NCBI GenBank assembly: GCA_944323945.1
Contig: CALUUL010000001.1
Coordinates: 1-64,000, forward strand
From: Candidatus Gastranaerophilales bacterium
GTDB lineage: Bacteria; Cyanobacteriota; Vampirovibrionia; Gastranaerophilales; Gastranaerophilaceae
Length of the DNA stretch: 64,000 bases
Reading direction: 5' to 3'
The position numbers and the translations under genes were made by a program. The stretch's first letter is position 1. Each line of letters begins with the position of its first letter. The notes below the pieces were generated by a model. That model made no database searches. It saw only the letters and a list, made by a program, of their open reading frames with translations, and had not been told where the DNA came from. Below, in pieces: positions 1 to 64,000 of this stretch.

Positions 1-47
1 TATGCTTTCAAACAAACTCTCATTCTTTGTTGCTTGCTTTCGTTCAT
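1..47 (-). CDS. 5' end of an unidentified gene running off the window
   Basis: Reading leftward there is an ATG at 47 preceded by AAAGGAAG, about 6 nt away, a good Shine-Dalgarno match for this genome. The frame stays open to the window edge and begins MNESKQQRMRVCLKA. Only 15 codons are visible, so no family can be named. It lies downstream of the Ski2-like helicase gene on the same strand, but a strong terminator hairpin at 211-252 separates them, so it probably has its own promoter. The chance that this is a fortuitous ATG is real. Confidence 0.4.
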   Translation of the reverse strand, partial: MNESKQQRMRVCLKA

Positions 48-210
48 TTCTACTTCCTTTTGTCTATTGACTTTCGCTTATGATAATACATTTTACCACT
101 TAGCATATTAACTCTATGCCAAACATATTCCATAGTCAACCAGTATTTTCTCTTTTTCTCCTTTTTTCTTAATATTTCTTTATTTTTTTGTAAATTTCTT
201 GACAAACGTT

Positions 211-252
211 AAAAACGTATACAGACAATGTATTCACCATCTGTATACGTTT
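211..252 (-). terminator. Rho-independent terminator of the Ski2-like helicase gene
   Basis: A perfect 13-bp inverted repeat (AAACGTATACAGA at 213-225, TCTGTATACGTTT at 240-252) has a 14-nt loop. On the minus strand it ends in five T residues. It sits 18 bp past the helicase stop codon. Confidence 0.8.
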
Positions 253-270
253 CTACTCTCTCTTATTATT

Positions 271-3200
271 TTATACGGTTACTGGCTCATTTAACAATAA
301 TTTTCTTGCTTCTGTTGCGTTATCTTTTAATGATGAATAATAATCCTTGTCTTCTTCATTTTGCGAATTCCTTACTCCAACATCGGCTATTTCTCCAATT
401 TGACTTAATAAGTCTGCAGTCTGCATTATATTTCTATATAATGTTCCTTCATCTGCTTTATCTCCTATTATCCTTATTAATTGTGACCAGTTTGACATAC
501 TGTCATATGGATTCGTATTATTTAAACTTGCCCACATATATGCCATTTGTGCTGAATCCTTATTATATCGACTATATCCCGGATTTATTCCGTTTTCTAC
601 CTCGGCATTATATATTTCTGCGGATTTCTTCAATAACTTCTTGAATACACTGTTAACTTTTCCAGAATCATAGCTTGTTATATCCGTATTACTTCCGTCT
701 GTTTCACTTTCTTCTATTGACTGTAACGCTTTTATTCTATCTATTAGTACGTCCTTCATTGTTAACTTGAGGTATGCCATCTCCGCATCATTATAGTCTT
801 CTTTTACCTGGCTTGGAGGATTCTTTTTTATAAATTGATGATTTGATGCCAACGCATTTGGAATATTCTCTTCCATGTATTTCATTTTTACAGCCGTCTC
901 AATTGCATCTTCTGTTTCTTTTCTTTTTCTTTCAATTCTTGCTTTTGCTTTATTCCCTTTTGATGTTATATCCATACCTTCAAGTTCTGCTTGTAATTTT
1001 TCAATATAATCATCTATTGTTCTTGCATTTATCTTTTTCTTATATGTTTGAACTGCAGATAAACTTGACTCCAATACCTTTGTAGGAACAACCTCGCCCA
1101 TCTTTAAAGCACCTACAATTTCATCTGTCGTATAATTTCCTGATGTTTTAGTTATTTTATACATCTTTGCTCTTTTTTGTTCAAGTGCATTCATTGCAAA
1201 TCTTATATTTTCTGCTGAAACATCAGGTTGTTCTATTTCCTCTACAAATTTCAACATATCTTCATAACTAGCAAAACTTTCCATTGTCTTTCCAAATTTT
1301 GCAAGCATTGATGATACAGAACTTGATAACTTTTGCTGAATATTTCCTACGCCTTCTATGGTTTTTTCAAAAATATATGATAAATCTGTATCATATCCGA
1401 TTTCCGTCTCATTTGACTTTGCTGGCAATGCCATACTTGATGCAATCATTGCTAAGCCTTCTGGTGTTACACCTTCAAATGCTTTTGATGAAATAGCTTC
1501 AACAAGTGTTAACGTATCATATCCCTTAACTTTTGACGCCATTTTTGCTAATAATGTAGGCTCAATTACACCATCATCTTTACTTAAAAAACCTCTGGAA
1601 AGTAATAAATTAGTCTTCCTTGAACTTATTTCCATTAACTCATTTATTTTTGAATTCTTTTGTGTTTCATCCTCATTATATGCATAAAATGTTTTGCCAA
1701 ATATATCAGGCAACCCTTCATCATTTACATTATGCTCATAATAACCTGATAAAAATGCATAATCAGGATTATAATTACTTTCAATCGGATTACAATCCAT
1801 TGCTTCCAGATACAAAAAGTCTTGTTCTGATGCCCTATCTGTCGGCATCGTATATACATAACCTATTGTATCTATGCCCCTTCTTCCTGCTCTTCCTGAC
1901 ATTTGCTTAAATTCATTAGCCGTTAATATCCTTACCGGAGTCTGACCTTTTTCTTTTTCTTCTCCTTCTGTTTCTTCAGATTCTTCTCCCTCTTCAAGCT
2001 TTATCTTATTCTCATCGAGAAGTTTTCCGACATTTTCATCTTCATCACAAGGTTTATATGGACTTGATATTACTACTGTCTTTGCTGGCATATTTATTCC
2101 TGCTGCCAAAGTCTCCGTTGCTATTACAGCTTTTAATAACTTCTTTTGGAATAATTCTTCTATTAACTCTTTTTGTCCCGGAATTATTCCTGAGTTATGT
2201 ATTGCATAACCTTTTTCCAATGCCTTAGTATCCAAATCTGCTCCTATATATTTTTCGGCAGAATATTTATCTACTATTTTTTTTATTTCTTCTTTTTCAG
2301 CTTGCGTTGTTAAGTCAGCACCCTCTTTCCCTAAATATTCAAGTACTTCTCGTGAATATTTCTTACTAAATATAAAGAAAATTGCTGGTAATTTTTTCTC
2401 CTCTTGTAATTTATCAACTGCAGATTTAAAATCACCAAGTTTTGGTTTCTTAACCCTTAATTTATCTTCAAAATCAGGAGTTTCTCCTCTCCTTATCGCC
2501 TTTTCTATCTTCTTTTCTGACTTCTCATATGATTTTGTCATTAACATATCAAATGATAATGGAACATGTCTTGCTTCTGACGGTATAGACACCAATTTAA
2601 CATTGTCTGTCCCGCTCAAATTACCTATCCAGTTTCTCAATGTTTTCGGATTTCCAATTGTAGCACTTAACTCTAATGTTTGAACACCTTTGGGAGTATA
2701 CATTAAAGACTCTTCCCATACCGGACCTCTGTCTTTATCACCTAAATAATGAAATTCATCAAATATAACTGTACCTAAGTTATTCATTATTGGATTATCT
2801 TCACCATACATATTAGATAATGCCATATTTCTATATACTTCCGTTGTCATTATCAATATAGGTGCATCTACATTTTCTCGTCTGTCTCCAGTTAATATTC
2901 CTATATTTTCTTCCCCAAATATACTCTTAAACTCATTTAATTTTTGATTGCTTAATGCTTTTAATGGTGCTGTATAAAAGGTCTTCTTTCCTTCTTCCAT
3001 ATTTTTTGTAGATACATAATAAGCAATTGCCGTCTTACCAGTCCCGGTTGGCGCTTCTACAAGAACCGTCTTGCCATCATTCAATGCCTTACCTGCTTCT
3101 ATTTGAAATTCATCAGGACTACATCCCGACGGAAGCTGATAATAATTCTCTTTGAGCGTTTCACTATATCTCTTTGCTCCAAATGATAAGATATCTCTCC

Positions 3201-3333
3201 CTATATATGGCTGGAATAATAACGAAGGATTTGTTATATTTATTCTATTTGTATTACTTGCTATGTTTCGCTTTTTTGAATTTAATACTATTTCTTTTCC
3301 AGCATTATAACTTGTTATACTTGATATTTTCAT
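271..3333 (-). CDS. Ski2/Mtr4-like DEAD/DEAH-box RNA helicase
   Basis: A superfamily 2 helicase of the Ski2-like group, probably acting on RNA; the substrate is unknown. Visible motifs are Walker A (APTGTGKT, about residues 94-101), a DEFH box, SATIGNP (motif III), the Ski2-type PAIFFIFSKKYS segment opening the second RecA domain, and MSGRAGRRGID (motif VI). An acidic, Glu/Lys-rich insert (EEGEESEETEGEEKEK) sits between motifs IV and VI. About 450 residues of mostly helical sequence follow, of no family I recognise. The first 60 residues are polar, low-complexity and contain LSFGAK, a tag-like segment similar to one in the protein at 55683-56801. The ATG at 3333 follows AAAGGA. The gene is alone on its transcript, with a terminator at 211-252. 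The helicase family call is certain; the biological role is not. Confidence 0.85.
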   Translation of the reverse strand: MKISSITSYNAGKEIVLNSKKRNIASNTNRINITNPSLLFQPYIGRDILSFGAKRYSETLKENYYQLPSGCSPDEFQIEAGKALNDGKTVLVEAPTGTGKTAIAYYVSTKNMEEGKKTFYTAPLKALSNQKLNEFKSIFGEENIGILTGDRRENVDAPILIMTTEVYRNMALSNMYGEDNPIMNNLGTVIFDEFHYLGDKDRGPVWEESLMYTPKGVQTLELSATIGNPKTLRNWIGNLSGTDNVKLVSIPSEARHVPLSFDMLMTKSYEKSEKKIEKAIRRGETPDFEDKLRVKKPKLGDFKSAVDKLQEEKKLPAIFFIFSKKYSREVLEYLGKEGADLTTQAEKEEIKKIVDKYSAEKYIGADLDTKALEKGYAIHNSGIIPGQKELIEELFQKKLLKAVIATETLAAGINMPAKTVVISSPYKPCDEDENVGKLLDENKIKLEEGEESEETEGEEKEKGQTPVRILTANEFKQMSGRAGRRGIDTIGYVYTMPTDRASEQDFLYLEAMDCNPIESNYNPDYAFLSGYYEHNVNDEGLPDIFGKTFYAYNEDETQKNSKINELMEISSRKTNLLLSRGFLSKDDGVIEPTLLAKMASKVKGYDTLTLVEAISSKAFEGVTPEGLAMIASSMALPAKSNETEIGYDTDLSYIFEKTIEGVGNIQQKLSSSVSSMLAKFGKTMESFASYEDMLKFVEEIEQPDVSAENIRFAMNALEQKRAKMYKITKTSGNYTTDEIVGALKMGEVVPTKVLESSLSAVQTYKKKINARTIDDYIEKLQAELEGMDITSKGNKAKARIERKRKETEDAIETAVKMKYMEENIPNALASNHQFIKKNPPSQVKEDYNDAEMAYLKLTMKDVLIDRIKALQSIEESETDGSNTDITSYDSGKVNSVFKKLLKKSAEIYNAEVENGINPGYSRYNKDSAQMAYMWASLNNTNPYDSMSNWSQLIRIIGDKADEGTLYRNIMQTADLLSQIGEIADVGVRNSQNEEDKDYYSSLKDNATEARKLLLNEPVTV

Positions 3334-3436
3334 GAGCTTATCCTTTACATTCCCAATCGCTTTAAACCCTGAAAATATTTTTTTATTAGTTATTCTCTAA
3401 CATGTTAAAATAATGTTACATCTGTCTTATAAAAAT

Positions 3437-4819
3437 CTACTTTATAAATTTATTTAAATCATCTTTATCCAATACTTCAATTCTTTCTTGATTATGAACA
3501 AAAACAATACATGAAATTAATGGTTTAAACATTTCAAAATCATTATATGAAAGTTTCTTATTCAAATCTGCCATATTATCTGCAAGAAACTCCGTAATTA
3601 GAACTTTATTCTTAAAGACAAGAGAACTAAAATAATCTAGAGCTGTTTTACTTGTTATTCCTTCAAAATAAATAACATCAGGTGATTGAAACTCAATAAA
3701 TCTCATTGCCTTGTCCATATTAAAACCTATATTTTCATTTAATTCACATTGATTTATATTTTCTAAATTGTACTTAGAAATAGATTCTATCGTCATTATA
3801 TTCTTACCTGAATTAGAATAATCAGATAACAAAGAATATATTATATGAGTTTTACCCACTAATGAAGCTCCGCATACAAGTATAATACCAGGAGTTTCAA
3901 TTGCATTTTTGATAATATTTATTTGAACTTCCGATAATCCTATTTCTAATAGTGATTTTGGAGGCTTATATATTTTTAATGAAATTCTTTCCCCATTTAT
4001 AGTCGGAAATGCCGAAATACTTGCAGTTAATACAATATCTTCAACTTTAAAAATTAATTTCCCTATTTGAGGTAACTCACACACATTTGCATCTAATGAT
4101 GATAACATTTTTAACTTCGATATAAAAGGAACAACCAATATTGATGGAATTTGTCCTGTTTCTATAATATCTGAACCTTGTCTGAAATTTACTGTAAGAC
4201 CATTTGGTATATGTTCAAAAAACATTTCATGCACATTATTCAATATTGCTTGCTTCAATATTGACCTGATTAATATTTGTATATGTTCATCTGAAAGAAC
4301 ATCAGTATGAAGTTCTTCTTGCCAATTATATTTATTTTCAGAACTTTCTATATTAATCTGACCAACAGTACTATCTGTTTTATAATATTCTTCAATTTTC
4401 TTTAATACCAATGTTTCTGCTGAAACAACCGGTTCAATATCACAACCTGTCTTCTCTACAATCTTATCTATTGCAAATAAATCCAACGGATCTGCCATTG
4501 AAACTGTTAGAACATTCTCTATCTTAAACAAAGGAATAATTTTATATTTTTGTGCATCATTAAAACTAATATATGACAAACATCGCTTATCCAATGTATA
4601 ATCCTTCAAATCTACATATGGAATATGTAACTTACTTTCAAGAAACTTTAATAATATATCTTCTGATATTAAACCTGATTTTATTAAGATTTGCCCTATA
4701 TTTACATTCTGTGAAATTGCTATTTCTTGTGCTTTTTCAAGATCATCATAACTGACTAATCCGTCTCGAACCAAGTCATACTTCAATTTTTCCAGTGTTT
4801 TATTAGTAACTAACTCCAT
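3437..4819 (-). CDS. Degenerate GspE/PilB-like ATPase with MshEN-type N-terminus
   Basis: Residues 1-150 match the GspE/MshE N-terminal domain: two copies of a GxxLxxxGLIxxxxLxxxL pattern, then the IPYVDL segment. In MshE this domain binds cyclic di-GMP. The C-terminal part follows the type II secretion/type IV pilus ATPase fold but is eroded. Walker A survives (GASLVGKT, about 315-322). The Walker B/Asp-box position reads PDVIYFEGITS instead of PDVxxxGEIRD, so the catalytic Glu and the Arg-Asp pair are lost. The His box (TGHLVxxTLHT) reads KNKVLITEFLADN. The tetracysteine zinc motif is absent, and 460 residues is short for PilB. It begins 3 bp after the upstream response regulator gene and is clearly co-transcribed with it and the kinase. 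It is probably a regulatory or scaffold relative of the pilus motor, not an assembly motor. Confidence 0.75.
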   Translation of the reverse strand: MELVTNKTLEKLKYDLVRDGLVSYDDLEKAQEIAISQNVNIGQILIKSGLISEDILLKFLESKLHIPYVDLKDYTLDKRCLSYISFNDAQKYKIIPLFKIENVLTVSMADPLDLFAIDKIVEKTGCDIEPVVSAETLVLKKIEEYYKTDSTVGQINIESSENKYNWQEELHTDVLSDEHIQILIRSILKQAILNNVHEMFFEHIPNGLTVNFRQGSDIIETGQIPSILVVPFISKLKMLSSLDANVCELPQIGKLIFKVEDIVLTASISAFPTINGERISLKIYKPPKSLLEIGLSEVQINIIKNAIETPGIILVCGASLVGKTHIIYSLLSDYSNSGKNIMTIESISKYNLENINQCELNENIGFNMDKAMRFIEFQSPDVIYFEGITSKTALDYFSSLVFKNKVLITEFLADNMADLNKKLSYNDFEMFKPLISCIVFVHNQERIEVLDKDDLNKFIK

Positions 4820-4822
4820 TTA

Positions 4823-5188
4823 CTAATTTCCTAAATAACTTTTCACTTTTTCAACAACAAAATCAACATTAAATGGCTTTGTTATATATTCATCAGCACC
4901 TGTTTCTTCACCTATAATTTTATCTTCTTCTTGTGATCTCGCTGTTATCATCAAAATTGGGATATCTTTATATTTATTATCGTATTTTAAAAGCCTACTG
5001 ATTTTATATCCGTTAATTTTAGGCATCATAACATCTAGAATAATCAAATCAGGATGGTTTTCTCTTGCTAATTTTAATCCTTCTTCTCCATCGAACGCTG
5101 TTATACAATTATAGCCCTCGGCTTCTAAAACAAACTGCAATATTTCTATTATATCTGCTTCATCATCAACTATTAGTATCTTCTTCAT
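4823..5188 (-). CDS. Single-domain response regulator (CheY/Spo0F-like)
   Basis: A 121-residue stand-alone receiver domain with all catalytic positions intact: acidic pair D8-D9, phospho-acceptor D52 in LDVMMP, T81 and K103 (TKPF). It has no output domain, so it must act through protein contact. The gene overlaps the kinase gene upstream by 23 bp and sits 3 bp before the GspE-like gene. The likely order of signal flow is kinase, this regulator, then the GspE-like protein; this is inferred from the operon only. Confidence 0.92.
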   Translation of the reverse strand: MKKILIVDDEADIIEILQFVLEAEGYNCITAFDGEEGLKLARENHPDLIILDVMMPKINGYKISRLLKYDNKYKDIPILMITARSQEEDKIIGEETGADEYITKPFNVDFVVEKVKSYLGN

Positions 5189-7247
5189 CTTTATCCCCTT
5201 TTGAGAATGAATTAAGTTTTTCCATTAAATCAGCAAGTACTTCTCCATCTTCTGGATATAATGCAGATGAGTATAATATATCACAATCTCCATATTCACA
5301 TTGATTTTCCTTTATAAATGTTTGAAGCTTTCTAACTTCAAAATCATGAACAAACGAATCCATATCCACAGAATAAAAATAATAGTTTCTTCTATTATCT
5401 CTAACCAATGAACATTCCTTGCATACAGAGGTTTTCCTGATTACATCCTCTTTTAATATTTTATCTATTAAAGATTTTCCTTCAACTACTTTCTCTGATA
5501 AAGAAATCATTGAAATATTTATATGCTCCTGTCTCGCTCTTTGCATATCTTGTTCTAATGAAAGTTCAAATATTTCAATTTCAGACATTATCGGAATTGC
5601 CAAATAAAATGTTGAACCTTTATTTATTTCACTATCTAACCATATAAAACCTTTATGTACATCCATTAATCGCTTTGCTATAGGCAACCCTAACCCTGAA
5701 CCACCTACTTTCCTGCTTAATGAATTTTCTATTTGCTTAAATTGCTCAAAAACTTTACCCCAATTTTCTTGTGCTATTCCTATTCCATTATCTTTTACTG
5801 CTATTCTTACATACTCTTTACTTAAATTTTCCGGAATCTCCTTGAAAAACTTATTAGTTCTTATCTCTTCAGCAGAAATTTTTGATGTCTCAACTTCTAT
5901 TGTTCCATTCTCTTTTGTAAACTTTATTGCATTTGAAATTAAATTGGTTATAACTTGCTCCATTCTTTGTGTATCTATATAAACAACAGGCAATGAAGTG
6001 TCTAATTTTAAATTTATACTGATATTCTGCTCTTTAGCCCAACTTTCAAGTGTATTTTTTACTAATTCTACAGGTAAATTTATATTTGTTCTTTCAAAAC
6101 GAAATTCCATTTTACCGGCTTCTATCTTCGACAAATCCAATAAATCATATATAATAGCTGAAAGCCTTGTCACATTACGCTTCGCCAAATTCAAAAATTT
6201 TTCCATAGCATCATTAATTTCACCAGTTGTACCTTTTAAAATTATATCCAAGGCACTATTTATAGATGTTAATGGTGTTCTCAGTTCATGGGACACTATC
6301 GAAATAAATTCTGACTTTAATCTTTCCAGCTTTTCTAACTTTATATTTGTATCTTTTATCTCTTCATATAATATCGCACTCTCTAATGGAAGTGATACTT
6401 GTTTTATTAATGTAGTAAAACACTTTGTATCATCTTGTGCAAAATCATTTTCTCGAAAAACTTCTATAATTCCATAAAATTTATTTTTTATATTTATTGG
6501 TGCAAAAAGATTATCATACCCGAATACATTTAAATCGTATTCTCCAAATTGATCTTTATTATATTTTACAACTTCTATATCATCTATTGAGGGATTAATA
6601 GAAAATAAATTTTTATAATTTAACAAAGCTCTTAGCTTTATAGCATTTTCTAACCTTTGTGAGATAGGGAAAAGTGACTTTATTATTAATTTTATATCAT
6701 TTACTTCATTTAAAATTAAAGCATAACACAATGACAATGATAAACTTTGTTCTAAACCATCTGTCATTATTTCAATTAACTTTGTTTTATCCAAAGAACC
6801 TGCCAACTGTGTACTTGTGTTATATAAAACATTTAATTGATACAGACTTTTTGCTAAATCATTATTGTTTTTAGATAATACTCTGAATGTTTCCCGAAGC
6901 TGTAATGCTGAATTTAATGTTGCTATAAATAAGTCTTTGTCAAAGGGTCTTCTGATATATGAATTGACATATTTTAATATATCATAATTTATCTCTTTCT
7001 CTGGCAATAGCAATATGGAACGAATATCCTTTGTTTGAAGAGAAAGCTTTATTTTTCTGACTAATGACAAAATATCCAGGTTAGATGCACAATCAAACAA
7101 AATTATATCTGCTTTGTCATTTCTTATAATTTCCTCAAACTTTTCTTCCTTTGAAACAAATTCTATTTCATATGCATTCTTAATTTTGAGAGAATTTATT
7201 TCTTCTTTTGTATTATTATTGTCAGAAACAATTATTATCTGAGCCAT
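5166..7247 (-). CDS. Hybrid-type sensor histidine kinase with degenerate receiver and GGDEF-like ends
   Basis: Order of domains: residues 1-125 resemble a receiver domain with the Asp strand (IILFDC) but RPF instead of KPF and only one of the two acidic residues, so probably inactive. About 130-290 is a GAF-like sensor. HisKA follows, with the phospho-acceptor in VSHELRTPL (H320), then HATPase_c with the N box (NLISNAIKF), G1 (DNGIGI) and G2 (GGSGLGLPIAKRL). Residues about 560-690 look like an eroded GGDEF domain: FELSLEQDMQRAR at the start and YPEDGEVLADLMEKL near the end, with no GGDEF motif. No membrane segment is visible, so it is cytoplasmic. The ATG at 7247 is preceded by AGGTGA. It heads the operon with the response regulator and the GspE-like gene. 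Confidence 0.9.
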   Translation of the reverse strand: MAQIIIVSDNNNTKEEINSLKIKNAYEIEFVSKEEKFEEIIRNDKADIILFDCASNLDILSLVRKIKLSLQTKDIRSILLLPEKEINYDILKYVNSYIRRPFDKDLFIATLNSALQLRETFRVLSKNNNDLAKSLYQLNVLYNTSTQLAGSLDKTKLIEIMTDGLEQSLSLSLCYALILNEVNDIKLIIKSLFPISQRLENAIKLRALLNYKNLFSINPSIDDIEVVKYNKDQFGEYDLNVFGYDNLFAPINIKNKFYGIIEVFRENDFAQDDTKCFTTLIKQVSLPLESAILYEEIKDTNIKLEKLERLKSEFISIVSHELRTPLTSINSALDIILKGTTGEINDAMEKFLNLAKRNVTRLSAIIYDLLDLSKIEAGKMEFRFERTNINLPVELVKNTLESWAKEQNISINLKLDTSLPVVYIDTQRMEQVITNLISNAIKFTKENGTIEVETSKISAEEIRTNKFFKEIPENLSKEYVRIAVKDNGIGIAQENWGKVFEQFKQIENSLSRKVGGSGLGLPIAKRLMDVHKGFIWLDSEINKGSTFYLAIPIMSEIEIFELSLEQDMQRARQEHINISMISLSEKVVEGKSLIDKILKEDVIRKTSVCKECSLVRDNRRNYYFYSVDMDSFVHDFEVRKLQTFIKENQCEYGDCDILYSSALYPEDGEVLADLMEKLNSFSKGDKDEEDTNS

Positions 7248-7545
7248 GATTCACCTGATAAATTGTATATTCCATCATAATAATATATTGTATCAGCATT
7301 CATAATTATAATTTTTTTGTAAAGATATATTAATTTTTAAACAATATAAGCAATTCTCGAAAGAAAAAATACTTTATATAAATACGAGGATTCAATTAAG
7401 TTTTAATTAAGATTCAAATTTTAAATTTTATATTCATACTTACCTTACTTACTACCTTTACTAACACACGAGGAAATTGAAAAAGATTTCAGAGGAACCC
7501 AAAAAGTTCCTTTTTTTTTGCATTTTTATACTCAATATTAAATAA
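7248..7545. other. Intergenic region with possible small RNA
   Basis: About 350 bp of AT-rich DNA lie between the kinase gene and the exported-protein gene, both minus-strand. No ORF with a ribosome binding site is visible. A plus-strand terminator at 7493-7519 has no plus-strand gene in front of it, and a TATATA at about 7375-7380 could be a -10 element. A transcript of roughly 130 nt is therefore possible. The sequence matches no RNA family I recognise; SRP, 6S and tmRNA signatures were looked for and not seen. Confidence 0.3.
7493..7519 (+). terminator. Orphan plus-strand terminator
   Basis: A 6-bp stem AGGAAC (7493-7498) and GTTCCT (7506-7511) with a 7-nt loop runs into nine T residues. 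No plus-strand gene precedes it, so it either ends a small RNA or blocks read-through. Confidence 0.55.
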
Positions 7546-7583
7546 AAAGAAAGCTCCCATCTTATATTAATGGAAGCTTTCTT
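7546..7583 (-). terminator. Terminator of the small exported-protein gene
   Basis: AAGAAAGCTCCCAT (7547-7560) pairs with ATGGAAGCTTTCTT (7570-7583) with one mismatch. A T-rich tail follows on the minus strand. It lies 16 bp past the stop codon of the 7599-8090 gene. Confidence 0.8.
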
Positions 7584-7598
7584 CAAATATTAATCACT

Positions 7599-8090
7599 TT
7601 ATTCTTGTATAACAGTTTCAAAACCTGCAGGGATAATCTCATTTGGTCGGTTTATTGTATCAAGAATATAATAATCAGCAGCCTCTCTTGTAAATCTTTT
7701 TAACGTTACTTCTTTTACTTGTGCACTTTCATCAGATTCATTATTAACAAGTTTTTCTTGTTCATTTGTACTTTTTTCAATATTATTAACAGGATACCCC
7801 CAAGAAGTTCCTGCCAGCTCAGGTCTAATATTTGCACCAAGAAGAGGCTTATATACCAATTCATATTTTTCGGAATTATAATCATTGGATTTTTCTACTA
7901 ATTCTTCTTGATCCGGTTCTCTAACATCATTATTTGGTTCTTCTGTATATTCTTCTATTACATTAGAAGGACCACTACACCTTGAAGGAACAGTTCTGTC
8001 TGTACCCTCATTAACAATAACTTTTAAAGCAAAACTTGGCATTACTGAAAAAAAGGATAATAAAACAAAAAATATAAATAACTTTTTCAT
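7599..8090 (-). CDS. Small exported protein of unknown function
   Basis: A 163-residue protein with a clear Sec signal peptide: MKKL followed by a hydrophobic core (FIFFVLLSFFSVM) and a likely cleavage after PSFA. The mature part is acidic and polar, with Glu/Asn/Asp-rich stretches around residues 45-70, and shows no cysteine pair, lipobox or known domain. The C-terminus (ADYYILDTINRPNEIIPAGFETVIQE) looks more ordered than the middle. GAGGAA precedes the ATG. It is a single gene with its own terminator. I do not recognise the family; it is probably periplasmic. Confidence 0.75.
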   Translation of the reverse strand: MKKLFIFFVLLSFFSVMPSFALKVIVNEGTDRTVPSRCSGPSNVIEEYTEEPNNDVREPDQEELVEKSNDYNSEKYELVYKPLLGANIRPELAGTSWGYPVNNIEKSTNEQEKLVNNESDESAQVKEVTLKRFTREAADYYILDTINRPNEIIPAGFETVIQE

Positions 8091-8240
8091 ATTTCCTCGC
8101 TTACGTCAGAATACAACATTGTAATCATAAGTTGCCACAATAATAAGAATCTTAAACGTTCAAAAATAAAAAGACAATACTCTATATCAAGTATTTTAAA
8201 GAAAAATATAATTAAAAATATATTTTTTATTCTCATTTAC

Positions 8241-8268
8241 TTAACAAACGTTACAAATATAGTATAAC
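8241..8268 (+). promoter_or_regulatory. Sigma-70-type promoter for the glycine-zipper gene
   Basis: TTAACA (8241-8246), a 16-nt spacer and TATAAC (8263-8268). Predicted transcription start near 8275 gives a leader of about 58 nt that includes the AAAAGGA binding site before the ATG at 8333. Confidence 0.5.
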
Positions 8269-8332
8269 AAGTAAATTTCTTATCTTGAAAATACTTTATT
8301 TAAATGTATAGAAAAGGATTTGGGATTTTAAT

Positions 8333-9511
8333 ATGGTAAGTGCAATAAACTCAACAAACATTATAAATCAACAACCAACAAAAGAAGCTGATATAAAAAA
8401 ACTTATTAAATATACAAATAATGAAACTTTAAAAGACGTTCCTGATACATTTTCAAGTACAACAAAAAGTGCTGCATCAAGCGTACTATTTTTTGAAGGT
8501 ATTCCTTTACTAAAATTTTTGACACGTAATAAAAAACTATCAGGAAAATTTCAAAATAATAACTTAAAACTATTAGGTCAGGCTGATAAAGAAGCTTTAA
8601 ACCAATTATTAAAAGGGGAAGGTAAACTCACTACCAGATTAAAGAATTATATTCAACACGCAAATCTGGCAAAAAATGTTTTTACAGAAGAAAAAGCAGC
8701 TATTAAATCAAGAGCAAAAGCGGATAAACTCTCCAAAAAATCTCAAAAATGGGCTGAAAAATTAGCGAAAAACCCCGATAGTAAATTTGCAAAATTCTTT
8801 GCGGAAAAAGCAGAGAAAAAATCTCAAAAAGCTGTATCTGACTGTATTCAAAAAACAGAAAAAGCAATAAACTCAAGAATAGCAATTACAAATCCGGCAG
8901 CTAATAACTCCGTAAAACTAGGCAAAGCTGGCACTGCACTAAATAAACTAACTAAAGGTAAGTTTGCCGGTGTATCCAAATTTATGAAATCCTCTGGTGG
9001 TGGAATTATGCTAGCATTTAGCGGCATAATAGAGGGCGTTAGCGAAGTTATACCAACTTTCCAAGAACTTGGAGCAGAAAAAGGCGTAAAACAACTTGGT
9101 AAATCTTCCGTAAAAGTAATTGGAGATACTGTTGGATTTATTGTTGGTGAAAAAGCAGGTGTTGCACTTGGAAGTGCTATAGGTACAGCAATCTGCCCTG
9201 GTATTGGTACTGCAGTTGGTGCTGTTTGCGGATTTATAGGAGGTATGTTAGGTTCCTTCGCCGCTGGTAAAATAACAAAAGCTATTACCGGTAAATCAGA
9301 AAGAGAAAAAGCAAAAGAACAACAAGTTAATCAAACTTCTCAACAAATAGCAAATGATAATAAAGCACTTGAAAATTTAAAAAACACCGCTTCTACAAAA
9401 ATTAATGAAAATATGCAACTATCAAATGGTAAATTAAGTGAAGATGATAAAATTGCATTACAATCTCTTGAAAATTTAAATACGACAAATCCTTTCAATG
9501 TTCAAGTCTAA
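8333..9511 (+). CDS. Glycine-zipper membrane-associated protein, family unknown
   Basis: A 392-residue protein without a signal peptide. Residues about 100-200 are very rich in Lys/Ala/Glu/Ser and likely helical. Residues about 255-325 form a long glycine-zipper segment (repeats of GxxxG and AxxxG such as GVALGSAIGTA and GFIGGMLGSFAAG), typical of proteins that insert into membranes or pores. A charged, Gln/Asn-rich tail follows. AAAAGGA sits 14 nt before the ATG. The gene is monocistronic, with a promoter at 8241 and a terminator at 9530. Glycine zippers occur in outer-membrane lipoproteins, holin-like proteins and toxin translocation regions; nothing here decides between them. Confidence 0.7.
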   Translation: MVSAINSTNIINQQPTKEADIKKLIKYTNNETLKDVPDTFSSTTKSAASSVLFFEGIPLLKFLTRNKKLSGKFQNNNLKLLGQADKEALNQLLKGEGKLTTRLKNYIQHANLAKNVFTEEKAAIKSRAKADKLSKKSQKWAEKLAKNPDSKFAKFFAEKAEKKSQKAVSDCIQKTEKAINSRIAITNPAANNSVKLGKAGTALNKLTKGKFAGVSKFMKSSGGGIMLAFSGIIEGVSEVIPTFQELGAEKGVKQLGKSSVKVIGDTVGFIVGEKAGVALGSAIGTAICPGIGTAVGAVCGFIGGMLGSFAAGKITKAITGKSEREKAKEQQVNQTSQQIANDNKALENLKNTASTKINENMQLSNGKLSEDDKIALQSLENLNTTNPFNVQV

Positions 9512-9529
9512 TTAAATAAAAAATAATTG

Positions 9530-9559
9530 AAAACCATTCATATAATGAATGGTTTTTTT
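9530..9559 (+). terminator. Terminator of the glycine-zipper gene
   Basis: AACCATTCAT (9532-9541) pairs perfectly with ATGAATGGTT (9545-9554), followed by a T run to 9559. Confidence 0.85.
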
Positions 9560-9576
9560 AATTTATACACATAAAA

Positions 9577-9600
9577 TAAAATGCGACCTAAAGCCGCATA
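9577..9600 (-). terminator. Minus-strand terminator-like hairpin (possible small RNA end)
   Basis: On the minus strand ATGCG, a 9-nt loop and CGCAT are followed by TTTATTTTA. No minus-strand gene lies upstream of it within 1 kb. It resembles the element at 10593-10615 in position (beside tyrA) and in flanking sequence. Confidence 0.35.
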
Positions 9601-9613
9601 AGTCAAGAAAGGA

Positions 9614-9739
9614 ATGGTTAGACTATTAATTTATTTGTATTATTACATACAATTGAATACTACGCAAATTTATGAACATTTGTTAACAATTTTTAACAAT
9701 TTAGATTATAATGATAATCTGGTTACGAGGTTAATATGA
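9614..9739 (+). CDS. Possible 41-residue Tyr-rich leader peptide before tyrA
   Basis: An open frame from ATG 9614 encodes 41 residues with six tyrosines, four of them in residues 7-11 (YLYYY). It ends with a TGA that overlaps the tyrA start codon as ATGA. A Tyr-rich leader in front of a tyrosine biosynthesis gene would fit attenuation or translational coupling. Against it: AT-rich DNA gives Tyr codons by chance, AAAGGA lies too close to the ATG, and a good promoter for tyrA falls inside the frame. Confidence 0.2.
   Translation: MVRLLIYLYYYIQLNTTQIYEHLLTIFNNLDYNDNLVTRLI
9683..9720 (+). promoter_or_regulatory. Promoter and overlapping palindrome upstream of tyrA
   Basis: TTAACA (9683-9688), an 18-nt spacer and TATAAT (9707-9712) lie 23 bp before the tyrA ATG. 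The -10 box is covered by a perfect inverted repeat, AGATTAT (9703-9709) and ATAATCT (9714-9720), placed where a repressor would block RNA polymerase. The operator role is inferred. Confidence 0.45.
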
Positions 9740-10545
9740 AAATTGGTATAGTAAGTTTAGGTTTAATAGGTGGATCTTTATTAAAAGTATTATCAGAAAC
9801 TGATCATACAATATATACAGTTACAAGAAATAAAAAAACTATTGAAAAAGCAAAAAAATATACATTAAATTCCTCTGATAATTTAGAAACTTTAAAAGAC
9901 TGCGATATTGTATTTGTTGCTTCTCCCATTAACAAAACAATCGAAATACTTGATAAATTAGAAAATATAGTAGATAAAAACTGTATTGTACTTGATTGTG
10001 CAAGTGTAAAAGAATTTGTAATGCAAAAGCAAAGACCATATAAATTTATTGGTTCACACCCTATGGCAGGTACGGAATTTAACGGATTCGATGCTTCATT
10101 TAAAGAACTTTTTATAGGAGCAAAATGGGTATTAACACCAAGTGAAAAAATAAATGCTTCTGACCTTAAACTTGTTAAAAATATAATTACTGAAACAGGA
10201 GCCAATATAATTATCACAACAGCAAAAGAACACGACGAAGCCGTAGCTTTAATTAGTCACATGCCGTTGATTGTTTCTCAAGCTTTATTTTATAGTGCAG
10301 AAAATAACAATCTTGCATTAAAACTTGCTGCTAGTGGTTTTAGAGATATGACAAGACTTTCTATGTCTAATCTTGAAATGGCTCAAGATATGAAAGATTT
10401 CAATTCATATAATATTGACAAAGCCATAGAAAAACTTATAGATGCAATTAATTTAATAAAGAATACTAAAGATATAAATATTTCTTCCGATATAAAAAAT
10501 AAACGTTCAAAAATGTACTCAAGTGAAGGGAAAAACATTTTCTAA
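9736..10545 (+). CDS. tyrA: Prephenate dehydrogenase
   Basis: Catalyses oxidative decarboxylation of prephenate (or arogenate) in tyrosine synthesis. The N-terminal Rossmann fold starts MKIGIVSLGLIGGSLL. The family motif SHPMAGTE occurs at about residues 111-118, and the helical dimerisation domain carries ISHMP and ASGFRDMTR, all diagnostic of the TyrA/PDH family. At 269 residues it is a stand-alone enzyme without a chorismate mutase or ACT domain, as in cyanobacteria, where the substrate is often arogenate. ACGAGG precedes the ATG. No other aromatic pathway gene is adjacent. Confidence 0.9.
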   Translation: MKIGIVSLGLIGGSLLKVLSETDHTIYTVTRNKKTIEKAKKYTLNSSDNLETLKDCDIVFVASPINKTIEILDKLENIVDKNCIVLDCASVKEFVMQKQRPYKFIGSHPMAGTEFNGFDASFKELFIGAKWVLTPSEKINASDLKLVKNIITETGANIIITTAKEHDEAVALISHMPLIVSQALFYSAENNNLALKLAASGFRDMTRLSMSNLEMAQDMKDFNSYNIDKAIEKLIDAINLIKNTKDINISSDIKNKRSKMYSSEGKNIF

Positions 10546-10592
10546 AGTATCATCAATTTTTTATTTCTAAAGAAATAAATTTCCAAATAAAT

Positions 10593-10615
10593 AAAAAAAC
10601 CGACTCACATCGGTT
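10593..10615 (-). terminator. Minus-strand terminator in the tyrA-tmk gap
   Basis: AACCGA (598-603) pairs with TCGGTT (610-615) around a 6-nt loop. On the minus strand the stem is followed by seven T residues. It would end a transcript entering from the right, where no annotated minus-strand gene exists. Confidence 0.55.
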
Positions 10616-10760
10616 AAGTTCACTATATATCAGAGAGAGGAATAAGAAAGAGAAAACACTTATTTATCACTATATAATTTTTTATCCTCTATTTGTATAA
10701 CTTCCACAGGTTCATAATTTAATATCGTGTACAACATACACTTTTAACATTTTGTTACAT
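10593..10760 (-). ncRNA. Candidate small RNA or short peptide gene
   Basis: The 308-bp gap between tyrA and the first thymidylate-kinase-like gene has no obvious gene but carries a good minus-strand terminator. A transcript ending there would contain a 25-codon frame (10737 down to 10660, starting MLYTILNYEPVEVIQIEDKK) without a clear ribosome binding site. Near 10763-10780 there is an imperfect palindrome, TTTTACT and AGTAAAA, around a TATATA-like core. The 3' end (ATTCCT, then TGAACTTA, then hairpin) resembles the element at 9577-9620. No known RNA family is recognised. Confidence 0.25.
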
Positions 10761-10852
10761 TTTTACTTTATATAGTAAAAGTTTTTAATATAAAAAATAA
10801 ATCTTAAATTTATGTTATTATTTTCAAAAGAGAAAGAAGAAAAATTATAGTT

Positions 10853-11536
10853 ATGAAATATAAATCCAGACTTAATCAACCACATAATTTACCAGGCGTA
10901 CTTGTTTGTGTTGAAGGTATAGATGGTTCAGGTAAATCTACTCAACTTGTAATTTTACGAGATTGGTTAAAATCTAGAAAACAAGATGTTATTTTTACAG
11001 AATGGAATTCATCGGATTTAATTTCTCAAACAACAAAACTTGCAAAGAAAAAAAATCTTCTAAGTCCAAGAACATTCTCTCTATTACACGCAGTAGATTT
11101 TGCTGATAGATTGGAACAAATAATAATTCCTGCATTAAAAGCAGGGTTCATTGTTCTTGCAGACAGATATGTTTATACTGCATTCGCAAGAGATGTAGCA
11201 AGAGGTGTTGACAGAGACTGGGTTAGAAAAGTATACGGATTTGCTGTTAAACCTGATTTGACATTATATTTTAGAGTTTCTGAAGATGTATCACTTGAGA
11301 GAATATGTTCAAATCGTTCACCAAAGTTCTATGAAGCAGGTATGGATTTGAAAATAAGCAATGATCCATATGAAAGTTACAAAATTTTTCAGAGAAGAGT
11401 TAATGACGAATACAAAAAAATGATAAAAGAATATGGTCTAGTAGAAATTGATGCAAATGAAAGTATTCATAAGAAACAAGTATTTTTTAGAGAAAAGGTT
11501 CAAGAAATATTAACTAAAAAAGGAATTATATTATAA
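10853..11536 (+). CDS. Thymidylate-kinase-like protein, copy 1
   Basis: A P-loop nucleoside monophosphate kinase of the thymidylate kinase superfamily. It has Walker A EGIDGSGKST (about residues 23-32), the DR(Y/H) motif in ADRYVYTAFARD, and a C-terminal YKKMIKEYG helix. True Tmk enzymes carry a T/F-R-E-P-G-G motif after the P-loop; here the position reads FTEWNSSD, so the dTMP-binding Arg and Pro are missing and the substrate may differ. The next gene is a tandem paralogue starting one base after this stop codon. The two share FADRLEQ(I/V)IIPALKAGF and KKMIKEYG or QKMIKEYG. Binding-site quality is weak (AGAAAGAAGA). The superfamily is certain; the dTMP kinase function is doubtful. Confidence 0.8.
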   Translation: MKYKSRLNQPHNLPGVLVCVEGIDGSGKSTQLVILRDWLKSRKQDVIFTEWNSSDLISQTTKLAKKKNLLSPRTFSLLHAVDFADRLEQIIIPALKAGFIVLADRYVYTAFARDVARGVDRDWVRKVYGFAVKPDLTLYFRVSEDVSLERICSNRSPKFYEAGMDLKISNDPYESYKIFQRRVNDEYKKMIKEYGLVEIDANESIHKKQVFFREKVQEILTKKGIIL

Positions 11537-12196
11537 ATGACACAATATAAATCAAAACATGGATATGAAGGATTATTAATAGTAATAGAAGGGACGGATG
11601 GGTCTGGAAAATCGACGCAAATAGAACGCTTAAAACGCTGGATTGAAGATCAATCATATGGTGTTATGGTAAGTGAATGGAAAACATCAAAGTTTATTGC
11701 TGATGCAATAAATGATGCAAAAGACAGAAACCTATTAAATGCAACAACATTCAGTCTTCTTTATGCCGCTGATTTTGCTGATAGATTGGAACAAGTCATA
11801 ATTCCAGCGTTAAAAGCGGGTTTTGTAGTCATTTTAGACAGATATATTTATACAGCGTATGCACGGGATGTTGTAAGAGGTCATAACATAGAATGGTTAA
11901 AAAACTTATATGACTATGCACCCGAACCTGACATGGTATTTTATTTAGATGTACCTGTTGAAATCTTGTTAAAAAGAATTATAGGAACAACAGGACTTGA
12001 TTATTGGGAATCAGGTAGAGATATAGGTTTAAGCAGTGATTTTTATAAAAGTTTTCAAATATACCAAGGTAAATGTCTCGATGAATATCAAAAAATGATA
12101 AAAGAATATGGTTTTATTTCTATAGATGGAACTCTAAGCGAAAAAGAAATACATAAAAAAATAATATCAGAAGTAAAAAGTCTTTTAGAAGTTTAA
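11537..12196 (+). CDS. Thymidylate-kinase-like protein, copy 2
   Basis: Paralogue of the preceding gene with the same layout: Walker A EGTDGSGKST near residue 17, an EWKTSK segment where Tmk has TREPGG, DRYIYTAYARD, and a YQKMIKEYG helix near the C-terminus. The start codon directly abuts the upstream stop codon (TAA-ATG), so translation is coupled. The lid region (IIGTTGLDYWESGRDIGLS) matches copy 1 (NRSPKFYEAGMDLKIS) only in part. This suggests the copies have diverged in substrate or act as a heterodimer. No other tmk gene is in the window, so I cannot tell whether either copy is the housekeeping enzyme. Confidence 0.8.
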   Translation: MTQYKSKHGYEGLLIVIEGTDGSGKSTQIERLKRWIEDQSYGVMVSEWKTSKFIADAINDAKDRNLLNATTFSLLYAADFADRLEQVIIPALKAGFVVILDRYIYTAYARDVVRGHNIEWLKNLYDYAPEPDMVFYLDVPVEILLKRIIGTTGLDYWESGRDIGLSSDFYKSFQIYQGKCLDEYQKMIKEYGFISIDGTLSEKEIHKKIISEVKSLLEV

Positions 12197-12209
12197 CAAC
12201 GTTAACTTT

Positions 12210-12238
12210 TTGTAAGTTATAAAAAAAGATTATATAAT
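12210..12238 (+). promoter_or_regulatory. Promoter giving a leaderless mRNA for the DciA-like/prepilin operon
   Basis: TTGTAA (12210-12215), a 17-nt spacer and TATAAT (12233-12238). The ATG at 12246 starts 7 nt after the -10 box, at the expected transcription start, and no Shine-Dalgarno sequence is present. Confidence 0.6.
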
Positions 12239-12245
12239 ATAATTT

Positions 12246-12584
12246 ATGAAAAGAATAAATAATTCAAACTTTGAACTTTTGGAAGATATAATAAAAACAA
12301 TTGATTTCAATTACCATCCTGATAAGAACGAAAAACTTAACAATATTGGTTGTTTATGGAATGAAATTGTTGGCAATAAAATATCAAAATTGTCTAAAGT
12401 TTACGAGTTATCTACCGATAATATATTAACAATAATTTGTTCCGACTCTATTGTCGCAAATGAATTATTATTTAATAAAAATAAACTTATTGATTACATG
12501 AATAAAAAATTAGAAAAATTGGGAACTAAAATAAAAGATATTAGATTTGATTATAAGAAATGGAAAGAAATAAGCAATGAATAA
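12246..12584 (+). CDS. DUF721/DciA-like protein
   Basis: A 112-residue protein with the DUF721 pattern: an N-terminal helix, LWNEIVGNKISKLSKV (matching the family's W..IVG..I..H), a strand ending in LTIICSDSIVANELLFNK, and a final basic KIKDIRFDYKKW. DciA members load or assist the replicative helicase DnaB, which is encoded at 30419-31801 here. It appears to be translated from a leaderless mRNA. Its last 8 bp overlap the start of the prepilin-fibre gene, an odd partner for a replication protein. The match is by pattern only, so confidence is moderate. Confidence 0.65.
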   Translation: MKRINNSNFELLEDIIKTIDFNYHPDKNEKLNNIGCLWNEIVGNKISKLSKVYELSTDNILTIICSDSIVANELLFNKNKLIDYMNKKLEKLGTKIKDIRFDYKKWKEISNE

Positions 12585-14916
12585 GAAATTAAAAGGTTTT
12601 TCTCTTGCTGAATTATTAATATCTTTGTTAATTATAAGTATTGTATTATCAGCCGCAATACCTACAATAACGAGAAAGGCAGGAGCAGACAGAGAGGCAA
12701 TTTGGCGTTGGACAAATGAAGGTAACAATGCATACTTTGGTACAGGAAGCAACCAAAGTGCAATTTTAGGTTTATCAAGTACACCTAAAGCTGAAAATGG
12801 CATTGAAGATATCATGGAAGATGTAAGCATTACTGACGATGCGGTTGATGACATTACAGACCCAGATAACACTGGAACCAAAAGAGCTGATATCGGTGTA
12901 ATAAACACAGGTGATTTAAAATACAGCAATTTTGGTGATAAATTCATTATCTTAAAAAAAACAATTCAAAATGATAATTCTAATTTTATGAATTCACATA
13001 TATCATTTTTTACAATGAAGAATGATGATACAGCAACAACTGCCGATATAAAATATGCTGGTCGTCTGACACTAGACCCAAGTAATGTTGCACTTGGTAT
13101 GGGGACATTACAAAATATTAGTTCAGATAATATTGGAGAAAATACTGCAGTTGGGCATTTTGCTTTATTAAGAACCGATGAAGGATACAGGAACACAGCA
13201 CTGGGTAAGAAAACACTTTCCTATAATGAAAGTGGCTCATATAATACCGCAATTGGTTATGGCGCACTTTTCGAGATGGGTAGAGAAGATAGCAGTGTTG
13301 ATGATGCTTATTATGAAAATACCGCAATAGGAGCTTTATCACAACAGCAAAGAGCTACAGGTAGATTTAATACATCAATTGGTTCACAGTCATTAAAAAG
13401 AAATACAGATGGCGATGGAAATACAGCCATAGGACGTCTTGCTTTAGGAAACCTTACCTCTGGAAGCAGCAATACCGTTATAGGAGACAAAGCCTGCAGA
13501 TATGTTCAATCTGGTAATAACAATATTTGTATAGGCGAAAATGTTAGAACAACAAATACCACAGTTGGAGCTTCAAGCGTTAGTTCTGAAGAAAATTATG
13601 GTATATTTATTGGTACTGCAACAGAAGATGATGAAACTCCGCTTATAAGTGGTCATAGCACTCTTGTATTAGGCAATGGTGGTAATTATCAGAACCCAAC
13701 CGCACACAAAGAATTTATCGCAAATGCAAGAAAAGTTGAATTTAGACCATTCAATGGTGCAAGACCAACATTTGAATTCCATTCTTATTATGGTGGAGAT
13801 TCTGCATATAATGGTTACAATCCTACGAACGGTCAAGGTGTATTTGGTAGTGCTTCATTTAATTTAAGAGATACAGGCGGTGGAAATGATTATTCTTCAG
13901 TATCTCTTGTTTTAGGTGGTCTTGGAACAAAAGCAACAGATAAAGAGTTACGTATTAATGCATATGACAGATATCATGCTAATACAACAGATAAATGGGC
14001 TGACATTACTTTCAATAATATTTTAAGATTTGATTTTCCACCTGCAATTCGTATAGATGGAACAAAAGAATATGGACTGGTAAGAATCAAAGCAATCACA
14101 CCTTCGACTGGAGGTTCTGCTACTGACACGAAGTATAATTTACTTCTTAATGATAGACTCGAAATTGGTAACGCTGATGAAGTACCATATTTAAAACTTA
14201 GTGCAACAGAAGGTCTTAGATTCGATTTTGGCTCAAATGATGATTCTTTCATAAATATTACAAAAGAAAATTCTTATATCAAACTTGTAAGTACAGACTC
14301 TAATGCAGGAAATCTATGGTTTGATTTGCAAGGTGGATTACAATTTACAACACCTGGGAAAATCACATTGGAATCAACCGGTAGTGACAATGTTATTAAA
14401 TTCGGGAAAATATATATTGATGATAATGAAATATATATTAATGATTTAAGAACATTTTCAAGTACCGGTGGTATAAAAGCTGAAATTAAAGGAATAAAAG
14501 ATGAAATTGATAACTTAAAAGCAACAATGTCCGATGAACGTAAAAAGAATATATTAAGTGATAGTACTGCAGGGCTAAAAGAAATAAATGCTTTAGAAGT
14601 TAAAAACTATACTTATAAAGATGATAAAAACAAAACTCCGCATGTTGGTGTTATAGCTCAGCAATTACAAAAGGTATTCCCAAATTCTGTAATTCAAGGC
14701 AATGATGGTTTCTTAAGGATAAAAACAGAAGAGATTTTCTATGCAATGGTTAATTCAATAAAAGAACTCTGCTCTATGATACAAGAATTAACAGCGAAAG
14801 TAACAGGACTGGATAAACGCATTACGGAACTGGAAACACAAAACAAAATGCTTCTTGAGCAGAATAAGGAATTTGAAAAACGACTTGAAAAACTTGAAAA
14901 ACGAACAAACAAATAA
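12577..14916 (+). CDS. Chimeric prepilin: type IV pilin N-terminus, YadA-head-like repeats, S74 chaperone domain
   Basis: Residues 1-35 are a class III signal: short basic leader MNKKLKG, cleavage before F, Glu at mature position 5 (FSLAE), then a long hydrophobic helix (LLISLLIISIVLSAAIPTI). Residues about 180-330 hold at least seven head-type repeats of the form N-T-A-(V/I)-G-x-x-A-L (NTAVGHFAL, NTALGKKTL, NTAIGYGAL, NTAIGALS, NTSIGSQSL, NTAIGRLAL, NTVIGDKA), as in trimeric autotransporter heads. About 350-640 is beta-rich and tail-fibre-like. From residue 652 comes an intramolecular chaperone of endosialidase (peptidase S74) domain: SDERKKNI, where Ser is the expected autocleavage residue, then HVGVIAQQLQKVFP. 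The last 50 residues are a Leu/Glu/Lys coiled coil. The protein is probably exported by the pilus or type II machinery, trimerises and self-cleaves. The start overlaps the DciA-like gene by 8 bp. Confidence 0.85.
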   Translation: MNKKLKGFSLAELLISLLIISIVLSAAIPTITRKAGADREAIWRWTNEGNNAYFGTGSNQSAILGLSSTPKAENGIEDIMEDVSITDDAVDDITDPDNTGTKRADIGVINTGDLKYSNFGDKFIILKKTIQNDNSNFMNSHISFFTMKNDDTATTADIKYAGRLTLDPSNVALGMGTLQNISSDNIGENTAVGHFALLRTDEGYRNTALGKKTLSYNESGSYNTAIGYGALFEMGREDSSVDDAYYENTAIGALSQQQRATGRFNTSIGSQSLKRNTDGDGNTAIGRLALGNLTSGSSNTVIGDKACRYVQSGNNNICIGENVRTTNTTVGASSVSSEENYGIFIGTATEDDETPLISGHSTLVLGNGGNYQNPTAHKEFIANARKVEFRPFNGARPTFEFHSYYGGDSAYNGYNPTNGQGVFGSASFNLRDTGGGNDYSSVSLVLGGLGTKATDKELRINAYDRYHANTTDKWADITFNNILRFDFPPAIRIDGTKEYGLVRIKAITPSTGGSATDTKYNLLLNDRLEIGNADEVPYLKLSATEGLRFDFGSNDDSFINITKENSYIKLVSTDSNAGNLWFDLQGGLQFTTPGKITLESTGSDNVIKFGKIYIDDNEIYINDLRTFSSTGGIKAEIKGIKDEIDNLKATMSDERKKNILSDSTAGLKEINALEVKNYTYKDDKNKTPHVGVIAQQLQKVFPNSVIQGNDGFLRIKTEEIFYAMVNSIKELCSMIQELTAKVTGLDKRITELETQNKMLLEQNKEFEKRLEKLEKRTNK

Positions 14917-14932
14917 TTAAAATTCAGATAAC

Positions 14933-14961
14933 AAAAACACCTCTAAAAAAGAGGTGTTTTT
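14933..14961 (+). terminator. Terminator of the prepilin-fibre gene
   Basis: AAAAACACCTC (14933-14943) and GAGGTGTTTTT (14951-14961) form a perfect 11-bp stem with a 7-nt loop and a T tail. Confidence 0.9.
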
Positions 14962-14969
14962 ATTATTTC

Positions 14970-14978
14970 TGATATAAT
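14970..14978 (+). promoter_or_regulatory. Extended -10 promoter of rqcP (leaderless)
   Basis: TGATATAAT (TGn plus TATAAT, 14970-14978) ends 6 nt before the ATG at 14985. No ribosome binding site fits between, so the mRNA probably begins at or next to the start codon. Confidence 0.55.
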
Positions 14979-14984
14979 ATCAAT

Positions 14985-15230
14985 ATGAGATTAGATAAGT
15001 TTTTAAAAGTTTCAAGATTAATAAAAAGAAGAACTGTTGCAAATAAAGTATCAGATCAAGGACGTATATATGTTAATGATATAATTGCAAAACCTGCAAA
15101 ACAATTAAAAGAAGGTGACATAATAAAAATTGTACAAGCAGATAAAGAAATAAAAGTAAGAATAATTAAAATACCATTAAATAATGTTTCCGTCCAAGAA
15201 GCTTGCACATTATATGAAGAAATAAAATAA
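14985..15230 (+). CDS. rqcP: S4-domain RNA-binding protein RqcP
   Basis: An 81-residue S4 protein that matches RqcP (YabO): MRLDKFLKVSRLIKRRT at the start, ANKVSDQGRIYVNDIIAKPAKQLKEGDIIKI in the middle. RqcP works with RqcH in ribosome-associated quality control, helping the alanine-tailing cycle on obstructed 50S subunits. The length is right for the family. It is monocistronic, with an extended -10 promoter and a hairpin terminator. The related heat-shock protein Hsp15 is larger and less similar. Confidence 0.85.
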   Translation: MRLDKFLKVSRLIKRRTVANKVSDQGRIYVNDIIAKPAKQLKEGDIIKIVQADKEIKVRIIKIPLNNVSVQEACTLYEEIK

Positions 15231-15252
15231 ATCCCCAAAATATTGGGGATTT
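15229..15252. terminator. Bidirectional terminator between rqcP and the ABC flippase
   Basis: AAATCCCC (15229-15236) and GGGGATTT (15245-15252) lie between the convergent genes, with moderately T-rich sequence on the plus side. Confidence 0.75.
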
Positions 15253-15255
15253 ATC

Positions 15256-17079
15256 TTATTCATTAACATTATCATCCAGTTTTATTCTTGATAATTTAAC
15301 AATTTCTTCAAAATCACCGTGTCTCAACGATAGTTCTTGGAATGTACCAACATCTATGATTGTACCTTCTTTTACATATGCAATCCTATCACAATTAATA
15401 AGTGTGCTTAACCTATGAGCAATGGCAATAATAGTCTTTTCTCCTTTTAAATGAGATAATATATCAGTAAATTTATTTTCAATTTTTACATCAAGATTTG
15501 CTGTAGCTTCATCAAGAACTATAATTTCAGGATCTCTATAAAGAGCACGAGCAATACCAATTCTTTGCATTTGTCCGCCAGATAAGCCTGAACCATCTTG
15601 TTTTAACTCTATTTCTAAACCGTTTTCTGTTTGTTTTAATTGATCATATAATTGAGCTGTTTTCAAAACCTCATCAACTTTTTCTTTATCAATATCTTTT
15701 CTTTCAATACCCCAAGCAACATTAGCATATATATCACCTTCAACCGTAGAAGTTTTTTGTGGGACATATCCAATTATATTCCTAAACTTTTGAATATTAT
15801 CAGCATTTAAACGTTCATTATCAACATATATTGAACCCTTATAGTCAAGCAACCCCATTAAACAATCAACTAATGTACTTTTACCAGCACCTGACAAACC
15901 AACTATCCCAATAAATTCACCTTTTCTAATTTCTAAATTGATATTTTTGAGAACATCCTCTTTTTTATCATATGAATAATATAGGTTTTCAACAACAATA
16001 TTTTGATTAAAAGGAATCTTTTCTTTTGTATCTTTATTTTTGGAATATTCGTATAAAGAATACTCCTCATATAGTTTAAATAAATCATCAACCTTATTTT
16101 TTGTAAGATTTATATAATTCAAATAAACCTGATTTTTATAAACTTGAGGAACTACTCTATAAATTGCAATAGCAACAACACCAAAAGTAACAAGTATATT
16201 TGTCGGATTTTCACCATATTGAGCAAGAATTCCTAAACACAATATAGTCATTGTAAATATAAAAATTATTTCTATAATATATTGAGGAATTATAGGAATT
16301 ATATTTATTTTTTCATTAAATGGAATCATTTTTTCAGATATATCTGTATACATATTATAAAAATATTTCTGACTACCATTAATTTTAATATCTTTAATAC
16401 AACTCAAACTATTAATAACAGAACTATATGGACCATTTGTAAGATTCATTTTCTTTATCGAAAGCTTATTGCCCCAGTTTTTAACAAATCCGGATTGTAA
16501 TGCTCCAGCCACAGCAAAGAAAAACACAGCTATAATTGTATACAATGGCAACATATAGATTAGTACAATAAAAACTAAGACAATAACAAAACTATTTGAT
16601 ATAAAAGAAATAACTTTTGATACAAAATATTGCATTACATCATCTACATTAAGAGTTATTTTATTTATAATATTGTTATCGCCCTTTTGTATATCTGCTT
16701 CATATGGTGCATAAAGAAAATATTCCAACATTTTTTCTTTAACTTCTAATCCCCATTGACTTATCATCTTACTTTGCCAATATTGAATTAGAATACTGTA
16801 TAAATTCTTTATTATAATTGCCCCTGCAATTAAAGAACCTATAAAAAGAATCATATTATTTACACCATGAACATTAAAATTTTGTTCAACGAATATAGCT
16901 ATCGGGTTATTTACAACTCTGCCAGGATTAACCATTATCATAATAAAAGGAAAGACAAGAACAATACTTAAAAATTCTAAAAGATTTATCATAAAAGATA
17001 AAAACAACATATAGATTAATCTAAATTGATAACCTCTACCAAAATAGTTTAAAAACTTTATAAATTGAGTAATAAACAT
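15256..17079 (-). CDS. ABC exporter with fused membrane and ATPase domains (PglK/MsbA-like)
   Basis: A 607-residue half-transporter. Residues about 15-310 carry six hydrophobic segments of an exporter-type membrane domain. The ATPase follows with Walker A GLSGAGKST, Q-loop VPQKTS, signature LSGGQMQR, Walker B IIVLDEATANLD and the H-loop AHRLST. Two copies would form the transporter. The pattern is closest to the PglK/WlaB lipid-linked oligosaccharide flippases and lipid A exporters, which would suit a cell-surface glycan, but the substrate cannot be read from the sequence. It follows the HEAT-like gene at 17129 by 49 bp and may be co-transcribed with it. Confidence 0.85.
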   Translation of the reverse strand: MFITQFIKFLNYFGRGYQFRLIYMLFLSFMINLLEFLSIVLVFPFIMIMVNPGRVVNNPIAIFVEQNFNVHGVNNMILFIGSLIAGAIIIKNLYSILIQYWQSKMISQWGLEVKEKMLEYFLYAPYEADIQKGDNNIINKITLNVDDVMQYFVSKVISFISNSFVIVLVFIVLIYMLPLYTIIAVFFFAVAGALQSGFVKNWGNKLSIKKMNLTNGPYSSVINSLSCIKDIKINGSQKYFYNMYTDISEKMIPFNEKINIIPIIPQYIIEIIFIFTMTILCLGILAQYGENPTNILVTFGVVAIAIYRVVPQVYKNQVYLNYINLTKNKVDDLFKLYEEYSLYEYSKNKDTKEKIPFNQNIVVENLYYSYDKKEDVLKNINLEIRKGEFIGIVGLSGAGKSTLVDCLMGLLDYKGSIYVDNERLNADNIQKFRNIIGYVPQKTSTVEGDIYANVAWGIERKDIDKEKVDEVLKTAQLYDQLKQTENGLEIELKQDGSGLSGGQMQRIGIARALYRDPEIIVLDEATANLDVKIENKFTDILSHLKGEKTIIAIAHRLSTLINCDRIAYVKEGTIIDVGTFQELSLRHGDFEEIVKLSRIKLDDNVNE

Positions 17080-17128
17080 ACAAAAATCCTCTTAAATACT
17101 CAAGAATTATAACATGATTTTGTTATAT

Positions 17129-17842
17129 TCACATATATCTATGAACATATACATTTTCATCATCTTTTAAAATACTAAGTACATCATCAAATCCAACAAT
17201 AGATTTTGAAAATATCATAGCAGTTTTTGCCGTTTTTTCTCGAATTGTATAATCATTAGATAACGCCGTTACTTTAAGTATCTCTATTAATTTGCTACAA
17301 GGTTTTATTTTAGTAGATATACTAATAATTGCTTCCAAATTCCAATACAAATTAAAATTTTTTTTATTTGATACATAAGAATGATTTTGTTTTATATCAT
17401 CAAGCTGAGAAAGAGTATTATTAATCGCAGCCAAAATAGATTCATATAAATACACAGAATCATCAATATAAGTGATAATCTGAACAACATTACGAGAAAC
17501 AGAAGGATTAATATCTGTTATTGCTTTAACAAATATATCTATCATTTCTTTTTCTTGGAATAAGTTTCTATACATTTCATCTTTAATTAACTCAAGAATT
17601 TTATAAGAAGTTGTTTCTCTTATTGGACCGGAATGATTGATTAAGTTAGATACTAAAATATCTGCTTCAGTCTGAGAATTAAGTCTTTTCAATTCTATCA
17701 AGCACAATTGTTTCTTTAGATCATTTTCAGATAAAAGTTCATTAATTAATTCATCATGAGTAAAAAAGCTTTCACAATAAGAAAAAGCCTGTAATAACAT
17801 TTTTAAATTCTTATCATAATTAATTTCTAAATAGTTCTCCAT
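17129..17842 (-). CDS. HEAT-repeat-like helical protein
   Basis: A 237-residue, all-helical protein with repeating units of about 35-40 residues that resemble HEAT repeats (KKQLCLIELKRLNSQTEADILVSNLINHSGPIRETTSYKILELI, then VFVKAITDINPSVSRNVVQIITYI, then IREKTAKTAMIFSKSI). Such proteins usually act as scaffolds. No signal peptide or catalytic motif is present. The ATG follows an extended -10 element by 7 nt with no ribosome binding site, so a leaderless mRNA is likely. The function is unknown. Confidence 0.65.
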   Translation of the reverse strand: MENYLEINYDKNLKMLLQAFSYCESFFTHDELINELLSENDLKKQLCLIELKRLNSQTEADILVSNLINHSGPIRETTSYKILELIKDEMYRNLFQEKEMIDIFVKAITDINPSVSRNVVQIITYIDDSVYLYESILAAINNTLSQLDDIKQNHSYVSNKKNFNLYWNLEAIISISTKIKPCSKLIEILKVTALSNDYTIREKTAKTAMIFSKSIVGFDDVLSILKDDENVYVHRYM

Positions 17843-17849
17843 AGAAATA

Positions 17850-17858
17850 AATATAGCA
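17850..17858 (-). promoter_or_regulatory. Extended -10 promoter of the HEAT-like gene (leaderless)
   Basis: On the minus strand TGCTATATT is followed by 7 nt and then the ATG at 17842, with no Shine-Dalgarno sequence. Confidence 0.45.
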
Positions 17859-17937
17859 TAATTGGAGGTTAAAAATGAACTTTAATAATTGTAGAGTAGT
17901 TATATAAAATATAAAAAGTGAGAGGCGAAGGAATAAT

Positions 17938-18102
17938 ATGAACGAAATAGTAAATTTTGTAAAAGAAATTTTTATGTTTGATTCTAACGAAAAAATGCTT
18001 GTAGGATTATGTGGTTTTGAACATATGAAAGATAAAACATCAACAACAAAGACAAAACCAAAGAGAAAAAGAGAAATGAGACTTTCAGAATTAATGGAAT
18101 AA
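17938..18102 (+). CDS. 54-residue small basic protein, unknown
   Basis: A short gene starting ATG at 17938, with GAAGGA 6 nt upstream. It encodes MNEIVNFVKEIFMFDSNEKM, a hydrophobic VGLCGF segment, then a Lys/Thr/Arg-rich tail (TKTKPKRKREMRLSELME). The good binding site, the intact frame and a promoter for the next gene immediately after its stop support it being real. No family is recognised. An overlapping minus-strand frame at 17820-18119 is rejected because it has no start signals. Confidence 0.65.
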   Translation: MNEIVNFVKEIFMFDSNEKMLVGLCGFEHMKDKTSTTKTKPKRKREMRLSELME

Positions 18103-18107
18103 TTACT

Positions 18108-18135
18108 TGCTAAGAACAAATGCTTGTCTTATAAT
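18108..18135 (+). promoter_or_regulatory. Promoter of ybaB-recR
   Basis: TTGCTA (18108-18113), a 16-nt spacer and TATAAT (18130-18135). A leader of about 30 nt would include the ACGGAG binding site. Confidence 0.65.
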
Positions 18136-18168
18136 ATTTGCACGGGATTATGTTATACGGAGTTTAAA

Positions 18169-18507
18169 ATGATGAATTTAGCAAATATGATGAAACAAGC
18201 ACAACAAGTGCAAAAAAGATTACAAGATGCTCAAAAAGATTTAGCAGAGACAGAAATTAAAGCTGAAGCAGCTAATGGTGCAGTTACTGTTGTTTGTGAC
18301 GGACATGGAAAATTCAAATCAATTAAAATAACTAAACAAGCTATCAATGCAGAAAATCCGGAATCTGTAGATGATGAATCTGTTGAAATGCTTGAAGACT
18401 TAATCACAACAGCAATGAAACAAGCTACGGCAGATGCACAAAAGAAAATGCAAGATAAAATGAAAGGCATTGTTCCTGCTGGTATCAATATTCCCGGACT
18501 ATTCTAA
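18169..18507 (+). CDS. ybaB: YbaB/EbfC nucleoid-associated protein
   Basis: About 112 residues with the family start (M)MNLANMMKQAQQVQKRLQDAQ, the ALIVG-like core NGAVTVVCDGHGKFKSIKI, and an acidic helix ending in ITTAMKQATADAQKKMQDKM. YbaB forms dimers that bind DNA without strong sequence preference. The ATG at 18169 (or 18172) is chosen over an upstream one at 18124 because ACGGAG lies just before it and the promoter -10 would otherwise overlap the coding start. recR follows 2 bp later, the common ybaB-recR pairing. Confidence 0.93.
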   Translation: MMNLANMMKQAQQVQKRLQDAQKDLAETEIKAEAANGAVTVVCDGHGKFKSIKITKQAINAENPESVDDESVEMLEDLITTAMKQATADAQKKMQDKMKGIVPAGINIPGLF

Positions 18508-18509
18508 AT

Positions 18510-19109
18510 ATGGAATATACAAAACCGTTAGCACAACTTATTGAATTTTTTCAAAAGTTTCCTGGGATTGGTCCAAAATCGGCACAAAGGATGGCTTTTC
18601 ACTTGTTAAAAATGCCATTATCTGAAGTGCAGCGGTTTTCACAAGTATTAGTTGAAGCAAAAGAAAACATTCATTATTGTAGTATTTGTTTTAATATGTC
18701 AGCATCAAATCCTTGTGAAATATGCAGTGATGACAGGCGTGATAAATCAGTAATTTGCGTTGTTGCAGAAACAAAAGACTTAATTGCAATTGAAAAAACA
18801 AGAGAATATAAAGGTTTATATCATGTACTTCAAGGAACACTTTCTCCTTTAGATGGAATAGGAGTTCAAGACATTAGAATTAAAGAACTTCTAACAAGAG
18901 TTACAGATACAGAAATAAATGAAGTAATATTAGCTTTAAGTCCATCAGTAGAAGGTGAAGCTACGAGCATGTATATAACAAAATTACTAAAACCTTTTAA
19001 TATAAAGATTTCAAGAATAGCTTTTGGACTTCCTATAGGTTCAGACTTAGAATATGCAGATGAGATAACACTAGCAAAAGCTATTGAAGGTAGAAGAATT
19101 ATTGATTAA
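18510..19109 (+). CDS. recR: Recombination mediator RecR
   Basis: A 199-residue RecR with all family features: helix-hairpin-helix FPGIGPKSAQRMAFHLL, a zinc finger CSICFNMSASNPCEIC, a TOPRIM domain beginning ICVVAETKDLIAIE, and the closing GLPIGSDLEYADEITL. It works with RecO (encoded here at 49869) to load RecA on single-stranded DNA. It is translated in tandem with ybaB. Confidence 0.97.
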   Translation: MEYTKPLAQLIEFFQKFPGIGPKSAQRMAFHLLKMPLSEVQRFSQVLVEAKENIHYCSICFNMSASNPCEICSDDRRDKSVICVVAETKDLIAIEKTREYKGLYHVLQGTLSPLDGIGVQDIRIKELLTRVTDTEINEVILALSPSVEGEATSMYITKLLKPFNIKISRIAFGLPIGSDLEYADEITLAKAIEGRRIID

Positions 19110-19119
19110 GGAGAAAAAA

Positions 19120-19296
19120 ATGAATCAAATCACTATCAGATCAGATAGAAAAACAGATTATACATTTACTTATAAAGGTGAAGATGTAGTTCTTGAAGCA
19201 GGTAGTGTTATAAGTATTGCAAATGGGCTTCAAGATGTTGTTCTTCCAACTTGCAAAATGAAGATTGCAAATAACTTAATTATTATAAAAGAATAA
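19120..19296 (+). CDS. 58-residue small protein, unknown
   Basis: Starts at ATG 19120, with AAGGAG 7 nt upstream, directly after recR, so it is in the same operon. The sequence is beta-rich (TDYTFTYKGEDVVLEAGSVI, then CKMKIANNLIIIKE) and has no cysteine motif or membrane span. A longer frame beginning at 19084 lies inside recR and is not preferred. No family is recognised. Confidence 0.65.
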   Translation: MNQITIRSDRKTDYTFTYKGEDVVLEAGSVISIANGLQDVVLPTCKMKIANNLIIIKE

Positions 19297-19305
19297 TTAA
19301 GTTAT
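19271..19305. terminator. AT-rich inverted repeat between convergent genes
   Basis: ATAACTTAATTATT (19271-19284) and AATAATTAAGTTAT (19292-19305) form a perfect 14-bp stem overlapping the 3' end of the small gene. It has no strong T run, so it is a weak bidirectional terminator at best. Confidence 0.5.
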
Positions 19306-19308
19306 AAA

Positions 19309-20367
19309 TTAGAAAATTCTTTTTTCTGTCTCAATATCAAAAAATAATAATTTATTAGTATCAATAGATAATCTGACGTTTTTTGCAGTATCAACTTCAG
19401 TCGGTAATACAGCAGAACATAGAGTTTTGTTGGCCTTAAAATATATTATTTTTTCATTACCTAATATCTCAGATATATCTACATTAACATCAAAAGAAAA
19501 GTTTGAATTTAAGATATTAAAGCATTCAGGTCTAATAGCAATAAGCACTCGTTCTTTACCTGAAAGTTTATTTTTTTGTGCTTCGGTTAAATTAAAACTT
19601 GAATTATTAATTTTTATACAAGCGTCTATAATTTCGGAAGGAATAAAATTCATGGATGGCGAGCCTAAAAAACCGCCAACAAATTTATTAACAGGGTTAT
19701 TATAAATTTCAAGCGGAGTACCAATTTGTTGAATAACTCCTTTATCAATAACTGCAATTCTATCCCCCATTGTTAGAGCTTCCGTTTGATCGTGGGTAAC
19801 ATAAATAAAAGTCGTCTGAAGTTTTTCATGCAATTTCTTTATTTCAGCCCTCATTTGGACTCTTAATTTTGCATCTAAATTTGATAAAGGTTCGTCCATT
19901 AAAAATACTTTAGGACTTCGTACAATAGCTCTACCCAAAGCAACTCTTTGTCTTTGACCACCAGATAACTGCCTTGGTTTTCTTTGCAAAAGGTCTGTTA
20001 AATTCAATATTTCTGCAGCTTCTTTCACTTTTATATCAATATCTTTTTTAGGCATTTTTCTCATTTTTAAAGGGAAAGCCATATTTTCATATACACTCAT
20101 ATGCGGGTATAGTGCATAATTCTGAAAAACAAAAGCAATATCTCTTTCTTTTGGATGAACATTATTTACACATTTATCATCAATATAAATTTCACCATTT
20201 GTAATATCTTCAAGTCCGGCTATCATTCTTAACAAAGTAGATTTACCACAACCGGAGGAACCAACCAAAACCAAAAATTCCTTATCTTTAACTTCCAGTG
20301 TTACATTATCAATTATCTTATTTTTATCATATATCTTAGTAACATTTTTTAATTCAACTTGAGCCAT
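19309..20367 (-). CDS. ABC transporter ATPase, MalK/UgpC (MsmX) family
   Basis: A 352-residue importer ATPase of the carbohydrate uptake type-1 family: Walker A GSSGCGKST, Q-loop FQNYALYPHMSV, signature LSGGQRQRVALGRA, Walker B VFLMDEPLSNLD, H-loop THDQTEA, then a C-terminal TOBE-like regulatory domain (about 245-350). These usually energise sugar or glycerol-3-phosphate importers. No permease or binding protein is nearby, so it may be a shared ATPase like MsmX. Its start is 1 bp after the stop codon of the pseudo-kinase gene. Confidence 0.9.
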   Translation of the reverse strand: MAQVELKNVTKIYDKNKIIDNVTLEVKDKEFLVLVGSSGCGKSTLLRMIAGLEDITNGEIYIDDKCVNNVHPKERDIAFVFQNYALYPHMSVYENMAFPLKMRKMPKKDIDIKVKEAAEILNLTDLLQRKPRQLSGGQRQRVALGRAIVRSPKVFLMDEPLSNLDAKLRVQMRAEIKKLHEKLQTTFIYVTHDQTEALTMGDRIAVIDKGVIQQIGTPLEIYNNPVNKFVGGFLGSPSMNFIPSEIIDACIKINNSSFNLTEAQKNKLSGKERVLIAIRPECFNILNSNFSFDVNVDISEILGNEKIIYFKANKTLCSAVLPTEVDTAKNVRLSIDTNKLLFFDIETEKRIF

Positions 20368-20368
20368 A

Positions 20369-21520
20369 TTAAGCCTGAATCTCTTCTACAATTGTTTTTT
20401 CAATAGGAACTATAAATACAAATGAAACTTGATTTGCATATTGATTGTTAATCCAAATTTCTCCTTTTAATTTACTGATATATTTTTTTGTACTACCCAA
20501 AAGAAGACTCTGTAGTAAATATTTCTTTGAATTTTTTTCAACTTGTACATAAGGATCAAAAATATCTTCATTATTATATAGAGTAGCATCTAACCCCTTA
20601 CAAGCGACTTCAAACATAAGATAAGATTTTTCATTAATATTACTACTAACTTCAAAGCCTTTTGCCAACAAAAATTCAGGAATCGGATTTGACATATTTA
20701 TGCTTATAGCACCAGTTTCAATTAATTCTATCGCATTTGAAAGTAAATTAGACATTACTGTTTTTAATACATTTTTATCCGAATAACAATTCTGTTTTAC
20801 CAAATCAGAAGTATTAACAGTAATTCTTATATCTTTATTTTTAAGCTTTACATTTAATTCATTAGTAACTATAGATAGAAGAGCTGCCACATCAAAATTA
20901 TTATAATCAAACTTATAGATATCAGCTTCAACTTGTGATAATTCAATGAGTTTTTCAAGAAATAACAACAGTTCTGATGAATTAGAATTCATTATTTGTA
21001 AATATTTTGTTTGTTTTTCATTTATTTCTCCGCTAAGCCCTTCAAGCATTGCTTGAGAAAATCCGACAACAGAATGAAGTGGAGAACATAAATAATTAGA
21101 CATTTTTGTCAAAAGAACATTTTTTGTATGATTCAAAATTTTCTGTTCCTGACGTTCCGTAATAAGTTGATCTAACAATGAGTGATCTTGTGTATTATCA
21201 ATGATTGTGAGAATGTATCGTTTCTTTTTTCCTGAAGAAACATCTGTAACTTTAACATCTGTAATTTTTGTATTTTGTTCTTCTGAAACGATTTTAAGAA
21301 TTTGTTTAATTTCTTCATCTTTGTTTGAGATGATATTGTCAGAGTTGATGATAAAGTATTCATTGATATTTTTACCTCTTAATTTATTAGTTTCAAAAAG
21401 TTTGAATGCACTTTTATTTGCATAGTGAATTTTACCTGTTTCATCAATAACTAAAACTGCTTCAGGCAAATATGTAAGAACGTTATACTGTTTACCAAGC
21501 AATAAACTAAAAATATTCAT
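20369..21520 (-). CDS. PAS-domain pseudo-histidine kinase
   Basis: A 383-residue protein with a PAS-like domain (about 15-65, YLPEAVLVIDETGKIHYANK), then a HisKA-like helix pair and a HATPase-like region. The expected phospho-acceptor motif (S-H-E-L-R-T-P-L) reads SNYLCSPLHS, so residue 142 is Asn instead of His. The N box is recognisable (NLLSNAIEL), but the G1 box is missing and G2 reads SLLLGSTKKYISKLKGEIW instead of GLGLxIxKxIV. It is therefore unlikely to phosphorylate itself and may be a sensor or scaffold. AAGGGAA precedes the ATG. It is transcribed with the MalK-like ATPase, which suggests but does not prove a link to uptake. Confidence 0.75.
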   Translation of the reverse strand: MNIFSLLLGKQYNVLTYLPEAVLVIDETGKIHYANKSAFKLFETNKLRGKNINEYFIINSDNIISNKDEEIKQILKIVSEEQNTKITDVKVTDVSSGKKKRYILTIIDNTQDHSLLDQLITERQEQKILNHTKNVLLTKMSNYLCSPLHSVVGFSQAMLEGLSGEINEKQTKYLQIMNSNSSELLLFLEKLIELSQVEADIYKFDYNNFDVAALLSIVTNELNVKLKNKDIRITVNTSDLVKQNCYSDKNVLKTVMSNLLSNAIELIETGAISINMSNPIPEFLLAKGFEVSSNINEKSYLMFEVACKGLDATLYNNEDIFDPYVQVEKNSKKYLLQSLLLGSTKKYISKLKGEIWINNQYANQVSFVFIVPIEKTIVEEIQA

Positions 21521-21624
21521 GTAAAATTCCCTTATAATAATGTACTCTGATAATCTACAAGGACTATTTTAGCATATTATAAGGGATTTGAACAAGGATT
21601 AATTAACAAACGTTTTATATAAAA

Positions 21625-22557
21625 TCAATTGAGATAATCTTTTAAATGTTTAATATTCTCAATAGCTCGTAATTTTCTTAATGCAATACATTCTATCTGC
21701 CTAATTCTTTCCTTAGAGAAACCCATATTTTTTCCCAGCTCTTCTAAAGTTTTAGGTTTATTTCCGTCAAGCCCAAATCTACCAATTATAATTTTTCTTT
21801 CTTTTGGTGTTAAATTATTAAGTACTTTATCAATATAAATTCTAAGCATATTACTTTGAGTATTAATCTCAGGTGATAAATAATTATCATCCGAAATATA
21901 ATCTTCTAAAGAAAGATTTTCAGCAATTGGAGTATCCAAACTAACAGGTTCTAATTTTATGGTATTAAGAGCCATTTCAACTTGTTTAACAGGCATTCTT
22001 AATTTATTTGCGATTTCTTCAACAGATGGTTCTCTTCCAAGATTATAACTTAATTCAAATATTCCTTTTTTCACAAGTCTTATTTTATCTATCATATGCA
22101 CGGGAATTCTTATTACTTTTGAGTTATTTGCAATGGCTCTAACTATTGTTTGACGAATCCACCAAGTAGCATAAGTTGAAAATTTAAAACCTTTAGAATA
22201 ATCAAAACGATTGGCTGCTTTAATAAGACCTAAGGACCCTTCTTGGACTAAATCCATAAATAATACGCCTTGTCCTGTATATTTCTTAGCGATACTGACA
22301 ACTAACCTTAAATTTGCTTGAACAAGTTTTTTCTTTGCAATTAAAGAGGTATGCTCATCCCCTTCCATTATAATTTTCCCCAACTCTTGTTCTTCCCCTC
22401 TCTTCAAAAGCCTTGTCTTACCAATATCTTTTAAATACATTTGCAAAATATCATCTTTATGAACAATACTATTAAATGAAGCTACTTCTTCTTGTTCATC
22501 TTCTATGTTAAGATAAGTATCCTCACAACATAAATCTTCAAGGTATTGAATACTCAT
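21625..22557 (-). CDS. Sigma-70 family RNA polymerase sigma factor (group 1/2)
   Basis: About 310 residues with region 1.2 ([16 protein letters not shown]), region 2 ([37 protein letters not shown]), region 3 and region 4 ([15 protein letters not shown], then a helix-turn-helix with [10 protein letters not shown]). The [11 protein letters not shown] start is typical of cyanobacterial and other primary or group 2 sigma factors. It lacks a long region 1.1. I place the start at ATG 22557 with GAGAGG 9 nt upstream; a GTG at 22581 would add eight residues. Whether it is the primary factor cannot be told without the rest of the genome. Confidence 0.9.
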
Positions 22558-22624
22558 ATAATAAACCCTCTCACTTCTCACTTAATTATTTTTGACGGAA
22601 GATTTATTTATGAGTTCCACAAAA

Positions 22625-23197
22625 TCAAAAAAAGTCTATTAATCTTTTAGCTTCACCAAAATCAATATTAAGTTCTTTAGCCAAAGGTAAATTCATTATT
22701 ACTTTATTACTTAAACGAAATATTTTAGGTAAAATTTTAAATCCACCTTTTAAAACTAAATCCATCGATAAATGTTTTTTATCTTTATCATATATCTGAG
22801 AAAAATTCAGACCGTTTACCGCACACGATGGATATGCAGGATTTCCTTTTGCATCTTCGGTCAACACTCCAAAAGTCCTGCAAACGAAAGGACGATGATT
22901 ATATATACTGCAACTTTTATCTACCAAAAAAGGACAGCAATATAATTCTTTTTTCTCGCTTTTTATTTTTTCTATATTTTTATCAATTTGTAATCTGGTT
23001 GTTTCATCAAGCTTATCATAAGCAATTTTTATATATTTAAACTCTAATTCTGACAAAGGATAGTCACCATTTTCACAGCATAAAGAACAACCTTTTTTAC
23101 AAAAGATATATTCTTTTTGATAATCAAAAATTTTCTTTAAATCTGAATCTACACTTTCAAGAAATTTTTCAAAATTTTCGAAATTATCATATTGCAT
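22625..23197 (-). CDS. YkgJ-type cysteine-cluster protein
   Basis: A UPF0153/YkgJ-like protein with the conserved Cys pattern: C-x3-C-x2-CC at KKGCSLCC, then CPFL, CSIYNHRPFVCRTFG and a final YPSC. These eight or so Cys probably bind zinc or an iron-sulfur cluster. The start is uncertain. A frame from 23266 adds a hydrophobic 23-residue N-terminus, which is more likely read-through of the divergent promoter region than a real membrane anchor. The ATG at 23197 starts where homology begins, though its AAGGAG is 16 nt upstream. It is divergent from murF. Confidence 0.75.
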   Translation of the reverse strand: MQYDNFENFEKFLESVDSDLKKIFDYQKEYIFCKKGCSLCCENGDYPLSELEFKYIKIAYDKLDETTRLQIDKNIEKIKSEKKELYCCPFLVDKSCSIYNHRPFVCRTFGVLTEDAKGNPAYPSCAVNGLNFSQIYDKDKKHLSMDLVLKGGFKILPKIFRLSNKVIMNLPLAKELNIDFGEAKRLIDFF

Positions 23198-23318
23198 ACA
23201 ATTAAGATTTAAACTCCTTACAATGAGAATAACATATAAAATGAAAACAGTCATTTTATTTAACAATTGAGTTCAAACATATGTTTTATGGTAAAATTAT
23301 TGAAGAATTGGGGATAAT

Positions 23319-24638
23319 ATGAAACTTGATTTTGGTGAGATATTAAAGGCTACAAATGCTGAAATTATAAAGAGTGAAGACAGTAATAATTTATTTGAAT
23401 TTTCAACTGATACAAGAACAATAAAAGCAGGAGATATATATATTCCGTTAAAGGGTGAATCATTTGACGGTTCTAATTTTATAGAAAAAGCAATAGACTC
23501 CGGTGCAAAAGGATATTTCACATCAGATAAAACGAAAATATTCAACAAAGCTGATTTAATTCTTTATGTAGAAGACACAAAAGAAGCATATCTTCAACTT
23601 GCAAATTTTTATAAAAACAAAATCAAACCATATACAATCGCAGTAACAGGCAGCAGCGGAAAAACAACAGTAAAAGAGATGATGTACAGTGTTTTTAAGA
23701 ATGCAGGAAAAACAATAAAATCTATTTTAAATCACAATAACGAAATAGGTTTATGCCAAACATTATCTTCATTAGAAAATGATACAAAATATCTTATAGT
23801 AGAAATGGGAATGCGTGGACTTGGCGAAATAGAACTTTTATCAAAATATGCTCAGCCAGATATTGCAGTTATTGTAAATGTCGGAAGTGCACATATTGGT
23901 AGACTTGGTTCATTATTAAATATTGCAAAAGCAAAGTTTGAGATTGCTAAATATTTAAATCCAAAAGGAATACTAATTTCACATAGAAATGAACTTATAG
24001 AACAAATAAACGATAAAACACATCAAACTGTTTATTTTAGTTTAGAAGATAAAAATTTAGAAATAAAAGAAATGACATCAAAAAGCTGTCGATTTGATTA
24101 CAAAAATCAAGAGTACAAACTCAATGTTGGTGGTGAACATAATATACAAAACGCTCTAAGTGTAATTGAAGCAGGGCTATTTGCAGGGTTAACATCAGAT
24201 ATTATAGCCAAAGGCTTGGAGGAATTTGCACCGATTGAAAAAAGATGGGATATAAAAGAAGTTAAAGGCTTTAAAATTATTAATGATAGTTACAATTCAA
24301 ATCCGGAATCTGTTAAAGCCGCACTAAAAACATTTTTATTATACACAGAATCACCCAAATCAGTAGTTTTAGGTGATATGGGTGAATTAGGATTAAACGA
24401 GGAAGAATACCATAGTGAAACAGGTAAATTTTTAGAACAATTTGAATGCGATTATGTCCTAACAATAGGCGAACTTGCAAAACATATAAACCCTATAAAT
24501 AAAAAAACATTTCACTTTGATAATAAAATAGATCTGGTTGCTTTTATCAAAAAAAATCTACCGTCTGGTTCAAACATTTTATTAAAAGCATCACGATTTA
24601 TGAAATTTGAAGAAATAATTGAGGAGCTCGATAAATAA
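23319..24638 (+). CDS. murF: UDP-MurNAc-tripeptide:D-Ala-D-Ala ligase
   Basis: Adds D-Ala-D-Ala to UDP-MurNAc-tripeptide, the last cytoplasmic step of the pentapeptide. The 439-residue protein has the Mur ligase ATP site VTGSSGKTTVKEMM (about residue 108), the central RW-type motif (EKRWDIKEV) and NDSYNSNPESVKAAL, typical of MurF. GGGGA precedes the ATG. It heads a tight run of murF-mraY-murD-ftsW-murG-folC on the plus strand. Confidence 0.95.
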   Translation: MKLDFGEILKATNAEIIKSEDSNNLFEFSTDTRTIKAGDIYIPLKGESFDGSNFIEKAIDSGAKGYFTSDKTKIFNKADLILYVEDTKEAYLQLANFYKNKIKPYTIAVTGSSGKTTVKEMMYSVFKNAGKTIKSILNHNNEIGLCQTLSSLENDTKYLIVEMGMRGLGEIELLSKYAQPDIAVIVNVGSAHIGRLGSLLNIAKAKFEIAKYLNPKGILISHRNELIEQINDKTHQTVYFSLEDKNLEIKEMTSKSCRFDYKNQEYKLNVGGEHNIQNALSVIEAGLFAGLTSDIIAKGLEEFAPIEKRWDIKEVKGFKIINDSYNSNPESVKAALKTFLLYTESPKSVVLGDMGELGLNEEEYHSETGKFLEQFECDYVLTIGELAKHINPINKKTFHFDNKIDLVAFIKKNLPSGSNILLKASRFMKFEEIIEELDK

Positions 24639-24640
24639 TC

Positions 24641-25615
24641 ATGGATTTCAACATATTAATTATAGTTTCAATGCTTGTTGCATTTGTATTAACATTGTTA
24701 TTCGGAGTTGTATATATAGATTTTTTAAAGAAAAAAATGTATACCCAATATATTTTAGATGATGCACCTGAACGCCATGCACAAAAAGCAGGTACACCAA
24801 CAACAGGTGGTGTATTTATAATAATTCCTATTATATTAGCATCACTTGCAGCTTTAACAATGAATCAATCATTAACACCAGTTTCATTAATAACCCTTAT
24901 GACATTGTTCTTTTTTATGCTTGCAGGTTTAAGTGATGACATTGGGAAAATAAAACATAAAGCAAATAAAGCAGGATTAACGCCAAGAAATAAATTATTC
25001 TTACAAATTGCAATTTCCTTACTTCCTGCGGTTTACATGACAATATCAGGACAAACATATTTAAACATAGGTCAATACAGTTTAGATTTACACTATATAT
25101 ATCCATTTTTTGTAATACTCTTTATGACAGGAGTTTCTAATGCTGTAAACCTAACAGACGGATTAGACGGATTAGCAACATCAAACATAGCAATTGCAAT
25201 GATTGCTTCAACAGTAATATGTGCAATAACAGGTCATAATGATTTAGCAATAATATCAGCCGCAACCGTAGGTTCAGCAATAGCATTTTTGCACTATAAC
25301 AGATATCCGGCAAAAGTATTTATGGGTGATACTGGCTCTTTAGCTTTAGGTGGACTACTTGGAACAATTGCAGTTATGGGTAAATTTGAACTTTGGATAT
25401 TATTTATAGGCATGGTTTTCTTTATAGAAACATTATCTGTTATTATTCAGGTAACAAGCTTCAAACTTACAGGTAAAAGAGTTTTTAAAATGAGTCCAAT
25501 TCATCATCATTTTGAATTATGCGGATGGAACGAAAACAAGATTGTGACTGTATTTTCTTTGGTTACTTTTATTTTCTGTACAATAGCAGTAATACTTTTT
25601 AAAATTTTATGGTAG
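24641..25615 (+). CDS. mraY: Phospho-N-acetylmuramoyl-pentapeptide transferase
   Basis: Integral membrane enzyme that makes lipid I. About ten membrane spans. Diagnostic motifs are AGTPTTGGVF, GLSDDIGK (the Asp pair), NLTDGLDGLA, MGDTGSLALGG and SPIHHHFEL. 324 residues is the normal length. It begins 2 bp after murF. Confidence 0.97.
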   Translation: MDFNILIIVSMLVAFVLTLLFGVVYIDFLKKKMYTQYILDDAPERHAQKAGTPTTGGVFIIIPIILASLAALTMNQSLTPVSLITLMTLFFFMLAGLSDDIGKIKHKANKAGLTPRNKLFLQIAISLLPAVYMTISGQTYLNIGQYSLDLHYIYPFFVILFMTGVSNAVNLTDGLDGLATSNIAIAMIASTVICAITGHNDLAIISAATVGSAIAFLHYNRYPAKVFMGDTGSLALGGLLGTIAVMGKFELWILFIGMVFFIETLSVIIQVTSFKLTGKRVFKMSPIHHHFELCGWNENKIVTVFSLVTFIFCTIAVILFKILW

Positions 25616-25622
25616 GTAATAT

Positions 25623-26972
25623 ATGAAAAGAAAATGGACAGATAAAAAAGTCCTTATTTTAGGATTATCAAAAAGTGGAATATCAGCAGCAAAATACTTA
25701 TCAAGTAAAGGAGCAGATTGTTTTATAACGGAATCAAAACCATTACAGGACAAAGATAAAGAGACAGTTGAAAAACTTGAAAAAGAAGGAATCAAAATTG
25801 AAACAGGTCTTCATAGTGATGAATTCATCAATGACTCATATATAGCAATAACAAGCCCTGGAATTCCGCCCAAAAGCGAGATATTTTCAAGGCTAAAAGA
25901 AAAAAATATACCTGTAATAGGAGAAGTTGAACTAGCTTATCTTGAAGCAACCTCACCATTTATAGCAATCACTGGAACTAATGGTAAAACAACAACAACA
26001 TTTTTAACATCACATATTTTAAATAGTGAATATAATGCACCTGTATGCGGGAATATAGGAGTACCTCCAACATCGTTAATCGAAAAAAATCCAGATTATT
26101 ATGTATGTGAGGTTAGTTCATTCCAATTGGCAACAGCACCTACATTCAGACCTCAAATTGCATGTTTTCTTACCTTTACCCCTGATCATATTGATTGGCA
26201 CGGAGGATTACAAAACTATTTCGATGCTAAAGCAAGTCTTTTCCAAGATTATAAACAACCAATGTATGCGGTATTTTCAGGCGCAGATGAAACAATATAT
26301 AAATTTGCTCAACAATATAAAGGTGAGAAATTTATATACGCAAAAGAACTTGAGAAAAACTGTTGTTATATAAAGAACGATGCAATTTATTTCAAAAAAG
26401 ACAAAGAAGAAGAAATAATAAAACTAAACAAAATTTCATTAGTAGGTGAGCACAATTATCAAAATACTATGTGTGCAATTGTTGTTGCTAAACTTATCGG
26501 AATTTCAAATGAACATATAAAAGAACAAATTATGTCGTTCAAAGCAGTAGAACACAGAATCGAATATGTAGCAGATGTTCAAGGTAAATCATTCTATAAT
26601 GATTCAAAAGCAACAAATCCTGAAGCATCATTTGTGGCAATAAAAGCATTTGAAGGAAAAAAATTAACTCTTATTGCAGGTGGCAGAGATAAGAATACCG
26701 ATTTAACAGAATTTTGCAAAGACTACATAAACAAATATGTTTCAACTGTAATTCTTATAGGAGAAGCAACTCAGCGTTTCAAAGAAAATATGGAGAAGAA
26801 TGGGTTTAATAATATAATATTATCAAATTCACTTGAAGAAGCAATTGATACATCATTAAAATTAGATAATGAAATTGTACTTTTATCACCGGCTTGTGCA
26901 AGCTACGATATGTTCAACAGCTATGAACACAGAGGAGAAGTGTTTAAGAACTATGTCAAATCCAAACTATAG
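25623..26972 (+). CDS. murD: UDP-N-acetylmuramoyl-L-alanine:D-glutamate ligase
   Basis: A cytoplasmic Mur ligase of 449 residues. The N-terminal Rossmann domain starts KKVLILGLSKSGISAAKYL. The ATP site is ITGTNGKTTTTF (about 114-125), followed by the MurD-specific EVSSFQL, FTPDHIDWHG, NDSKATNPEA and a closing SPACASYDMFNSYEHRGEVFK. The 3' end overlaps the ftsW start by 20 bp. Confidence 0.97.
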   Translation: MKRKWTDKKVLILGLSKSGISAAKYLSSKGADCFITESKPLQDKDKETVEKLEKEGIKIETGLHSDEFINDSYIAITSPGIPPKSEIFSRLKEKNIPVIGEVELAYLEATSPFIAITGTNGKTTTTFLTSHILNSEYNAPVCGNIGVPPTSLIEKNPDYYVCEVSSFQLATAPTFRPQIACFLTFTPDHIDWHGGLQNYFDAKASLFQDYKQPMYAVFSGADETIYKFAQQYKGEKFIYAKELEKNCCYIKNDAIYFKKDKEEEIIKLNKISLVGEHNYQNTMCAIVVAKLIGISNEHIKEQIMSFKAVEHRIEYVADVQGKSFYNDSKATNPEASFVAIKAFEGKKLTLIAGGRDKNTDLTEFCKDYINKYVSTVILIGEATQRFKENMEKNGFNNIILSNSLEEAIDTSLKLDNEIVLLSPACASYDMFNSYEHRGEVFKNYVKSKL

Positions 26973-28092
26973 TCGACAAAACAATAATAATGACGGAGTA
27001 TTTCTGTCTTCATATGATAATACACTTATATTTATAGTCTTATTCTTGATTATAGTAGGATTTCTGGCTATATTTTCAGCAGGAGCACCAAAGTGTATAA
27101 TCCAAGGGACACATTCAACATTTTTTGTTGCAAGACAATTTGTATGGTTTATTCTTGGTTGTATCGGAATGTTCACAATAAGCCAAATTAACTATAAAGC
27201 TTTAAACAGATTATCACTACCATTTGCCTGGATAATAATAGGTCTTTTAGTTGGAGTACATTTTTTTGGAACAACAGTTAATGGCGCCCAAAGATGGTTA
27301 TCAATAGGTCCAATACAATTCCAACCGTCTGAAGCAGCAAAACTTTCTGTAATAATGCTTCTTGCTAGTGCCTTTTCCAGAGATATAAATCTTTTTAACA
27401 GTAAACTTTATAAATATTATATTCCTATTTTAATCATGGTCGGATTAATTTTTAAACAACCAAACTTAAGTATGGTACTTATATTATTAGCCTCATCAAT
27501 GTTTATGTATTTTGCAGCAGGTGGCAGCATAAAGCTGATTATATCGGCAATAGGAATGGGAATATTCGGGTTAAGTTTTGTATTCCATTCATATCAAAAA
27601 CAAAGAATTGAAACCTGGCTGCACCCTGAAGCAGACCCATATGGAGCAGGTTATAATATAATTCAATCAATGTTAGCATTTGTTGCAGGTGGGTTCTTCG
27701 GTGAAGGATACGGAAATTCAAGACAAAAGTTAGGCTGGCTGCCTGAAGGGCATACTGATTTTATATATGCTGTATTTGCTGAAGAATTCGGATTTATCGG
27801 ATGTCTTTTAATAATAGGTTTATTCCTTGCATTTTTACAAAGAGGATTACTTATTTCCGCAAAATGTGAGGATATTTTTGGCAAGCTTTTAGCAGCAGGT
27901 ATTACTGTTTCAATTTGTCTTCAAGCATTTATTAATATATCTGTAGCAAGCTCTATGCTTCCTGCAACAGGTGTTCCAATGCCATTTATTAGTTATGGCG
28001 GTACATCTTTATTTATTACGATGTGCATGATTGGAGTTTTACTCAATATATCAAAGAAAAGAATAAGAAGGTTCCCAAGTGTCAGACAATAA
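26953..28092 (+). CDS. ftsW: Cell division peptidoglycan polymerase FtsW
   Basis: SEDS-family protein of about 379 residues and ten membrane segments. Visible motifs include GAQRWLSIGPIQFQPSEAAKLS, GYNIIQSMLAFVAGG, EGHTDFIYAVFAEEFGFIG (with the catalytic region) and PATGVPMPFISYGGTSL near the end. The start at ATG 26953 is preferred: an upstream in-frame ATG at 26869 lies deep inside murD and adds a non-homologous leader. Placement between murD and murG is the classic arrangement for FtsW, not RodA. Confidence 0.93.
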   Translation: MSNPNYSRQNNNNDGVFLSSYDNTLIFIVLFLIIVGFLAIFSAGAPKCIIQGTHSTFFVARQFVWFILGCIGMFTISQINYKALNRLSLPFAWIIIGLLVGVHFFGTTVNGAQRWLSIGPIQFQPSEAAKLSVIMLLASAFSRDINLFNSKLYKYYIPILIMVGLIFKQPNLSMVLILLASSMFMYFAAGGSIKLIISAIGMGIFGLSFVFHSYQKQRIETWLHPEADPYGAGYNIIQSMLAFVAGGFFGEGYGNSRQKLGWLPEGHTDFIYAVFAEEFGFIGCLLIIGLFLAFLQRGLLISAKCEDIFGKLLAAGITVSICLQAFINISVASSMLPATGVPMPFISYGGTSLFITMCMIGVLLNISKKRIRRFPSVRQ

Positions 28093-29203
28093 TAAAACAT
28101 ATTTTATTTCAGGTGGTGGTACAGGAGGGCATATATATCCTGCATTTACCGTTGTTGAGAAATTACTGAAAGAAAAAGATACCGAAAAAATTTATTATAT
28201 TGGAAATCCAAAAAACTTGGAATTTGAAATAGTTCAAAAATATCCGAATGTTGAATTTTTACCTGTTAATGTATCAGGAATGCCAAGAAAAATGAGTCCT
28301 GAACTTATAAAATGGCTAATACAATTTTTCTTTGCATTTTTAAAAGCAAGAAAATATATCAAGAAATACAAACCTGATGCTATATTTACAACAGGAGGCT
28401 ATGTTTCAGCCCCAATTGTAACAGCTGCAATAAATTTGAAAAAGCCATATATGATTCATGATTGTGATTCAGTACCCGGTTTAGTCTCAAAAATGGCAGC
28501 TCCAAACGCAAAAATTGTTTCTGTTGCATTTGAAAATTCAAAGAAAGTTCTAAAGTCCAATAACATTATATTTAACGGAAATCCTGTTCGTGAAGCATTT
28601 TTTATCGTAACCAAAGAAGAAGCAAAGAAAAAACTTAATATTCCTATGGATAAAAAAGTTATATTTGCAATGGGCGGTTCTCAAGGTGCAAAAACAATAA
28701 ATTCTGCGATGGTAGATATTATAAAAACATTAAGCGAAGATATGAATGCCTTTGTGATTTTACAGACAGGAAAGAAAAAATATAATGACACAGTAATTGA
28801 TTTAGAAACAAAATATCCTGAATTTAAAAATAATAACAACTTAATGATATGCCCGTATTTTGATGAAATGGTATATCCGTTAAAAGCTTCTGATTTAGTA
28901 ATAGCAAGAGCAGGTTCATTAAGTTTAACAGAAATTATTCAATGTCACTTAGCTTCAATACTTATACCATATCCTTATGCTGCACAAGATCACCAAAGAA
29001 AAAATGCAAAAGAAATGTGTGAAAAAGGTGTTGCTTTGTATTTGGAAGATTCTGAATGTAATGGTGATAATTTACTAAACAAAATAAAAGAAATAATGAA
29101 TAATAAAGAAAAATTATCTGATATGCAAGCTAAAGCAAAAGAACTTGCAAAAGCAAACCCGACAGAAGAAATTGTAAAACAATTGAAAAGTACAATAAAA
29201 TGA
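28079..29203 (+). CDS. murG: Lipid II synthase MurG
   Basis: GT28 glycosyltransferase that adds GlcNAc to lipid I. The 374-residue protein has the glycine-rich SGGGTGGHIYPA near the N-terminus, TTGGYVSAP, HDCDSVPG and GGSQGAKTIN, with AGSLSLTEI and the closing AAQDHQRKNAKEM in the UDP-sugar site. The start codon is GTG, 14 bp inside the end of ftsW. folC overlaps the stop as ATGA. Confidence 0.95.
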   Translation: MSDNNKTYFISGGGTGGHIYPAFTVVEKLLKEKDTEKIYYIGNPKNLEFEIVQKYPNVEFLPVNVSGMPRKMSPELIKWLIQFFFAFLKARKYIKKYKPDAIFTTGGYVSAPIVTAAINLKKPYMIHDCDSVPGLVSKMAAPNAKIVSVAFENSKKVLKSNNIIFNGNPVREAFFIVTKEEAKKKLNIPMDKKVIFAMGGSQGAKTINSAMVDIIKTLSEDMNAFVILQTGKKKYNDTVIDLETKYPEFKNNNNLMICPYFDEMVYPLKASDLVIARAGSLSLTEIIQCHLASILIPYPYAAQDHQRKNAKEMCEKGVALYLEDSECNGDNLLNKIKEIMNNKEKLSDMQAKAKELAKANPTEEIVKQLKSTIK

Positions 29204-30417
29204 ACTATGAACAAGCAAAAGAACTCTTAACATCTCAAGGAAAATTTTATATAAACCTTGGACTTGAAAGAATTCAATCAATATTAAAACTGATAGGAAA
29301 CCCTCAAGAAAAAATTAAAATAATACATGTTGCAGGTACAAACGGAAAAGGTTCTGTATCTTCTATTCTAGCAAATATATTAAAATGTGCAGGATATAAA
29401 ACAGGACTATATACCAGCCCTCATTTGATTGAATATACTGAACGTATAAAAATTAATAATATTGATATTTCAAAAGAAGATTTTGCTTCTTATATAGAAA
29501 AAATATGTACTATAGCAGAGAAGAAAAATATTCACCTTACAGAATTTGAAATATTAACAGCAATTGCATTTAAATACTTTGCTGATAATAAAGTTAAAAT
29601 AGCAGTGATAGAAACAGGTCTTGGCGGAAGATTTGATGCTACAAACGTTTGTAAAAAACCAATCCTTTCAATAATTACATCAATTTCACTTGACCATACA
29701 GATAGACTTGGGAATACAATAGAAAAAATTGCATTTGAAAAAGCAGGAATAATAAAACCAAAATCGACAATATTAACAGAATTTTCTAATAATGGATTCA
29801 ATGTAATAAAAAATACAGCAGAAGAAAAAAAAGCAAACCTAATAGTTGCTACAAATTATGTAAATATGAACTATGAAAATGGAAAAAACTACGTTTATAT
29901 TGAAGATAGAAAATTTGAATTCCCGCTATTAGGACTATATCAAAAGGCAAATCTATCAATAGTTTTGAAAGCTGTTGAATTTCTAAAAATAAAAACTGAA
30001 GCAATAGTTGAAGGTATTAAAACTGCAAAATGGCCTGCAAGACTTGAATTTATTAAAGACAAAAATCTATTGATTGATGGAGCTCATAATCCTGATGCGG
30101 CAAGAGAATTGAGAAAAAGTCTTGATTATTATTTCAATAATCAAAAAAGGATATTCTTATATTCAACTCTAAATACTAAAGACTACAAAGAAATAGCTAA
30201 AATACTATTTAATGAAGATGATGAAATTTATTTTTATGAATTCAATAATAAAAATGCAATATCTTTTGAAGAATATAAAAAGAACAACTCTCAACTTAAA
30301 AATATTAAACAGTTCAATAGAAACAAATTAAAAGACTTTTTACAAAAACCTGAATTAAAAATCGTGACAGGTAGTTTATATATGATTGGTGAACTTTACA
30401 GTGAATTAAAAAATTAA
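29200..30417 (+). CDS. folC: Folylpolyglutamate/dihydrofolate synthase
   Basis: A Mur-ligase-like enzyme that adds glutamate to folates. The ATP site is VAGTNGKGSVSSIL (about 45-58), followed by YTSPHLIEYTERIKIN, ETGLGGRFDATN, SLDHTDRLG and IDGAHNPDAARELR. 405 residues is typical. The start overlaps murG by 4 bp. The stop is 1 bp from the stop of the convergent dnaB gene. Confidence 0.95.
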   Translation: MNYEQAKELLTSQGKFYINLGLERIQSILKLIGNPQEKIKIIHVAGTNGKGSVSSILANILKCAGYKTGLYTSPHLIEYTERIKINNIDISKEDFASYIEKICTIAEKKNIHLTEFEILTAIAFKYFADNKVKIAVIETGLGGRFDATNVCKKPILSIITSISLDHTDRLGNTIEKIAFEKAGIIKPKSTILTEFSNNGFNVIKNTAEEKKANLIVATNYVNMNYENGKNYVYIEDRKFEFPLLGLYQKANLSIVLKAVEFLKIKTEAIVEGIKTAKWPARLEFIKDKNLLIDGAHNPDAARELRKSLDYYFNNQKRIFLYSTLNTKDYKEIAKILFNEDDEIYFYEFNNKNAISFEEYKKNNSQLKNIKQFNRNKLKDFLQKPELKIVTGSLYMIGELYSELKN

Positions 30418-30418
30418 T

Positions 30419-31783
30419 TTAAAATTCTGTAGTTTTAGTCGGATTTTTAAACTTTGTTATATTAGATTGGAACAACAATTCAACAGTACCTGTTGAGCCA
30501 TTTCTGTGTTTAGCAATAATGATTTCAGCTTTACCTTTATTCTCAACATTATCACGATTATAGTATTCATCCCTATATATAAACATAACAATATCAGCAT
30601 CTTGTTCTATAGCACCAGAATCTCTTAAATCAGATAACATAGGTCTTTTATCAGGTCTTTGTTCAACACCACGTGATAACTGAGAAAGTGCAATAATAGG
30701 AACATCTAATTCTCTTGCCAACCCCTTCAAAGAACGGGAAATTACAGATATTTGTTGATTTCTATCATTAGGATTTCCACCGCCTTCCATCAATTGTAAA
30801 TAATCAATTACAACTAATCCAAGCTCTTTTTCTTCCATCATTAGTCTTCTGCATTTTGCTTTTATATCAGTTGCAGTAACACCTGATGCATCATCTATAT
30901 ATATTTTGGCATCAGAAAGTTTAGTCATTCCATCAACTAATTTTTCCCAATCTTTAGGCTGCAAATTACCGGTACGTACTCTTTGAGAATCAACCTCAGC
31001 TTCTGCACATAGCATACGGCTTACGAGCTGCTGCTTAGGCATTTCTAAAGAAAATATGGCAACTCCCTTTTTACCTTTTAATGCAACATTTTGAGCTAAA
31101 TTTAATGCAAAAGCCGTCTTTCCCATTGAAGGTCGTGCAGCAAGAATTATTAAATCCGATTTTTGAAGTCCTGAAGTTATATTATCCAAATCATAAAAAC
31201 CGGTTGTAACTCCTACTAATTCATCTTTATTATTAAATCTTCGCTCGATTGTCTCATAACTTGATACGACCAAATCTTGTATTGCAACTAAATCAGAAGT
31301 ATCTTTTTGTGCAGCAATATTAAATATCATTTTTTGAGCATTATCTAAAACAATATCCGTATCTTCATTTTCATAAGCATTTGCAACTATCTCTGAACCG
31401 GCATTTATTAAAGCTCGCTTTATTTCTTTTTCTCGTATAATTTTTGCATAATACTCAATATTAGCCGTAGTTACAACATTTATTGCCAAATCATTTATAT
31501 ATGAACGTCCGCCTACCGCATCAAGATCTTCTTTATCTCTTAAATATTCAGATACCGTAACTATATCTATAGGCTCATTTTTTCTGAAAAGATCTAATAC
31601 TGCTTCATAAATAATTTTATGAGCAGGCTTATAAAAACTCTCAGGTTTCAAATACTCAACTATTCGTCCTAATGACATGGGATTTACTAATATAGCACCA
31701 AGTACAGCTTCTTCTGCATCAACACTTTGCGGCATCATTTTAAGCATGTCTGAACTTGGTTGTTTAACAACTTTATTAACCAA
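30419..31783 (-). CDS. dnaB: Replicative DNA helicase
   Basis: The N-terminal domain begins MMPQSVDAEEAVLGAIL. The RecA-like helicase domain has Walker A AARPSMGKTAFALNLA, FSLEMPKQQLVSRML, VIDYLQLM and SQLSRGVEQRPDKRPMLSDLRDSGAIEQDAD. It is about 454 residues with no intein. The start is probably TTG 31783 just after GGAGGAAAG; a TTG at 31801 lies upstream of that site. It follows the coiled-coil and coaD genes on the same strand. Confidence 0.95.
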   Translation of the reverse strand: MVNKVVKQPSSDMLKMMPQSVDAEEAVLGAILVNPMSLGRIVEYLKPESFYKPAHKIIYEAVLDLFRKNEPIDIVTVSEYLRDKEDLDAVGGRSYINDLAINVVTTANIEYYAKIIREKEIKRALINAGSEIVANAYENEDTDIVLDNAQKMIFNIAAQKDTSDLVAIQDLVVSSYETIERRFNNKDELVGVTTGFYDLDNITSGLQKSDLIILAARPSMGKTAFALNLAQNVALKGKKGVAIFSLEMPKQQLVSRMLCAEAEVDSQRVRTGNLQPKDWEKLVDGMTKLSDAKIYIDDASGVTATDIKAKCRRLMMEEKELGLVVIDYLQLMEGGGNPNDRNQQISVISRSLKGLARELDVPIIALSQLSRGVEQRPDKRPMLSDLRDSGAIEQDADIVMFIYRDEYYNRDNVENKGKAEIIIAKHRNGSTGTVELLFQSNITKFKNPTKTTEF

Positions 31784-31834
31784 CTTTCCTCCAATTAACA
31801 ATAGGACTTATCTGTATTTTTTATTATAAATTTA

Positions 31835-32407
31835 TTACTCTGCATATGCTTTTGAATTGTTATAATCTGCAGGCATGCCTTTAGCTTTATCCTTTTGTTG
31901 AGCAAGATAATCTTGTCCATTTCTAACAATTCTATGAATTTGTTCAATATCTCTTTCTAAATTATTAAGAACTTGTTCTGCATATGCTTGTGCACCTTCT
32001 TTTGTCTGCATAGCATCTTGATATGCATTTCTTCTCACTGCATCTGCTTCTTCTGCAGCTTTATTCTTCATCTCTTCGCAACTTTCTTTAACTTGTTCTT
32101 GAATTTTAGCTGCTTTTTCTCTTACTGCTCTTATTAATTCAGACTCACTTAAAATATTTGCTGCAGTATTTTGCGCTTCTGATATAATTCTATCAGCTCT
32201 GCTTTGAGCTTCCATATAGATATCATCACGTCTTTTTAATATCATTTCCGCTGTCTTAATTTCTTCTGGTAAAATTGCTCTTATTTTACTTAATATATCT
32301 TGTATATCATCAGTATTCATAAATAAGCAGTAGCTTCCAACATGAAATTTATTATCTAATAATTCATCAGCTTCATCTATTAAATGACTTACTCTTAACT
32401 CTGTCAT
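31835..32407 (-). CDS. Coiled-coil protein, possibly DivIVA/Cdv3-like
   Basis: A 190-residue protein. Residues 1-40 are probably globular (SHLIDEADELLDNKFHVGSYCLF). From about residue 45 to 170 it is a long Glu/Ala/Lys/Arg coiled coil (RADRIISEAQNTAANILSESE, ERDIEQIHRIVRNGQDYLA). There is no membrane span. Similar coiled-coil proteins in cyanobacteria (Cdv3) and Firmicutes (DivIVA) act in division or polarity, but I cannot confirm the homology. It starts 4 bp after coaD and precedes dnaB. Confidence 0.6.
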   Translation of the reverse strand: MTELRVSHLIDEADELLDNKFHVGSYCLFMNTDDIQDILSKIRAILPEEIKTAEMILKRRDDIYMEAQSRADRIISEAQNTAANILSESELIRAVREKAAKIQEQVKESCEEMKNKAAEEADAVRRNAYQDAMQTKEGAQAYAEQVLNNLERDIEQIHRIVRNGQDYLAQQKDKAKGMPADYNNSKAYAE

Positions 32408-32411
32408 GGTT

Positions 32412-32894
32412 TTAACCTTTCGTATATTTTAATTCTAAATATTTTGCTACAGGCTCCGGTACAAACTTTGAAACATCTCCATTCATTAATGCTATTTCTC
32501 TTACCGTACCTGATGATATAAAGTTATATTTTGGCTTCGTTATTAAAAAAACTGTGTGTATATCTGAACATAATGCACTATTTGCTTGGGATAACTGCAT
32601 CTCATACTCAAAATCAGAAACAGCTCTTAATCCTCTTATTAAAACATTTGCATTCTTCTTTTTGGCATATTCAATGGTTAATCCATCAAAACTATCAATT
32701 TCCACATTATTTAATTCACTACAAGATTCTCTTATAAGAGAAAGCCTATCTTCTAAAGGTAAAAAACTTCTTTTATTTACATTCACTGAAACAACAATAA
32801 TAACCTTGTCAAAAATATATGCAGCTCTTTTTAGCACATCTAAGTGACCTTTGGTAATTGGATCAAAACTACCTGGATATATTGCTATTTTCAA
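32412..32894 (-). CDS. coaD: Phosphopantetheine adenylyltransferase
   Basis: Makes dephospho-CoA from ATP and 4'-phosphopantetheine. The 160-residue protein has YPGSFDPITKGHLDVL (nucleotidyltransferase TxGH motif), RSFLPLEDRL, VLIRGLRAVSDFEYEMQ and FISSGTVREIA, all standard for CoaD. The start codon is TTG with GAAGG upstream. Confidence 0.96.
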   Translation of the reverse strand: MKIAIYPGSFDPITKGHLDVLKRAAYIFDKVIIVVSVNVNKRSFLPLEDRLSLIRESCSELNNVEIDSFDGLTIEYAKKKNANVLIRGLRAVSDFEYEMQLSQANSALCSDIHTVFLITKPKYNFISSGTVREIALMNGDVSKFVPEPVAKYLELKYTKG

Positions 32895-32995
32895 TATTTT
32901 TACCTTCTTTAGATATAACCTACAATATATTATATTGCAATCATGTTTTTACGATTATCAGCTAAGTCAAAAACTTTAGGATTGTTTACAAACAA

Positions 32996-34591
32996 TTATG
33001 AGGGATTATAACGGGTAAACATTCCATCAAAATACAGATGAATACAATTTTTACCGTTTTCTTTTGAAACATATAATGCCTTATCTGCCCAATCAATAAG
33101 TTCTTTTATATCTTCTGACGCATTTGGATATTCTGAAATACCAATACTGACAGTTGGTCTGATTACTGTTTCATTATCAACATTAACTTCTATTTCGCTT
33201 ATTTTTTTCCTCAATCTTTCAGCAATGATTACTGCATTTAAAGCAGCTGTTTCTGGCAAGATTATAGTAAATTCTTCTCCGCCATATCTGGCTGGAATAT
33301 CTACATGCCTTATTGTTTTCTGAATAGTTGCTGCTATTTCTTTTAGAACCATATCACCAACTAAGTGTCCATATGTATCATTTACTTGTTTAAAATTATC
33401 AATATCAAGCATTAATAAAGATAATACATGATGATATCTTTGAACTCGTTTTATCTCTGATTCCAACAAAAAATAAAAATGTCTGTGTATATATAACTTA
33501 GTTAAACCATCTTTTGTTGCAAGTTCATATAATTGAGCATTATCAACAGCTATTGCTGCCTGATTTGCTAATGCTTCTACAAACTCTAAATCTTTTTTAT
33601 TAAATAATTTACCGTTTTTCTTATTTGTAATATTTATAATACCTATACATTCACCTTTCGCAATTAAAGGAACACATATTAAAGAAGAAACATTACTTCC
33701 ATCATCAAACTTATTAAACCTTGGATCTTGTCCGCCTAAATTTGTGATTATAGATCTTTTTTCTGTAAATACTTTTCCGGCAATTCCACTTTCCGGTTTC
33801 ATTTTTTGGCATTCAATCAATCCATTATTAATATCATCTTCATGCTTCTTGTCTTTAAGACCATATACAACTTTTACTTGCAGAGTATTATCAGATGGAT
33901 CATATAACATTAATGAACCTTTTTCTGCATTTACCGTTTCTATTGCCTTATCTAATATTACGCTTATTAATCTTTTTAAATCATCAATAAAATTAACCGC
34001 TTGAGAAATATTATACAAAATAGATAGATTATGAAGTGTTTTATTTAATTCAACAATCTTCGACTCTTGCTCTTTTGTTTGTATAAATTTTCTCATTATT
34101 GGTTCTACACAATTGAAAACCTGATTTATATACCTGAAATCATCCTCTGAAAATTCTGATTCATCTTCTTTTTTACTCATAAAACAGACACAAAATGCCT
34201 GTGTATCGTTACTGAATACTTTTAAATACTCTGCTTGTAATTCGTGTAATTTATGAGTATTCCAAAAGGCTTTGTATATTATTCCATCCTTATTAGTAAC
34301 TTTAATAATTTCATCTGTTCCGGTTTGCAAAAATGGAGCATTATCAGCATCAAATTCAAATTCTAAATCAGAATCTGAAACAATATTCTTGGTCTGAAAA
34401 ATTCCATTGTTAAGAAGAAAAAACCTTATATTTTTCAAACCCAATGATGATTTTACTAAAAATGCCACCTTTGACAACAAATCTTCTATTGTTCTTGATT
34501 GGTTTGCGACCATGTTCAAATCAAAAAGATTATGCAACTCTAGTACATTCTTTTGTAAACTATATAACTTTTCCGCCAAATCTTGATTCAT
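32996..34591 (-). CDS. GAF-domain diguanylate cyclase
   Basis: Makes cyclic di-GMP from two GTP. The N-terminal ~180 residues form a GAF-like domain. A second GAF (about 190-355, with ESGIAGKVFTEKRSIITN and VSSLICVPLIAKGECIGIINI) follows. A full GGDEF domain then has YIHRHFYFLLESEIKRVQRY, LLMLDIDNFKQVNDTYGHLVGD and the active-site GGEEF (about 435). The inhibitory I-site RxxD (RHVD) lies five residues before GGEEF, so product inhibition is likely. There is no membrane span. The start at ATG 34591 is chosen because an extra ATG at 34606 overlaps a TATAAT that ends 6 nt before 34591. Confidence 0.9.
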   Translation of the reverse strand: MNQDLAEKLYSLQKNVLELHNLFDLNMVANQSRTIEDLLSKVAFLVKSSLGLKNIRFFLLNNGIFQTKNIVSDSDLEFEFDADNAPFLQTGTDEIIKVTNKDGIIYKAFWNTHKLHELQAEYLKVFSNDTQAFCVCFMSKKEDESEFSEDDFRYINQVFNCVEPIMRKFIQTKEQESKIVELNKTLHNLSILYNISQAVNFIDDLKRLISVILDKAIETVNAEKGSLMLYDPSDNTLQVKVVYGLKDKKHEDDINNGLIECQKMKPESGIAGKVFTEKRSIITNLGGQDPRFNKFDDGSNVSSLICVPLIAKGECIGIINITNKKNGKLFNKKDLEFVEALANQAAIAVDNAQLYELATKDGLTKLYIHRHFYFLLESEIKRVQRYHHVLSLLMLDIDNFKQVNDTYGHLVGDMVLKEIAATIQKTIRHVDIPARYGGEEFTIILPETAALNAVIIAERLRKKISEIEVNVDNETVIRPTVSIGISEYPNASEDIKELIDWADKALYVSKENGKNCIHLYFDGMFTRYNPS

Positions 34592-34597
34592 ATATGT

Positions 34598-34603
34598 ATT
34601 ATA
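34598..34603 (-). promoter_or_regulatory. -10 element of the diguanylate cyclase gene (leaderless)
   Basis: On the minus strand TATAAT is followed by ACATAT and then the ATG at 34591. No ribosome binding site fits, so a leaderless mRNA is inferred. A -35 match is poor. Confidence 0.45.
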
Positions 34604-34629
34604 CATTAAAAAAAATTATAAAAACAGAC

Positions 34630-34953
34630 TTATTTATTATTTTTAGAACTTTTCTTATTTTCAACAGCTGCTAAAAGTGCTGATGAAGCAATTAATACTG
34701 GGGCAAAAAAACCTGTGAGATTATTCTTTAATGATTTCTTAACCGGAATATTTTTTGAAGTTTTATCAATAGCAGTCCATATCCCCGTCAATATTAATAA
34801 AGTAGGTGTAGATTTTTTTGCATGTTTTACGAAACTATCAAAATATGGATGCTTATCACTTTCTTTATAACGTTTAACTGATATATTGGCTATAGGCCTA
34901 TTCTCTTTTTTTATAGGGATCGAATTTCCAGCAGTAGAAACACCTTTAATCAT
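34630..34953 (-). CDS. 107-residue membrane protein, unknown
   Basis: The N-terminal ~45 residues are polar and basic. Two hydrophobic segments follow (about 51-63, TLLILTGIWTAI, and about 80-97, GFFAPVLIASSALLAAV), and the tail is Lys/Asn-rich. GAGAGG precedes the ATG region on the minus strand. It lies 19 bp after ribD and could be the last gene of that operon. No family is recognised. Confidence 0.55.
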   Translation of the reverse strand: MIKGVSTAGNSIPIKKENRPIANISVKRYKESDKHPYFDSFVKHAKKSTPTLLILTGIWTAIDKTSKNIPVKKSLKNNLTGFFAPVLIASSALLAAVENKKSSKNNK

Positions 34954-34972
34954 AAAGCTTCCTCTCTAAATT

Positions 34973-36070
34973 TTAGTTATTTAGGAACTTTGCTATTATT
35001 ATTATATCTCTTTTTAAGCGTTTCGTCGATATAAAATCCAAATTGTTACATTCTGAAATTTCATTTCTAACGCAACCCTGAACAAAACTTATTCCATTTT
35101 TATCCGCCAATATTTTGGGGGCTATGAATTGTATAAGTTTATCTGCTAATTTTTCTTGTACAAAAACATTATTAAGCTTTGAACCTGCTTCAACTAAAAT
35201 ACTCTTAATTCCTTTATCATAAATTAATTCAACAGCTTTTTTTATATCAATATGTTCATTCTTTAAAGGACATTTTATGAATTCTGCATATTTTGTATGT
35301 TCTTCTATTTTCTTATCAGATACATTTTCCCCTACAATAATATATACTTTTGTTCCATTATTATCGTAAATTTTACTATTCTTAGGAGTTGAAAGGTTTG
35401 TATCAATTACTATCCTTACAGGATTTCTTCCATTTTTAATTCTGCACGTCATTGAAGGATTATCTTTTATTACAGTTACAGAACTTGTTAAAATTGCATC
35501 ATATTTATTTCTTAGCTTTTGTACTTCACAGCGGGAATATTCATCTGTTATCCATTTTGAAGAACCTGTTTTTGTTGCAATTTTCCCATCCAAGGTTGTT
35601 GCTGTTTTTATCGTTATAAATGGAGCATGTTCCAACTGGTTTTTAAAAAAAATTTCATTTAATTCTCTGCATTCATGTTCAAGAACACCTTTTATTACTT
35701 CAATACCTGCATTTTGAAGTTTTTTTACTCCATTTCCAGCTACGATAGGATTTGGATCAAGCGTTCCTATAATAACTTTTTTTATTCCTTTTTCTATAAT
35801 TAAATCAGCACAAGGCGGTGTTTTGCCGTAATGAGAACAAGGTTCTAAATTAACTATTATGGATTTGCCTTTTAAATCTTCTTTGGCAGAAAGAATAGCA
35901 TTTCTTTCTGCATGGTTTTGACCATATTTTTCATGCCTGCCTTCTGATATTATTCTATAATTATCATCAAAAATCACGGCACCAACTAATGGATTAGGAG
36001 ATACATGCCCCTCACTTTTCTTTGCAAGTTTAATACATCTTCGCATCAATTTTTCATATTGCTTAAGCAT
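34973..36070 (-). CDS. ribD: Bifunctional riboflavin biosynthesis deaminase/reductase
   Basis: The N-terminal cytidine-deaminase-like domain has HAERNAIL and the zinc motif EPCSHYGKTPPC. The C-terminal reductase domain begins near residue 145 with TIKTATTLDGKIATKTGSSKWI. Together they carry out the second and third steps of riboflavin synthesis. 365 residues is normal. No other rib gene is adjacent. The start ATG overlaps the stop of the upstream gene by 1 bp. Confidence 0.95.
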   Translation of the reverse strand: MLKQYEKLMRRCIKLAKKSEGHVSPNPLVGAVIFDDNYRIISEGRHEKYGQNHAERNAILSAKEDLKGKSIIVNLEPCSHYGKTPPCADLIIEKGIKKVIIGTLDPNPIVAGNGVKKLQNAGIEVIKGVLEHECRELNEIFFKNQLEHAPFITIKTATTLDGKIATKTGSSKWITDEYSRCEVQKLRNKYDAILTSSVTVIKDNPSMTCRIKNGRNPVRIVIDTNLSTPKNSKIYDNNGTKVYIIVGENVSDKKIEEHTKYAEFIKCPLKNEHIDIKKAVELIYDKGIKSILVEAGSKLNNVFVQEKLADKLIQFIAPKILADKNGISFVQGCVRNEISECNNLDFISTKRLKRDIIIIAKFLNN

Positions 36071-36678
36071 TATTTCACTTTCTTATAAAATGCATCTGCA
36101 ACAATCTGTGAATATTTATCTTTTTCATTAACAGATAAAATAATAAGATTCTTACCTTCTTCTAACTCTGCAACTCCCAAAATTCCTTCCATATCTTTTA
36201 TCGGGAGATTTGATATTTTTGCAACAACTTTAACATAGGGAACTTTTTGTCCAAAACCATCTAAAGAACCATGTTTTACTACTTCTATTTTATCAAATTT
36301 TACAACTTTATATTTATATTTATTTACTATTGAATCAATTTTGGTTTGTATATCATCACTTTTAATATCATCTTTTGTAAGAATATCACCATCTTTTGGT
36401 TCAATCATAATCATTTTTTGTCCGCTTGCATTATGCTCTGCAATTATCATTCTGTTTTTTAATATCTTTAGATTTTTATCAATAGTATATTCATCTTCAA
36501 TTTCAGATAAATCAACAACATCTTTTGTTTTATCTATCATTTTCTCTTGAGAAGATGTTTCTGTTTTATATTCTTGTATTTTGTCCTTTATAAAATCAAT
36601 TACTCCTAAATGCAAAAGACCAAAAAATACCAAAACAGCAATAACAGTCTTGATAATAAAACTTAAACAACCTTTCAT
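36070..36678 (-). CDS. Membrane-anchored protein, unknown
   Basis: A 202-residue protein with one N-terminal membrane segment (about 8-26, FIIKTVIAVLVFFGLLHLG). The rest is an alpha/beta soluble domain with KMIMIEPKDGDILTKDD and VPYVKVVAKISNLPIKDMEG. It resembles a small inner-membrane-anchored periplasmic protein. A good AGGAG lies 6-7 nt before the ATG. It is co-transcribed with ribD (1-bp overlap). I do not recognise the family. Confidence 0.65.
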   Translation of the reverse strand: MKGCLSFIIKTVIAVLVFFGLLHLGVIDFIKDKIQEYKTETSSQEKMIDKTKDVVDLSEIEDEYTIDKNLKILKNRMIIAEHNASGQKMIMIEPKDGDILTKDDIKSDDIQTKIDSIVNKYKYKVVKFDKIEVVKHGSLDGFGQKVPYVKVVAKISNLPIKDMEGILGVAELEEGKNLIILSVNEKDKYSQIVADAFYKKVK

Positions 36679-36709
36679 TAAAACTCCTTTACTAAGATAT
36701 GTATATTCG

Positions 36710-36738
36710 TTGAAAATAAGCGGAATTTGTAATACATT
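36710..36738 (+). promoter_or_regulatory. Promoter of mutS (leaderless)
   Basis: TTGAAA (36710-36715), a 17-nt spacer and TACATT (36733-36738). The ATG at 36745 comes 6 nt after the -10 box, and no Shine-Dalgarno sequence is present. Confidence 0.6.
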
Positions 36739-36744
36739 ATAGCT

Positions 36745-39318
36745 ATGACAAATGAAGAAATCAAGAATTCAAACAGTATTGATGTAGATTATGAACTTGC
36801 AACACCAATGTTCAAACAATTTCTTGATATTAAGAGAAAATATCAGGAAGTAGTTTTATTGTACAGAATGGGCGATTTCTACGAAGGATTTTTTGAAGAT
36901 GCAATTATTTTTTCAAAAGTTCTTGGGTTAACTCTAACCCATAAAGATGGCGGTGCTATCGGAAAAGTTCCAATGGCAGGAATCCCTGTAAAATCTTTAA
37001 ATATGTATATTCCTAAACTTTTAAATGAAAATATAAAAGTTGCGATATGTGAACAATTAGAAAACCCCAAAGATGCTAAAGGCTTGGTAAAAAGAGATAT
37101 TGTAAAAACTATTACAGCTGGTACCATAACAGAAGTTAATTTACTTGAACCTACAGGTAATAATTTCTTAGCATCAATAATAAATGTTAATAATGTATTT
37201 GGGCTTGCTTATACAGATATATCAACAGGTGAATTTAAAGTTACAAAAGGTTCCTTAGAAGAAATTTTGTCTGAGCTGGCAAGAATAAAACCGGCTGAAA
37301 TATTAACGCCAATAAAAAAACAAAAAATCATGCCGTTTCAGATAGTTCCGGAAGAAAAAATTGATTTGCCTGACTCAATTACTTCTATATATCCTTGTAC
37401 AAAGATGCCATTATCATCCTATGATGAAGATAATGCAATAAAGAAAATAAAAGAAGTATTTAATGTAGTTTCGCTTGAAGCATTTGGATTTGATGAGTTC
37501 AAACCTGCATTTCTAGCAGCTGGTGCTATGATTGATTATATTCTGGAAACTCAAAAAGGTATTCTACCCAAGTTTGATGTAATTAAACCTTATTCGATAT
37601 CAGAATTTGTTTCAATAGATGCTTCGACAAGAAGAAATCTTGAATTAATAGAAACTTCAAGAGATAAGTCTAAATATGGTAGCCTATATTGGGCTATTGA
37701 TAAAGTTAAGACTCCAATGGGCTCAAGACTTTTAAAATCTTGGATAACTCAACCAATTAAAAACATAGATGAATTAAATACAAGATTGAATGCAGTTGAA
37801 GAACTCATAAATAATACCTCAAGTCGATTAAATATTTCAAATCTTTTGAATAGAATATGTGATATTGAACGTTTAGCAGTAAAATTGAGCAATGGAAGCG
37901 TTAATCCAAGAGATTTCTTAGCACTAAAAGATACATTTGCGCTATTTCCTAACTTAGAAGAATTATTTAAAGGTTTTAAAAATCCATATCTAAATAGTTT
38001 TACTGATAGAGTTGCTGATTTAGTTGAATTTTCATCAATAATTAATAGAACAATTGATGATAATGCCTCAATTACAATAAAAGACGGCGGAATAATAAAA
38101 GATAACGTAAACAGTGACTTAGATTATTACAGAAGCCTTTTAACGGGCGGTGAAGAATGGCTCAGAAATTTTGAAAATGAACAAAAAGAAATAACTGGTA
38201 TAAAAAATCTTAGAGTAAGCTATAACAGAAATTTTGGATTTTTTATTGAAGTTACAAAATCAAATCTTTCACAAGTTCCTATGAATTATATCAGAAAGCA
38301 GACTCTTACTAATGTTGAAAGATATATGACAGAAGAACTCAAAAAACACGAAACTGATGTTTTTTCTGCTCAATTTAAATCTATAGAACTTGAACAAAAA
38401 ATATTCTCTGATCTTGTGGAATATTCAAAATCATTTGTTGATATTATAAAGGAAACAGCCCATTTTCTTGCGAGAGTAGACGTTTTATTATCTTTTGCAA
38501 CTACAGCAATCGAATCAAATTATATAAAACCTGAAATCTTTGATACTAATGAATTATATATAAAAGATGGAAGACACCCTGTTGTTGAAAAAATTCTTCC
38601 AATGGGACAATATGTTTCTAACGATTTAAAATTAATTGCAGATATCCATAATTATGAAGATACTCAATTTATGATATTAACAGGTCCTAATATGGCAGGA
38701 AAATCTACGTATATGAGACAAAATGCTTTAATTGTTCTACTGGCTCAAATAGGTTCATTTGTACCTGCTTCATATGCAAGAATCGGTATTGTTGATAAAA
38801 TTTTCACAAGAGTCGGAGCTGTTGATGATTTATCATTGGGTCAGTCTACTTTTATGGTTGAAATGAATGAAACTGCATATATTTTAAACAGTGCCACCGA
38901 AAAAAGTCTTATTCTACTTGACGAAATAGGAAGAGGAACTTCTACTTATGATGGTGTTGCAATAGCTTGGTCTGTTGCAGAATATATTGCAACAAAGATA
39001 AAAGCAAGAACAATATTTGCAACCCACTACCATGAACTTAATGTAATGCCTAAATCTATTGAACAAATAAAAAACTACCGAATAACTCTTTCAGAAGAAA
39101 ATGGCGAAATAAAATTTTTGAGAAAAGTAGTAGAAGGAAGTGCAAGTAAAAGCTACGGCATACAAGTTGCTAAAATGGCAGGACTTCCTGATTGTGTTGT
39201 TTCTAAAGCACAAGATTTGATGAATAAAATGCAGATAGATTATTCTAAAGACTTGTCAAAGAAAAAATCAAAACAAAAAATGCACGATGTACCACAGTTA
39301 ACTTTATCTTTTGACTAA
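36745..39318 (+). CDS. mutS: DNA mismatch repair protein MutS
   Basis: An 857-residue MutS1. The mismatch-binding domain carries the Phe-x-Glu motif in GDFYEGFFEDA (FYE). The ATPase has Walker A TGPNMAGKSTYMRQ (about 643-656), Walker B LILLDEIGRGTSTYDG and the ATHYHEL loop. The C-terminus is short, so a long dimerisation tail is not evident. It starts the mutS-glycosyltransferase-rimO run. Confidence 0.97.
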   Translation: MTNEEIKNSNSIDVDYELATPMFKQFLDIKRKYQEVVLLYRMGDFYEGFFEDAIIFSKVLGLTLTHKDGGAIGKVPMAGIPVKSLNMYIPKLLNENIKVAICEQLENPKDAKGLVKRDIVKTITAGTITEVNLLEPTGNNFLASIINVNNVFGLAYTDISTGEFKVTKGSLEEILSELARIKPAEILTPIKKQKIMPFQIVPEEKIDLPDSITSIYPCTKMPLSSYDEDNAIKKIKEVFNVVSLEAFGFDEFKPAFLAAGAMIDYILETQKGILPKFDVIKPYSISEFVSIDASTRRNLELIETSRDKSKYGSLYWAIDKVKTPMGSRLLKSWITQPIKNIDELNTRLNAVEELINNTSSRLNISNLLNRICDIERLAVKLSNGSVNPRDFLALKDTFALFPNLEELFKGFKNPYLNSFTDRVADLVEFSSIINRTIDDNASITIKDGGIIKDNVNSDLDYYRSLLTGGEEWLRNFENEQKEITGIKNLRVSYNRNFGFFIEVTKSNLSQVPMNYIRKQTLTNVERYMTEELKKHETDVFSAQFKSIELEQKIFSDLVEYSKSFVDIIKETAHFLARVDVLLSFATTAIESNYIKPEIFDTNELYIKDGRHPVVEKILPMGQYVSNDLKLIADIHNYEDTQFMILTGPNMAGKSTYMRQNALIVLLAQIGSFVPASYARIGIVDKIFTRVGAVDDLSLGQSTFMVEMNETAYILNSATEKSLILLDEIGRGTSTYDGVAIAWSVAEYIATKIKARTIFATHYHELNVMPKSIEQIKNYRITLSEENGEIKFLRKVVEGSASKSYGIQVAKMAGLPDCVVSKAQDLMNKMQIDYSKDLSKKKSKQKMHDVPQLTLSFD

Positions 39319-39329
39319 AAGGATTTAAT

Positions 39330-40850
39330 ATGCAAAATTTCATTAAAAGTGATAAAGGAATTATTCTATTACTAATTCTTATATTTTGTTTAATTCTGCC
39401 TTTCTTTTTTTTACATCAAGGATTATTACTAATTGATACAGGCAGAGAATTCTACATTCCTCAACAAATATTGCAAGGGAAAGTATTATATAAAGATATT
39501 TTTAATATTTATGGACCTTTATCATATCAATTTAATGCTATTCTACTATTTTTATTTGGACAAAAAATAAACACTTTATATTTTGCAGGTATAATCAACT
39601 CTTTAGTTATAATAATTACTTTATATTTACTTGCAAGAGAATTCCTAAAAAAACATATTTGTTTTTTATTCTCTATATTAATAATGTTTTCTCTAGTTTT
39701 TACAACATTTTTATATAATTCAAATCTGACATATTCATTTGCTATAGTTTATGCATTATCTTCATTTTTAATATCAGTACTTTTTCTCATAAAATATATA
39801 AAAAACGGAAATGTCAAAATGGCATATTTATCATGCCTGTTTGCAGGACTAAGCATTACAAACAAATACGAATTTAGTTTATACCCTTTAGTTTTAGCTT
39901 ATGTACTTATATTTGTTAAACCCATCGGAATAAAAAACATAATTAAATCTCTGGGTTGTTTCATTTTGACACCTTTTATAAGTTTTGGATACATCCTCTT
40001 GCAAGGAATTAACATAAATCAAATAAAAGATACTATCATATTATTTCAAAACCTTATAAATGCACCTACTTTAAAAATATTTTTCTTGAAGGTAGGAGTA
40101 TTTTTTGACTTTTCATATATCAAGCATTTAATATTGCAAAACAAAATATTTGCAATATTCGGTATTATTCCCTTTATAAATTTAATTTTATTTCTTATTA
40201 ATATTAAAAAGTTATATAAAAATAAATCTCTTTTTATCTTGTTATTATGTGCAATAACAGCAAGTGCAAAGTCATTTTTTTACCTTAATGTAAATCATAT
40301 GGGAATTTTTATTTTTCCAATATGTTCACTTGCCCTAATCATATTAATTTCAAAATATTATGAAAAGTTTATTCCTATATTTCTTAGTGCTTGTATTCTT
40401 CTTTTTGCAGCAGAAGATTTTACTTCACTTAAATATAAAAACTATCTTCTTGAGACAAATAAAGGAAATATTTATACCTTTAAAAAAGACGGTGAACCGA
40501 TAAGAAAAGTATCAGATTTCATTACAAATAATACAAAAAATACAGATAAAACAGTTGTGTTGCCTGAAGGTTGTTTTATAAACTTTATAACAAACAGAAA
40601 AGGAGATGATTTTTATTATAATTTAAGTCCTCTGTTTTATAATGACGTATTTGGAGAAACAAGAATAATCAACCATTTCAAAGAAAATCCACCTGAATAT
40701 TTTGTAATTTTACCAATAAATAATATAGAATATGGAAGCAGTTATTTCGGAATTGACTATGCACAAAATTTTTATGAGATGATTATTAATAATTACGATA
40801 TAGTTAAACAAGAAAATAATATAAAAATATTTAAAAGAAAGAAAATATAA
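39330..40850 (+). CDS. GT-C type membrane glycosyltransferase (GT39/ArnT-like)
   Basis: A 506-residue polytopic protein with about ten hydrophobic spans. The first periplasmic loop carries LLIDTGREFYIPQQIL, the position of the catalytic acidic motif in GT-C enzymes such as PMT, ArnT and the Glyco_trans_39 group. The last ~110 residues are soluble and probably periplasmic. It would transfer a sugar from a polyprenyl carrier to a surface acceptor; donor and acceptor are unknown. AAGGA precedes the ATG. It ends in a 1-bp overlap with rimO. Confidence 0.65.
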   Translation: MQNFIKSDKGIILLLILIFCLILPFFFLHQGLLLIDTGREFYIPQQILQGKVLYKDIFNIYGPLSYQFNAILLFLFGQKINTLYFAGIINSLVIIITLYLLAREFLKKHICFLFSILIMFSLVFTTFLYNSNLTYSFAIVYALSSFLISVLFLIKYIKNGNVKMAYLSCLFAGLSITNKYEFSLYPLVLAYVLIFVKPIGIKNIIKSLGCFILTPFISFGYILLQGININQIKDTIILFQNLINAPTLKIFFLKVGVFFDFSYIKHLILQNKIFAIFGIIPFINLILFLINIKKLYKNKSLFILLLCAITASAKSFFYLNVNHMGIFIFPICSLALIILISKYYEKFIPIFLSACILLFAAEDFTSLKYKNYLLETNKGNIYTFKKDGEPIRKVSDFITNNTKNTDKTVVLPEGCFINFITNRKGDDFYYNLSPLFYNDVFGETRIINHFKENPPEYFVILPINNIEYGSSYFGIDYAQNFYEMIINNYDIVKQENNIKIFKRKKI

Positions 40851-42154
40851 TGAGACAGATTGCTTTAATAAGTCACGGTTGTGCAAAAAATTTAGTTGAC
40901 TCTGAACTTATGCTTGGAAAATTAATTCAAAACGGATATAAAATAACTCTTGATGAAACAAAAGCAGATATTGTTATAATTAACACATGTTCATTCATAA
41001 ATGATGCGGAAAAAGAATCAGTAAAATCAATATTTGATATGATAAACGCTGGCAAAAAAATAGTTATAACAGGCTGTCTGCCTCAAAAACATAAAAAAGA
41101 ATTACAAGAATTAATTCCTGAAGCTTTAGCTTTTTTAGGCACTTCAGATATAGATAAAATTGTTGATGTAATAAAAAAAATCACTAAAGACAAAAAAACA
41201 AGATATGAAGTAAATGAAAATCCTGAATATAACTACCCGGAAGATATAAAACGCCAACAAATTACAATGGGTGCAAGTTCATATATAAAAATAGCTGAAG
41301 GCTGCGACTTTAATTGTGGATACTGTATAATTCCACAATTAAGAGGACCATATAAATCAAGAAAAATAGAAAATATTGTTAAAGAAGCAAAAGAACTTGC
41401 TCAAAAAGGTGTAAATGAAATAGTTTTAATTGCTCAAGATACAACAAGTTATGGTAAAGATATATATGGAAAACCATCATTAAAAGAACTGTTAATTGAA
41501 CTAAATAAAATAGAAGAATTAAGTTGGATACGTATTATGTACACATATCCTTCATTGATAACAAATGAATTATTAGAAACAATTAACAAATTGGATAAAG
41601 TTGTTAAATATATTGATATTCCACTTCAACACGTAAGCAAAAAAATGCTTGAAGCAATGAATAGACCTGTTATTGATAATAAAAAATTAATAAAGAAAAT
41701 ACGAAAATTTATACCATCTATAGCAATAAGAACTACATTTATTGTTGGCTATCCGAGTGAAACAGAAGAAGATTTTCAAGAATTATATAATTTTATAAAA
41801 GAAATGAAAATAGATAAACTGGGGATTTTTGAATTTTCAAGAGAAAAAAATACAAAAGCTTATAAACTAAAACCTCAAATACCATTAAAAATAAAAAAAC
41901 AAAGAAAAAAACAATTAATGGAATTACAGCAGCAAGTATCAAAAGAAATAAACAATAAGCTCATTGGTAAAAAAATTGATTGCATAGTAGAAGCAATTAA
42001 TTCAGATGGAATAGTTGTAGGAAGAACATATAAAGATGCTCCTGAAGTAGATGGACTTATATTTATACAAACAAAAACTCCTGTTACACCTGGCGATATA
42101 ATCACCGCTAAAATAACAGGAGCTGTAGAATATGATTTAATTGCTACTTTCTAG
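40850..42154 (+). CDS. rimO: Ribosomal protein S12 methylthiotransferase RimO
   Basis: A radical SAM methylthiotransferase of 434 residues. The N-terminal UPF0004 domain has SHGCAKNLVDSE, NTCSFINDAEKES and the third Cys in VITGCLPQ. The radical SAM cluster motif is EGCDFNCGYCIIP, with a following RGPYKSR typical of RimO. The C-terminal TRAM domain ends in GDIITAKITGAVEYDLIA. It modifies Asp88 of S12. The 3' end overlaps the convergent protease gene by 11 bp. Confidence 0.95.
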   Translation: MRQIALISHGCAKNLVDSELMLGKLIQNGYKITLDETKADIVIINTCSFINDAEKESVKSIFDMINAGKKIVITGCLPQKHKKELQELIPEALAFLGTSDIDKIVDVIKKITKDKKTRYEVNENPEYNYPEDIKRQQITMGASSYIKIAEGCDFNCGYCIIPQLRGPYKSRKIENIVKEAKELAQKGVNEIVLIAQDTTSYGKDIYGKPSLKELLIELNKIEELSWIRIMYTYPSLITNELLETINKLDKVVKYIDIPLQHVSKKMLEAMNRPVIDNKKLIKKIRKFIPSIAIRTTFIVGYPSETEEDFQELYNFIKEMKIDKLGIFEFSREKNTKAYKLKPQIPLKIKKQRKKQLMELQQQVSKEINNKLIGKKIDCIVEAINSDGIVVGRTYKDAPEVDGLIFIQTKTPVTPGDIITAKITGAVEYDLIATF

Positions 42155-43685
42155 TAACTTTATATTTATCATTCTTAGCATTATACTTAAGAACTCTTCT
42201 ATCTCTTGTAGCTTTAGGATTACGTTTAATTAAGTTATTAATTACTTCTTTTTCCATTTTTTTATCCTTTTCGATATGATAAACTTCTGCAAGCTTTAAT
42301 GCTACTTCGATATTATCAGGATATTGATCTATCAAAATTTTCAATTTTTTCTTAGCAAGTTCTAACCTACCAAATCTAACATCTAAGAATGTTCCTAAAA
42401 TTTGAGTATCCAAATCAGATTTCAAATTTTCAGCCATTGCCAAATATTTATAAGAATTATTATAATCTCTCATCTTATAATAATTAACAGCTAAATTATA
42501 TAAAATCACATGCTGATTCTGTAAATCAGTTTCTACTAAAGGAAGAACATTGTATAAAACATAATTAGAACGAGCATATTGTTTCTTAAATGCATAATTA
42601 ATAGCTAAATCAACCCAAACAATGATATTTTTCCTGTCTTTTTGTAATTGAGCTAATAACCTTTTTGTTTCTAATTCAAAATTTTCTCCTGGATATGTTG
42701 TTATAATTTCATGATAAAACAAATTATTATACTCGTTTGGGTTTATGGGCTTATCAATTATATCAGGAACCATTTTATATAATAAATTAAGAGTATTCAT
42801 ATCTCTTTTTGTTATGTCTTTTTTAACAGTAGTTTCATCTATATAATCACCTGTATAATACATAATATCATTAGAGTTTGAACTATGACCACCAATACCA
42901 AGAGCATGACCAATTTCATGTAGAGCAACCGTATAAAATTGATCTTTATTATAATTCTGACCTTTAGAATCAACTTTTCTTAAATAAACATCCATTTTTT
43001 TAAGTTGTTCATTATTTATTCCAGGAATAACTTTACCAACTTTTGTAGGTTCATAAGTATCCTTCATAGATATATTATCCATAAAATTAACACATATATT
43101 AGCATTTTTATTCCCTGCAGTTTCCTTAAATGTAATCACACCATTTGTTGCAGCTTGCCAGTCAAAAAAAGCTTTCTTAACAGCTTCAATATTTTCTTGA
43201 GCTACACCTGAATCTGCAAAAATAGAATAGGTAATCGGAGAAGATATATTCCATCTTATTAGTGAATCTTCAAATAGTACATTGTCAATATAATTAGAAC
43301 CAACCTGAGCTTCTAATTGCTTACGCATATTCATCAATATGGTTTCTGCTAATTGACTTGCTTCATCACAATCTTCCAATTGCGCAATTGCATATAATTG
43401 CTTCTGATGATCATATGTGGGCGGCAATTTAGAAATGGCAAGTGCTTGATAATAAACAGGTTCAGAATCATATGGTTTAGCATCTGCAACCAAATCAAAC
43501 ATCATTAATGCTTTATCATATTGTCCAACCGCCATATACTTCTTGCCTTGATTAAACATTTGATCTGGCATTACATTCTTTACATAAAAATATACTCCAA
43601 GAACCAAAAGCAAAACAATTCCAAATACAATTAAAGAAGTTTTAATGCTACCGGTTTGTTTCTTGCTATCTTTATTTACCTTCAT
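42144..43685 (-). CDS. Membrane-anchored matrixin-type metalloprotease with TPR repeats
   Basis: An N-terminal membrane segment (about 18-38, LIVFGIVLLLVLGVYFYV). A short TPR-like region follows (about 40-110). The metzincin domain has the zinc motif HEIGHALGIGGHS starting at H256 and a Met-turn NDIMYY shortly after. The C-terminal ~230 residues are TPR-like helices (YNLAVNYYKMRDYNNSYKYLAMAE, VALKLAEVYHIEKD). The catalytic domain faces the periplasm if the anchor is inside-out in the usual way. It lies 14 bp after scpB and may share its transcript. Matrixin domains between TPR blocks are uncommon. Confidence 0.8.
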   Translation of the reverse strand: MKVNKDSKKQTGSIKTSLIVFGIVLLLVLGVYFYVKNVMPDQMFNQGKKYMAVGQYDKALMMFDLVADAKPYDSEPVYYQALAISKLPPTYDHQKQLYAIAQLEDCDEASQLAETILMNMRKQLEAQVGSNYIDNVLFEDSLIRWNISSPITYSIFADSGVAQENIEAVKKAFFDWQAATNGVITFKETAGNKNANICVNFMDNISMKDTYEPTKVGKVIPGINNEQLKKMDVYLRKVDSKGQNYNKDQFYTVALHEIGHALGIGGHSSNSNDIMYYTGDYIDETTVKKDITKRDMNTLNLLYKMVPDIIDKPINPNEYNNLFYHEIITTYPGENFELETKRLLAQLQKDRKNIIVWVDLAINYAFKKQYARSNYVLYNVLPLVETDLQNQHVILYNLAVNYYKMRDYNNSYKYLAMAENLKSDLDTQILGTFLDVRFGRLELAKKKLKILIDQYPDNIEVALKLAEVYHIEKDKKMEKEVINNLIKRNPKATRDRRVLKYNAKNDKYKVTRK

Positions 43686-43699
43686 ATATTCTCCTTTTT

Positions 43700-44218
43700 C
43701 TATTGCTTATTAAGTTCCAATAATTCCGATAATCTGTTTGTTTCCATTTTAGATAATATTTCTGAATTGCCTTTTAATTTAAAATATTCGGCAAATTTTG
43801 GTGTTGTTCTTAAATTATAAGAACGACCATTCTTATCACGTTTTCTGCTTATTAATCCTTTTTCAACAAGTTCTGCAACATGGTCATACGCAGTAGAACC
43901 TCTTAATTCTTTCAATTCAGCTTGTCTTATTGGTTCTTTTAATGCGATTACTGTAAGCGTTTTAAGCACAGCATTTGAAATATCAACAGGACAAAGTTTT
44001 TCGACTATATCCATATATTCATCTTTAACCTGTATAATATAACCGTTTTCATCATCAATTTCTAAAGCACCATCTCTGGATGAATAATCTACAATCAATG
44101 AAAGCATTGCATCTTCAACTTCTTGTTCTTCAACATCTAAAATCTTAGCTATCTCATCCAGTTGAACAGCTCTCCCTGTTACAAATAATACTGCTTCAAT
44201 TCTTGATTTTAAATCCAT
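43700..44218 (-). CDS. scpB: Segregation and condensation protein ScpB
   Basis: A 172-residue winged-helix kleisin partner. LKSRIEAVLFVTGRAVQLDEIAKIL at the start and a second winged helix with TLTVIALKEPIRQAELKELRGSTAYDHVAELVEKGLISRK are the usual ScpB sequences. It lies 9 bp after scpA. Confidence 0.93.
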   Translation of the reverse strand: MDLKSRIEAVLFVTGRAVQLDEIAKILDVEEQEVEDAMLSLIVDYSSRDGALEIDDENGYIIQVKDEYMDIVEKLCPVDISNAVLKTLTVIALKEPIRQAELKELRGSTAYDHVAELVEKGLISRKRDKNGRSYNLRTTPKFAEYFKLKGNSEILSKMETNRLSELLELNKQ

Positions 44219-44227
44219 AATAACCGC

Positions 44228-45103
44228 CTATGCCGTCTGTTTTTCCTCAACAGCTTCTGTTGAAGTATGACCTTTGACTACATATAAATCTGAGTAAAAT
44301 TCATCCTGTTCCAAATCAAAATCACTTTCTGCAGTTAAAAATAATAATGCAATATAAGCTGAAATTTTATCTAGTCCCAGCAGAGTTAAAGTATTTAATT
44401 CAACTTTTTCTTCTTTTTCAAAAATTTTTATAAGATTTTCATTAAGAATTTTTACACTATTTTCAATATACTCTTCATGTGCCAAATTAATTATGTCATC
44501 TGCTGACATATTTGCATAATTACGAACTCTTCTTTTTGCACGTTCCAAAGAATTCTTTACAGCTTGTTTTTTATCAAGTTGTTCATAAAACTCTAATTGT
44601 CTTATTAAATCTTTTAATGTAACAATTCTATTTCTGTTTAACTTAACACTTGTTCTTCTTTGAATAATATCTTCTATAGGAATAACATTATCAGGATAAT
44701 AATCTTGATAATACAAATCATCAGAAAATCTGGAATCATCACTATCATCATATTCAGGATTTATTTCCTCCTGCACTGCAAATTGCATTGGGTCAATTCC
44801 AACAAGAATATTTGACTTCAATTTCAATAAAACAGCAAGAAAAAATAAAGCTCTACCTGTTACTCTTAAATTATTAGACTTACTTTCTGCAATATGAAGC
44901 ATATATTTATCTGCAATATCAGCTATATCAATATTCCACGGGTCTATTTTCCCTTGTTTTGCCATTTGAACTAAAACTTCTATACCATCTAATTCATCAG
45001 ATGGTGAATCTAAAATAGAATCAGGACTAAAACCTAAATTTTTTATATAAGATTCGGTCGTAGTCTGCATATAAAAATTATTTGTATCCTTTGGATTTAA
45101 CAT
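44228..45103 (-). CDS. scpA: Segregation and condensation protein ScpA (kleisin)
   Basis: A 291-residue kleisin. The N-terminal domain has LDGIEVLVQMAKQGKIDPWNIDIADIADKYM, the usual ScpA helix that contacts the SMC neck. The C-terminus has a winged helix (VELNTLTLLGLDKISAYIALLFLTAESDFDLEQDEFYSDLYV). It starts 4 bp after the smc stop. About 25 residues before the domain are polar. Confidence 0.93.
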   Translation of the reverse strand: MLNPKDTNNFYMQTTTESYIKNLGFSPDSILDSPSDELDGIEVLVQMAKQGKIDPWNIDIADIADKYMLHIAESKSNNLRVTGRALFFLAVLLKLKSNILVGIDPMQFAVQEEINPEYDDSDDSRFSDDLYYQDYYPDNVIPIEDIIQRRTSVKLNRNRIVTLKDLIRQLEFYEQLDKKQAVKNSLERAKRRVRNYANMSADDIINLAHEEYIENSVKILNENLIKIFEKEEKVELNTLTLLGLDKISAYIALLFLTAESDFDLEQDEFYSDLYVVKGHTSTEAVEEKQTA

Positions 45104-45107
45104 TCAA

Positions 45108-48100
45108 TTAGTCCCTAAATTTAACCCCTGTTACTCGAGTTTTACCATGTTCTTTTTGAGTCACACCTATTGTTCTATTAGCTGATTCTATCATAGGTTT
45201 CCTGTGACTAACTACTATAAATTGCGTATTTTTTGCCTGTTGTTGAATAATATCGGCTAAACGTTCTACATTTATACCATCCAAATTAGCATCTACTTCA
45301 TCTAATGCATAAAATGGTGCCGGAAGATATTTTTGAATAGCAAAAACTAACGCTAATGCAGTTAATGATTTTTCACCACCTGACATAGCTCCAAGTTTTT
45401 GTTTTTTCTTATCTCTTGGCTGAGCTTCAATTGTCAAACCTCCTTCAAATGGATTTTCAGGATTTTCTAACATCAAAGTTCCTTCACCTTCAGATAATTT
45501 GGCAAATATATCCTTGAAATTTTCATTAATATTATTGTATGTTTTCATGAATGTTTCTTTTTTTATTTGTTCATATCCGTTCATTTTTTCAAGAATTTGT
45601 TTACGTTCATTTGTTAAAACAGCTATTTGTTCTTTTTTCTCTTCTTGTCTTGCTTTAACCTCATCATAAGCTTGAATAGCAAGCATATTTACCGGTTCCA
45701 TTTCTTCCATCTTCTTTTGTAAACGTTGAATTTTGTTTGTTATTTCTTCAGTCGAAATCTCAGTCGGAACCAAAGCATTTATATCTACTTCATTAGCATT
45801 TAACTCTGTTCTTATTTCTTCAAGTTGAGGTTCAAGTTCTCTTCTTCTGGCTTTAAATGCTTCAACCTGTTCACCTATTTTTTCTATTTCATTAGTAATT
45901 TTATTCTTTTGAGTTTCCGCACCAAGAAGCTCTTCTTGTACCATATCTCTTTGCTTTTGAAGTTGAATAAGTTTTTCTCCCAATGATTTTATTTTTTCTT
46001 CCAATTCTAAAGCTTTTAGTTCGATTTCTTTAATCTCTTCAGCAAATTTAATTTTATCTTGTGCTGCTGTTTCATTATCTTTTATTAGTCTTTGAATTTG
46101 TTCTTCTTTTGCTTTAATTAATTCTTTATTGAAATCAATATCTCTATTTGCTTCATTAATTTCGTTATTACATTTTAAAATTTTATTTTGGTAGTCTTTT
46201 ATTTGATTTTCAATTGCAGCAGTCATCTCTTTAAGTTTTTTGAGTTCACCTTCTGTCATTTTACTTTCAATTTCTGCAATTTTATCTTGAAGAACAAGCA
46301 TTTTATCATTTAAATCAACTAACTTTTCTTCATATTTTTCAAGTTTCTTTTCTATATTTTGTATTTTAGGTTCATTATCTTTTATAATATTCTTATATTC
46401 TTCTATTTTGTCTTCATTATTTTTAGAATTATTATTTAAATTATTCAATTCAATTTTTGCACTATTTAATGCAGTCATTGTATTAGAATAATTTTGCCTG
46501 ATTTTTTCTTGTTTTGCTTCAAGTTCTTTTCTTTTATTTTCAAGAGAAGAATATTGTTTTTGAAGTTCAGCAAAACGAGTTTTATATTTATTCAGCTCTT
46601 CATCTTGATTTTGACTGAATTTCAAACCTGTATCACGTCTGTCACCACCTGTTATAGCACCTGATTTTTCAAATAAACTGCCATCAAGTGTAACTAATCT
46701 ATACTTACCTATCAATCTTTTAGCACTATCATAATCTTCTACAATCAAAGTATCGCCAAGTGCGTAGAAAAATACATCCAAATATCTGTCATCAAAATCA
46801 ATAAGATTTATTGCATAGTCAACAATACCCTTTTCCTTTGGTATTCTTAAACTTGAAGGAGCCTTCTTCATTCTGTTTAATGGTAAGAATGTTGCACTTC
46901 CGGCTCTTGCTGACTTTAAATAATCAATACAAACACGAGCAACATCTTCATCTTCAACAACAATATTTTTCATTCTACCGCCCATGGCAACTTCAAGTGC
47001 AGTTGAATATTCTTTATCAACACTTCCAAGCTGCAATAATGGTGCGTGAACTCCATTTATTTTCGCTTTTAAAACTGAATCTATTGCCCTTCCCAAATTC
47101 ACTTCTTCATATGCACTTTTTTGGGCTTCTATTGTAATAATTTTTCTTTGAGCCATTTGTATGTCATGCAATAAATCAGACATTTCATTCTTATTTTTGT
47201 CTAAATTATACATAACATTTTCCTGCGCCAATTTATAATCAGTCTGCTCTTTTGTTAATTCCTGAACTTGAAGCTGCAATTTATCCTGATTATCTTTAAA
47301 ATTAGCTTTGAAATTTGTTAATTCATTTAATGATTTTTTTGCATTTTCAACATCTTTTTTTGTTGTTGCAAGTTCTGTTTCTAACGGAATTGTTTCTGAT
47401 TTTATATTCCATTCTTCTTCTTTTAATTTTTCAAGTTCTTTTTTTAAATTGTTTCTCTCTTCAATCTGCTTATCTGCATTTTTATTTAAACCTGAAACTT
47501 CTTCTAAAATTTTTGTTAATTCAGCTTCTTGAATTTTTATATTATTTTCAATTTCAACAATTTCTGCTTTTTTTTCTTCGATTTTTAAAGTAATTTTCTC
47601 AATCTTTTCTTTATGATTTTCAATACCGTTTTTGGAATTTTCAATTGTTTTCAAATTATCATGAATTGTTTTTTCAACAGAACTTATAGCTAGATTTTTG
47701 CGAGAAATTTGTCCTTTTAACTCTTCTAATTGTTTTTTTGTTTCTATTTGCTCTGCTTCACCATTATTTTTAACCAATTCAGATATTTCAGAATATCTTT
47801 TCTTTATTTCTAAAAGACTCTCTTCTAATTTCTTAAGATTACCTTCTTCTTCTTTCTTCTTTTTGTTAAACTCTAAAATATTTTGATGAGCCAATTCCAA
47901 ATTTCTTTTTATATCGAAATATTTAACAGTCGTAATTTGACTTTCTAACTGAAATTTTTCAGTTTTCAATTTCTGATATTTTAAAGCAGTTTCTTTTTCT
48001 TGAGCCAAACGTTCAATAGAAGATTCTATTTCTGTCAAAATAAGATTTGCATTTTCAACTCTCTCTTCAACAGTCATAAGTTCTTCCTGTGCTTTATCAA

Positions 48101-48605
48101 TTCTTCTGTTGAAGTCAGCAATACCTGCAATTTCATCAATAATTTTACGCCTTTCTACAGTAGAACAATTAGTAATACTCATAACATCACCTTGCATCAT
48201 GACGTTATAACTATTTGGCGTTATTCTATACTTTTCAAGACGAGTATGTATCTCAGTTAAAGTTGAAACCTGATCATTTAAATAATAAACACTATTAAAC
48301 CCTTGAGAAGATTTTCTGATTCTTCTTGCAACTGTTATAGATTCTTCTTCACTATTTTCAGGTTCAAAAACAACTTTTACAAAGGCTTCATTCTTTTTTG
48401 TATGTGTAGAAATAAAATCAGAAAGTTGTTCAGTACGAAGGTTTCTTGCACTTGCGAGTCCAAGCGCAAATAAAATACTATCAATAATATTACTTTTACC
48501 CGAACCATTAGGTCCCGATATTGTGGTAAATCCTTTCAGAAATGGAATAGTAATATCGTTTGCGAAAGATTTAAAATTGTCGACTTGTAGTTCTTTTATA
48601 TACAT
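45108..48605 (-). CDS. smc: Chromosome segregation ATPase SMC
   Basis: 1165 residues. Walker A is at 31-38 (GPNGSGKS), followed by a long coiled coil. The hinge (about 505-640) includes GVHAPLLQLGSVDKEYSTALEVAMGG, and a second coiled coil follows. The ATPase tail has LGAMSGGEKSLTALALVFAIQKYLPAPFYALDEVDANLD. It forms the bacterial condensin with ScpA and ScpB encoded just downstream. No Shine-Dalgarno sequence precedes the ATG; a TACCAT 8 nt before it could be the -10 of another leaderless mRNA, a weaker case than the others. Confidence 0.97.
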   Translation of the reverse strand: MYIKELQVDNFKSFANDITIPFLKGFTTISGPNGSGKSNIIDSILFALGLASARNLRTEQLSDFISTHTKKNEAFVKVVFEPENSEEESITVARRIRKSSQGFNSVYYLNDQVSTLTEIHTRLEKYRITPNSYNVMMQGDVMSITNCSTVERRKIIDEIAGIADFNRRIDKAQEELMTVEERVENANLILTEIESSIERLAQEKETALKYQKLKTEKFQLESQITTVKYFDIKRNLELAHQNILEFNKKKKEEEGNLKKLEESLLEIKKRYSEISELVKNNGEAEQIETKKQLEELKGQISRKNLAISSVEKTIHDNLKTIENSKNGIENHKEKIEKITLKIEEKKAEIVEIENNIKIQEAELTKILEEVSGLNKNADKQIEERNNLKKELEKLKEEEWNIKSETIPLETELATTKKDVENAKKSLNELTNFKANFKDNQDKLQLQVQELTKEQTDYKLAQENVMYNLDKNKNEMSDLLHDIQMAQRKIITIEAQKSAYEEVNLGRAIDSVLKAKINGVHAPLLQLGSVDKEYSTALEVAMGGRMKNIVVEDEDVARVCIDYLKSARAGSATFLPLNRMKKAPSSLRIPKEKGIVDYAINLIDFDDRYLDVFFYALGDTLIVEDYDSAKRLIGKYRLVTLDGSLFEKSGAITGGDRRDTGLKFSQNQDEELNKYKTRFAELQKQYSSLENKRKELEAKQEKIRQNYSNTMTALNSAKIELNNLNNNSKNNEDKIEEYKNIIKDNEPKIQNIEKKLEKYEEKLVDLNDKMLVLQDKIAEIESKMTEGELKKLKEMTAAIENQIKDYQNKILKCNNEINEANRDIDFNKELIKAKEEQIQRLIKDNETAAQDKIKFAEEIKEIELKALELEEKIKSLGEKLIQLQKQRDMVQEELLGAETQKNKITNEIEKIGEQVEAFKARRRELEPQLEEIRTELNANEVDINALVPTEISTEEITNKIQRLQKKMEEMEPVNMLAIQAYDEVKARQEEKKEQIAVLTNERKQILEKMNGYEQIKKETFMKTYNNINENFKDIFAKLSEGEGTLMLENPENPFEGGLTIEAQPRDKKKQKLGAMSGGEKSLTALALVFAIQKYLPAPFYALDEVDANLDGINVERLADIIQQQAKNTQFIVVSHRKPMIESANRTIGVTQKEHGKTRVTGVKFRD

Positions 48606-48734
48606 TAATTTTGATGGTACCCATATCTAGATACTTTCAATTACACAACAAATACACGTAATAGTCAAAAACATTAAATAATATTAAAAAATAATTGCAA
48701 ATGTAAACTTATTTTAATTAATTCAAATAAGTAC

Positions 48735-48740
48735 TATAAT
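48735..48740 (+). promoter_or_regulatory. -10 element before pilT
   Basis: TATAAT lies 31 nt before the pilT ATG at 48772, with GGAG between them. The -35 (TTTTAA at 48712) is poor. This is a conventional, leader-bearing arrangement. Confidence 0.4.
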
Positions 48741-48771
48741 ATTGTCATAAAGTATTTTTTGGAGCATTTAA

Positions 48772-49863
48772 ATGAGTAATTATACAATAAATTCACTACT
48801 AGAAAAAGCACAAGAACTTGGTGCATCAGACCTTCACTTTATCGTGGGTGAAGTCCCATCATTCCGCATAGACGGAAAAATAATAAAATCAAAGCTTGAA
48901 CCTGTAACAGAAGAAGATATGATGCGTGCTATTGATGAAATGGCACCAATTTCTATGCGTGATAAAATATTTCGCTCATATGATTCTGACTTTCCTTATG
49001 AAATAGAAGGAATATCACGTTTCAGGGTTAACCTTGCAATGTCTTTTGGATATCACTCTATGACAATACGTCTAGTTCCATATGAAATACCAACATTTGA
49101 ACAATTAAAATTACCAAAAACTATAGAAAAATTCTCGACTTTCGAAAATGGAATCGTGCTTGTAACAGGAGTAGCCGGAAGCGGTAAATCTACAACAATT
49201 GCTTCAATATTAAATCATATAAATAACACTCAGAAAAAACATATTGTTACAATTGAAGACCCGATTGAATATGTTTATAAAAGCCAAAAATCAATATTCA
49301 CACAAAGACAAATAGGAATAGATACAGCTAATTATCTTGACGGTTTAAAGTTTGCCCTAAGACAAGATCCTGATGTAATATTAATTGGTGAAATAAGAGA
49401 CATGGAAACAGTAGCGAGTGCCCTTCACGCAGCAGAAACAGGACACCTTGTATTTGCAACTTTACATACTTTTAATGCTGTACAAACAATAAACCGTATA
49501 TTAAGTTTCTTTCCACCATCCGAAAGAGCTGCTGTAAGAAGTCAATTTGCAGAAGTATTTAGAGGCTCTTTGTCGCAAAAGCTATTACCAAATGCCAATG
49601 GAAAGGGAAGAATACCTGCAGTTGAACTTTTATATTCTACTCCTACAATTAAAGATTTTATTCTGAAAGACGAACTTGAAGAAATATACAAATTAGTTCA
49701 AAAAGGTTCATATAACGATATGATAACATTTAATATTTCACTATATGATTTATACAAAAAAGGCTTAATTACAAAAGAAGCAGCACTTGAACATTCAGAT
49801 AGTCCAAACGAGCTTATGCACTATATTAGAGGTGTATATTCAGGAAGCGAAAATAATTTTTAA
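48772..49863 (+). CDS. pilT: Type IV pilus retraction ATPase
   Basis: A hexameric ATPase that depolymerises pili and drives twitching. 363 residues with the N-terminal PAS-like domain (DLHFIVGEVPSFRIDG), Walker A TGVAGSGKSTT, Asp box TIEDPIEYV, Walker B VILIGEIRDMETV and His box TGHLVFATLHT, all intact in contrast to the degenerate homologue at 3437. The C-terminal AIRNLIRE motif is not conserved in the usual form (LEEIYKLVQKGSYNDM). recO follows 5 bp later. Confidence 0.93.
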   Translation: MSNYTINSLLEKAQELGASDLHFIVGEVPSFRIDGKIIKSKLEPVTEEDMMRAIDEMAPISMRDKIFRSYDSDFPYEIEGISRFRVNLAMSFGYHSMTIRLVPYEIPTFEQLKLPKTIEKFSTFENGIVLVTGVAGSGKSTTIASILNHINNTQKKHIVTIEDPIEYVYKSQKSIFTQRQIGIDTANYLDGLKFALRQDPDVILIGEIRDMETVASALHAAETGHLVFATLHTFNAVQTINRILSFFPPSERAAVRSQFAEVFRGSLSQKLLPNANGKGRIPAVELLYSTPTIKDFILKDELEEIYKLVQKGSYNDMITFNISLYDLYKKGLITKEAALEHSDSPNELMHYIRGVYSGSENNF

Positions 49864-49868
49864 AAAAT

Positions 49869-50633
49869 ATGAAAGAACAATTTACAACAAATACAATAAA
49901 TTTGAAATCTTATAGCATTAGTGAGGCTGATAAGATTATTCTTATGTATTCAAAGGAGAAAGGTCTTATAAAGGGTGTAGCCAAAGGTATAAAGAAAACC
50001 ACAAGTAAACTAGGTGGAAGAATGGATATGCTCGTAGCTAATAAAATGATGCTTAATAAAGGCAGAAACTTAGACACTATCTGTCAGGCAGAAGCACTAA
50101 ATACCTTTTTCAGTCTTCGAAGTGATATGAATAAATTATTTTATGCAATGTATTGCAGCGAGATTGTCTCTAATTTCGGAACAGAAAACGACCCCAATAG
50201 TGAAGAAATATATAATTTGTTCTATACATTTCTTGAACAAATTTCAAAAGCAAGCAGAAAAGAACAATCTATGCTGAGTGTTCTTCGTTTTCAGCTGAAA
50301 ATCATGGATATAACAGGATACTCTTTAGAATTAAAAGATTGTGTAAAATGTCTAAAAGAACCAAATAGTAAAGAAATTTATTTTTCAATTGAACAAGGCG
50401 GCATTTTATGTAAAGACTGTGCAAAAGATATATGTAAAAAAGTAAAAGTTCCAAATAAAATAAAAGAATTTTTAAATACATTATTAGAAGAAGATTTTAA
50501 TGTCCATACAAAATATGATGATTTAGTAACAGAAAAAATTTGCGACATATGTATAAAACTGCTTAAAAATTATATAGAATATTATTCACCTAAAAAATTT
50601 AAAACAACGCAAATATTGGAGAGTATAAGATAG
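49869..50633 (+). CDS. recO: DNA repair protein RecO
   Basis: 254 residues. The N-terminal OB-like domain starts with TINLKSYSISEADKIILMYSKEKGLIKGVAKG. The C-terminal zinc finger is CVKCLKE with GGILCKDC. It mediates RecA loading with RecR (encoded at 18510). It is in an operon with pilT and deoC. Confidence 0.9.
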   Translation: MKEQFTTNTINLKSYSISEADKIILMYSKEKGLIKGVAKGIKKTTSKLGGRMDMLVANKMMLNKGRNLDTICQAEALNTFFSLRSDMNKLFYAMYCSEIVSNFGTENDPNSEEIYNLFYTFLEQISKASRKEQSMLSVLRFQLKIMDITGYSLELKDCVKCLKEPNSKEIYFSIEQGGILCKDCAKDICKKVKVPNKIKEFLNTLLEEDFNVHTKYDDLVTEKICDICIKLLKNYIEYYSPKKFKTTQILESIR

Positions 50634-50634
50634 T

Positions 50635-51303
50635 ATGAAACTTGAACAATATATAGAGCATACATTATTAAAACCAGATGCAACGGAGAAAGAATTAATA
50701 AAACTATTAGAAGAAGCAAAGGAACACAATTTTAAAGGAGTTTGCGTTAATAGTGCAAATGTAAAACAAGCAAAAGGATACTTAAAAGATACAAATATAA
50801 AAATAGTAACCGTAGTAGGTTTTCCATTGGGAGCCTGCTTAAGTGAAGTAAAAGCATTTGAAGCAAAAAAAGCAATTGAATATGGTGCAGATGAAATAGA
50901 TATGGTAATTTCTATTCAATCAATTAAAGACAAAAATTACATATATACAAAAAATGATATTGAAACAGTAAAAAAAGCTTGTGGAAATACTCCATTAAAA
51001 GTCATTATTGAAACAGATTTACTAACAAAAGATGAAATAATAAAAGCCTGCGAAATAATAAAAGAAACCAAAGCCGATTTCGCAAAAACATCTACAGGTT
51101 TTGTAAAAAATGGCATAGGCGCAAAAGTTGAAGATATAAAACTAATGTATGAAACATTAAAAGGAAGTAATGTAAAAATAAAAGCATCAGGCGGTATAAA
51201 AACAAGAGAACAAGCTATTGAACTAATAAAAGCAGGTGCATCACGACTTGGAACAAGTTCTGGTATTAAACTCTTACAACCCCACCCAATTCATCAAGAC
51301 TAA
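50635..51303 (+). CDS. deoC: Deoxyribose-phosphate aldolase
   Basis: A class I aldolase splitting deoxyribose 5-phosphate. The Schiff-base Lys is in FAKTSTGF. Also present are EIDMVI (catalytic Asp), VVGFPLGAC and VKIKASGGIKTREQA with GASRLGTSSG at the phosphate site. The last residues (IKLLQPHPIHQD) extend past the usual end and overlap the convergent small gene by 38 bp. It starts 1 bp after recO. Confidence 0.95.
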   Translation: MKLEQYIEHTLLKPDATEKELIKLLEEAKEHNFKGVCVNSANVKQAKGYLKDTNIKIVTVVGFPLGACLSEVKAFEAKKAIEYGADEIDMVISIQSIKDKNYIYTKNDIETVKKACGNTPLKVIIETDLLTKDEIIKACEIIKETKADFAKTSTGFVKNGIGAKVEDIKLMYETLKGSNVKIKASGGIKTREQAIELIKAGASRLGTSSGIKLLQPHPIHQD

Positions 51304-51589
51304 CATTCATCAACTGAGGGGTAGGAACTTTTTGTTTTGCCAGCTCTATTAACTTTCTTTCAGCAGCTTTAATCTTATTAACTTTTATATTTCTTTTCAT
51401 AGCAAAATACAAAATACATAAACCCAAAATAACATATTTACACTCAGAAACGGCTTTTTTTGTTTTTGCAGTCACAATTTCATCTTTTGTTGGCTTTAAA
51501 TATACATTAGATGTTGAATCATTTTGTTTTTTTAAAGACATAAATGAAGGATTATTATAATAATTTATATAATTTGAGCCAATCTGCAT
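51266..51589 (-). CDS. 107-residue membrane protein, unknown
   Basis: The N-terminal ~45 residues are polar with an NNPSFMSLKK segment. A single hydrophobic span follows (about 51-63, VILGLCILYFAM), then a basic helix (KRNIKVNKIKAAERKLIELAKQK). It lies 8 bp after the amylase gene and is the last gene of that operon. Its end overlaps deoC. No family is recognised, but the pattern of a polar N-terminus then one membrane span is like the other members of this operon. Confidence 0.6.
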   Translation of the reverse strand: MQIGSNYINYYNNPSFMSLKKQNDSTSNVYLKPTKDEIVTAKTKKAVSECKYVILGLCILYFAMKRNIKVNKIKAAERKLIELAKQKVPTPQLMNVSLDELGGVVRV

Positions 51590-51597
51590 ATTTTTAC

Positions 51598-53352
51598 CTA
51601 TTGTTTCTGTTTTAAAACTTCTACACCTGAAGTTTCTATATTTGGAGTATCAATTTCAAACAAATGTATACGACCTGAACCCAGATCAACATTTAACTTA
51701 CCATCAACTGCTTGAAGAGTTGAATCTTCACCATATGATTTAAATAAATTATTCAACTTCTGAGTTTCTTTTAAGCCAGGAATTATAATACTACCACCTT
51801 GTCTTGCATTAACATCTCTATTTGCAACAACCAAAAGTGTTTTACCATTTAAATGACGTGCAAATGCTATAATTTGATCATCCTCATTACCATCTACACG
51901 CAATGGAATAAACGAACCTTTTGTTAAAATATCATGATACTTCTTATCATTTCTTACCATCAATGTATTTTTCATAAAATCACCGCATTCAGGGTGATCT
52001 CCGATTAAAGGTCTTGAGAAATTAAAAATATCAGGTCTTCCTCTATGAACAGTACATTCATTAGAATCTGTATCAGTTTGTTCATCAGTAGTACCTTCAA
52101 AATCATAAATATAATCATCACCTGATTGATATCCGTCAAAATAATATGGATTTAACATCGGAAGTGTTGCTTGTAAACCGGAAACCAAATTAGTGAAAGC
52201 AACTCCACCATGATTCATTATAGATATATCATCATGTGTACCGAATGAGCCTATTAGAGACTTACCAGGTTCAAGTTCTTGAGACATGTTTATGTTTTCT
52301 CTTACATAATTAAATAAATCTTGTGCTTTAGTCCATTCATGGAAAATATGATATTGACCATAATAGCTATCAAAACCAGATCTTAAAGAATCTTGAGGTC
52401 TATCATAATTCATATTTAGTTGTGGAGATGCATCTTCATATGTATAACTTTCTGCAAGCCAAGCAAATTCAGGATCAAGTGAACGTGAATAATCTGTTAA
52501 AATATGCCAAAATTCAGTTGGTTTTGTTCTAGCAACATCACTTCTTATACCATCAACGCCCCAATCTTTAATACATTTATCAACAAACTTAATATGATAA
52601 TCTAGTAAATCTTTGTTTAATTCACGTTTTGATTCATCCTTCCAAGGATTAAACATTCTGATATCATTCCAACCACCAGGTGTTTTTGGAGTTCCATCTT
52701 TTTCAAATGCCATCAAATCAGGTCTTTCTAAAAACAGATCATAAGATGCACAACTTGGTAAATCAAGCATTACACTTATACCACGTTTGTGGCATTCATC
52801 AGTAAAATACTTAAATTGTTCATCCGGTGTTCTAGGATCATTATGATCTACTATTGCTGGATCAACCTTTAATAAATCAGCTGGCGCATAAACAGAACCG
52901 GCTGTACCAAATGCATTCTTTTTACCAGGAGGGTTTATCGGTAACACGTGTAATGTATTAATACCTAAAGCCTTCAACTCATCAAGCCTATCAACGGCAT
53001 TAATTAATGTACCACGAACATCACCTTCTCTTATAAGTTCATTACCCACGTTATTTTTTGCACCTAATGAACGAATAATAACACCCATAATTATAGCTTC
53101 ATTATTTTGGAATTTTGTTCTTAAATTATTTTTATAACCTTGAACCGGCTGAGAATTACTTACTGCATTAACCTGCGTTGCTGCAACTATACCTTGATTT
53201 TGAAGATAACGTTCTAGAATATTAGTTCCCATAGGTTGCTTTTCAACCTGATAATTAACAGTTGGCTTTATAACAGCTGTAGGTTCAGGTGTTTTTGGAG
53301 CAACTGTAATTGTTGGTGTTATATTAAGATATTTATCTAAGTAGTTAGCCAT
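51598..53352 (-). CDS. GH13 alpha-amylase family protein with atypical region I
   Basis: 584 residues without a signal peptide. Residues 1-100 are Pro/Thr/Val-rich and probably disordered. The (beta/alpha)8 barrel starts near 110 with IREGDVRGTLINAVDRLDELKALGINTLHVLPI. Catalytic positions are present: nucleophile Asp in GIRSD (about 269), acid/base Glu in WLAES (about 298) and Asp in THDD (about 372). Region I, normally DxVxNH, reads DLPSCASYD, so the His that contacts the -1 sugar is replaced. A beta-sandwich C-terminal domain follows. The substrate is unclear; glycogen, a maltooligosaccharide or a related glucan is possible. The start overlaps the upstream membrane-protein gene by 8 bp. Confidence 0.85.
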   Translation of the reverse strand: MANYLDKYLNITPTITVAPKTPEPTAVIKPTVNYQVEKQPMGTNILERYLQNQGIVAATQVNAVSNSQPVQGYKNNLRTKFQNNEAIIMGVIIRSLGAKNNVGNELIREGDVRGTLINAVDRLDELKALGINTLHVLPINPPGKKNAFGTAGSVYAPADLLKVDPAIVDHNDPRTPDEQFKYFTDECHKRGISVMLDLPSCASYDLFLERPDLMAFEKDGTPKTPGGWNDIRMFNPWKDESKRELNKDLLDYHIKFVDKCIKDWGVDGIRSDVARTKPTEFWHILTDYSRSLDPEFAWLAESYTYEDASPQLNMNYDRPQDSLRSGFDSYYGQYHIFHEWTKAQDLFNYVRENINMSQELEPGKSLIGSFGTHDDISIMNHGGVAFTNLVSGLQATLPMLNPYYFDGYQSGDDYIYDFEGTTDEQTDTDSNECTVHRGRPDIFNFSRPLIGDHPECGDFMKNTLMVRNDKKYHDILTKGSFIPLRVDGNEDDQIIAFARHLNGKTLLVVANRDVNARQGGSIIIPGLKETQKLNNLFKSYGEDSTLQAVDGKLNVDLGSGRIHLFEIDTPNIETSGVEVLKQKQ

Positions 53353-55681
53353 TTACCTTACTTTCCTGTTCAACTTGTTTTTCTGTTTTGCCTTTGCGTC
53401 CAATTGCCAAACCTGCAACCAGTGTCACTGCAGTTAAAGCTAACATTGAACCACCAAAAATCTTTAACCATTTATTTGAATTATATGCTTGTTTAGCAAC
53501 ATCTTGTATTAAAGTTCTAATAGGTTTACCAGCTAAATTATTTCTTTCTACTGCATTTGCCGCATTAGTTACACCATCAACAGTACGTCTTGATAATTCA
53601 GAAGTCATACCATTTTGCCAATTAGCGACTTTAGCCATAAACTCTTTCTTATAAGAAGTAAAACCTCTCATTACATCATCTACTTTATCAGCACCAATAG
53701 TTCTTGACAAACTTTCAGCAATTGTTGTATCAGCTTCACTGTCAAATAAGGCTTTCATAACTGTTTTATATTCAATTTCAGATAAATTAAATCCGGAAGT
53801 TTTTAATTTTTCAACATAATCTGTTGTTGTTGCATTTAAAACAAGATCTTGACAAGCTTTAACCAAACGTTTAAGAGTTTCCTGATCTGCAGTTACACCT
53901 TTTTCACCTAACATAGAAGCCAACTGTCTTTCAAGACTTCCATTATTTGCTTTTCTAAATACATCAAGCGATTGCAACAATCTATAAAATGAAGATTGAG
54001 CTCCTGATATTCTTTCTGCTGTATTTATATTAATAACATTTTCTACTGTTCCTTTTTTAGCTACTGATGAAATTTTATCAGCAAGTTTGACAAAACCATT
54101 TGTTTTCAAATCACTACTTGCAGTACTACATACTGTTTTTGCCTTATCTTGAACTTTTGATACAAAATCAGCATTTGTTGTTTTTTCATAATCACCAATT
54201 AATTTTGTTAATTTTTTAATAACCTTATCATATTCTGAATCATTTGAAGTAAGAGCTGAAAGTTTTTCAATAATAATATCAATATCTCCCTTTGATACTG
54301 CCCTTAGTTCCTTTTCACTAAGTTTTAATGCTTTAATTAACTTATCACCAACTCTGCCCCATTGATTTGCAATATAAGTTCCTGCTTGGTCGCCAACTCT
54401 GGCATTTATGTATCTATCTAACACACCTTTACCGGCAGAAAAATCAAGCAAGTTTGAATGCAATGCCTTTATTTGAGATGCAACTTGTGAAACTTTTGGC
54501 ATTTCTAAAACAGTTTTGGATTTGTCTAAAACTTGTGTTAATTCTTTTGCTAGTTTTATTTGTTCTCTTTTTGAATTACTAGATGCTTTCGATAATACAT
54601 CTGCAATTCCACCCAGAGAATTTTCTTTCATAGCTTTATTTAATAAAGCTTTTTGTTGTTCCGTTAATCTTGAAAAGACAGATTCATCAATGTGACCCCT
54701 TAATGCATTTCTTACAAATGAATCATCTATTTTTACACTATTTTTTAATGCAGATAACTCATCTTTTATTAATTTTTGTATTGTAGCAGAATTTGCATTT
54801 TTACCAAGTTTTACAGATAAATCAGATATCATTTTCTCATCAAGTGTTTTATCAGCATTTTTTACAAGAAATTCATCAAAAGTTCTCAAAGAAACTGACT
54901 CTTTGATTTTATCCCATAAACCTCTATAGTTTCCATTATTCATAGCATTTTCAGAAGATGAAAGTGCATATTTTTCTAGTGCTTTACCTATTGGTTTTTC
55001 TAACCTGTTACACATAAGAGCACTCATTAATGGAGAAGCTAAACCTGCTGTCATCATCCATAATGTATTTCCTTGTAATGCTGTTTTTTGTGCTCTTTGT
55101 TTAATGAAATTATCTCTATCAGGTATATTTTCACTTACATCTAATTTTGTTCCAATTCTATCCAAATCTTCTCTTGAGTATAAATCTGTCAAAACATACT
55201 GCGGATCTTGGAACAACATTTTTTTACGTCCTTGAGAGTCTATATATTTTTGATGAATATCAACACCGGTTCTTGCTTTTAATGGAGCTTGAATAGCCAA
55301 CTTGGGCCATAAAGACATTGATGCAAAAAATGTACCAAATCCGACAAATTCCATTGCTTTACTTAGTTTTAAAGGATTTTTTACAAATAAATAAGATGCC
55401 AAAGCTAACGAACCCAATTTCATTGCTAAATCATTAATTCGTCCAAGCTCATGATCATTAGCTTTACCTTTTGCAGCTTTTCCAATACTTACTACATCTT
55501 TTTTTAAATCTTTTGCATATTCAACAGGAGAACCAAAAATTTTTGAAGGAAGCAATTGACCTTTATCTTTCATTGGTTTTATTCTACCATCACTTGTAAA
55601 AACAAAGGCAGAGTTATTCTTTTTAACTTCTGATTTATTTATAGGTTGATTGCCAATTATTGAGTTTAAAACATTTGTCAT
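53345..55681 (-). CDS. Large helical membrane protein, lineage-specific family, copy 2
   Basis: 778 residues. Residues 1-65 are polar; several hydrophobic segments lie between about 78 and 215 (LGSLALASYLFV, FVGFGTFFASMSL, LWMMTAGLASPLMSALMC). Residues about 230-740 are helical and charged with Ala/Leu/Lys heptads. A last membrane span occurs near 745-765 (IFGGSMLALTAVTLVAGLAIG). Around residues 125-150 the sequence PLKARTGVDIHQKY matches PVNLRYGIDVNLPY in the next protein upstream, so the two are probably paralogues. It starts 1 bp after that gene's stop. No known domain is recognised. Confidence 0.65.
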   Translation of the reverse strand: MTNVLNSIIGNQPINKSEVKKNNSAFVFTSDGRIKPMKDKGQLLPSKIFGSPVEYAKDLKKDVVSIGKAAKGKANDHELGRINDLAMKLGSLALASYLFVKNPLKLSKAMEFVGFGTFFASMSLWPKLAIQAPLKARTGVDIHQKYIDSQGRKKMLFQDPQYVLTDLYSREDLDRIGTKLDVSENIPDRDNFIKQRAQKTALQGNTLWMMTAGLASPLMSALMCNRLEKPIGKALEKYALSSSENAMNNGNYRGLWDKIKESVSLRTFDEFLVKNADKTLDEKMISDLSVKLGKNANSATIQKLIKDELSALKNSVKIDDSFVRNALRGHIDESVFSRLTEQQKALLNKAMKENSLGGIADVLSKASSNSKREQIKLAKELTQVLDKSKTVLEMPKVSQVASQIKALHSNLLDFSAGKGVLDRYINARVGDQAGTYIANQWGRVGDKLIKALKLSEKELRAVSKGDIDIIIEKLSALTSNDSEYDKVIKKLTKLIGDYEKTTNADFVSKVQDKAKTVCSTASSDLKTNGFVKLADKISSVAKKGTVENVININTAERISGAQSSFYRLLQSLDVFRKANNGSLERQLASMLGEKGVTADQETLKRLVKACQDLVLNATTTDYVEKLKTSGFNLSEIEYKTVMKALFDSEADTTIAESLSRTIGADKVDDVMRGFTSYKKEFMAKVANWQNGMTSELSRRTVDGVTNAANAVERNNLAGKPIRTLIQDVAKQAYNSNKWLKIFGGSMLALTAVTLVAGLAIGRKGKTEKQVEQESKVNG

Positions 55682-55682
55682 C

Positions 55683-56801
55683 CTAACATACTACCTTTTC
55701 TTTACTTTCATCTATTAAAGATGATGATGCGTGAGAGTTTACCCCCCTACTTTTATTAAAGTCTAAAAGAGTTGATAAATTGCCTAATAATGTCATGCCA
55801 ACAGCTAAACCTAGAAGACTGCGACCTGCAATTCTCATACTTTTATGACCATTATTAACAAATTCTTTACAACTTTCAACAAATTTCTTTCCGAAATCCT
55901 TTGCAAAATTATTATATTTTGCAATTTTCATTCCTTGCTCTTTTGCAATTTCCGCTGTTTGTTTATAATTTTTATAATTTTTCATTCTTTTTATAGGATT
56001 AATTTCCAAATTTTCCCAAGGCTTTTGCATTGCTATTCCTACACCCGTTGCTGCCCAGAAATAGGAACTTAATGTAGAGAATAATTTTGTTTTAATAACT
56101 TTTTCTTTTATTAGAGGTTTAACTTTTTGATCAGCATGATCTAAATCTTCCTCATTAATTCCCATATTTTTACCTACTTTTTCAAAATAACTATTCCTTT
56201 CAGGACCAAAACTTTCGTTATTATAGAATAAATCCCAACGAGGGAAATCCACACTCTCATATGCTTTATGATACTCTTGTGTTACTAAATTATTTGTATT
56301 ACCTTGTTCGGGAAGTTCATGAATTACTTTTTTGTATGGTAAGTTTACATCTATTCCGTATCTAAGATTAACAGGTGTTTCAATAAATTTCTTAGAAAGT
56401 GTTTTACCAATACCATAGAATAAAACACCTAAACCCATTTTTTTACCGAGTTTTGAAGCATTTACTGCTGCAGGAGTATCAAAGAACTTACTTGCCAAGT
56501 TGAAAACAGCAATCATCGTAGCACTACCTGTTAAATATGGAACCATGCCCATTGTCAAAAATTCATAGAAATTAGAGTTTTTACTCCCTTTTAGCCCTTT
56601 TTGAGGATATTTAGTGAATGCATTAACAAACTTATCAGCCTGTATTTTCACATTTGTTGTTATCGGATGCTTTCTTTTCTCATCGTACATTAATGCATCA
56701 TGATTTTCACACTTACTTCTCTTGCCCTCTTCTTTTTTACCAAAGGACAATGTCTTTATACTACCGTTATTTTGATTTTGAACCCCTATTGAATAGACCA
56801 T
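55683..56801 (-). CDS. Membrane protein, lineage-specific family, copy 1
   Basis: 372 residues. The N-terminus is polar with a TLSFGKK segment like that in the Ski2-like helicase (LSFGAK). Hydrophobic segments lie at about 93-112 (MVPYLTGSATMIAVFNLA), 125-140 and 245-260, and another (LLGLAVGMTLLGNLSTLL) lies near the C-terminus. It shares the P-x3-R-(T/Y)-G-(I/V)-D-(I/V) motif and its hydrophobic surroundings with the protein encoded next. GAGGAA precedes the ATG. It heads the four-gene operon with the GH13 gene. Function unknown. Confidence 0.65.
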   Translation of the reverse strand: MVYSIGVQNQNNGSIKTLSFGKKEEGKRSKCENHDALMYDEKRKHPITTNVKIQADKFVNAFTKYPQKGLKGSKNSNFYEFLTMGMVPYLTGSATMIAVFNLASKFFDTPAAVNASKLGKKMGLGVLFYGIGKTLSKKFIETPVNLRYGIDVNLPYKKVIHELPEQGNTNNLVTQEYHKAYESVDFPRWDLFYNNESFGPERNSYFEKVGKNMGINEEDLDHADQKVKPLIKEKVIKTKLFSTLSSYFWAATGVGIAMQKPWENLEINPIKRMKNYKNYKQTAEIAKEQGMKIAKYNNFAKDFGKKFVESCKEFVNNGHKSMRIAGRSLLGLAVGMTLLGNLSTLLDFNKSRGVNSHASSSLIDESKEKVVC

Positions 56802-57059
56802 TGATTCCTCACAGATGTATACCTGTAATCATAAATATCCTAAAATAATATTATTGCTACATGACAGAAATTAGAAAATATATTTTTTACATATCTTAAT
56901 ATTATAAAATATATTCAAATTTTAGCAATATTCTTCTTGCTAAAAATACAGTTCAATTATAAAATATTATCTTGTAGATAACTAAATTTAGTAATTAAAC
57001 TTTTAATTCCTATCGCAAATTATTTACAAGCATTACCCAATTTAAGGAGAAGACAAGAA
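56802..57059. other. AT-rich divergent intergenic region
   Basis: 258 bp between divergently transcribed genes. It must hold promoters for both, but no pair of hexamers stands out among many TATAAA-like runs. No ORF or structured RNA is visible. Confidence 0.4.
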
Positions 57060-57332
57060 ATGTACGAAGACGAAAAGCTTATTTGCGAAGATTGCGGAAG
57101 TGAATTTGTGTTTACTGCAGGTGAACAAGAATTTTATGCTGCAAGAGGTCTTGTTAACAAGCCAAAACGTTGTCCTGAATGCAGAAAAAACAGAAGACAA
57201 AAAAATAGAAAAAAGTTATACGAAGTAACTTGTTCTAAATGCGGATGTCAAACTAAAGTTCCTTTTAAACCAATCGAAGGAAAAGAAGTATATTGTAAAG
57301 ATTGCTACAGCACAATAAAAGATGCTCAATAA
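57060..57332 (+). CDS. Double zinc-ribbon protein (zf-trcl type)
   Basis: A 90-residue protein with two Cys4 ribbons. Residues 9-40 (CEDCGSEFVFTAGEQEFYA, then CPECRKNRR) match the probable zinc-ribbon family PF13451. Residues 53-85 (CSKCGCQTKVPFKP, then VYCKDC) match the CxxC-x17-CxxC family. These proteins are small, cytoplasmic and often highly expressed, but their function is not known to me. AAGGAGAAGACAAGAAATG gives a strong binding site. A terminator follows. Confidence 0.85.
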   Translation: MYEDEKLICEDCGSEFVFTAGEQEFYAARGLVNKPKRCPECRKNRRQKNRKKLYEVTCSKCGCQTKVPFKPIEGKEVYCKDCYSTIKDAQ

Positions 57333-57349
57333 ATTTTTATAAAATACTT

Positions 57350-57379
57350 AAAAGAGATGCTTTTCAGCATCTCTTTTAT
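57350..57379 (+). terminator. Terminator of the zinc-ribbon gene
   Basis: AAAGAGATGC (57351-57360) pairs with GCATCTCTTT (57367-57376) around a 6-nt loop, followed by T-rich sequence. Confidence 0.8.
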
Positions 57380-57494
57380 TATGAAATCTTCTTGTTTATT
57401 TTTTTTCATTATTGTATCAAACACATAACTAAAATTTAAACTGATGTTTCAATACTTATATTGTATTAAATAAAAAAATGCAACTAATTTTTAT

Positions 57495-57722
57495 CTAAGC
57501 TATAGCGGAAAAAGAGCCACAACTAGTACCACAAGAAGATCCACTAGAATATGCAACGCTCCCTGCAGTTTCACCACCTTGATATGCAATACCTGAATTT
57601 GATGATGGTGAAAAGAAAGCAACACTTCCTGCTGTTTCACCACCTTTGGAAGATGAAAATAAAACAACAGATCCACAAGTATTATTAGAACTTAATAAAG
57701 AAATATAGTTTCCATTGCCCAT
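57495..57722 (-). CDS. 75-residue repetitive Ser/Gly/Cys peptide, possible RiPP-type precursor
   Basis: A short gene with an excellent ribosome binding site, AGGAGGATAAA directly before the ATG. The peptide is low in charge and contains three imperfect copies of (N/E)-T-(C/A)-G-S-V-(V/A): NTCGSVVLFS (14-23), ETAGSVAFFS (29-38) and ETAGSVAYSS (51-60). The second and third copies follow Gly-Gly (GGETAGSVA). It ends in SCGTSCGSFSAIA. Ser, Gly, Thr and Cys make up more than half of it. Repeated cores after Gly-Gly and Cys near the end suit a ribosomally made, modified peptide; a secreted or structural low-complexity peptide is also possible. No maturase is adjacent; the nearest radical SAM gene is 2.5 kb away. 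Confidence 0.7.
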   Translation of the reverse strand: MGNGNYISLLSSNNTCGSVVLFSSSKGGETAGSVAFFSPSSNSGIAYQGGETAGSVAYSSGSSCGTSCGSFSAIA

Positions 57723-57904
57723 TTTATCCTCCTAATATCTACATAGTGTTTACATATATATAAAAACTTTTAAATTTACCTAAAATCAACAATGACTTGT
57801 TTTGTTACATTTCTTAATCTATATTTAAAATCATAATTTCAAATATGTTTTTTAAATACAGTTATGGTTTAATTATTACTATAAAAGAAATTGTCGGAGT
57901 AAAT

Positions 57905-59176
57905 ATGAAAGCACTAAAAGTCGGAATTATAGGGTTGGGAACAGTAGGAACCGGAGTGTACAAAGTACTTCAGTCTTTTCCTGACATCAAAATTGAGAAA
58001 ATTGCAGTAAAAAATATTTCAAAAAAAAGAAACATTGAAAACTTTGATACAAAATTATTAACACAAGACCCATATGAAATTATTAATAATCCAGGAATAG
58101 ATATAGTAATAGAAGTTTCAGGTGGTGTAACACCGACATTTGACATACTAAAAGCAGCAATAAAAAATAAGAAACATGTTGTTACAGCAAATAAAGAATT
58201 ACTTGCAAAAAAAGGAAGTGAATTATTTCAACTTGCAAAAGAAAATAAAGTAATAATTTTATATGAAGCAGCTGTAGCAGGTGGTATTCCTATTATCATG
58301 CCTGTAAAAACGATTTTATGTGCTAATAAAATTACTAAAATAGCAGCCATATTAAATGGTACTACAAATTATATTCTGACAAAAATGGCAGAAAAAGAAT
58401 TATCATATGAAACTGCACTAAAACAAGCTCAAGAATTAGGTTATGCAGAAACTGATCCAACAGGTGATGTTGAAGGTTTTGATGCAGCATACAAAATTTC
58501 TATATTATCTACAATTTCTTTTAATAAAAAAATTGATATTAATAAAATATACCGTGAAGGTATTACAAAAATAACAGCGCAAGATATTAAATCGGCAAAA
58601 GAGTTAGGATATACAATAAAACTTATTGCAATGGGACAAGTTTTAGAAAACGGAAAGATTGACGTAAGAGTTCATCCTATGCTTGTAGCAAAAAAACACT
58701 TGTTAGCAAAAGTTAAAAATGCAACAAATTCTATAATGCTGACTGGATATCCAGTAGGAGATTTGATTTTTACAGGCGCCGGAGCTGGAGCTGAACCTAC
58801 AGCAAGTTCTGTTGTTGGAGATTTACTTGTATTAGCTGCTGAACTTGAAGCATCTGATTCACCCATTCCGCAAGCAATTTGTAACCATAATGAAATTGCA
58901 GATCAAATAAATATAGGCGATACTTATAACGAATATTATATTTCAATAAATGCAAGCAATAATCCTGGGGCTATTGGTATCATAGGTACAATATGCGGTA
59001 AAAATAATATAAACATTTCAACAATTATGCAAAAAGGTACAAAAGATGATAATACTGCGGAAATTGTTGTTATTACAGAAAAAAGTAAAGAATCAGACGT
59101 ACAAAATGCATTACAAGAACTACTAAAATCTGAATGTATTAAAAATATAGACAATCTATTAAGGGTTATGAACTAG
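57905..59176 (+). CDS. hom: Homoserine dehydrogenase
   Basis: Reduces aspartate semialdehyde to homoserine for threonine and methionine. The N-terminal NAD(P) site is [24 protein letters not shown] and the substrate region [19 protein letters not shown] follow. A C-terminal ACT domain (about 350-420, [21 protein letters not shown]) implies feedback control by threonine. The ATG at 57905 follows GGAG; an upstream frame start at 57845 adds 20 non-homologous residues. It heads hom-thrC-radical SAM. Confidence 0.95.
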
Positions 59177-59184
59177 GGGGCTTT

Positions 59185-60252
59185 ATGGAGAAGAATCATT
59201 ATAAAGGTTTAATAAATAAATATAGAAAATATCTGCCTGTTACAGATAAAACACCTGTTATCACATTAAATGAAGGTAATACTCCATTAATAAAAGCTGA
59301 TAACCTGGCAAAGAAAATAGGTCTTAAAGGTAATGTTTATTTAAAATATGAAGGTGCAAATCCAACAGGAAGCTTCAAAGACCGAGGAATGACAATGGCT
59401 GTAACAAAAGCTGTTGAAGATGGTTCTAAAGCTATAATTTGTGCTTCAACAGGTAATACATCTGCAGCGGCTGCAGCTTATGGTGCAAAAGCTGGTGTTA
59501 GAGTATTTGTTTTAATTCCTGATGGATACATCGCTCTTGGAAAATTATCACAAGCTATGATGTATGGTGCTGAAATTATTGCAATTCAAGGTAACTTTGA
59601 CGAAGCACTTGAAATGGTTATTGAAATTTCTAAAAATTCTCCTATAACTTTAGTTAACTCTGTAAATCCATATAGAATTGAAGGTCAAAAAACAGGAGCA
59701 TTTGAAATTATTGAAGCTTTAGGCGATGCACCTGATTATCATTTTATTCCCGTAGGTAATGCCGGTAATATTACAGCTTACTTTAAAGGGTATGAAGAAT
59801 TTTTCGCACTTCAAAAGTCTTCTCATTTACCTAAGATGATGGGATATGAAGCACAAGGCGCAGCTGCTATTGTAAAAGGAGAAAGAATTCTTCACCCTGA
59901 AACAATTGCAACAGCAATAAGAATTGGTAATCCAGCAAGCTGGAAACAAGCTGAAAGAGCAAGAGATTTATCAAACGGTAAAATTGATTGCGTTACAGAT
60001 GAAGAAATTATTGAAGCATATAAATTAATGGCTTCAACTGAAGGTATTTTAGCTGAACCTGGTAGTGCTGCTTCTGTTGCCGGTTTAATTAAAGCAAATA
60101 AGATGGGACTTGTAAAAGAAGGTTCAACCTCTGTTTGTATTTTAACGGGTAATGGACTAAAAGACCCTGATAGTGCAATAAAATACTCAGCTGCTGAAGT
60201 TAAGAAAACTAAAGCAGATTTACAGGACATTTTAAGAGTCATTAATCTATAA
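59185..60252 (+). CDS. thrC: Threonine synthase
   Basis: A PLP enzyme converting O-phosphohomoserine to threonine. The Schiff-base Lys is in TGSFKDRGM (about residue 60). Also visible are [33 protein letters not shown] and [10 protein letters not shown]. At 355 residues it is the shorter class typical of cyanobacteria and many other bacteria. It starts 8 bp after hom. Confidence 0.95.
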
Positions 60253-60272
60253 ATAATAAAAAAGGATTTATA

Positions 60273-61253
60273 TTGAAATACTGTTTTTATTTAAATAACG
60301 GAATAAATTTTCATTATTCAGGTTTGACATATTGTAATAAATTATGGCAAGATCATTCATTCCAGAAATATGAGCAAGACTACTTAAAAACATTCTTTGA
60401 AAAAAGAGAGTCAATTCTTTCTGATATGAAAGAAAGAATATATCCTGAGCATTGTCAAAAATGCTTATATTTAAAAGAAGTAGATGAAAATTTCCATATA
60501 GATGATAATAAAATCAAATTCATTGAAATTTACCATTGGAATCAATGTAACTGTGCCTGTGTTTATTGTTCTAACAGAGAAAATACAAAATTAAAAATTA
60601 CAGAGGGTAGAAACAATAAAGGAGTAATTAACGTCCTTAATGATTTAAAAAAACTGCAAAAACAAAACAAATTAAGTCAAAATGTAGAAATATCTTTAGT
60701 TGGAGGAGAACCAACAATTCTTAAGGAATTTCCTAATCTACTTAAGTTCTTTATTAAGAATAAGTACACTATTGATATTTTATCTAATGGTATATTTTAT
60801 GAGAAATATATATCAAAAACCATAAAATCAAATCCTAATTCATCTATATGTATCTCACTTGATTGTGCTTCAAAAGAAAATTTCAAAAAAATCAAAGGTG
60901 TTGATAAATTTGATGATGTTATTAAAAATATAAAAAGATATATAAAAGATACAAAAAACTTATCTCATAAAGTTATGATTAAATATATTATTTTAAAAGG
61001 ACTTAATGATACAAAAGAAGAAATTGATAATTGGATAAAACTTTGTAGTTCAATAGGAGTTACTAATTTTTTTCCATCTATTGAATTTTGCCATTCTGTA
61101 AGAAATCCTGAAAAATCGGAACTAACACAAGAAATATGTGATTTATATGAATATATGAAAAAAAGAATAAAAGAATATAATCCCGAATATATAGTTTCCA
61201 CATATGATTTTGTTGAAGAAATAATTAAAAATCATTCATATAAAATAAAATGA
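60273..61253 (+). CDS. Radical SAM protein of unknown substrate
   Basis: 326 residues. The radical SAM cluster motif is C92-x3-C96-x2-C99 (CNCACVYC, with an extra Cys at 94), followed by VGGEP (about 144-148) and the strand ILSNGIFYEKY. The region before the core carries C21 and CQKC (61-64) in a spacing like half of a SPASM or twitch auxiliary cluster domain, but at the N-terminus. The start is a TTG after AAAGGA, 20 bp downstream of thrC, so it is co-transcribed with threonine genes. Candidates are peptide modification or sugar or cofactor chemistry; the substrate cannot be read from the sequence. Confidence 0.8.
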   Translation: MKYCFYLNNGINFHYSGLTYCNKLWQDHSFQKYEQDYLKTFFEKRESILSDMKERIYPEHCQKCLYLKEVDENFHIDDNKIKFIEIYHWNQCNCACVYCSNRENTKLKITEGRNNKGVINVLNDLKKLQKQNKLSQNVEISLVGGEPTILKEFPNLLKFFIKNKYTIDILSNGIFYEKYISKTIKSNPNSSICISLDCASKENFKKIKGVDKFDDVIKNIKRYIKDTKNLSHKVMIKYIILKGLNDTKEEIDNWIKLCSSIGVTNFFPSIEFCHSVRNPEKSELTQEICDLYEYMKKRIKEYNPEYIVSTYDFVEEIIKNHSYKIK

Positions 61254-61280
61254 AAAGAGCTTTTTCAAAAGCTCTTTTCA
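61251..61280. terminator. Bidirectional terminator between radical SAM and the Ycf45-like gene
   Basis: A perfect 14-bp stem, TGAAAAGAGCTTTT (61251-61264) and AAAAGCTCTTTTCA (61267-61280), has a very short loop and T-rich tails on both sides. Confidence 0.85.
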
Positions 61281-61296
61281 TTTTCATATATTTTAT

Positions 61297-62895
61297 TTAT
61301 CCGGCATGTTTAAAATCACTGCCACCAACGATTCTTAGCCTTCTCTGTGAACCTTCTCCAACACTTTCACTTGAAAGATTATGTTGTTCAACTAATTCAT
61401 GCTGCATTTTTCTTATTTGCTGATTTTGAGGTTTCAATTCAACATTATCAGCACCTTCTAATATTTTTTGAATAGCTGCTTTTGCTTCATCTAATGCTCT
61501 CTCAGCATCATCATAATAACCTTGCAGAGTTTCACTATCTGTTATATGTAATGCTTCTTTTACTACTTTTTGTACCTGAGACATTGAATTTGAACGCACA
61601 TAATATATTGGCAATTTATAATCATTTGCTATACTCAAAATTTTAGTACCGCCTTTTGCAAATGCTTTATGAACTATTACTATATCTGCTTCTTCTATAT
61701 TTCTTGTAATTTCTGCTTGAAGATTAAGCCGTTCAAGAACCTTATCTAATACAGTTCTACTAACAGCATAGATGTATATCTTTTTAAAATCTTTTACTTG
61801 TTTTACATATTCTTGTCTTGAAAAACTAAACTTAAGTTTCTGACTTGCAAGATCTTCTTCTTCCTTAATTTTTTCTTGAACTGCAACTTCTTCTATCGTT
61901 TTTTCTGTATTTTCATATACTTGATCAACTTTTCTGATTTCAGGTCTTATCGGCCAACCACGTAATATATAATCAACAGCTTCTGCAGTATTTTTATATA
62001 CAGCCAATGTATTTCTATCTATAATTTCTATAACAATATCAAATGTTGGCTGCTTTTCTCTTTCAAGTACAGTTTTTTGACTACCTCTTCTTTTTGCCTC
62101 ATCATCACCTAATGTTACAGAACTTACGCCACCTACTAAATCTGATAATGTTGGGTTTTTAATTAAATTATCTAATGTATTACCATGCGCTGTAGCAATT
62201 AACATAACACCACGTTCTGCTATCGTTCTGGCTGCTTGAGCTTCTTCTTCTGTACCTATTTCATCAACTACAATTACTTCCGGAGTATGGTTTTCAACAG
62301 CCTCAATCATAACATCTTTTTGATATATTGGTTGAGAAACCTGCATTCTCCTTGCCCTACCTATTGCCGGATGCGGAGTATCTCCATCACCTGCAATTTC
62401 ATTTGATGTGTCTACAACAACTACTCTTTTTCCTAAATCATCAGCAACTAATCTTGATATTTCTCTAAGTTTAGTTGTCTTACCAACACCAGGACGACCT
62501 AAGAACAATATACTTTTATTTTGTAACACTATATCTTTTATACATGCAATTGTACCTGTAACAACACGGCCAATTCTGCAAGTAAGCCCTACTACTTTAG
62601 ACTGTCTGTTTCTTATTGCACTTATTCTGTGCAATGTCCCAGGTATACCTGAACGATTATCACTTGTAAATGGCTGAATTTTTGATGTTATATAATCAAT
62701 ATCCTCATCAACTATATAACTTTCGCCTAAAAAAACTGTTTTTCCATCAGAATAACGTATTTCTCCAACCCTGCCTAAATCAAAAACTAATTCGATTGCA
62801 TCATCCAAATTGTAAGGCTTTAATGCTTCGACAATTTTCGGCGGTAAAATTTCAATTAACCTTCTTAGGTCATTGTGAAATTGTATTTTATCCAT
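61297..62895 (-). CDS. Ycf45-type AAA ATPase with R3H domain
   Basis: 532 residues. The N-terminal half resembles SpoIIIAA/Ycf45 secretion-type ATPases: Walker A LGRPGVGKTTKLREI (about 130-145), then VVVVDTSNEIAGDGD, a Walker B VIVVDEIGTEEEA and TAHGNTLDNLI. About residues 345-400 form a charged linker. A second nucleotide-fold-like domain of unknown role occupies about 375-450. The C-terminal R3H domain has the Arg-x3-His motif (RKMQH) and ends in QRRLRIV. Proteins of this layout are typical of cyanobacteria and red-lineage plastids. Function is unknown; single-stranded nucleic acid binding is likely from R3H. AAAGGGA precedes the ATG. The 5' leader is structured. Confidence 0.85.
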   Translation of the reverse strand: MDKIQFHNDLRRLIEILPPKIVEALKPYNLDDAIELVFDLGRVGEIRYSDGKTVFLGESYIVDEDIDYITSKIQPFTSDNRSGIPGTLHRISAIRNRQSKVVGLTCRIGRVVTGTIACIKDIVLQNKSILFLGRPGVGKTTKLREISRLVADDLGKRVVVVDTSNEIAGDGDTPHPAIGRARRMQVSQPIYQKDVMIEAVENHTPEVIVVDEIGTEEEAQAARTIAERGVMLIATAHGNTLDNLIKNPTLSDLVGGVSSVTLGDDEAKRRGSQKTVLEREKQPTFDIVIEIIDRNTLAVYKNTAEAVDYILRGWPIRPEIRKVDQVYENTEKTIEEVAVQEKIKEEEDLASQKLKFSFSRQEYVKQVKDFKKIYIYAVSRTVLDKVLERLNLQAEITRNIEEADIVIVHKAFAKGGTKILSIANDYKLPIYYVRSNSMSQVQKVVKEALHITDSETLQGYYDDAERALDEAKAAIQKILEGADNVELKPQNQQIRKMQHELVEQHNLSSESVGEGSQRRLRIVGGSDFKHAG

Positions 62896-62924
62896 ATGTC
62901 CCTTTCGCTATATCTACGAACTCG

Positions 62925-62974
62925 GGTATTTTTACTTGTACCGATTAGGACTTTTCATCGCCCTATATCGGGGC
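62925..62974 (-). promoter_or_regulatory. Structured 5' leader of the Ycf45-like mRNA
   Basis: On the minus strand two hairpins lie 30-80 nt upstream of the ATG: GCCC/GGGC around 62960-62974, and TCGGTA pairing imperfectly with TACCCGA around 62928-62946. They are G+C-richer than the surroundings. No riboswitch class I know is matched. Confidence 0.3.
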
Positions 62975-63219
62975 TATCTATCTACACTTCCATTATAACA
63001 CTTTTTTTTACAACTTTCAAAAATTTTTACTATATTTGTAGTAATGTTAATTTTTTTATTTTATCTTTTTATTTAGTAATTATAACCAAGAAAAATCTTT
63101 ATTAATACAACAATTCGGATTAGTAAATTTTTAGGAATGTAAGTAAAGGAAAAAAAGCTCGTACTTAAAAGAAAATAAACTGCCTAATGAAATCAATAAT
63201 GCTTAACCATCACAATAAA

Positions 63220-63249
63220 AAAAAGAGGCATTATAAATGCCTCTTTTTA
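63220..63249. terminator. Terminator of fusA
   Basis: AGAGGCATT (63224-63232) and AATGCCTCT (63236-63244) form a 9-bp stem. On the minus strand an eight-T run follows; T residues are also present on the plus side. Confidence 0.85.
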
Positions 63250-63263
63250 TTTCTTTATATCAG

Positions 63264-64000
63264 TTATGAACGAGCACCTGATTTTGAAATAATTTCTTCT
63301 TGAACATTATTTGGAACTTGTTCATACTTCAAGAATTCCATAGAGAATGTACCTCTACCTTGAGTATTAGAACGTAAGTCTGTTGCATAACCAAACATGT
63401 TACCTAATGGAACAGTTGCTCTAACAATTACATTACCTGTATTACCAATTGGTTCTTGACCTTCAATACGTCCACGACGTCTTGAAATATCACCGATAAT
63501 TGTACCTGTATATTCATCAGGAATTTCAATTTCAACCTTCATCATAGGCTCAAGAATACAAGGTCTTGCTTTCTTACAACCATCTTTGATAGCCATAGAA
63601 CCGGCAATCTTAAATGCCATTTCTGAAGAGTCAACATCGTGATATGAACCATCATAAAGTTCAACTTTAACGTCAATCATAGGATATCCGGCTAAAATAC
63701 CACCTTCAAGAGCTTCTTCCATACCTTTTCTTGCAGGTTCGATGTATTCTTTCGGAATAGCACCACCAACGATTTTGTTTTCGAATACAAAACCTTCATT
63801 TTCACCAGCTGGAGAAATTCTGATTTTAACGTGACCATATTGACCTTTACCACCTGATTGTCTAATAAATTTAGAATCTTGATCTGCATTTCCTAAGATA
63901 GTTTCTCTATATGCAACTTGTGGTTTACCAACATTAGCATCAACTTTGAATTCTCTTAAAAGACGGTCAACAATAATATCTAAGTGAAGTTCACCCATAC
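63264..64000 (-). CDS. fusA: Elongation factor G, C-terminal part (5' end outside the window)
   Basis: The visible 245 residues are domains III-V of the translocase [75 protein letters not shown] and a closing [18 protein letters not shown]. The reading frame is open to the window edge, so the start and the GTPase domain lie beyond 64000. A terminator follows. Confidence 0.96.

Follow-up and report, generated by a model that had tools for sequence, protein, structure and literature searches.

The window analysed here, a stretch of 64,000 nucleotides from a Candidatus Gastranaerophilales genome, contains a complete gene whose product, hereafter the fibre protein, joins a prepilin N-terminus, phage-type fibre repeats, a Peptidase_S74 domain and a C-terminal coiled coil (Table 1). 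The last 8 bases of the upstream dciA-like gene are shared with the start of the fibre gene, an arrangement under which translational coupling is possible, and this adjacency is kept at six other loci (L001-L005 and L068). Moreover, the order of all 15 genes compared (15/15), the fibre gene and housekeeping genes among them, is kept in each of five Candidatus Gastranaerophilales genomes (L001-L005). The neighbours in the window and in these five genomes include dciA, thymidylate kinase-like, S4 and ABC transporter genes, together with genes that are ybaB-like and recR-like in sequence. None of the 15 window genes compared around the fibre gene is a pil gene; the fibre gene lies beside dciA and outside any pil operon. 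A phage or prophage structural protein was considered and rejected, since the gene stands among these chromosomal neighbours and not among phage genes.

Table 1. Positions in the window of the fibre gene, its parts and two other genes
Feature	Residues	Positions	Strand	Basis
dciA-like gene		12246..12584	+	PF05258, E 3.8e-11
Prepilin-phage fibre-S74 gene, complete	779 aa	12577..14916	+	Single open frame
Prepilin leader, last residue Gly7	1-7	12577..12597	+	PF07963; G7 and F8 kept 70/70
Hydrophobic N-terminal pilin helix, with E12 (mature Glu5)	8-33	12598..12675	+	AF2 helix; E12 70/70
Post-helix region	34-166	12676..13074	+	Conservation by region
Head, 17-residue N-T-x-(V/I)-G repeats	167-335	13075..13581	+	Repeat spacing; phrog_4636; phage records
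Invariant cysteines within the head	C307; C318	13495-13497; 13528-13530	+	Conservation
Variable beta-rich middle	336-632	13582..14472	+	Low conservation; strands in AF2 model
Helix preceding S74	633-651	14473..14529	+	AF2 helix 633-650
Peptidase_S74 (intramolecular chaperone) domain	652-716	14530..14724	+	PF13884; MyRF ICA profile match
Self-cleavage dyad residues in the S74 domain	S652; K657	14530-14532; 14545-14547	+	
C-terminal coiled coil	717-779	14725..14913	+	Heptad test; AF2 helix 717-778
PilT-family pilus retraction ATPase		48772..49863	+	TIGR01420, 417 bits vs cut-off 319; same window, non-adjacent

The union of a prepilin, repeats, an S74 domain and a coiled coil within one protein, which the initial annotation had proposed, is borne out, and the architecture is conserved among homologues. 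Indeed, PF13884 was found in 120/120 of the best homologues (120 best of 542) and PF07963 together with it in 110/120; the gene is therefore no artefact. Among 27 S74 open reading frames on 20 stretches of eight genomes of the order, 23 have an in-frame prepilin start; a contig end truncates two more, and in the remaining two the prepilin start lies upstream in another frame. A phage remnant, or a misassembly or frameshift fusing two genes (the latter two a concern already raised by the initial annotation), might be suspected because phage tail fibres match the head and S74 parts, but this reading is refuted by the two-domain homologues, and the gene order kept in each of the five genomes, housekeeping genes included, also speaks against it; we regard it as practically dismissed.

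Domains of the fibre protein

The protein begins MNKKLKG/FSLAELLISLLIISIVLSAAIPT, the slash marking the predicted cut by a prepilin peptidase after G7. The class III signal of type IV (pre)pilins that had been read here is confirmed, with a Gly at the leader end, Phe1, Glu5 and a hydrophobic helix. PF07963, which we take to correspond to IPR012902, matches residues 3-28 with 26.8 bits (cut-off 21.2) and TIGR02532 matches with 21.2 bits (cut-off 16.3), and G7, F8 and E12 (leader Gly, Phe1 and Glu5) are invariant in 70/70 aligned homologues. The AF2 model places a helix at residues 10-27 of the pilin segment, at low confidence. After the helix, W43 and W45 are invariant and are followed by a variable acidic stretch and then by conserved residues 119-166. 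AF2 confidence is below 50 for residues 26-57 and low up to about residue 170, where a globular pilin beta-sheet domain would follow; none could be clearly made out in the AF2 monomer.

The head carries nine copies of the motif N-(T/I)-x-(V/I/L/C)-G, against a mean of 0.19 and a maximum of 3 in 2000 shuffles. Successive copies are spaced by 17, 17, 25, 17, 17, 17, 17 and 11 residues, and the period of 17 accounts for 537/836 of the spacings tallied. The tail spike family phrog_4636 matches the fibre protein (E 2.1e-31 with the whole protein as query, best stretch 170-309), and residues 162-338 are matched by 88 phage records. By sequence, the relatives of the head repeats are thus phage tail fibres rather than YadA heads. 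The repeats described earlier as trimeric-autotransporter repeats are real, but their assignment to the YadA type is not supported: YadA_head, Hep_Hag and YadA_anchor gave no match at E up to 1 in 10 proteins scanned (for P0029 and P0110, among the best 25 of 30 matches). A YadA-type trimeric autotransporter was rejected, as both the head-repeat families and the C-terminal barrel anchor are absent from these scans and the protein ends in a coiled coil.

Beyond the head, the middle is beta-rich, as had been noted, with strands in the AF2 monomer and the highest confidence at about residues 340-510. The frequency of the commonest letter falls there to 0.34 and 0.18, whereas it is 0.84 in the pilin helix, 0.85 in S74 and 0.80 in the coiled coil. 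Conserved ends around a variable middle suggest a fixed anchor and a fixed chaperone with a changing fibre between them, and residues 336-632 are likely to be the part that contacts a ligand. We found no sign of diversifying selection, dN/dS being 0.07-0.11 over the whole gene, with dS near saturation in some regions.

The PF13884 match (residues 652-705, E 2.2e-14, 53.9 bits vs cut-off 22) begins exactly at SDERKKNI. In the following coiled coil, the best heptad register has 78% hydrophobic residues at positions a and d, which 0/5000 shuffles equalled. The succession of S74 domain and coiled coil seen by the initial annotation is thereby upheld. S652 and K657 are kept at their +5 spacing in 120/120 homologues, three of them checked by eye, and in 70/70 aligned sequences. 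The same spacing is described for MyRF (S587/K592) and endoNF (S911/K916) in passages of PMC8326128. Compared with solved chains, the S74 profile matches best the MyRF ICA domain (E 5.5e-12) and then phage fibres; the MyRF chain matched has Ala at the Ser position, and the solved neck appendage protein chain 3gud starts exactly at the Ser equivalent to S652. By comparison with P586/S587 of MyRF, we predict self-cleavage of the fibre protein between M651 and S652. Structure prediction gave a mean pLDDT of 63.8 and a pTM of 0.49 for the AF2 monomer, with values below 50 over most of S74; the S74 fragment predicted alone was also poor (pTM 0.36), and Foldseek of the model against the PDB returned nothing significant (best E 0.38).

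It has been suggested that the S74 module of the prepilin-S74 architecture works as a peptidase on other proteins, since it is named a predicted S74 peptidase in PMC8179133. This seems highly improbable for the fibre protein, given that the dyad of the studied relatives cuts its own chain after trimerisation, as passages of PMC8326128 and PMC3742443 describe, and that S74 is accompanied here by repeats and a coiled coil, as in phage fibres.

Pilus genes and location of the fibre

Each of the five closest genomes has one S74 match and six prepilin signals at E up to 0.01 (a seventh match, in G001, falls below the cut-off at E 0.86), along with one secretin, PilC-type genes and one prepilin peptidase (5/5, over Pfam cut-offs). 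PilB-, PilC- and secretin-like genes lie together at one locus (L064 of G004). All three score under the NCBIfam equivalog cut-offs: PilB has its highest score with type_IV_pilB, and the secretin and PilC have theirs with GspD and GspF of the T2SS, likewise below those cut-offs. The canonical type IVa machine parts PilB, PilC, secretin and prepilin peptidase are present, PilB from this locus. PilM (PF11104) was found in 0/5 close genomes by a search that matched 9/14 control genomes, and PilN (PF05137) in 0/5 by one that matched only 2/14. Four genomes of the order without an S74 match have a secretin (four), PilC-type genes (three) and a prepilin peptidase (two); the pilus machine is not tied to S74. 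An S74 match is absent from 70/146 genomes of the order, and in some lineages up to 11 occur per genome.

The prepilin helix might serve merely as a membrane or envelope anchor, so that a trimeric, self-cleaved fibre would stay in the cytoplasmic membrane and never enter a filament. The lack of a pil gene among the 15 window genes compared, the unrecognised pilin globular domain, the missing PilM and PilN and the pilus genes of relatives lacking S74 would all fit this view. Pure anchoring, however, would probably not need the Glu5 that is invariant together with the leader Gly and Phe1, and a secretin, PilC-type genes and a prepilin peptidase accompany the protein in all five closest genomes, with PilB in G004. 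We therefore consider simple anchoring unlikely.

We instead favour, with a probability of roughly 0.6, a modular minor pilin that would display a phage-type homotrimeric fibre, trimerised by S74, at the pilus tip and shed its own chaperone. This reading draws on sequence and on analogy with studied relatives. The helix would insert the prepilin, whose motif suggests removal of the leader after G7 by the peptidase encoded in close relatives. The coiled coil and S74 would then gather three chains in the periplasm and template the fibre, as in solved S74 relatives. Trimerisation would form the conserved S652-K657 dyad, which would cut at M651/S652 and free a chaperone of 128 residues. In the remaining fibre (residues 8-651), the three pilin helices might enter the pilus base as its first subunits, and the fibre, carried at the tip, would thus pass out through the secretin. 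A ligand could then be bound by the head and the variable middle, and PilT-driven retraction would pull it.

A fibre on the body of the filament, or on the short pseudopilus of a secretion machine, seems quite improbable to us. A body location is allowed with a flexible linker (PMC8179133), Glu5 is kept here while the subunit that caps the tip in conserved minor pilin complexes has none (PMC10191384, in part), and the secretin and PilC noted above are nearest to GspD and GspF, below cut-off. Against it, a trimeric head with more than 600 residues per chain would be hard to fit along a helical filament, passages of PMC9565799, PMC10191384 and PMC8179133 put the trimers of TcpB and CofB at pilus tips, a PilT gene lies in the window, and the PilB of L064 is best against type_IV_pilB, below cut-off.

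We found no experiments on the cleavage or location of prepilin-S74 proteins in the literature. Since a pilin helix and the repeats and folding domain of phage tail fibres occur in one gene, bacteria may have borrowed a phage gripping tool for their pili. More tentatively, Gastranaerophilales might have transferred the entire receptor-binding fibre of a phage to retractile type IV pili, the prepilin-S74 trimer being a self-maturing tip fibre and chaperone shedding a quality check by which only correctly trimerised fibres would pass the secretin; lineages with many S74 genes could keep a set of exchangeable grips on their pili. What is called a "peptidase" in one of the commonest modular-pilin architectures would then be a trimer-building chaperone.

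Relation to known systems

Should the tip-fibre reading hold, pili would have a device in common with phages, namely a trimeric fibre whose folding chaperone cuts itself off and is discarded, and the catalogued "peptidase" of modular pilins should be re-read as a trimerisation and quality-control module. The reading would also hint at a means of surface attachment for uncultured Gastranaerophilales, and it makes a directly testable prediction, that M651/S652 cleavage is abolished by S652A or K657A.

YadA is a trimeric surface fibre whose heads, like that of the fibre protein, carry repeats of the N-x-x-x-G kind, but its head repeat has a period of 14 instead of 17, and its C-terminal barrel anchor has no counterpart among the matches of the fibre protein. 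Phage S74 fibres and tailspikes, such as endosialidases, the L-shaped tail fibre 8hqz and the neck appendage protein 3gud, likewise consist of a fibre and a C-terminal S74 domain; the 88 phage records match repeats of the 17-residue type, and endoNF shares the +5 dyad spacing (PMC8326128, in part). They belong to virions, whereas the fibre protein has a prepilin helix and chromosomal neighbours. MYRF, a membrane-anchored transcription factor of cellular origin, forms a trimer that its own ICA domain cleaves, according to passages of PMC8326128 and PMC3742443. Its membrane helix is C-terminal to the ICA domain, so that cleavage frees a DNA-binding trimer; the fibre protein has its anchor at the N-terminus, and cleavage would thus remove the chaperone while the fibre stayed anchored.

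Among pilins, the possible new type of pilus-displayed fibre put forward by the initial annotation is already in print, in 2021, as the modular architecture IPR012902-IPR030392 with S74 read as a predicted peptidase (PMC8179133). Its N-terminal prepilin domain and S74 are the same as those of the fibre protein, which carries PF07963 and PF13884; section 9 and other passages of that source give no repeats, trimer, self-cleavage or Gastranaerophilales in its entry. Nor is a single-helix tail under a trimeric head unexplained, as had been thought, because CofB and TcpB are known homotrimeric tip minor pilins (PMC9565799 and PMC8179133, in part). These large minor pilins of type IVb pili combine a pilin helix with C-terminal domains rich in beta structure, the last of them H-type lectin-like, and bind a secreted partner protein at the tip; if the tip-fibre reading is true, the fibre protein would add another way of building homotrimeric tip pilins to theirs.

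Architecture and inheritance of the fibre gene

The fibre gene is a single open frame in which a prepilin signal, N-T-x-(V/I)-G-type repeats, an S74 (Peptidase_S74) domain and a C-terminal coiled coil stand together, as the initial annotation had read it. This combination was confirmed by Pfam, with both domains above the curated cut-offs, by the NCBIfam GFxxxE prepilin domain, also above cut-off, and by a shuffle test: N-(T/I)-x-(V/I/L/C)-G is present in 9 copies in the window protein, whereas 2000 shuffles averaged 0.19 copies and never exceeded 3.

Coordinates of the fibre gene, its parts and other genes of the window
Feature	Nucleotides	Strand	Residues
Fibre gene (779 aa)	12577-14916	+	
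N_methyl (PF07963)			3-28
Tail spike family match (PHROGs), best stretch			170-309
Invariant Cys	13495-13497	+	C307
Invariant Cys	13528-13530	+	C318
Peptidase_S74 (PF13884)			652-705
Predicted cut			M651/S652
Overlap with dciA-like gene (8 bases)	12577-12584		
Tandem thymidylate kinase-like genes	10853-12196		
Matrixin-type metalloprotease domain (PF00413) and TPR-like stretches	42144-43685	-	
PilT-family gene	48772-49863		

A public protein search gave 542 relatives from 7995 candidates scored. Among the best 120 of these 542, precomputed domains placed PF13884 in 120/120 and PF07963 as well in 110/120. The strict prepilin pattern was found by sequence in 115 of 121 proteins, the window protein included; among the six misses, the motif is visible by eye in P0059, P0064, P0066 and P0068, and the records of P0060 and P0098 begin downstream of it. 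The closest relatives, in five Candidatus Gastranaerophilales genomes (G001-G005), share 81-85% identity over their best segments, and all 15 compared window genes, with the fibre gene among them, are collinear in each of the five. Since homologues share both domains and gene order is kept in these relatives, the prepilin-S74 fusion is a real one passed on by descent, and a frameshift or misassembly joining two genes is excluded.

Conservation along the protein is uneven. In an alignment of 70 of the 121 proteins, hand-picked from the homologue list for diversity and the presence of both domains, the mean frequency of the commonest letter was 0.84 in the pilin helix region, 0.68 in the post-helix W motif, 0.17 in the acidic stretch, 0.59 in residues 119-166, 0.47 in the head repeats, 0.34 in the middle, 0.18 in its second part, 0.26 in the helix before S74, 0.85 in S74 and 0.80 in the coiled coil. 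G7, F8, E12, W43, W45, C307, C318, S652, D653 and K657 are invariant (70/70); the two Cys, in the last head repeats, might form a disulfide, within or between chains. Between the window and the five relatives (L001-L005), dN/dS was 0.07-0.11 for the whole gene, far below 1, and near 0 for the pilin helix, dS being high in some regions and, for the acidic stretch, not computable in two pairs.

Several features of the surroundings were also observed. The fibre gene overlaps the 3' end of a dciA-like replication gene. L068, a distant relative, keeps this adjacency, and the homologue P0034 (959 aa) is recorded as a single DciA-prepilin protein; in the 7-kb stretches round three S74 genes of genome G129 (L058-L060), dciA gave no match. 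The two tandem thymidylate kinase-like genes each show 96-99% identity in the five relatives, against the lower values of the fibre gene. The window also encodes, on the minus strand, a Matrixin-type metalloprotease domain with TPR-like stretches.

Phage-type head repeats and the S74 end

The repeats had been read as a trimeric-autotransporter head. YadA heads have a repeat period of about 14 residues, whereas the motif spacings in the window protein are 17, 17, 25, 17, 17, 17, 17 and 11, and across the family, with 5 to 10 repeats per protein, the spacing is exactly 17 in 537 of 836 cases. No YadA family appeared at E up to 1 in ten proteins scanned (for two of them, among the best 25 of 30 matches). 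In PHROGs, the window protein matched a tail spike family (E 2.1e-31), and its S74 end several tail fibre families. A translated search of phage records found the head in 88 and the S74-plus-coiled-coil end in 31; among the 15 matches listed for each part, many were annotated as tail fibres or tailspikes and others were hypothetical or unannotated. With no YadA match in those scans, a 17-residue period and the phage matches, a YadA-type head is not supported, and the protein is by sequence a phage-type fibre.

At the other end, the S74 Ser and the Lys at +5 are kept in 120/120 homologues; the pattern S-D-x-(R/K)-x-K fits 117 of 119, and both residues are visible by eye in P0062 and P0120 as well as in P0038, the single homologue left unanchored. 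A profile from 35 S74 ends of the group, compared with solved structures, matched best the MyRF ICA domain (E 5.5e-12), in a chain that carries Ala at the Ser position, and next phage fibres; one of these solved chains, from a neck appendage protein, has as its very first residue the Ser that corresponds to S652.

Distribution and pilus machine genes

Gastranaerophilales, the order to which the window very likely belongs by its close relatives and gene order, are placed by NCBI taxonomy within the Cyanobacteriota/Melainabacteria group. S74 matches were present in 76 of 146 genomes sampled from the order and in 85 of 292 from the phylum, with at most 11 per genome (G048, G307). Twenty stretches from eight order genomes contained 27 S74 ORFs, 23 with an in-frame prepilin start; of the remainder, two run into a contig end and in two the prepilin start lies upstream in another frame. 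The latter (L048, L059) are perhaps decayed or switched paralogues. By eye, at the first Met, no prepilin start was seen in the S74 proteins of nine genomes of photosynthetic size (4.5-7 Mb; L067, L078-L083, L085, L086; ten such genomes of the phylum sample had an S74 match, G226 being left out), and the same holds for G169 and G016, both of 3 Mb (L076, L084). Prepilin S74 proteins are present in the small genomes G311, G313 and G316, and in four of five places sampled in G307 (L069-L075, L077 for these four genomes).

Each of the five closest genomes has one S74 match, six prepilin signals (E up to 0.01), one secretin, PilC-type genes and one prepilin peptidase; by these counts, the S74 protein belongs to a set of about six prepilins that apparently share one machine. 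In G004 (L064), PilC-, PilB- and secretin-like genes are clustered, above Pfam and below NCBIfam equivalog cut-offs, and a PilT-family gene lies inside the window. The machine genes also occur where S74 does not: in four order genomes without an S74 match (G022, G029, G031, G007), a secretin was found in 4/4, PilC-type genes in 3/4 and a prepilin peptidase in 2/4. PilM and PilN were detected in 0/5 closest genomes by searches positive in 9/14 (PilM) and 2/14 (PilN) controls, the latter making the PilN model a weak probe; this non-detection counts against a canonical T4aP. With PilM and PilN undetected despite the other machine genes, the inner-membrane complex of G001-G005 looks reduced or very divergent. 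In a termite-gut relative, pilA, pilB, pilC, pilT and pilD are reported (PMC5877343). Elsewhere in the order, two genomes of about 2 Mb have at least 150 (G048; 150 scored of 202 candidates) and 134 (G063) prepilin-type signals, against six per closest relative, a very large expansion.

A candidate tip pilin and its precedents

An InterPro survey of prepilin domains joined to other domains counts the combination with IPR030392 as one of the 15 commonest architectures, reads it as peptidase activity and names a "predicted S74 peptidase" in its discussion (PMC8179133). Since that architecture is named there, it is already in print. The earlier interpretation is partly supported: it holds for a conserved protein that combines a pilin signal, repeats, S74 and a coiled coil, and not for YadA-type head repeats or a new architecture. 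The literature searched did not yield the reading of S74 as a chaperone that builds the trimer of a phage-type pilus fibre and then removes itself.

The window protein is most likely a modular minor pilin. The coiled coil and S74 would hold three chains together and the fibre would fold; S74 would then remove itself by cleavage, and the three pilin helices would take the fibre outwards by starting off a pilus, at whose tip it may serve in adhesion. The AF2 monomer was weak (mean pLDDT 63.8, pTM 0.49), as was the S74 fragment model, and fold searches were uninformative. In MyRF, a Ser587-Lys592 dyad, described as equivalent to S911-K916 of endoNF, is reported to cleave the chain at P586/S587 in the trimeric form only (PMC8326128); the same dyad is reported as common to MYRF and phage endosialidases (PMC3742443). 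The spacing of S652 and K657 is that of the MyRF and endoNF dyads, and the predicted cut would leave a fibre of residues 8-651 and free a 128-residue piece.

The packing of a single-helix tail under a trimeric head had been considered unexplained, but precedent exists. TcpB is described as a homotrimeric pilus initiation complex, with its three N-terminal domains modelled as replacing the top three filament subunits (PMC9565799), and CofB likewise as a tip trimer (PMC10191384, PMC8179133). Glu5 of TcpB is reported to be required for retraction and dispensable for assembly (PMC5207764), so the invariant Glu5 of the window protein family is compatible with a tip pilin.
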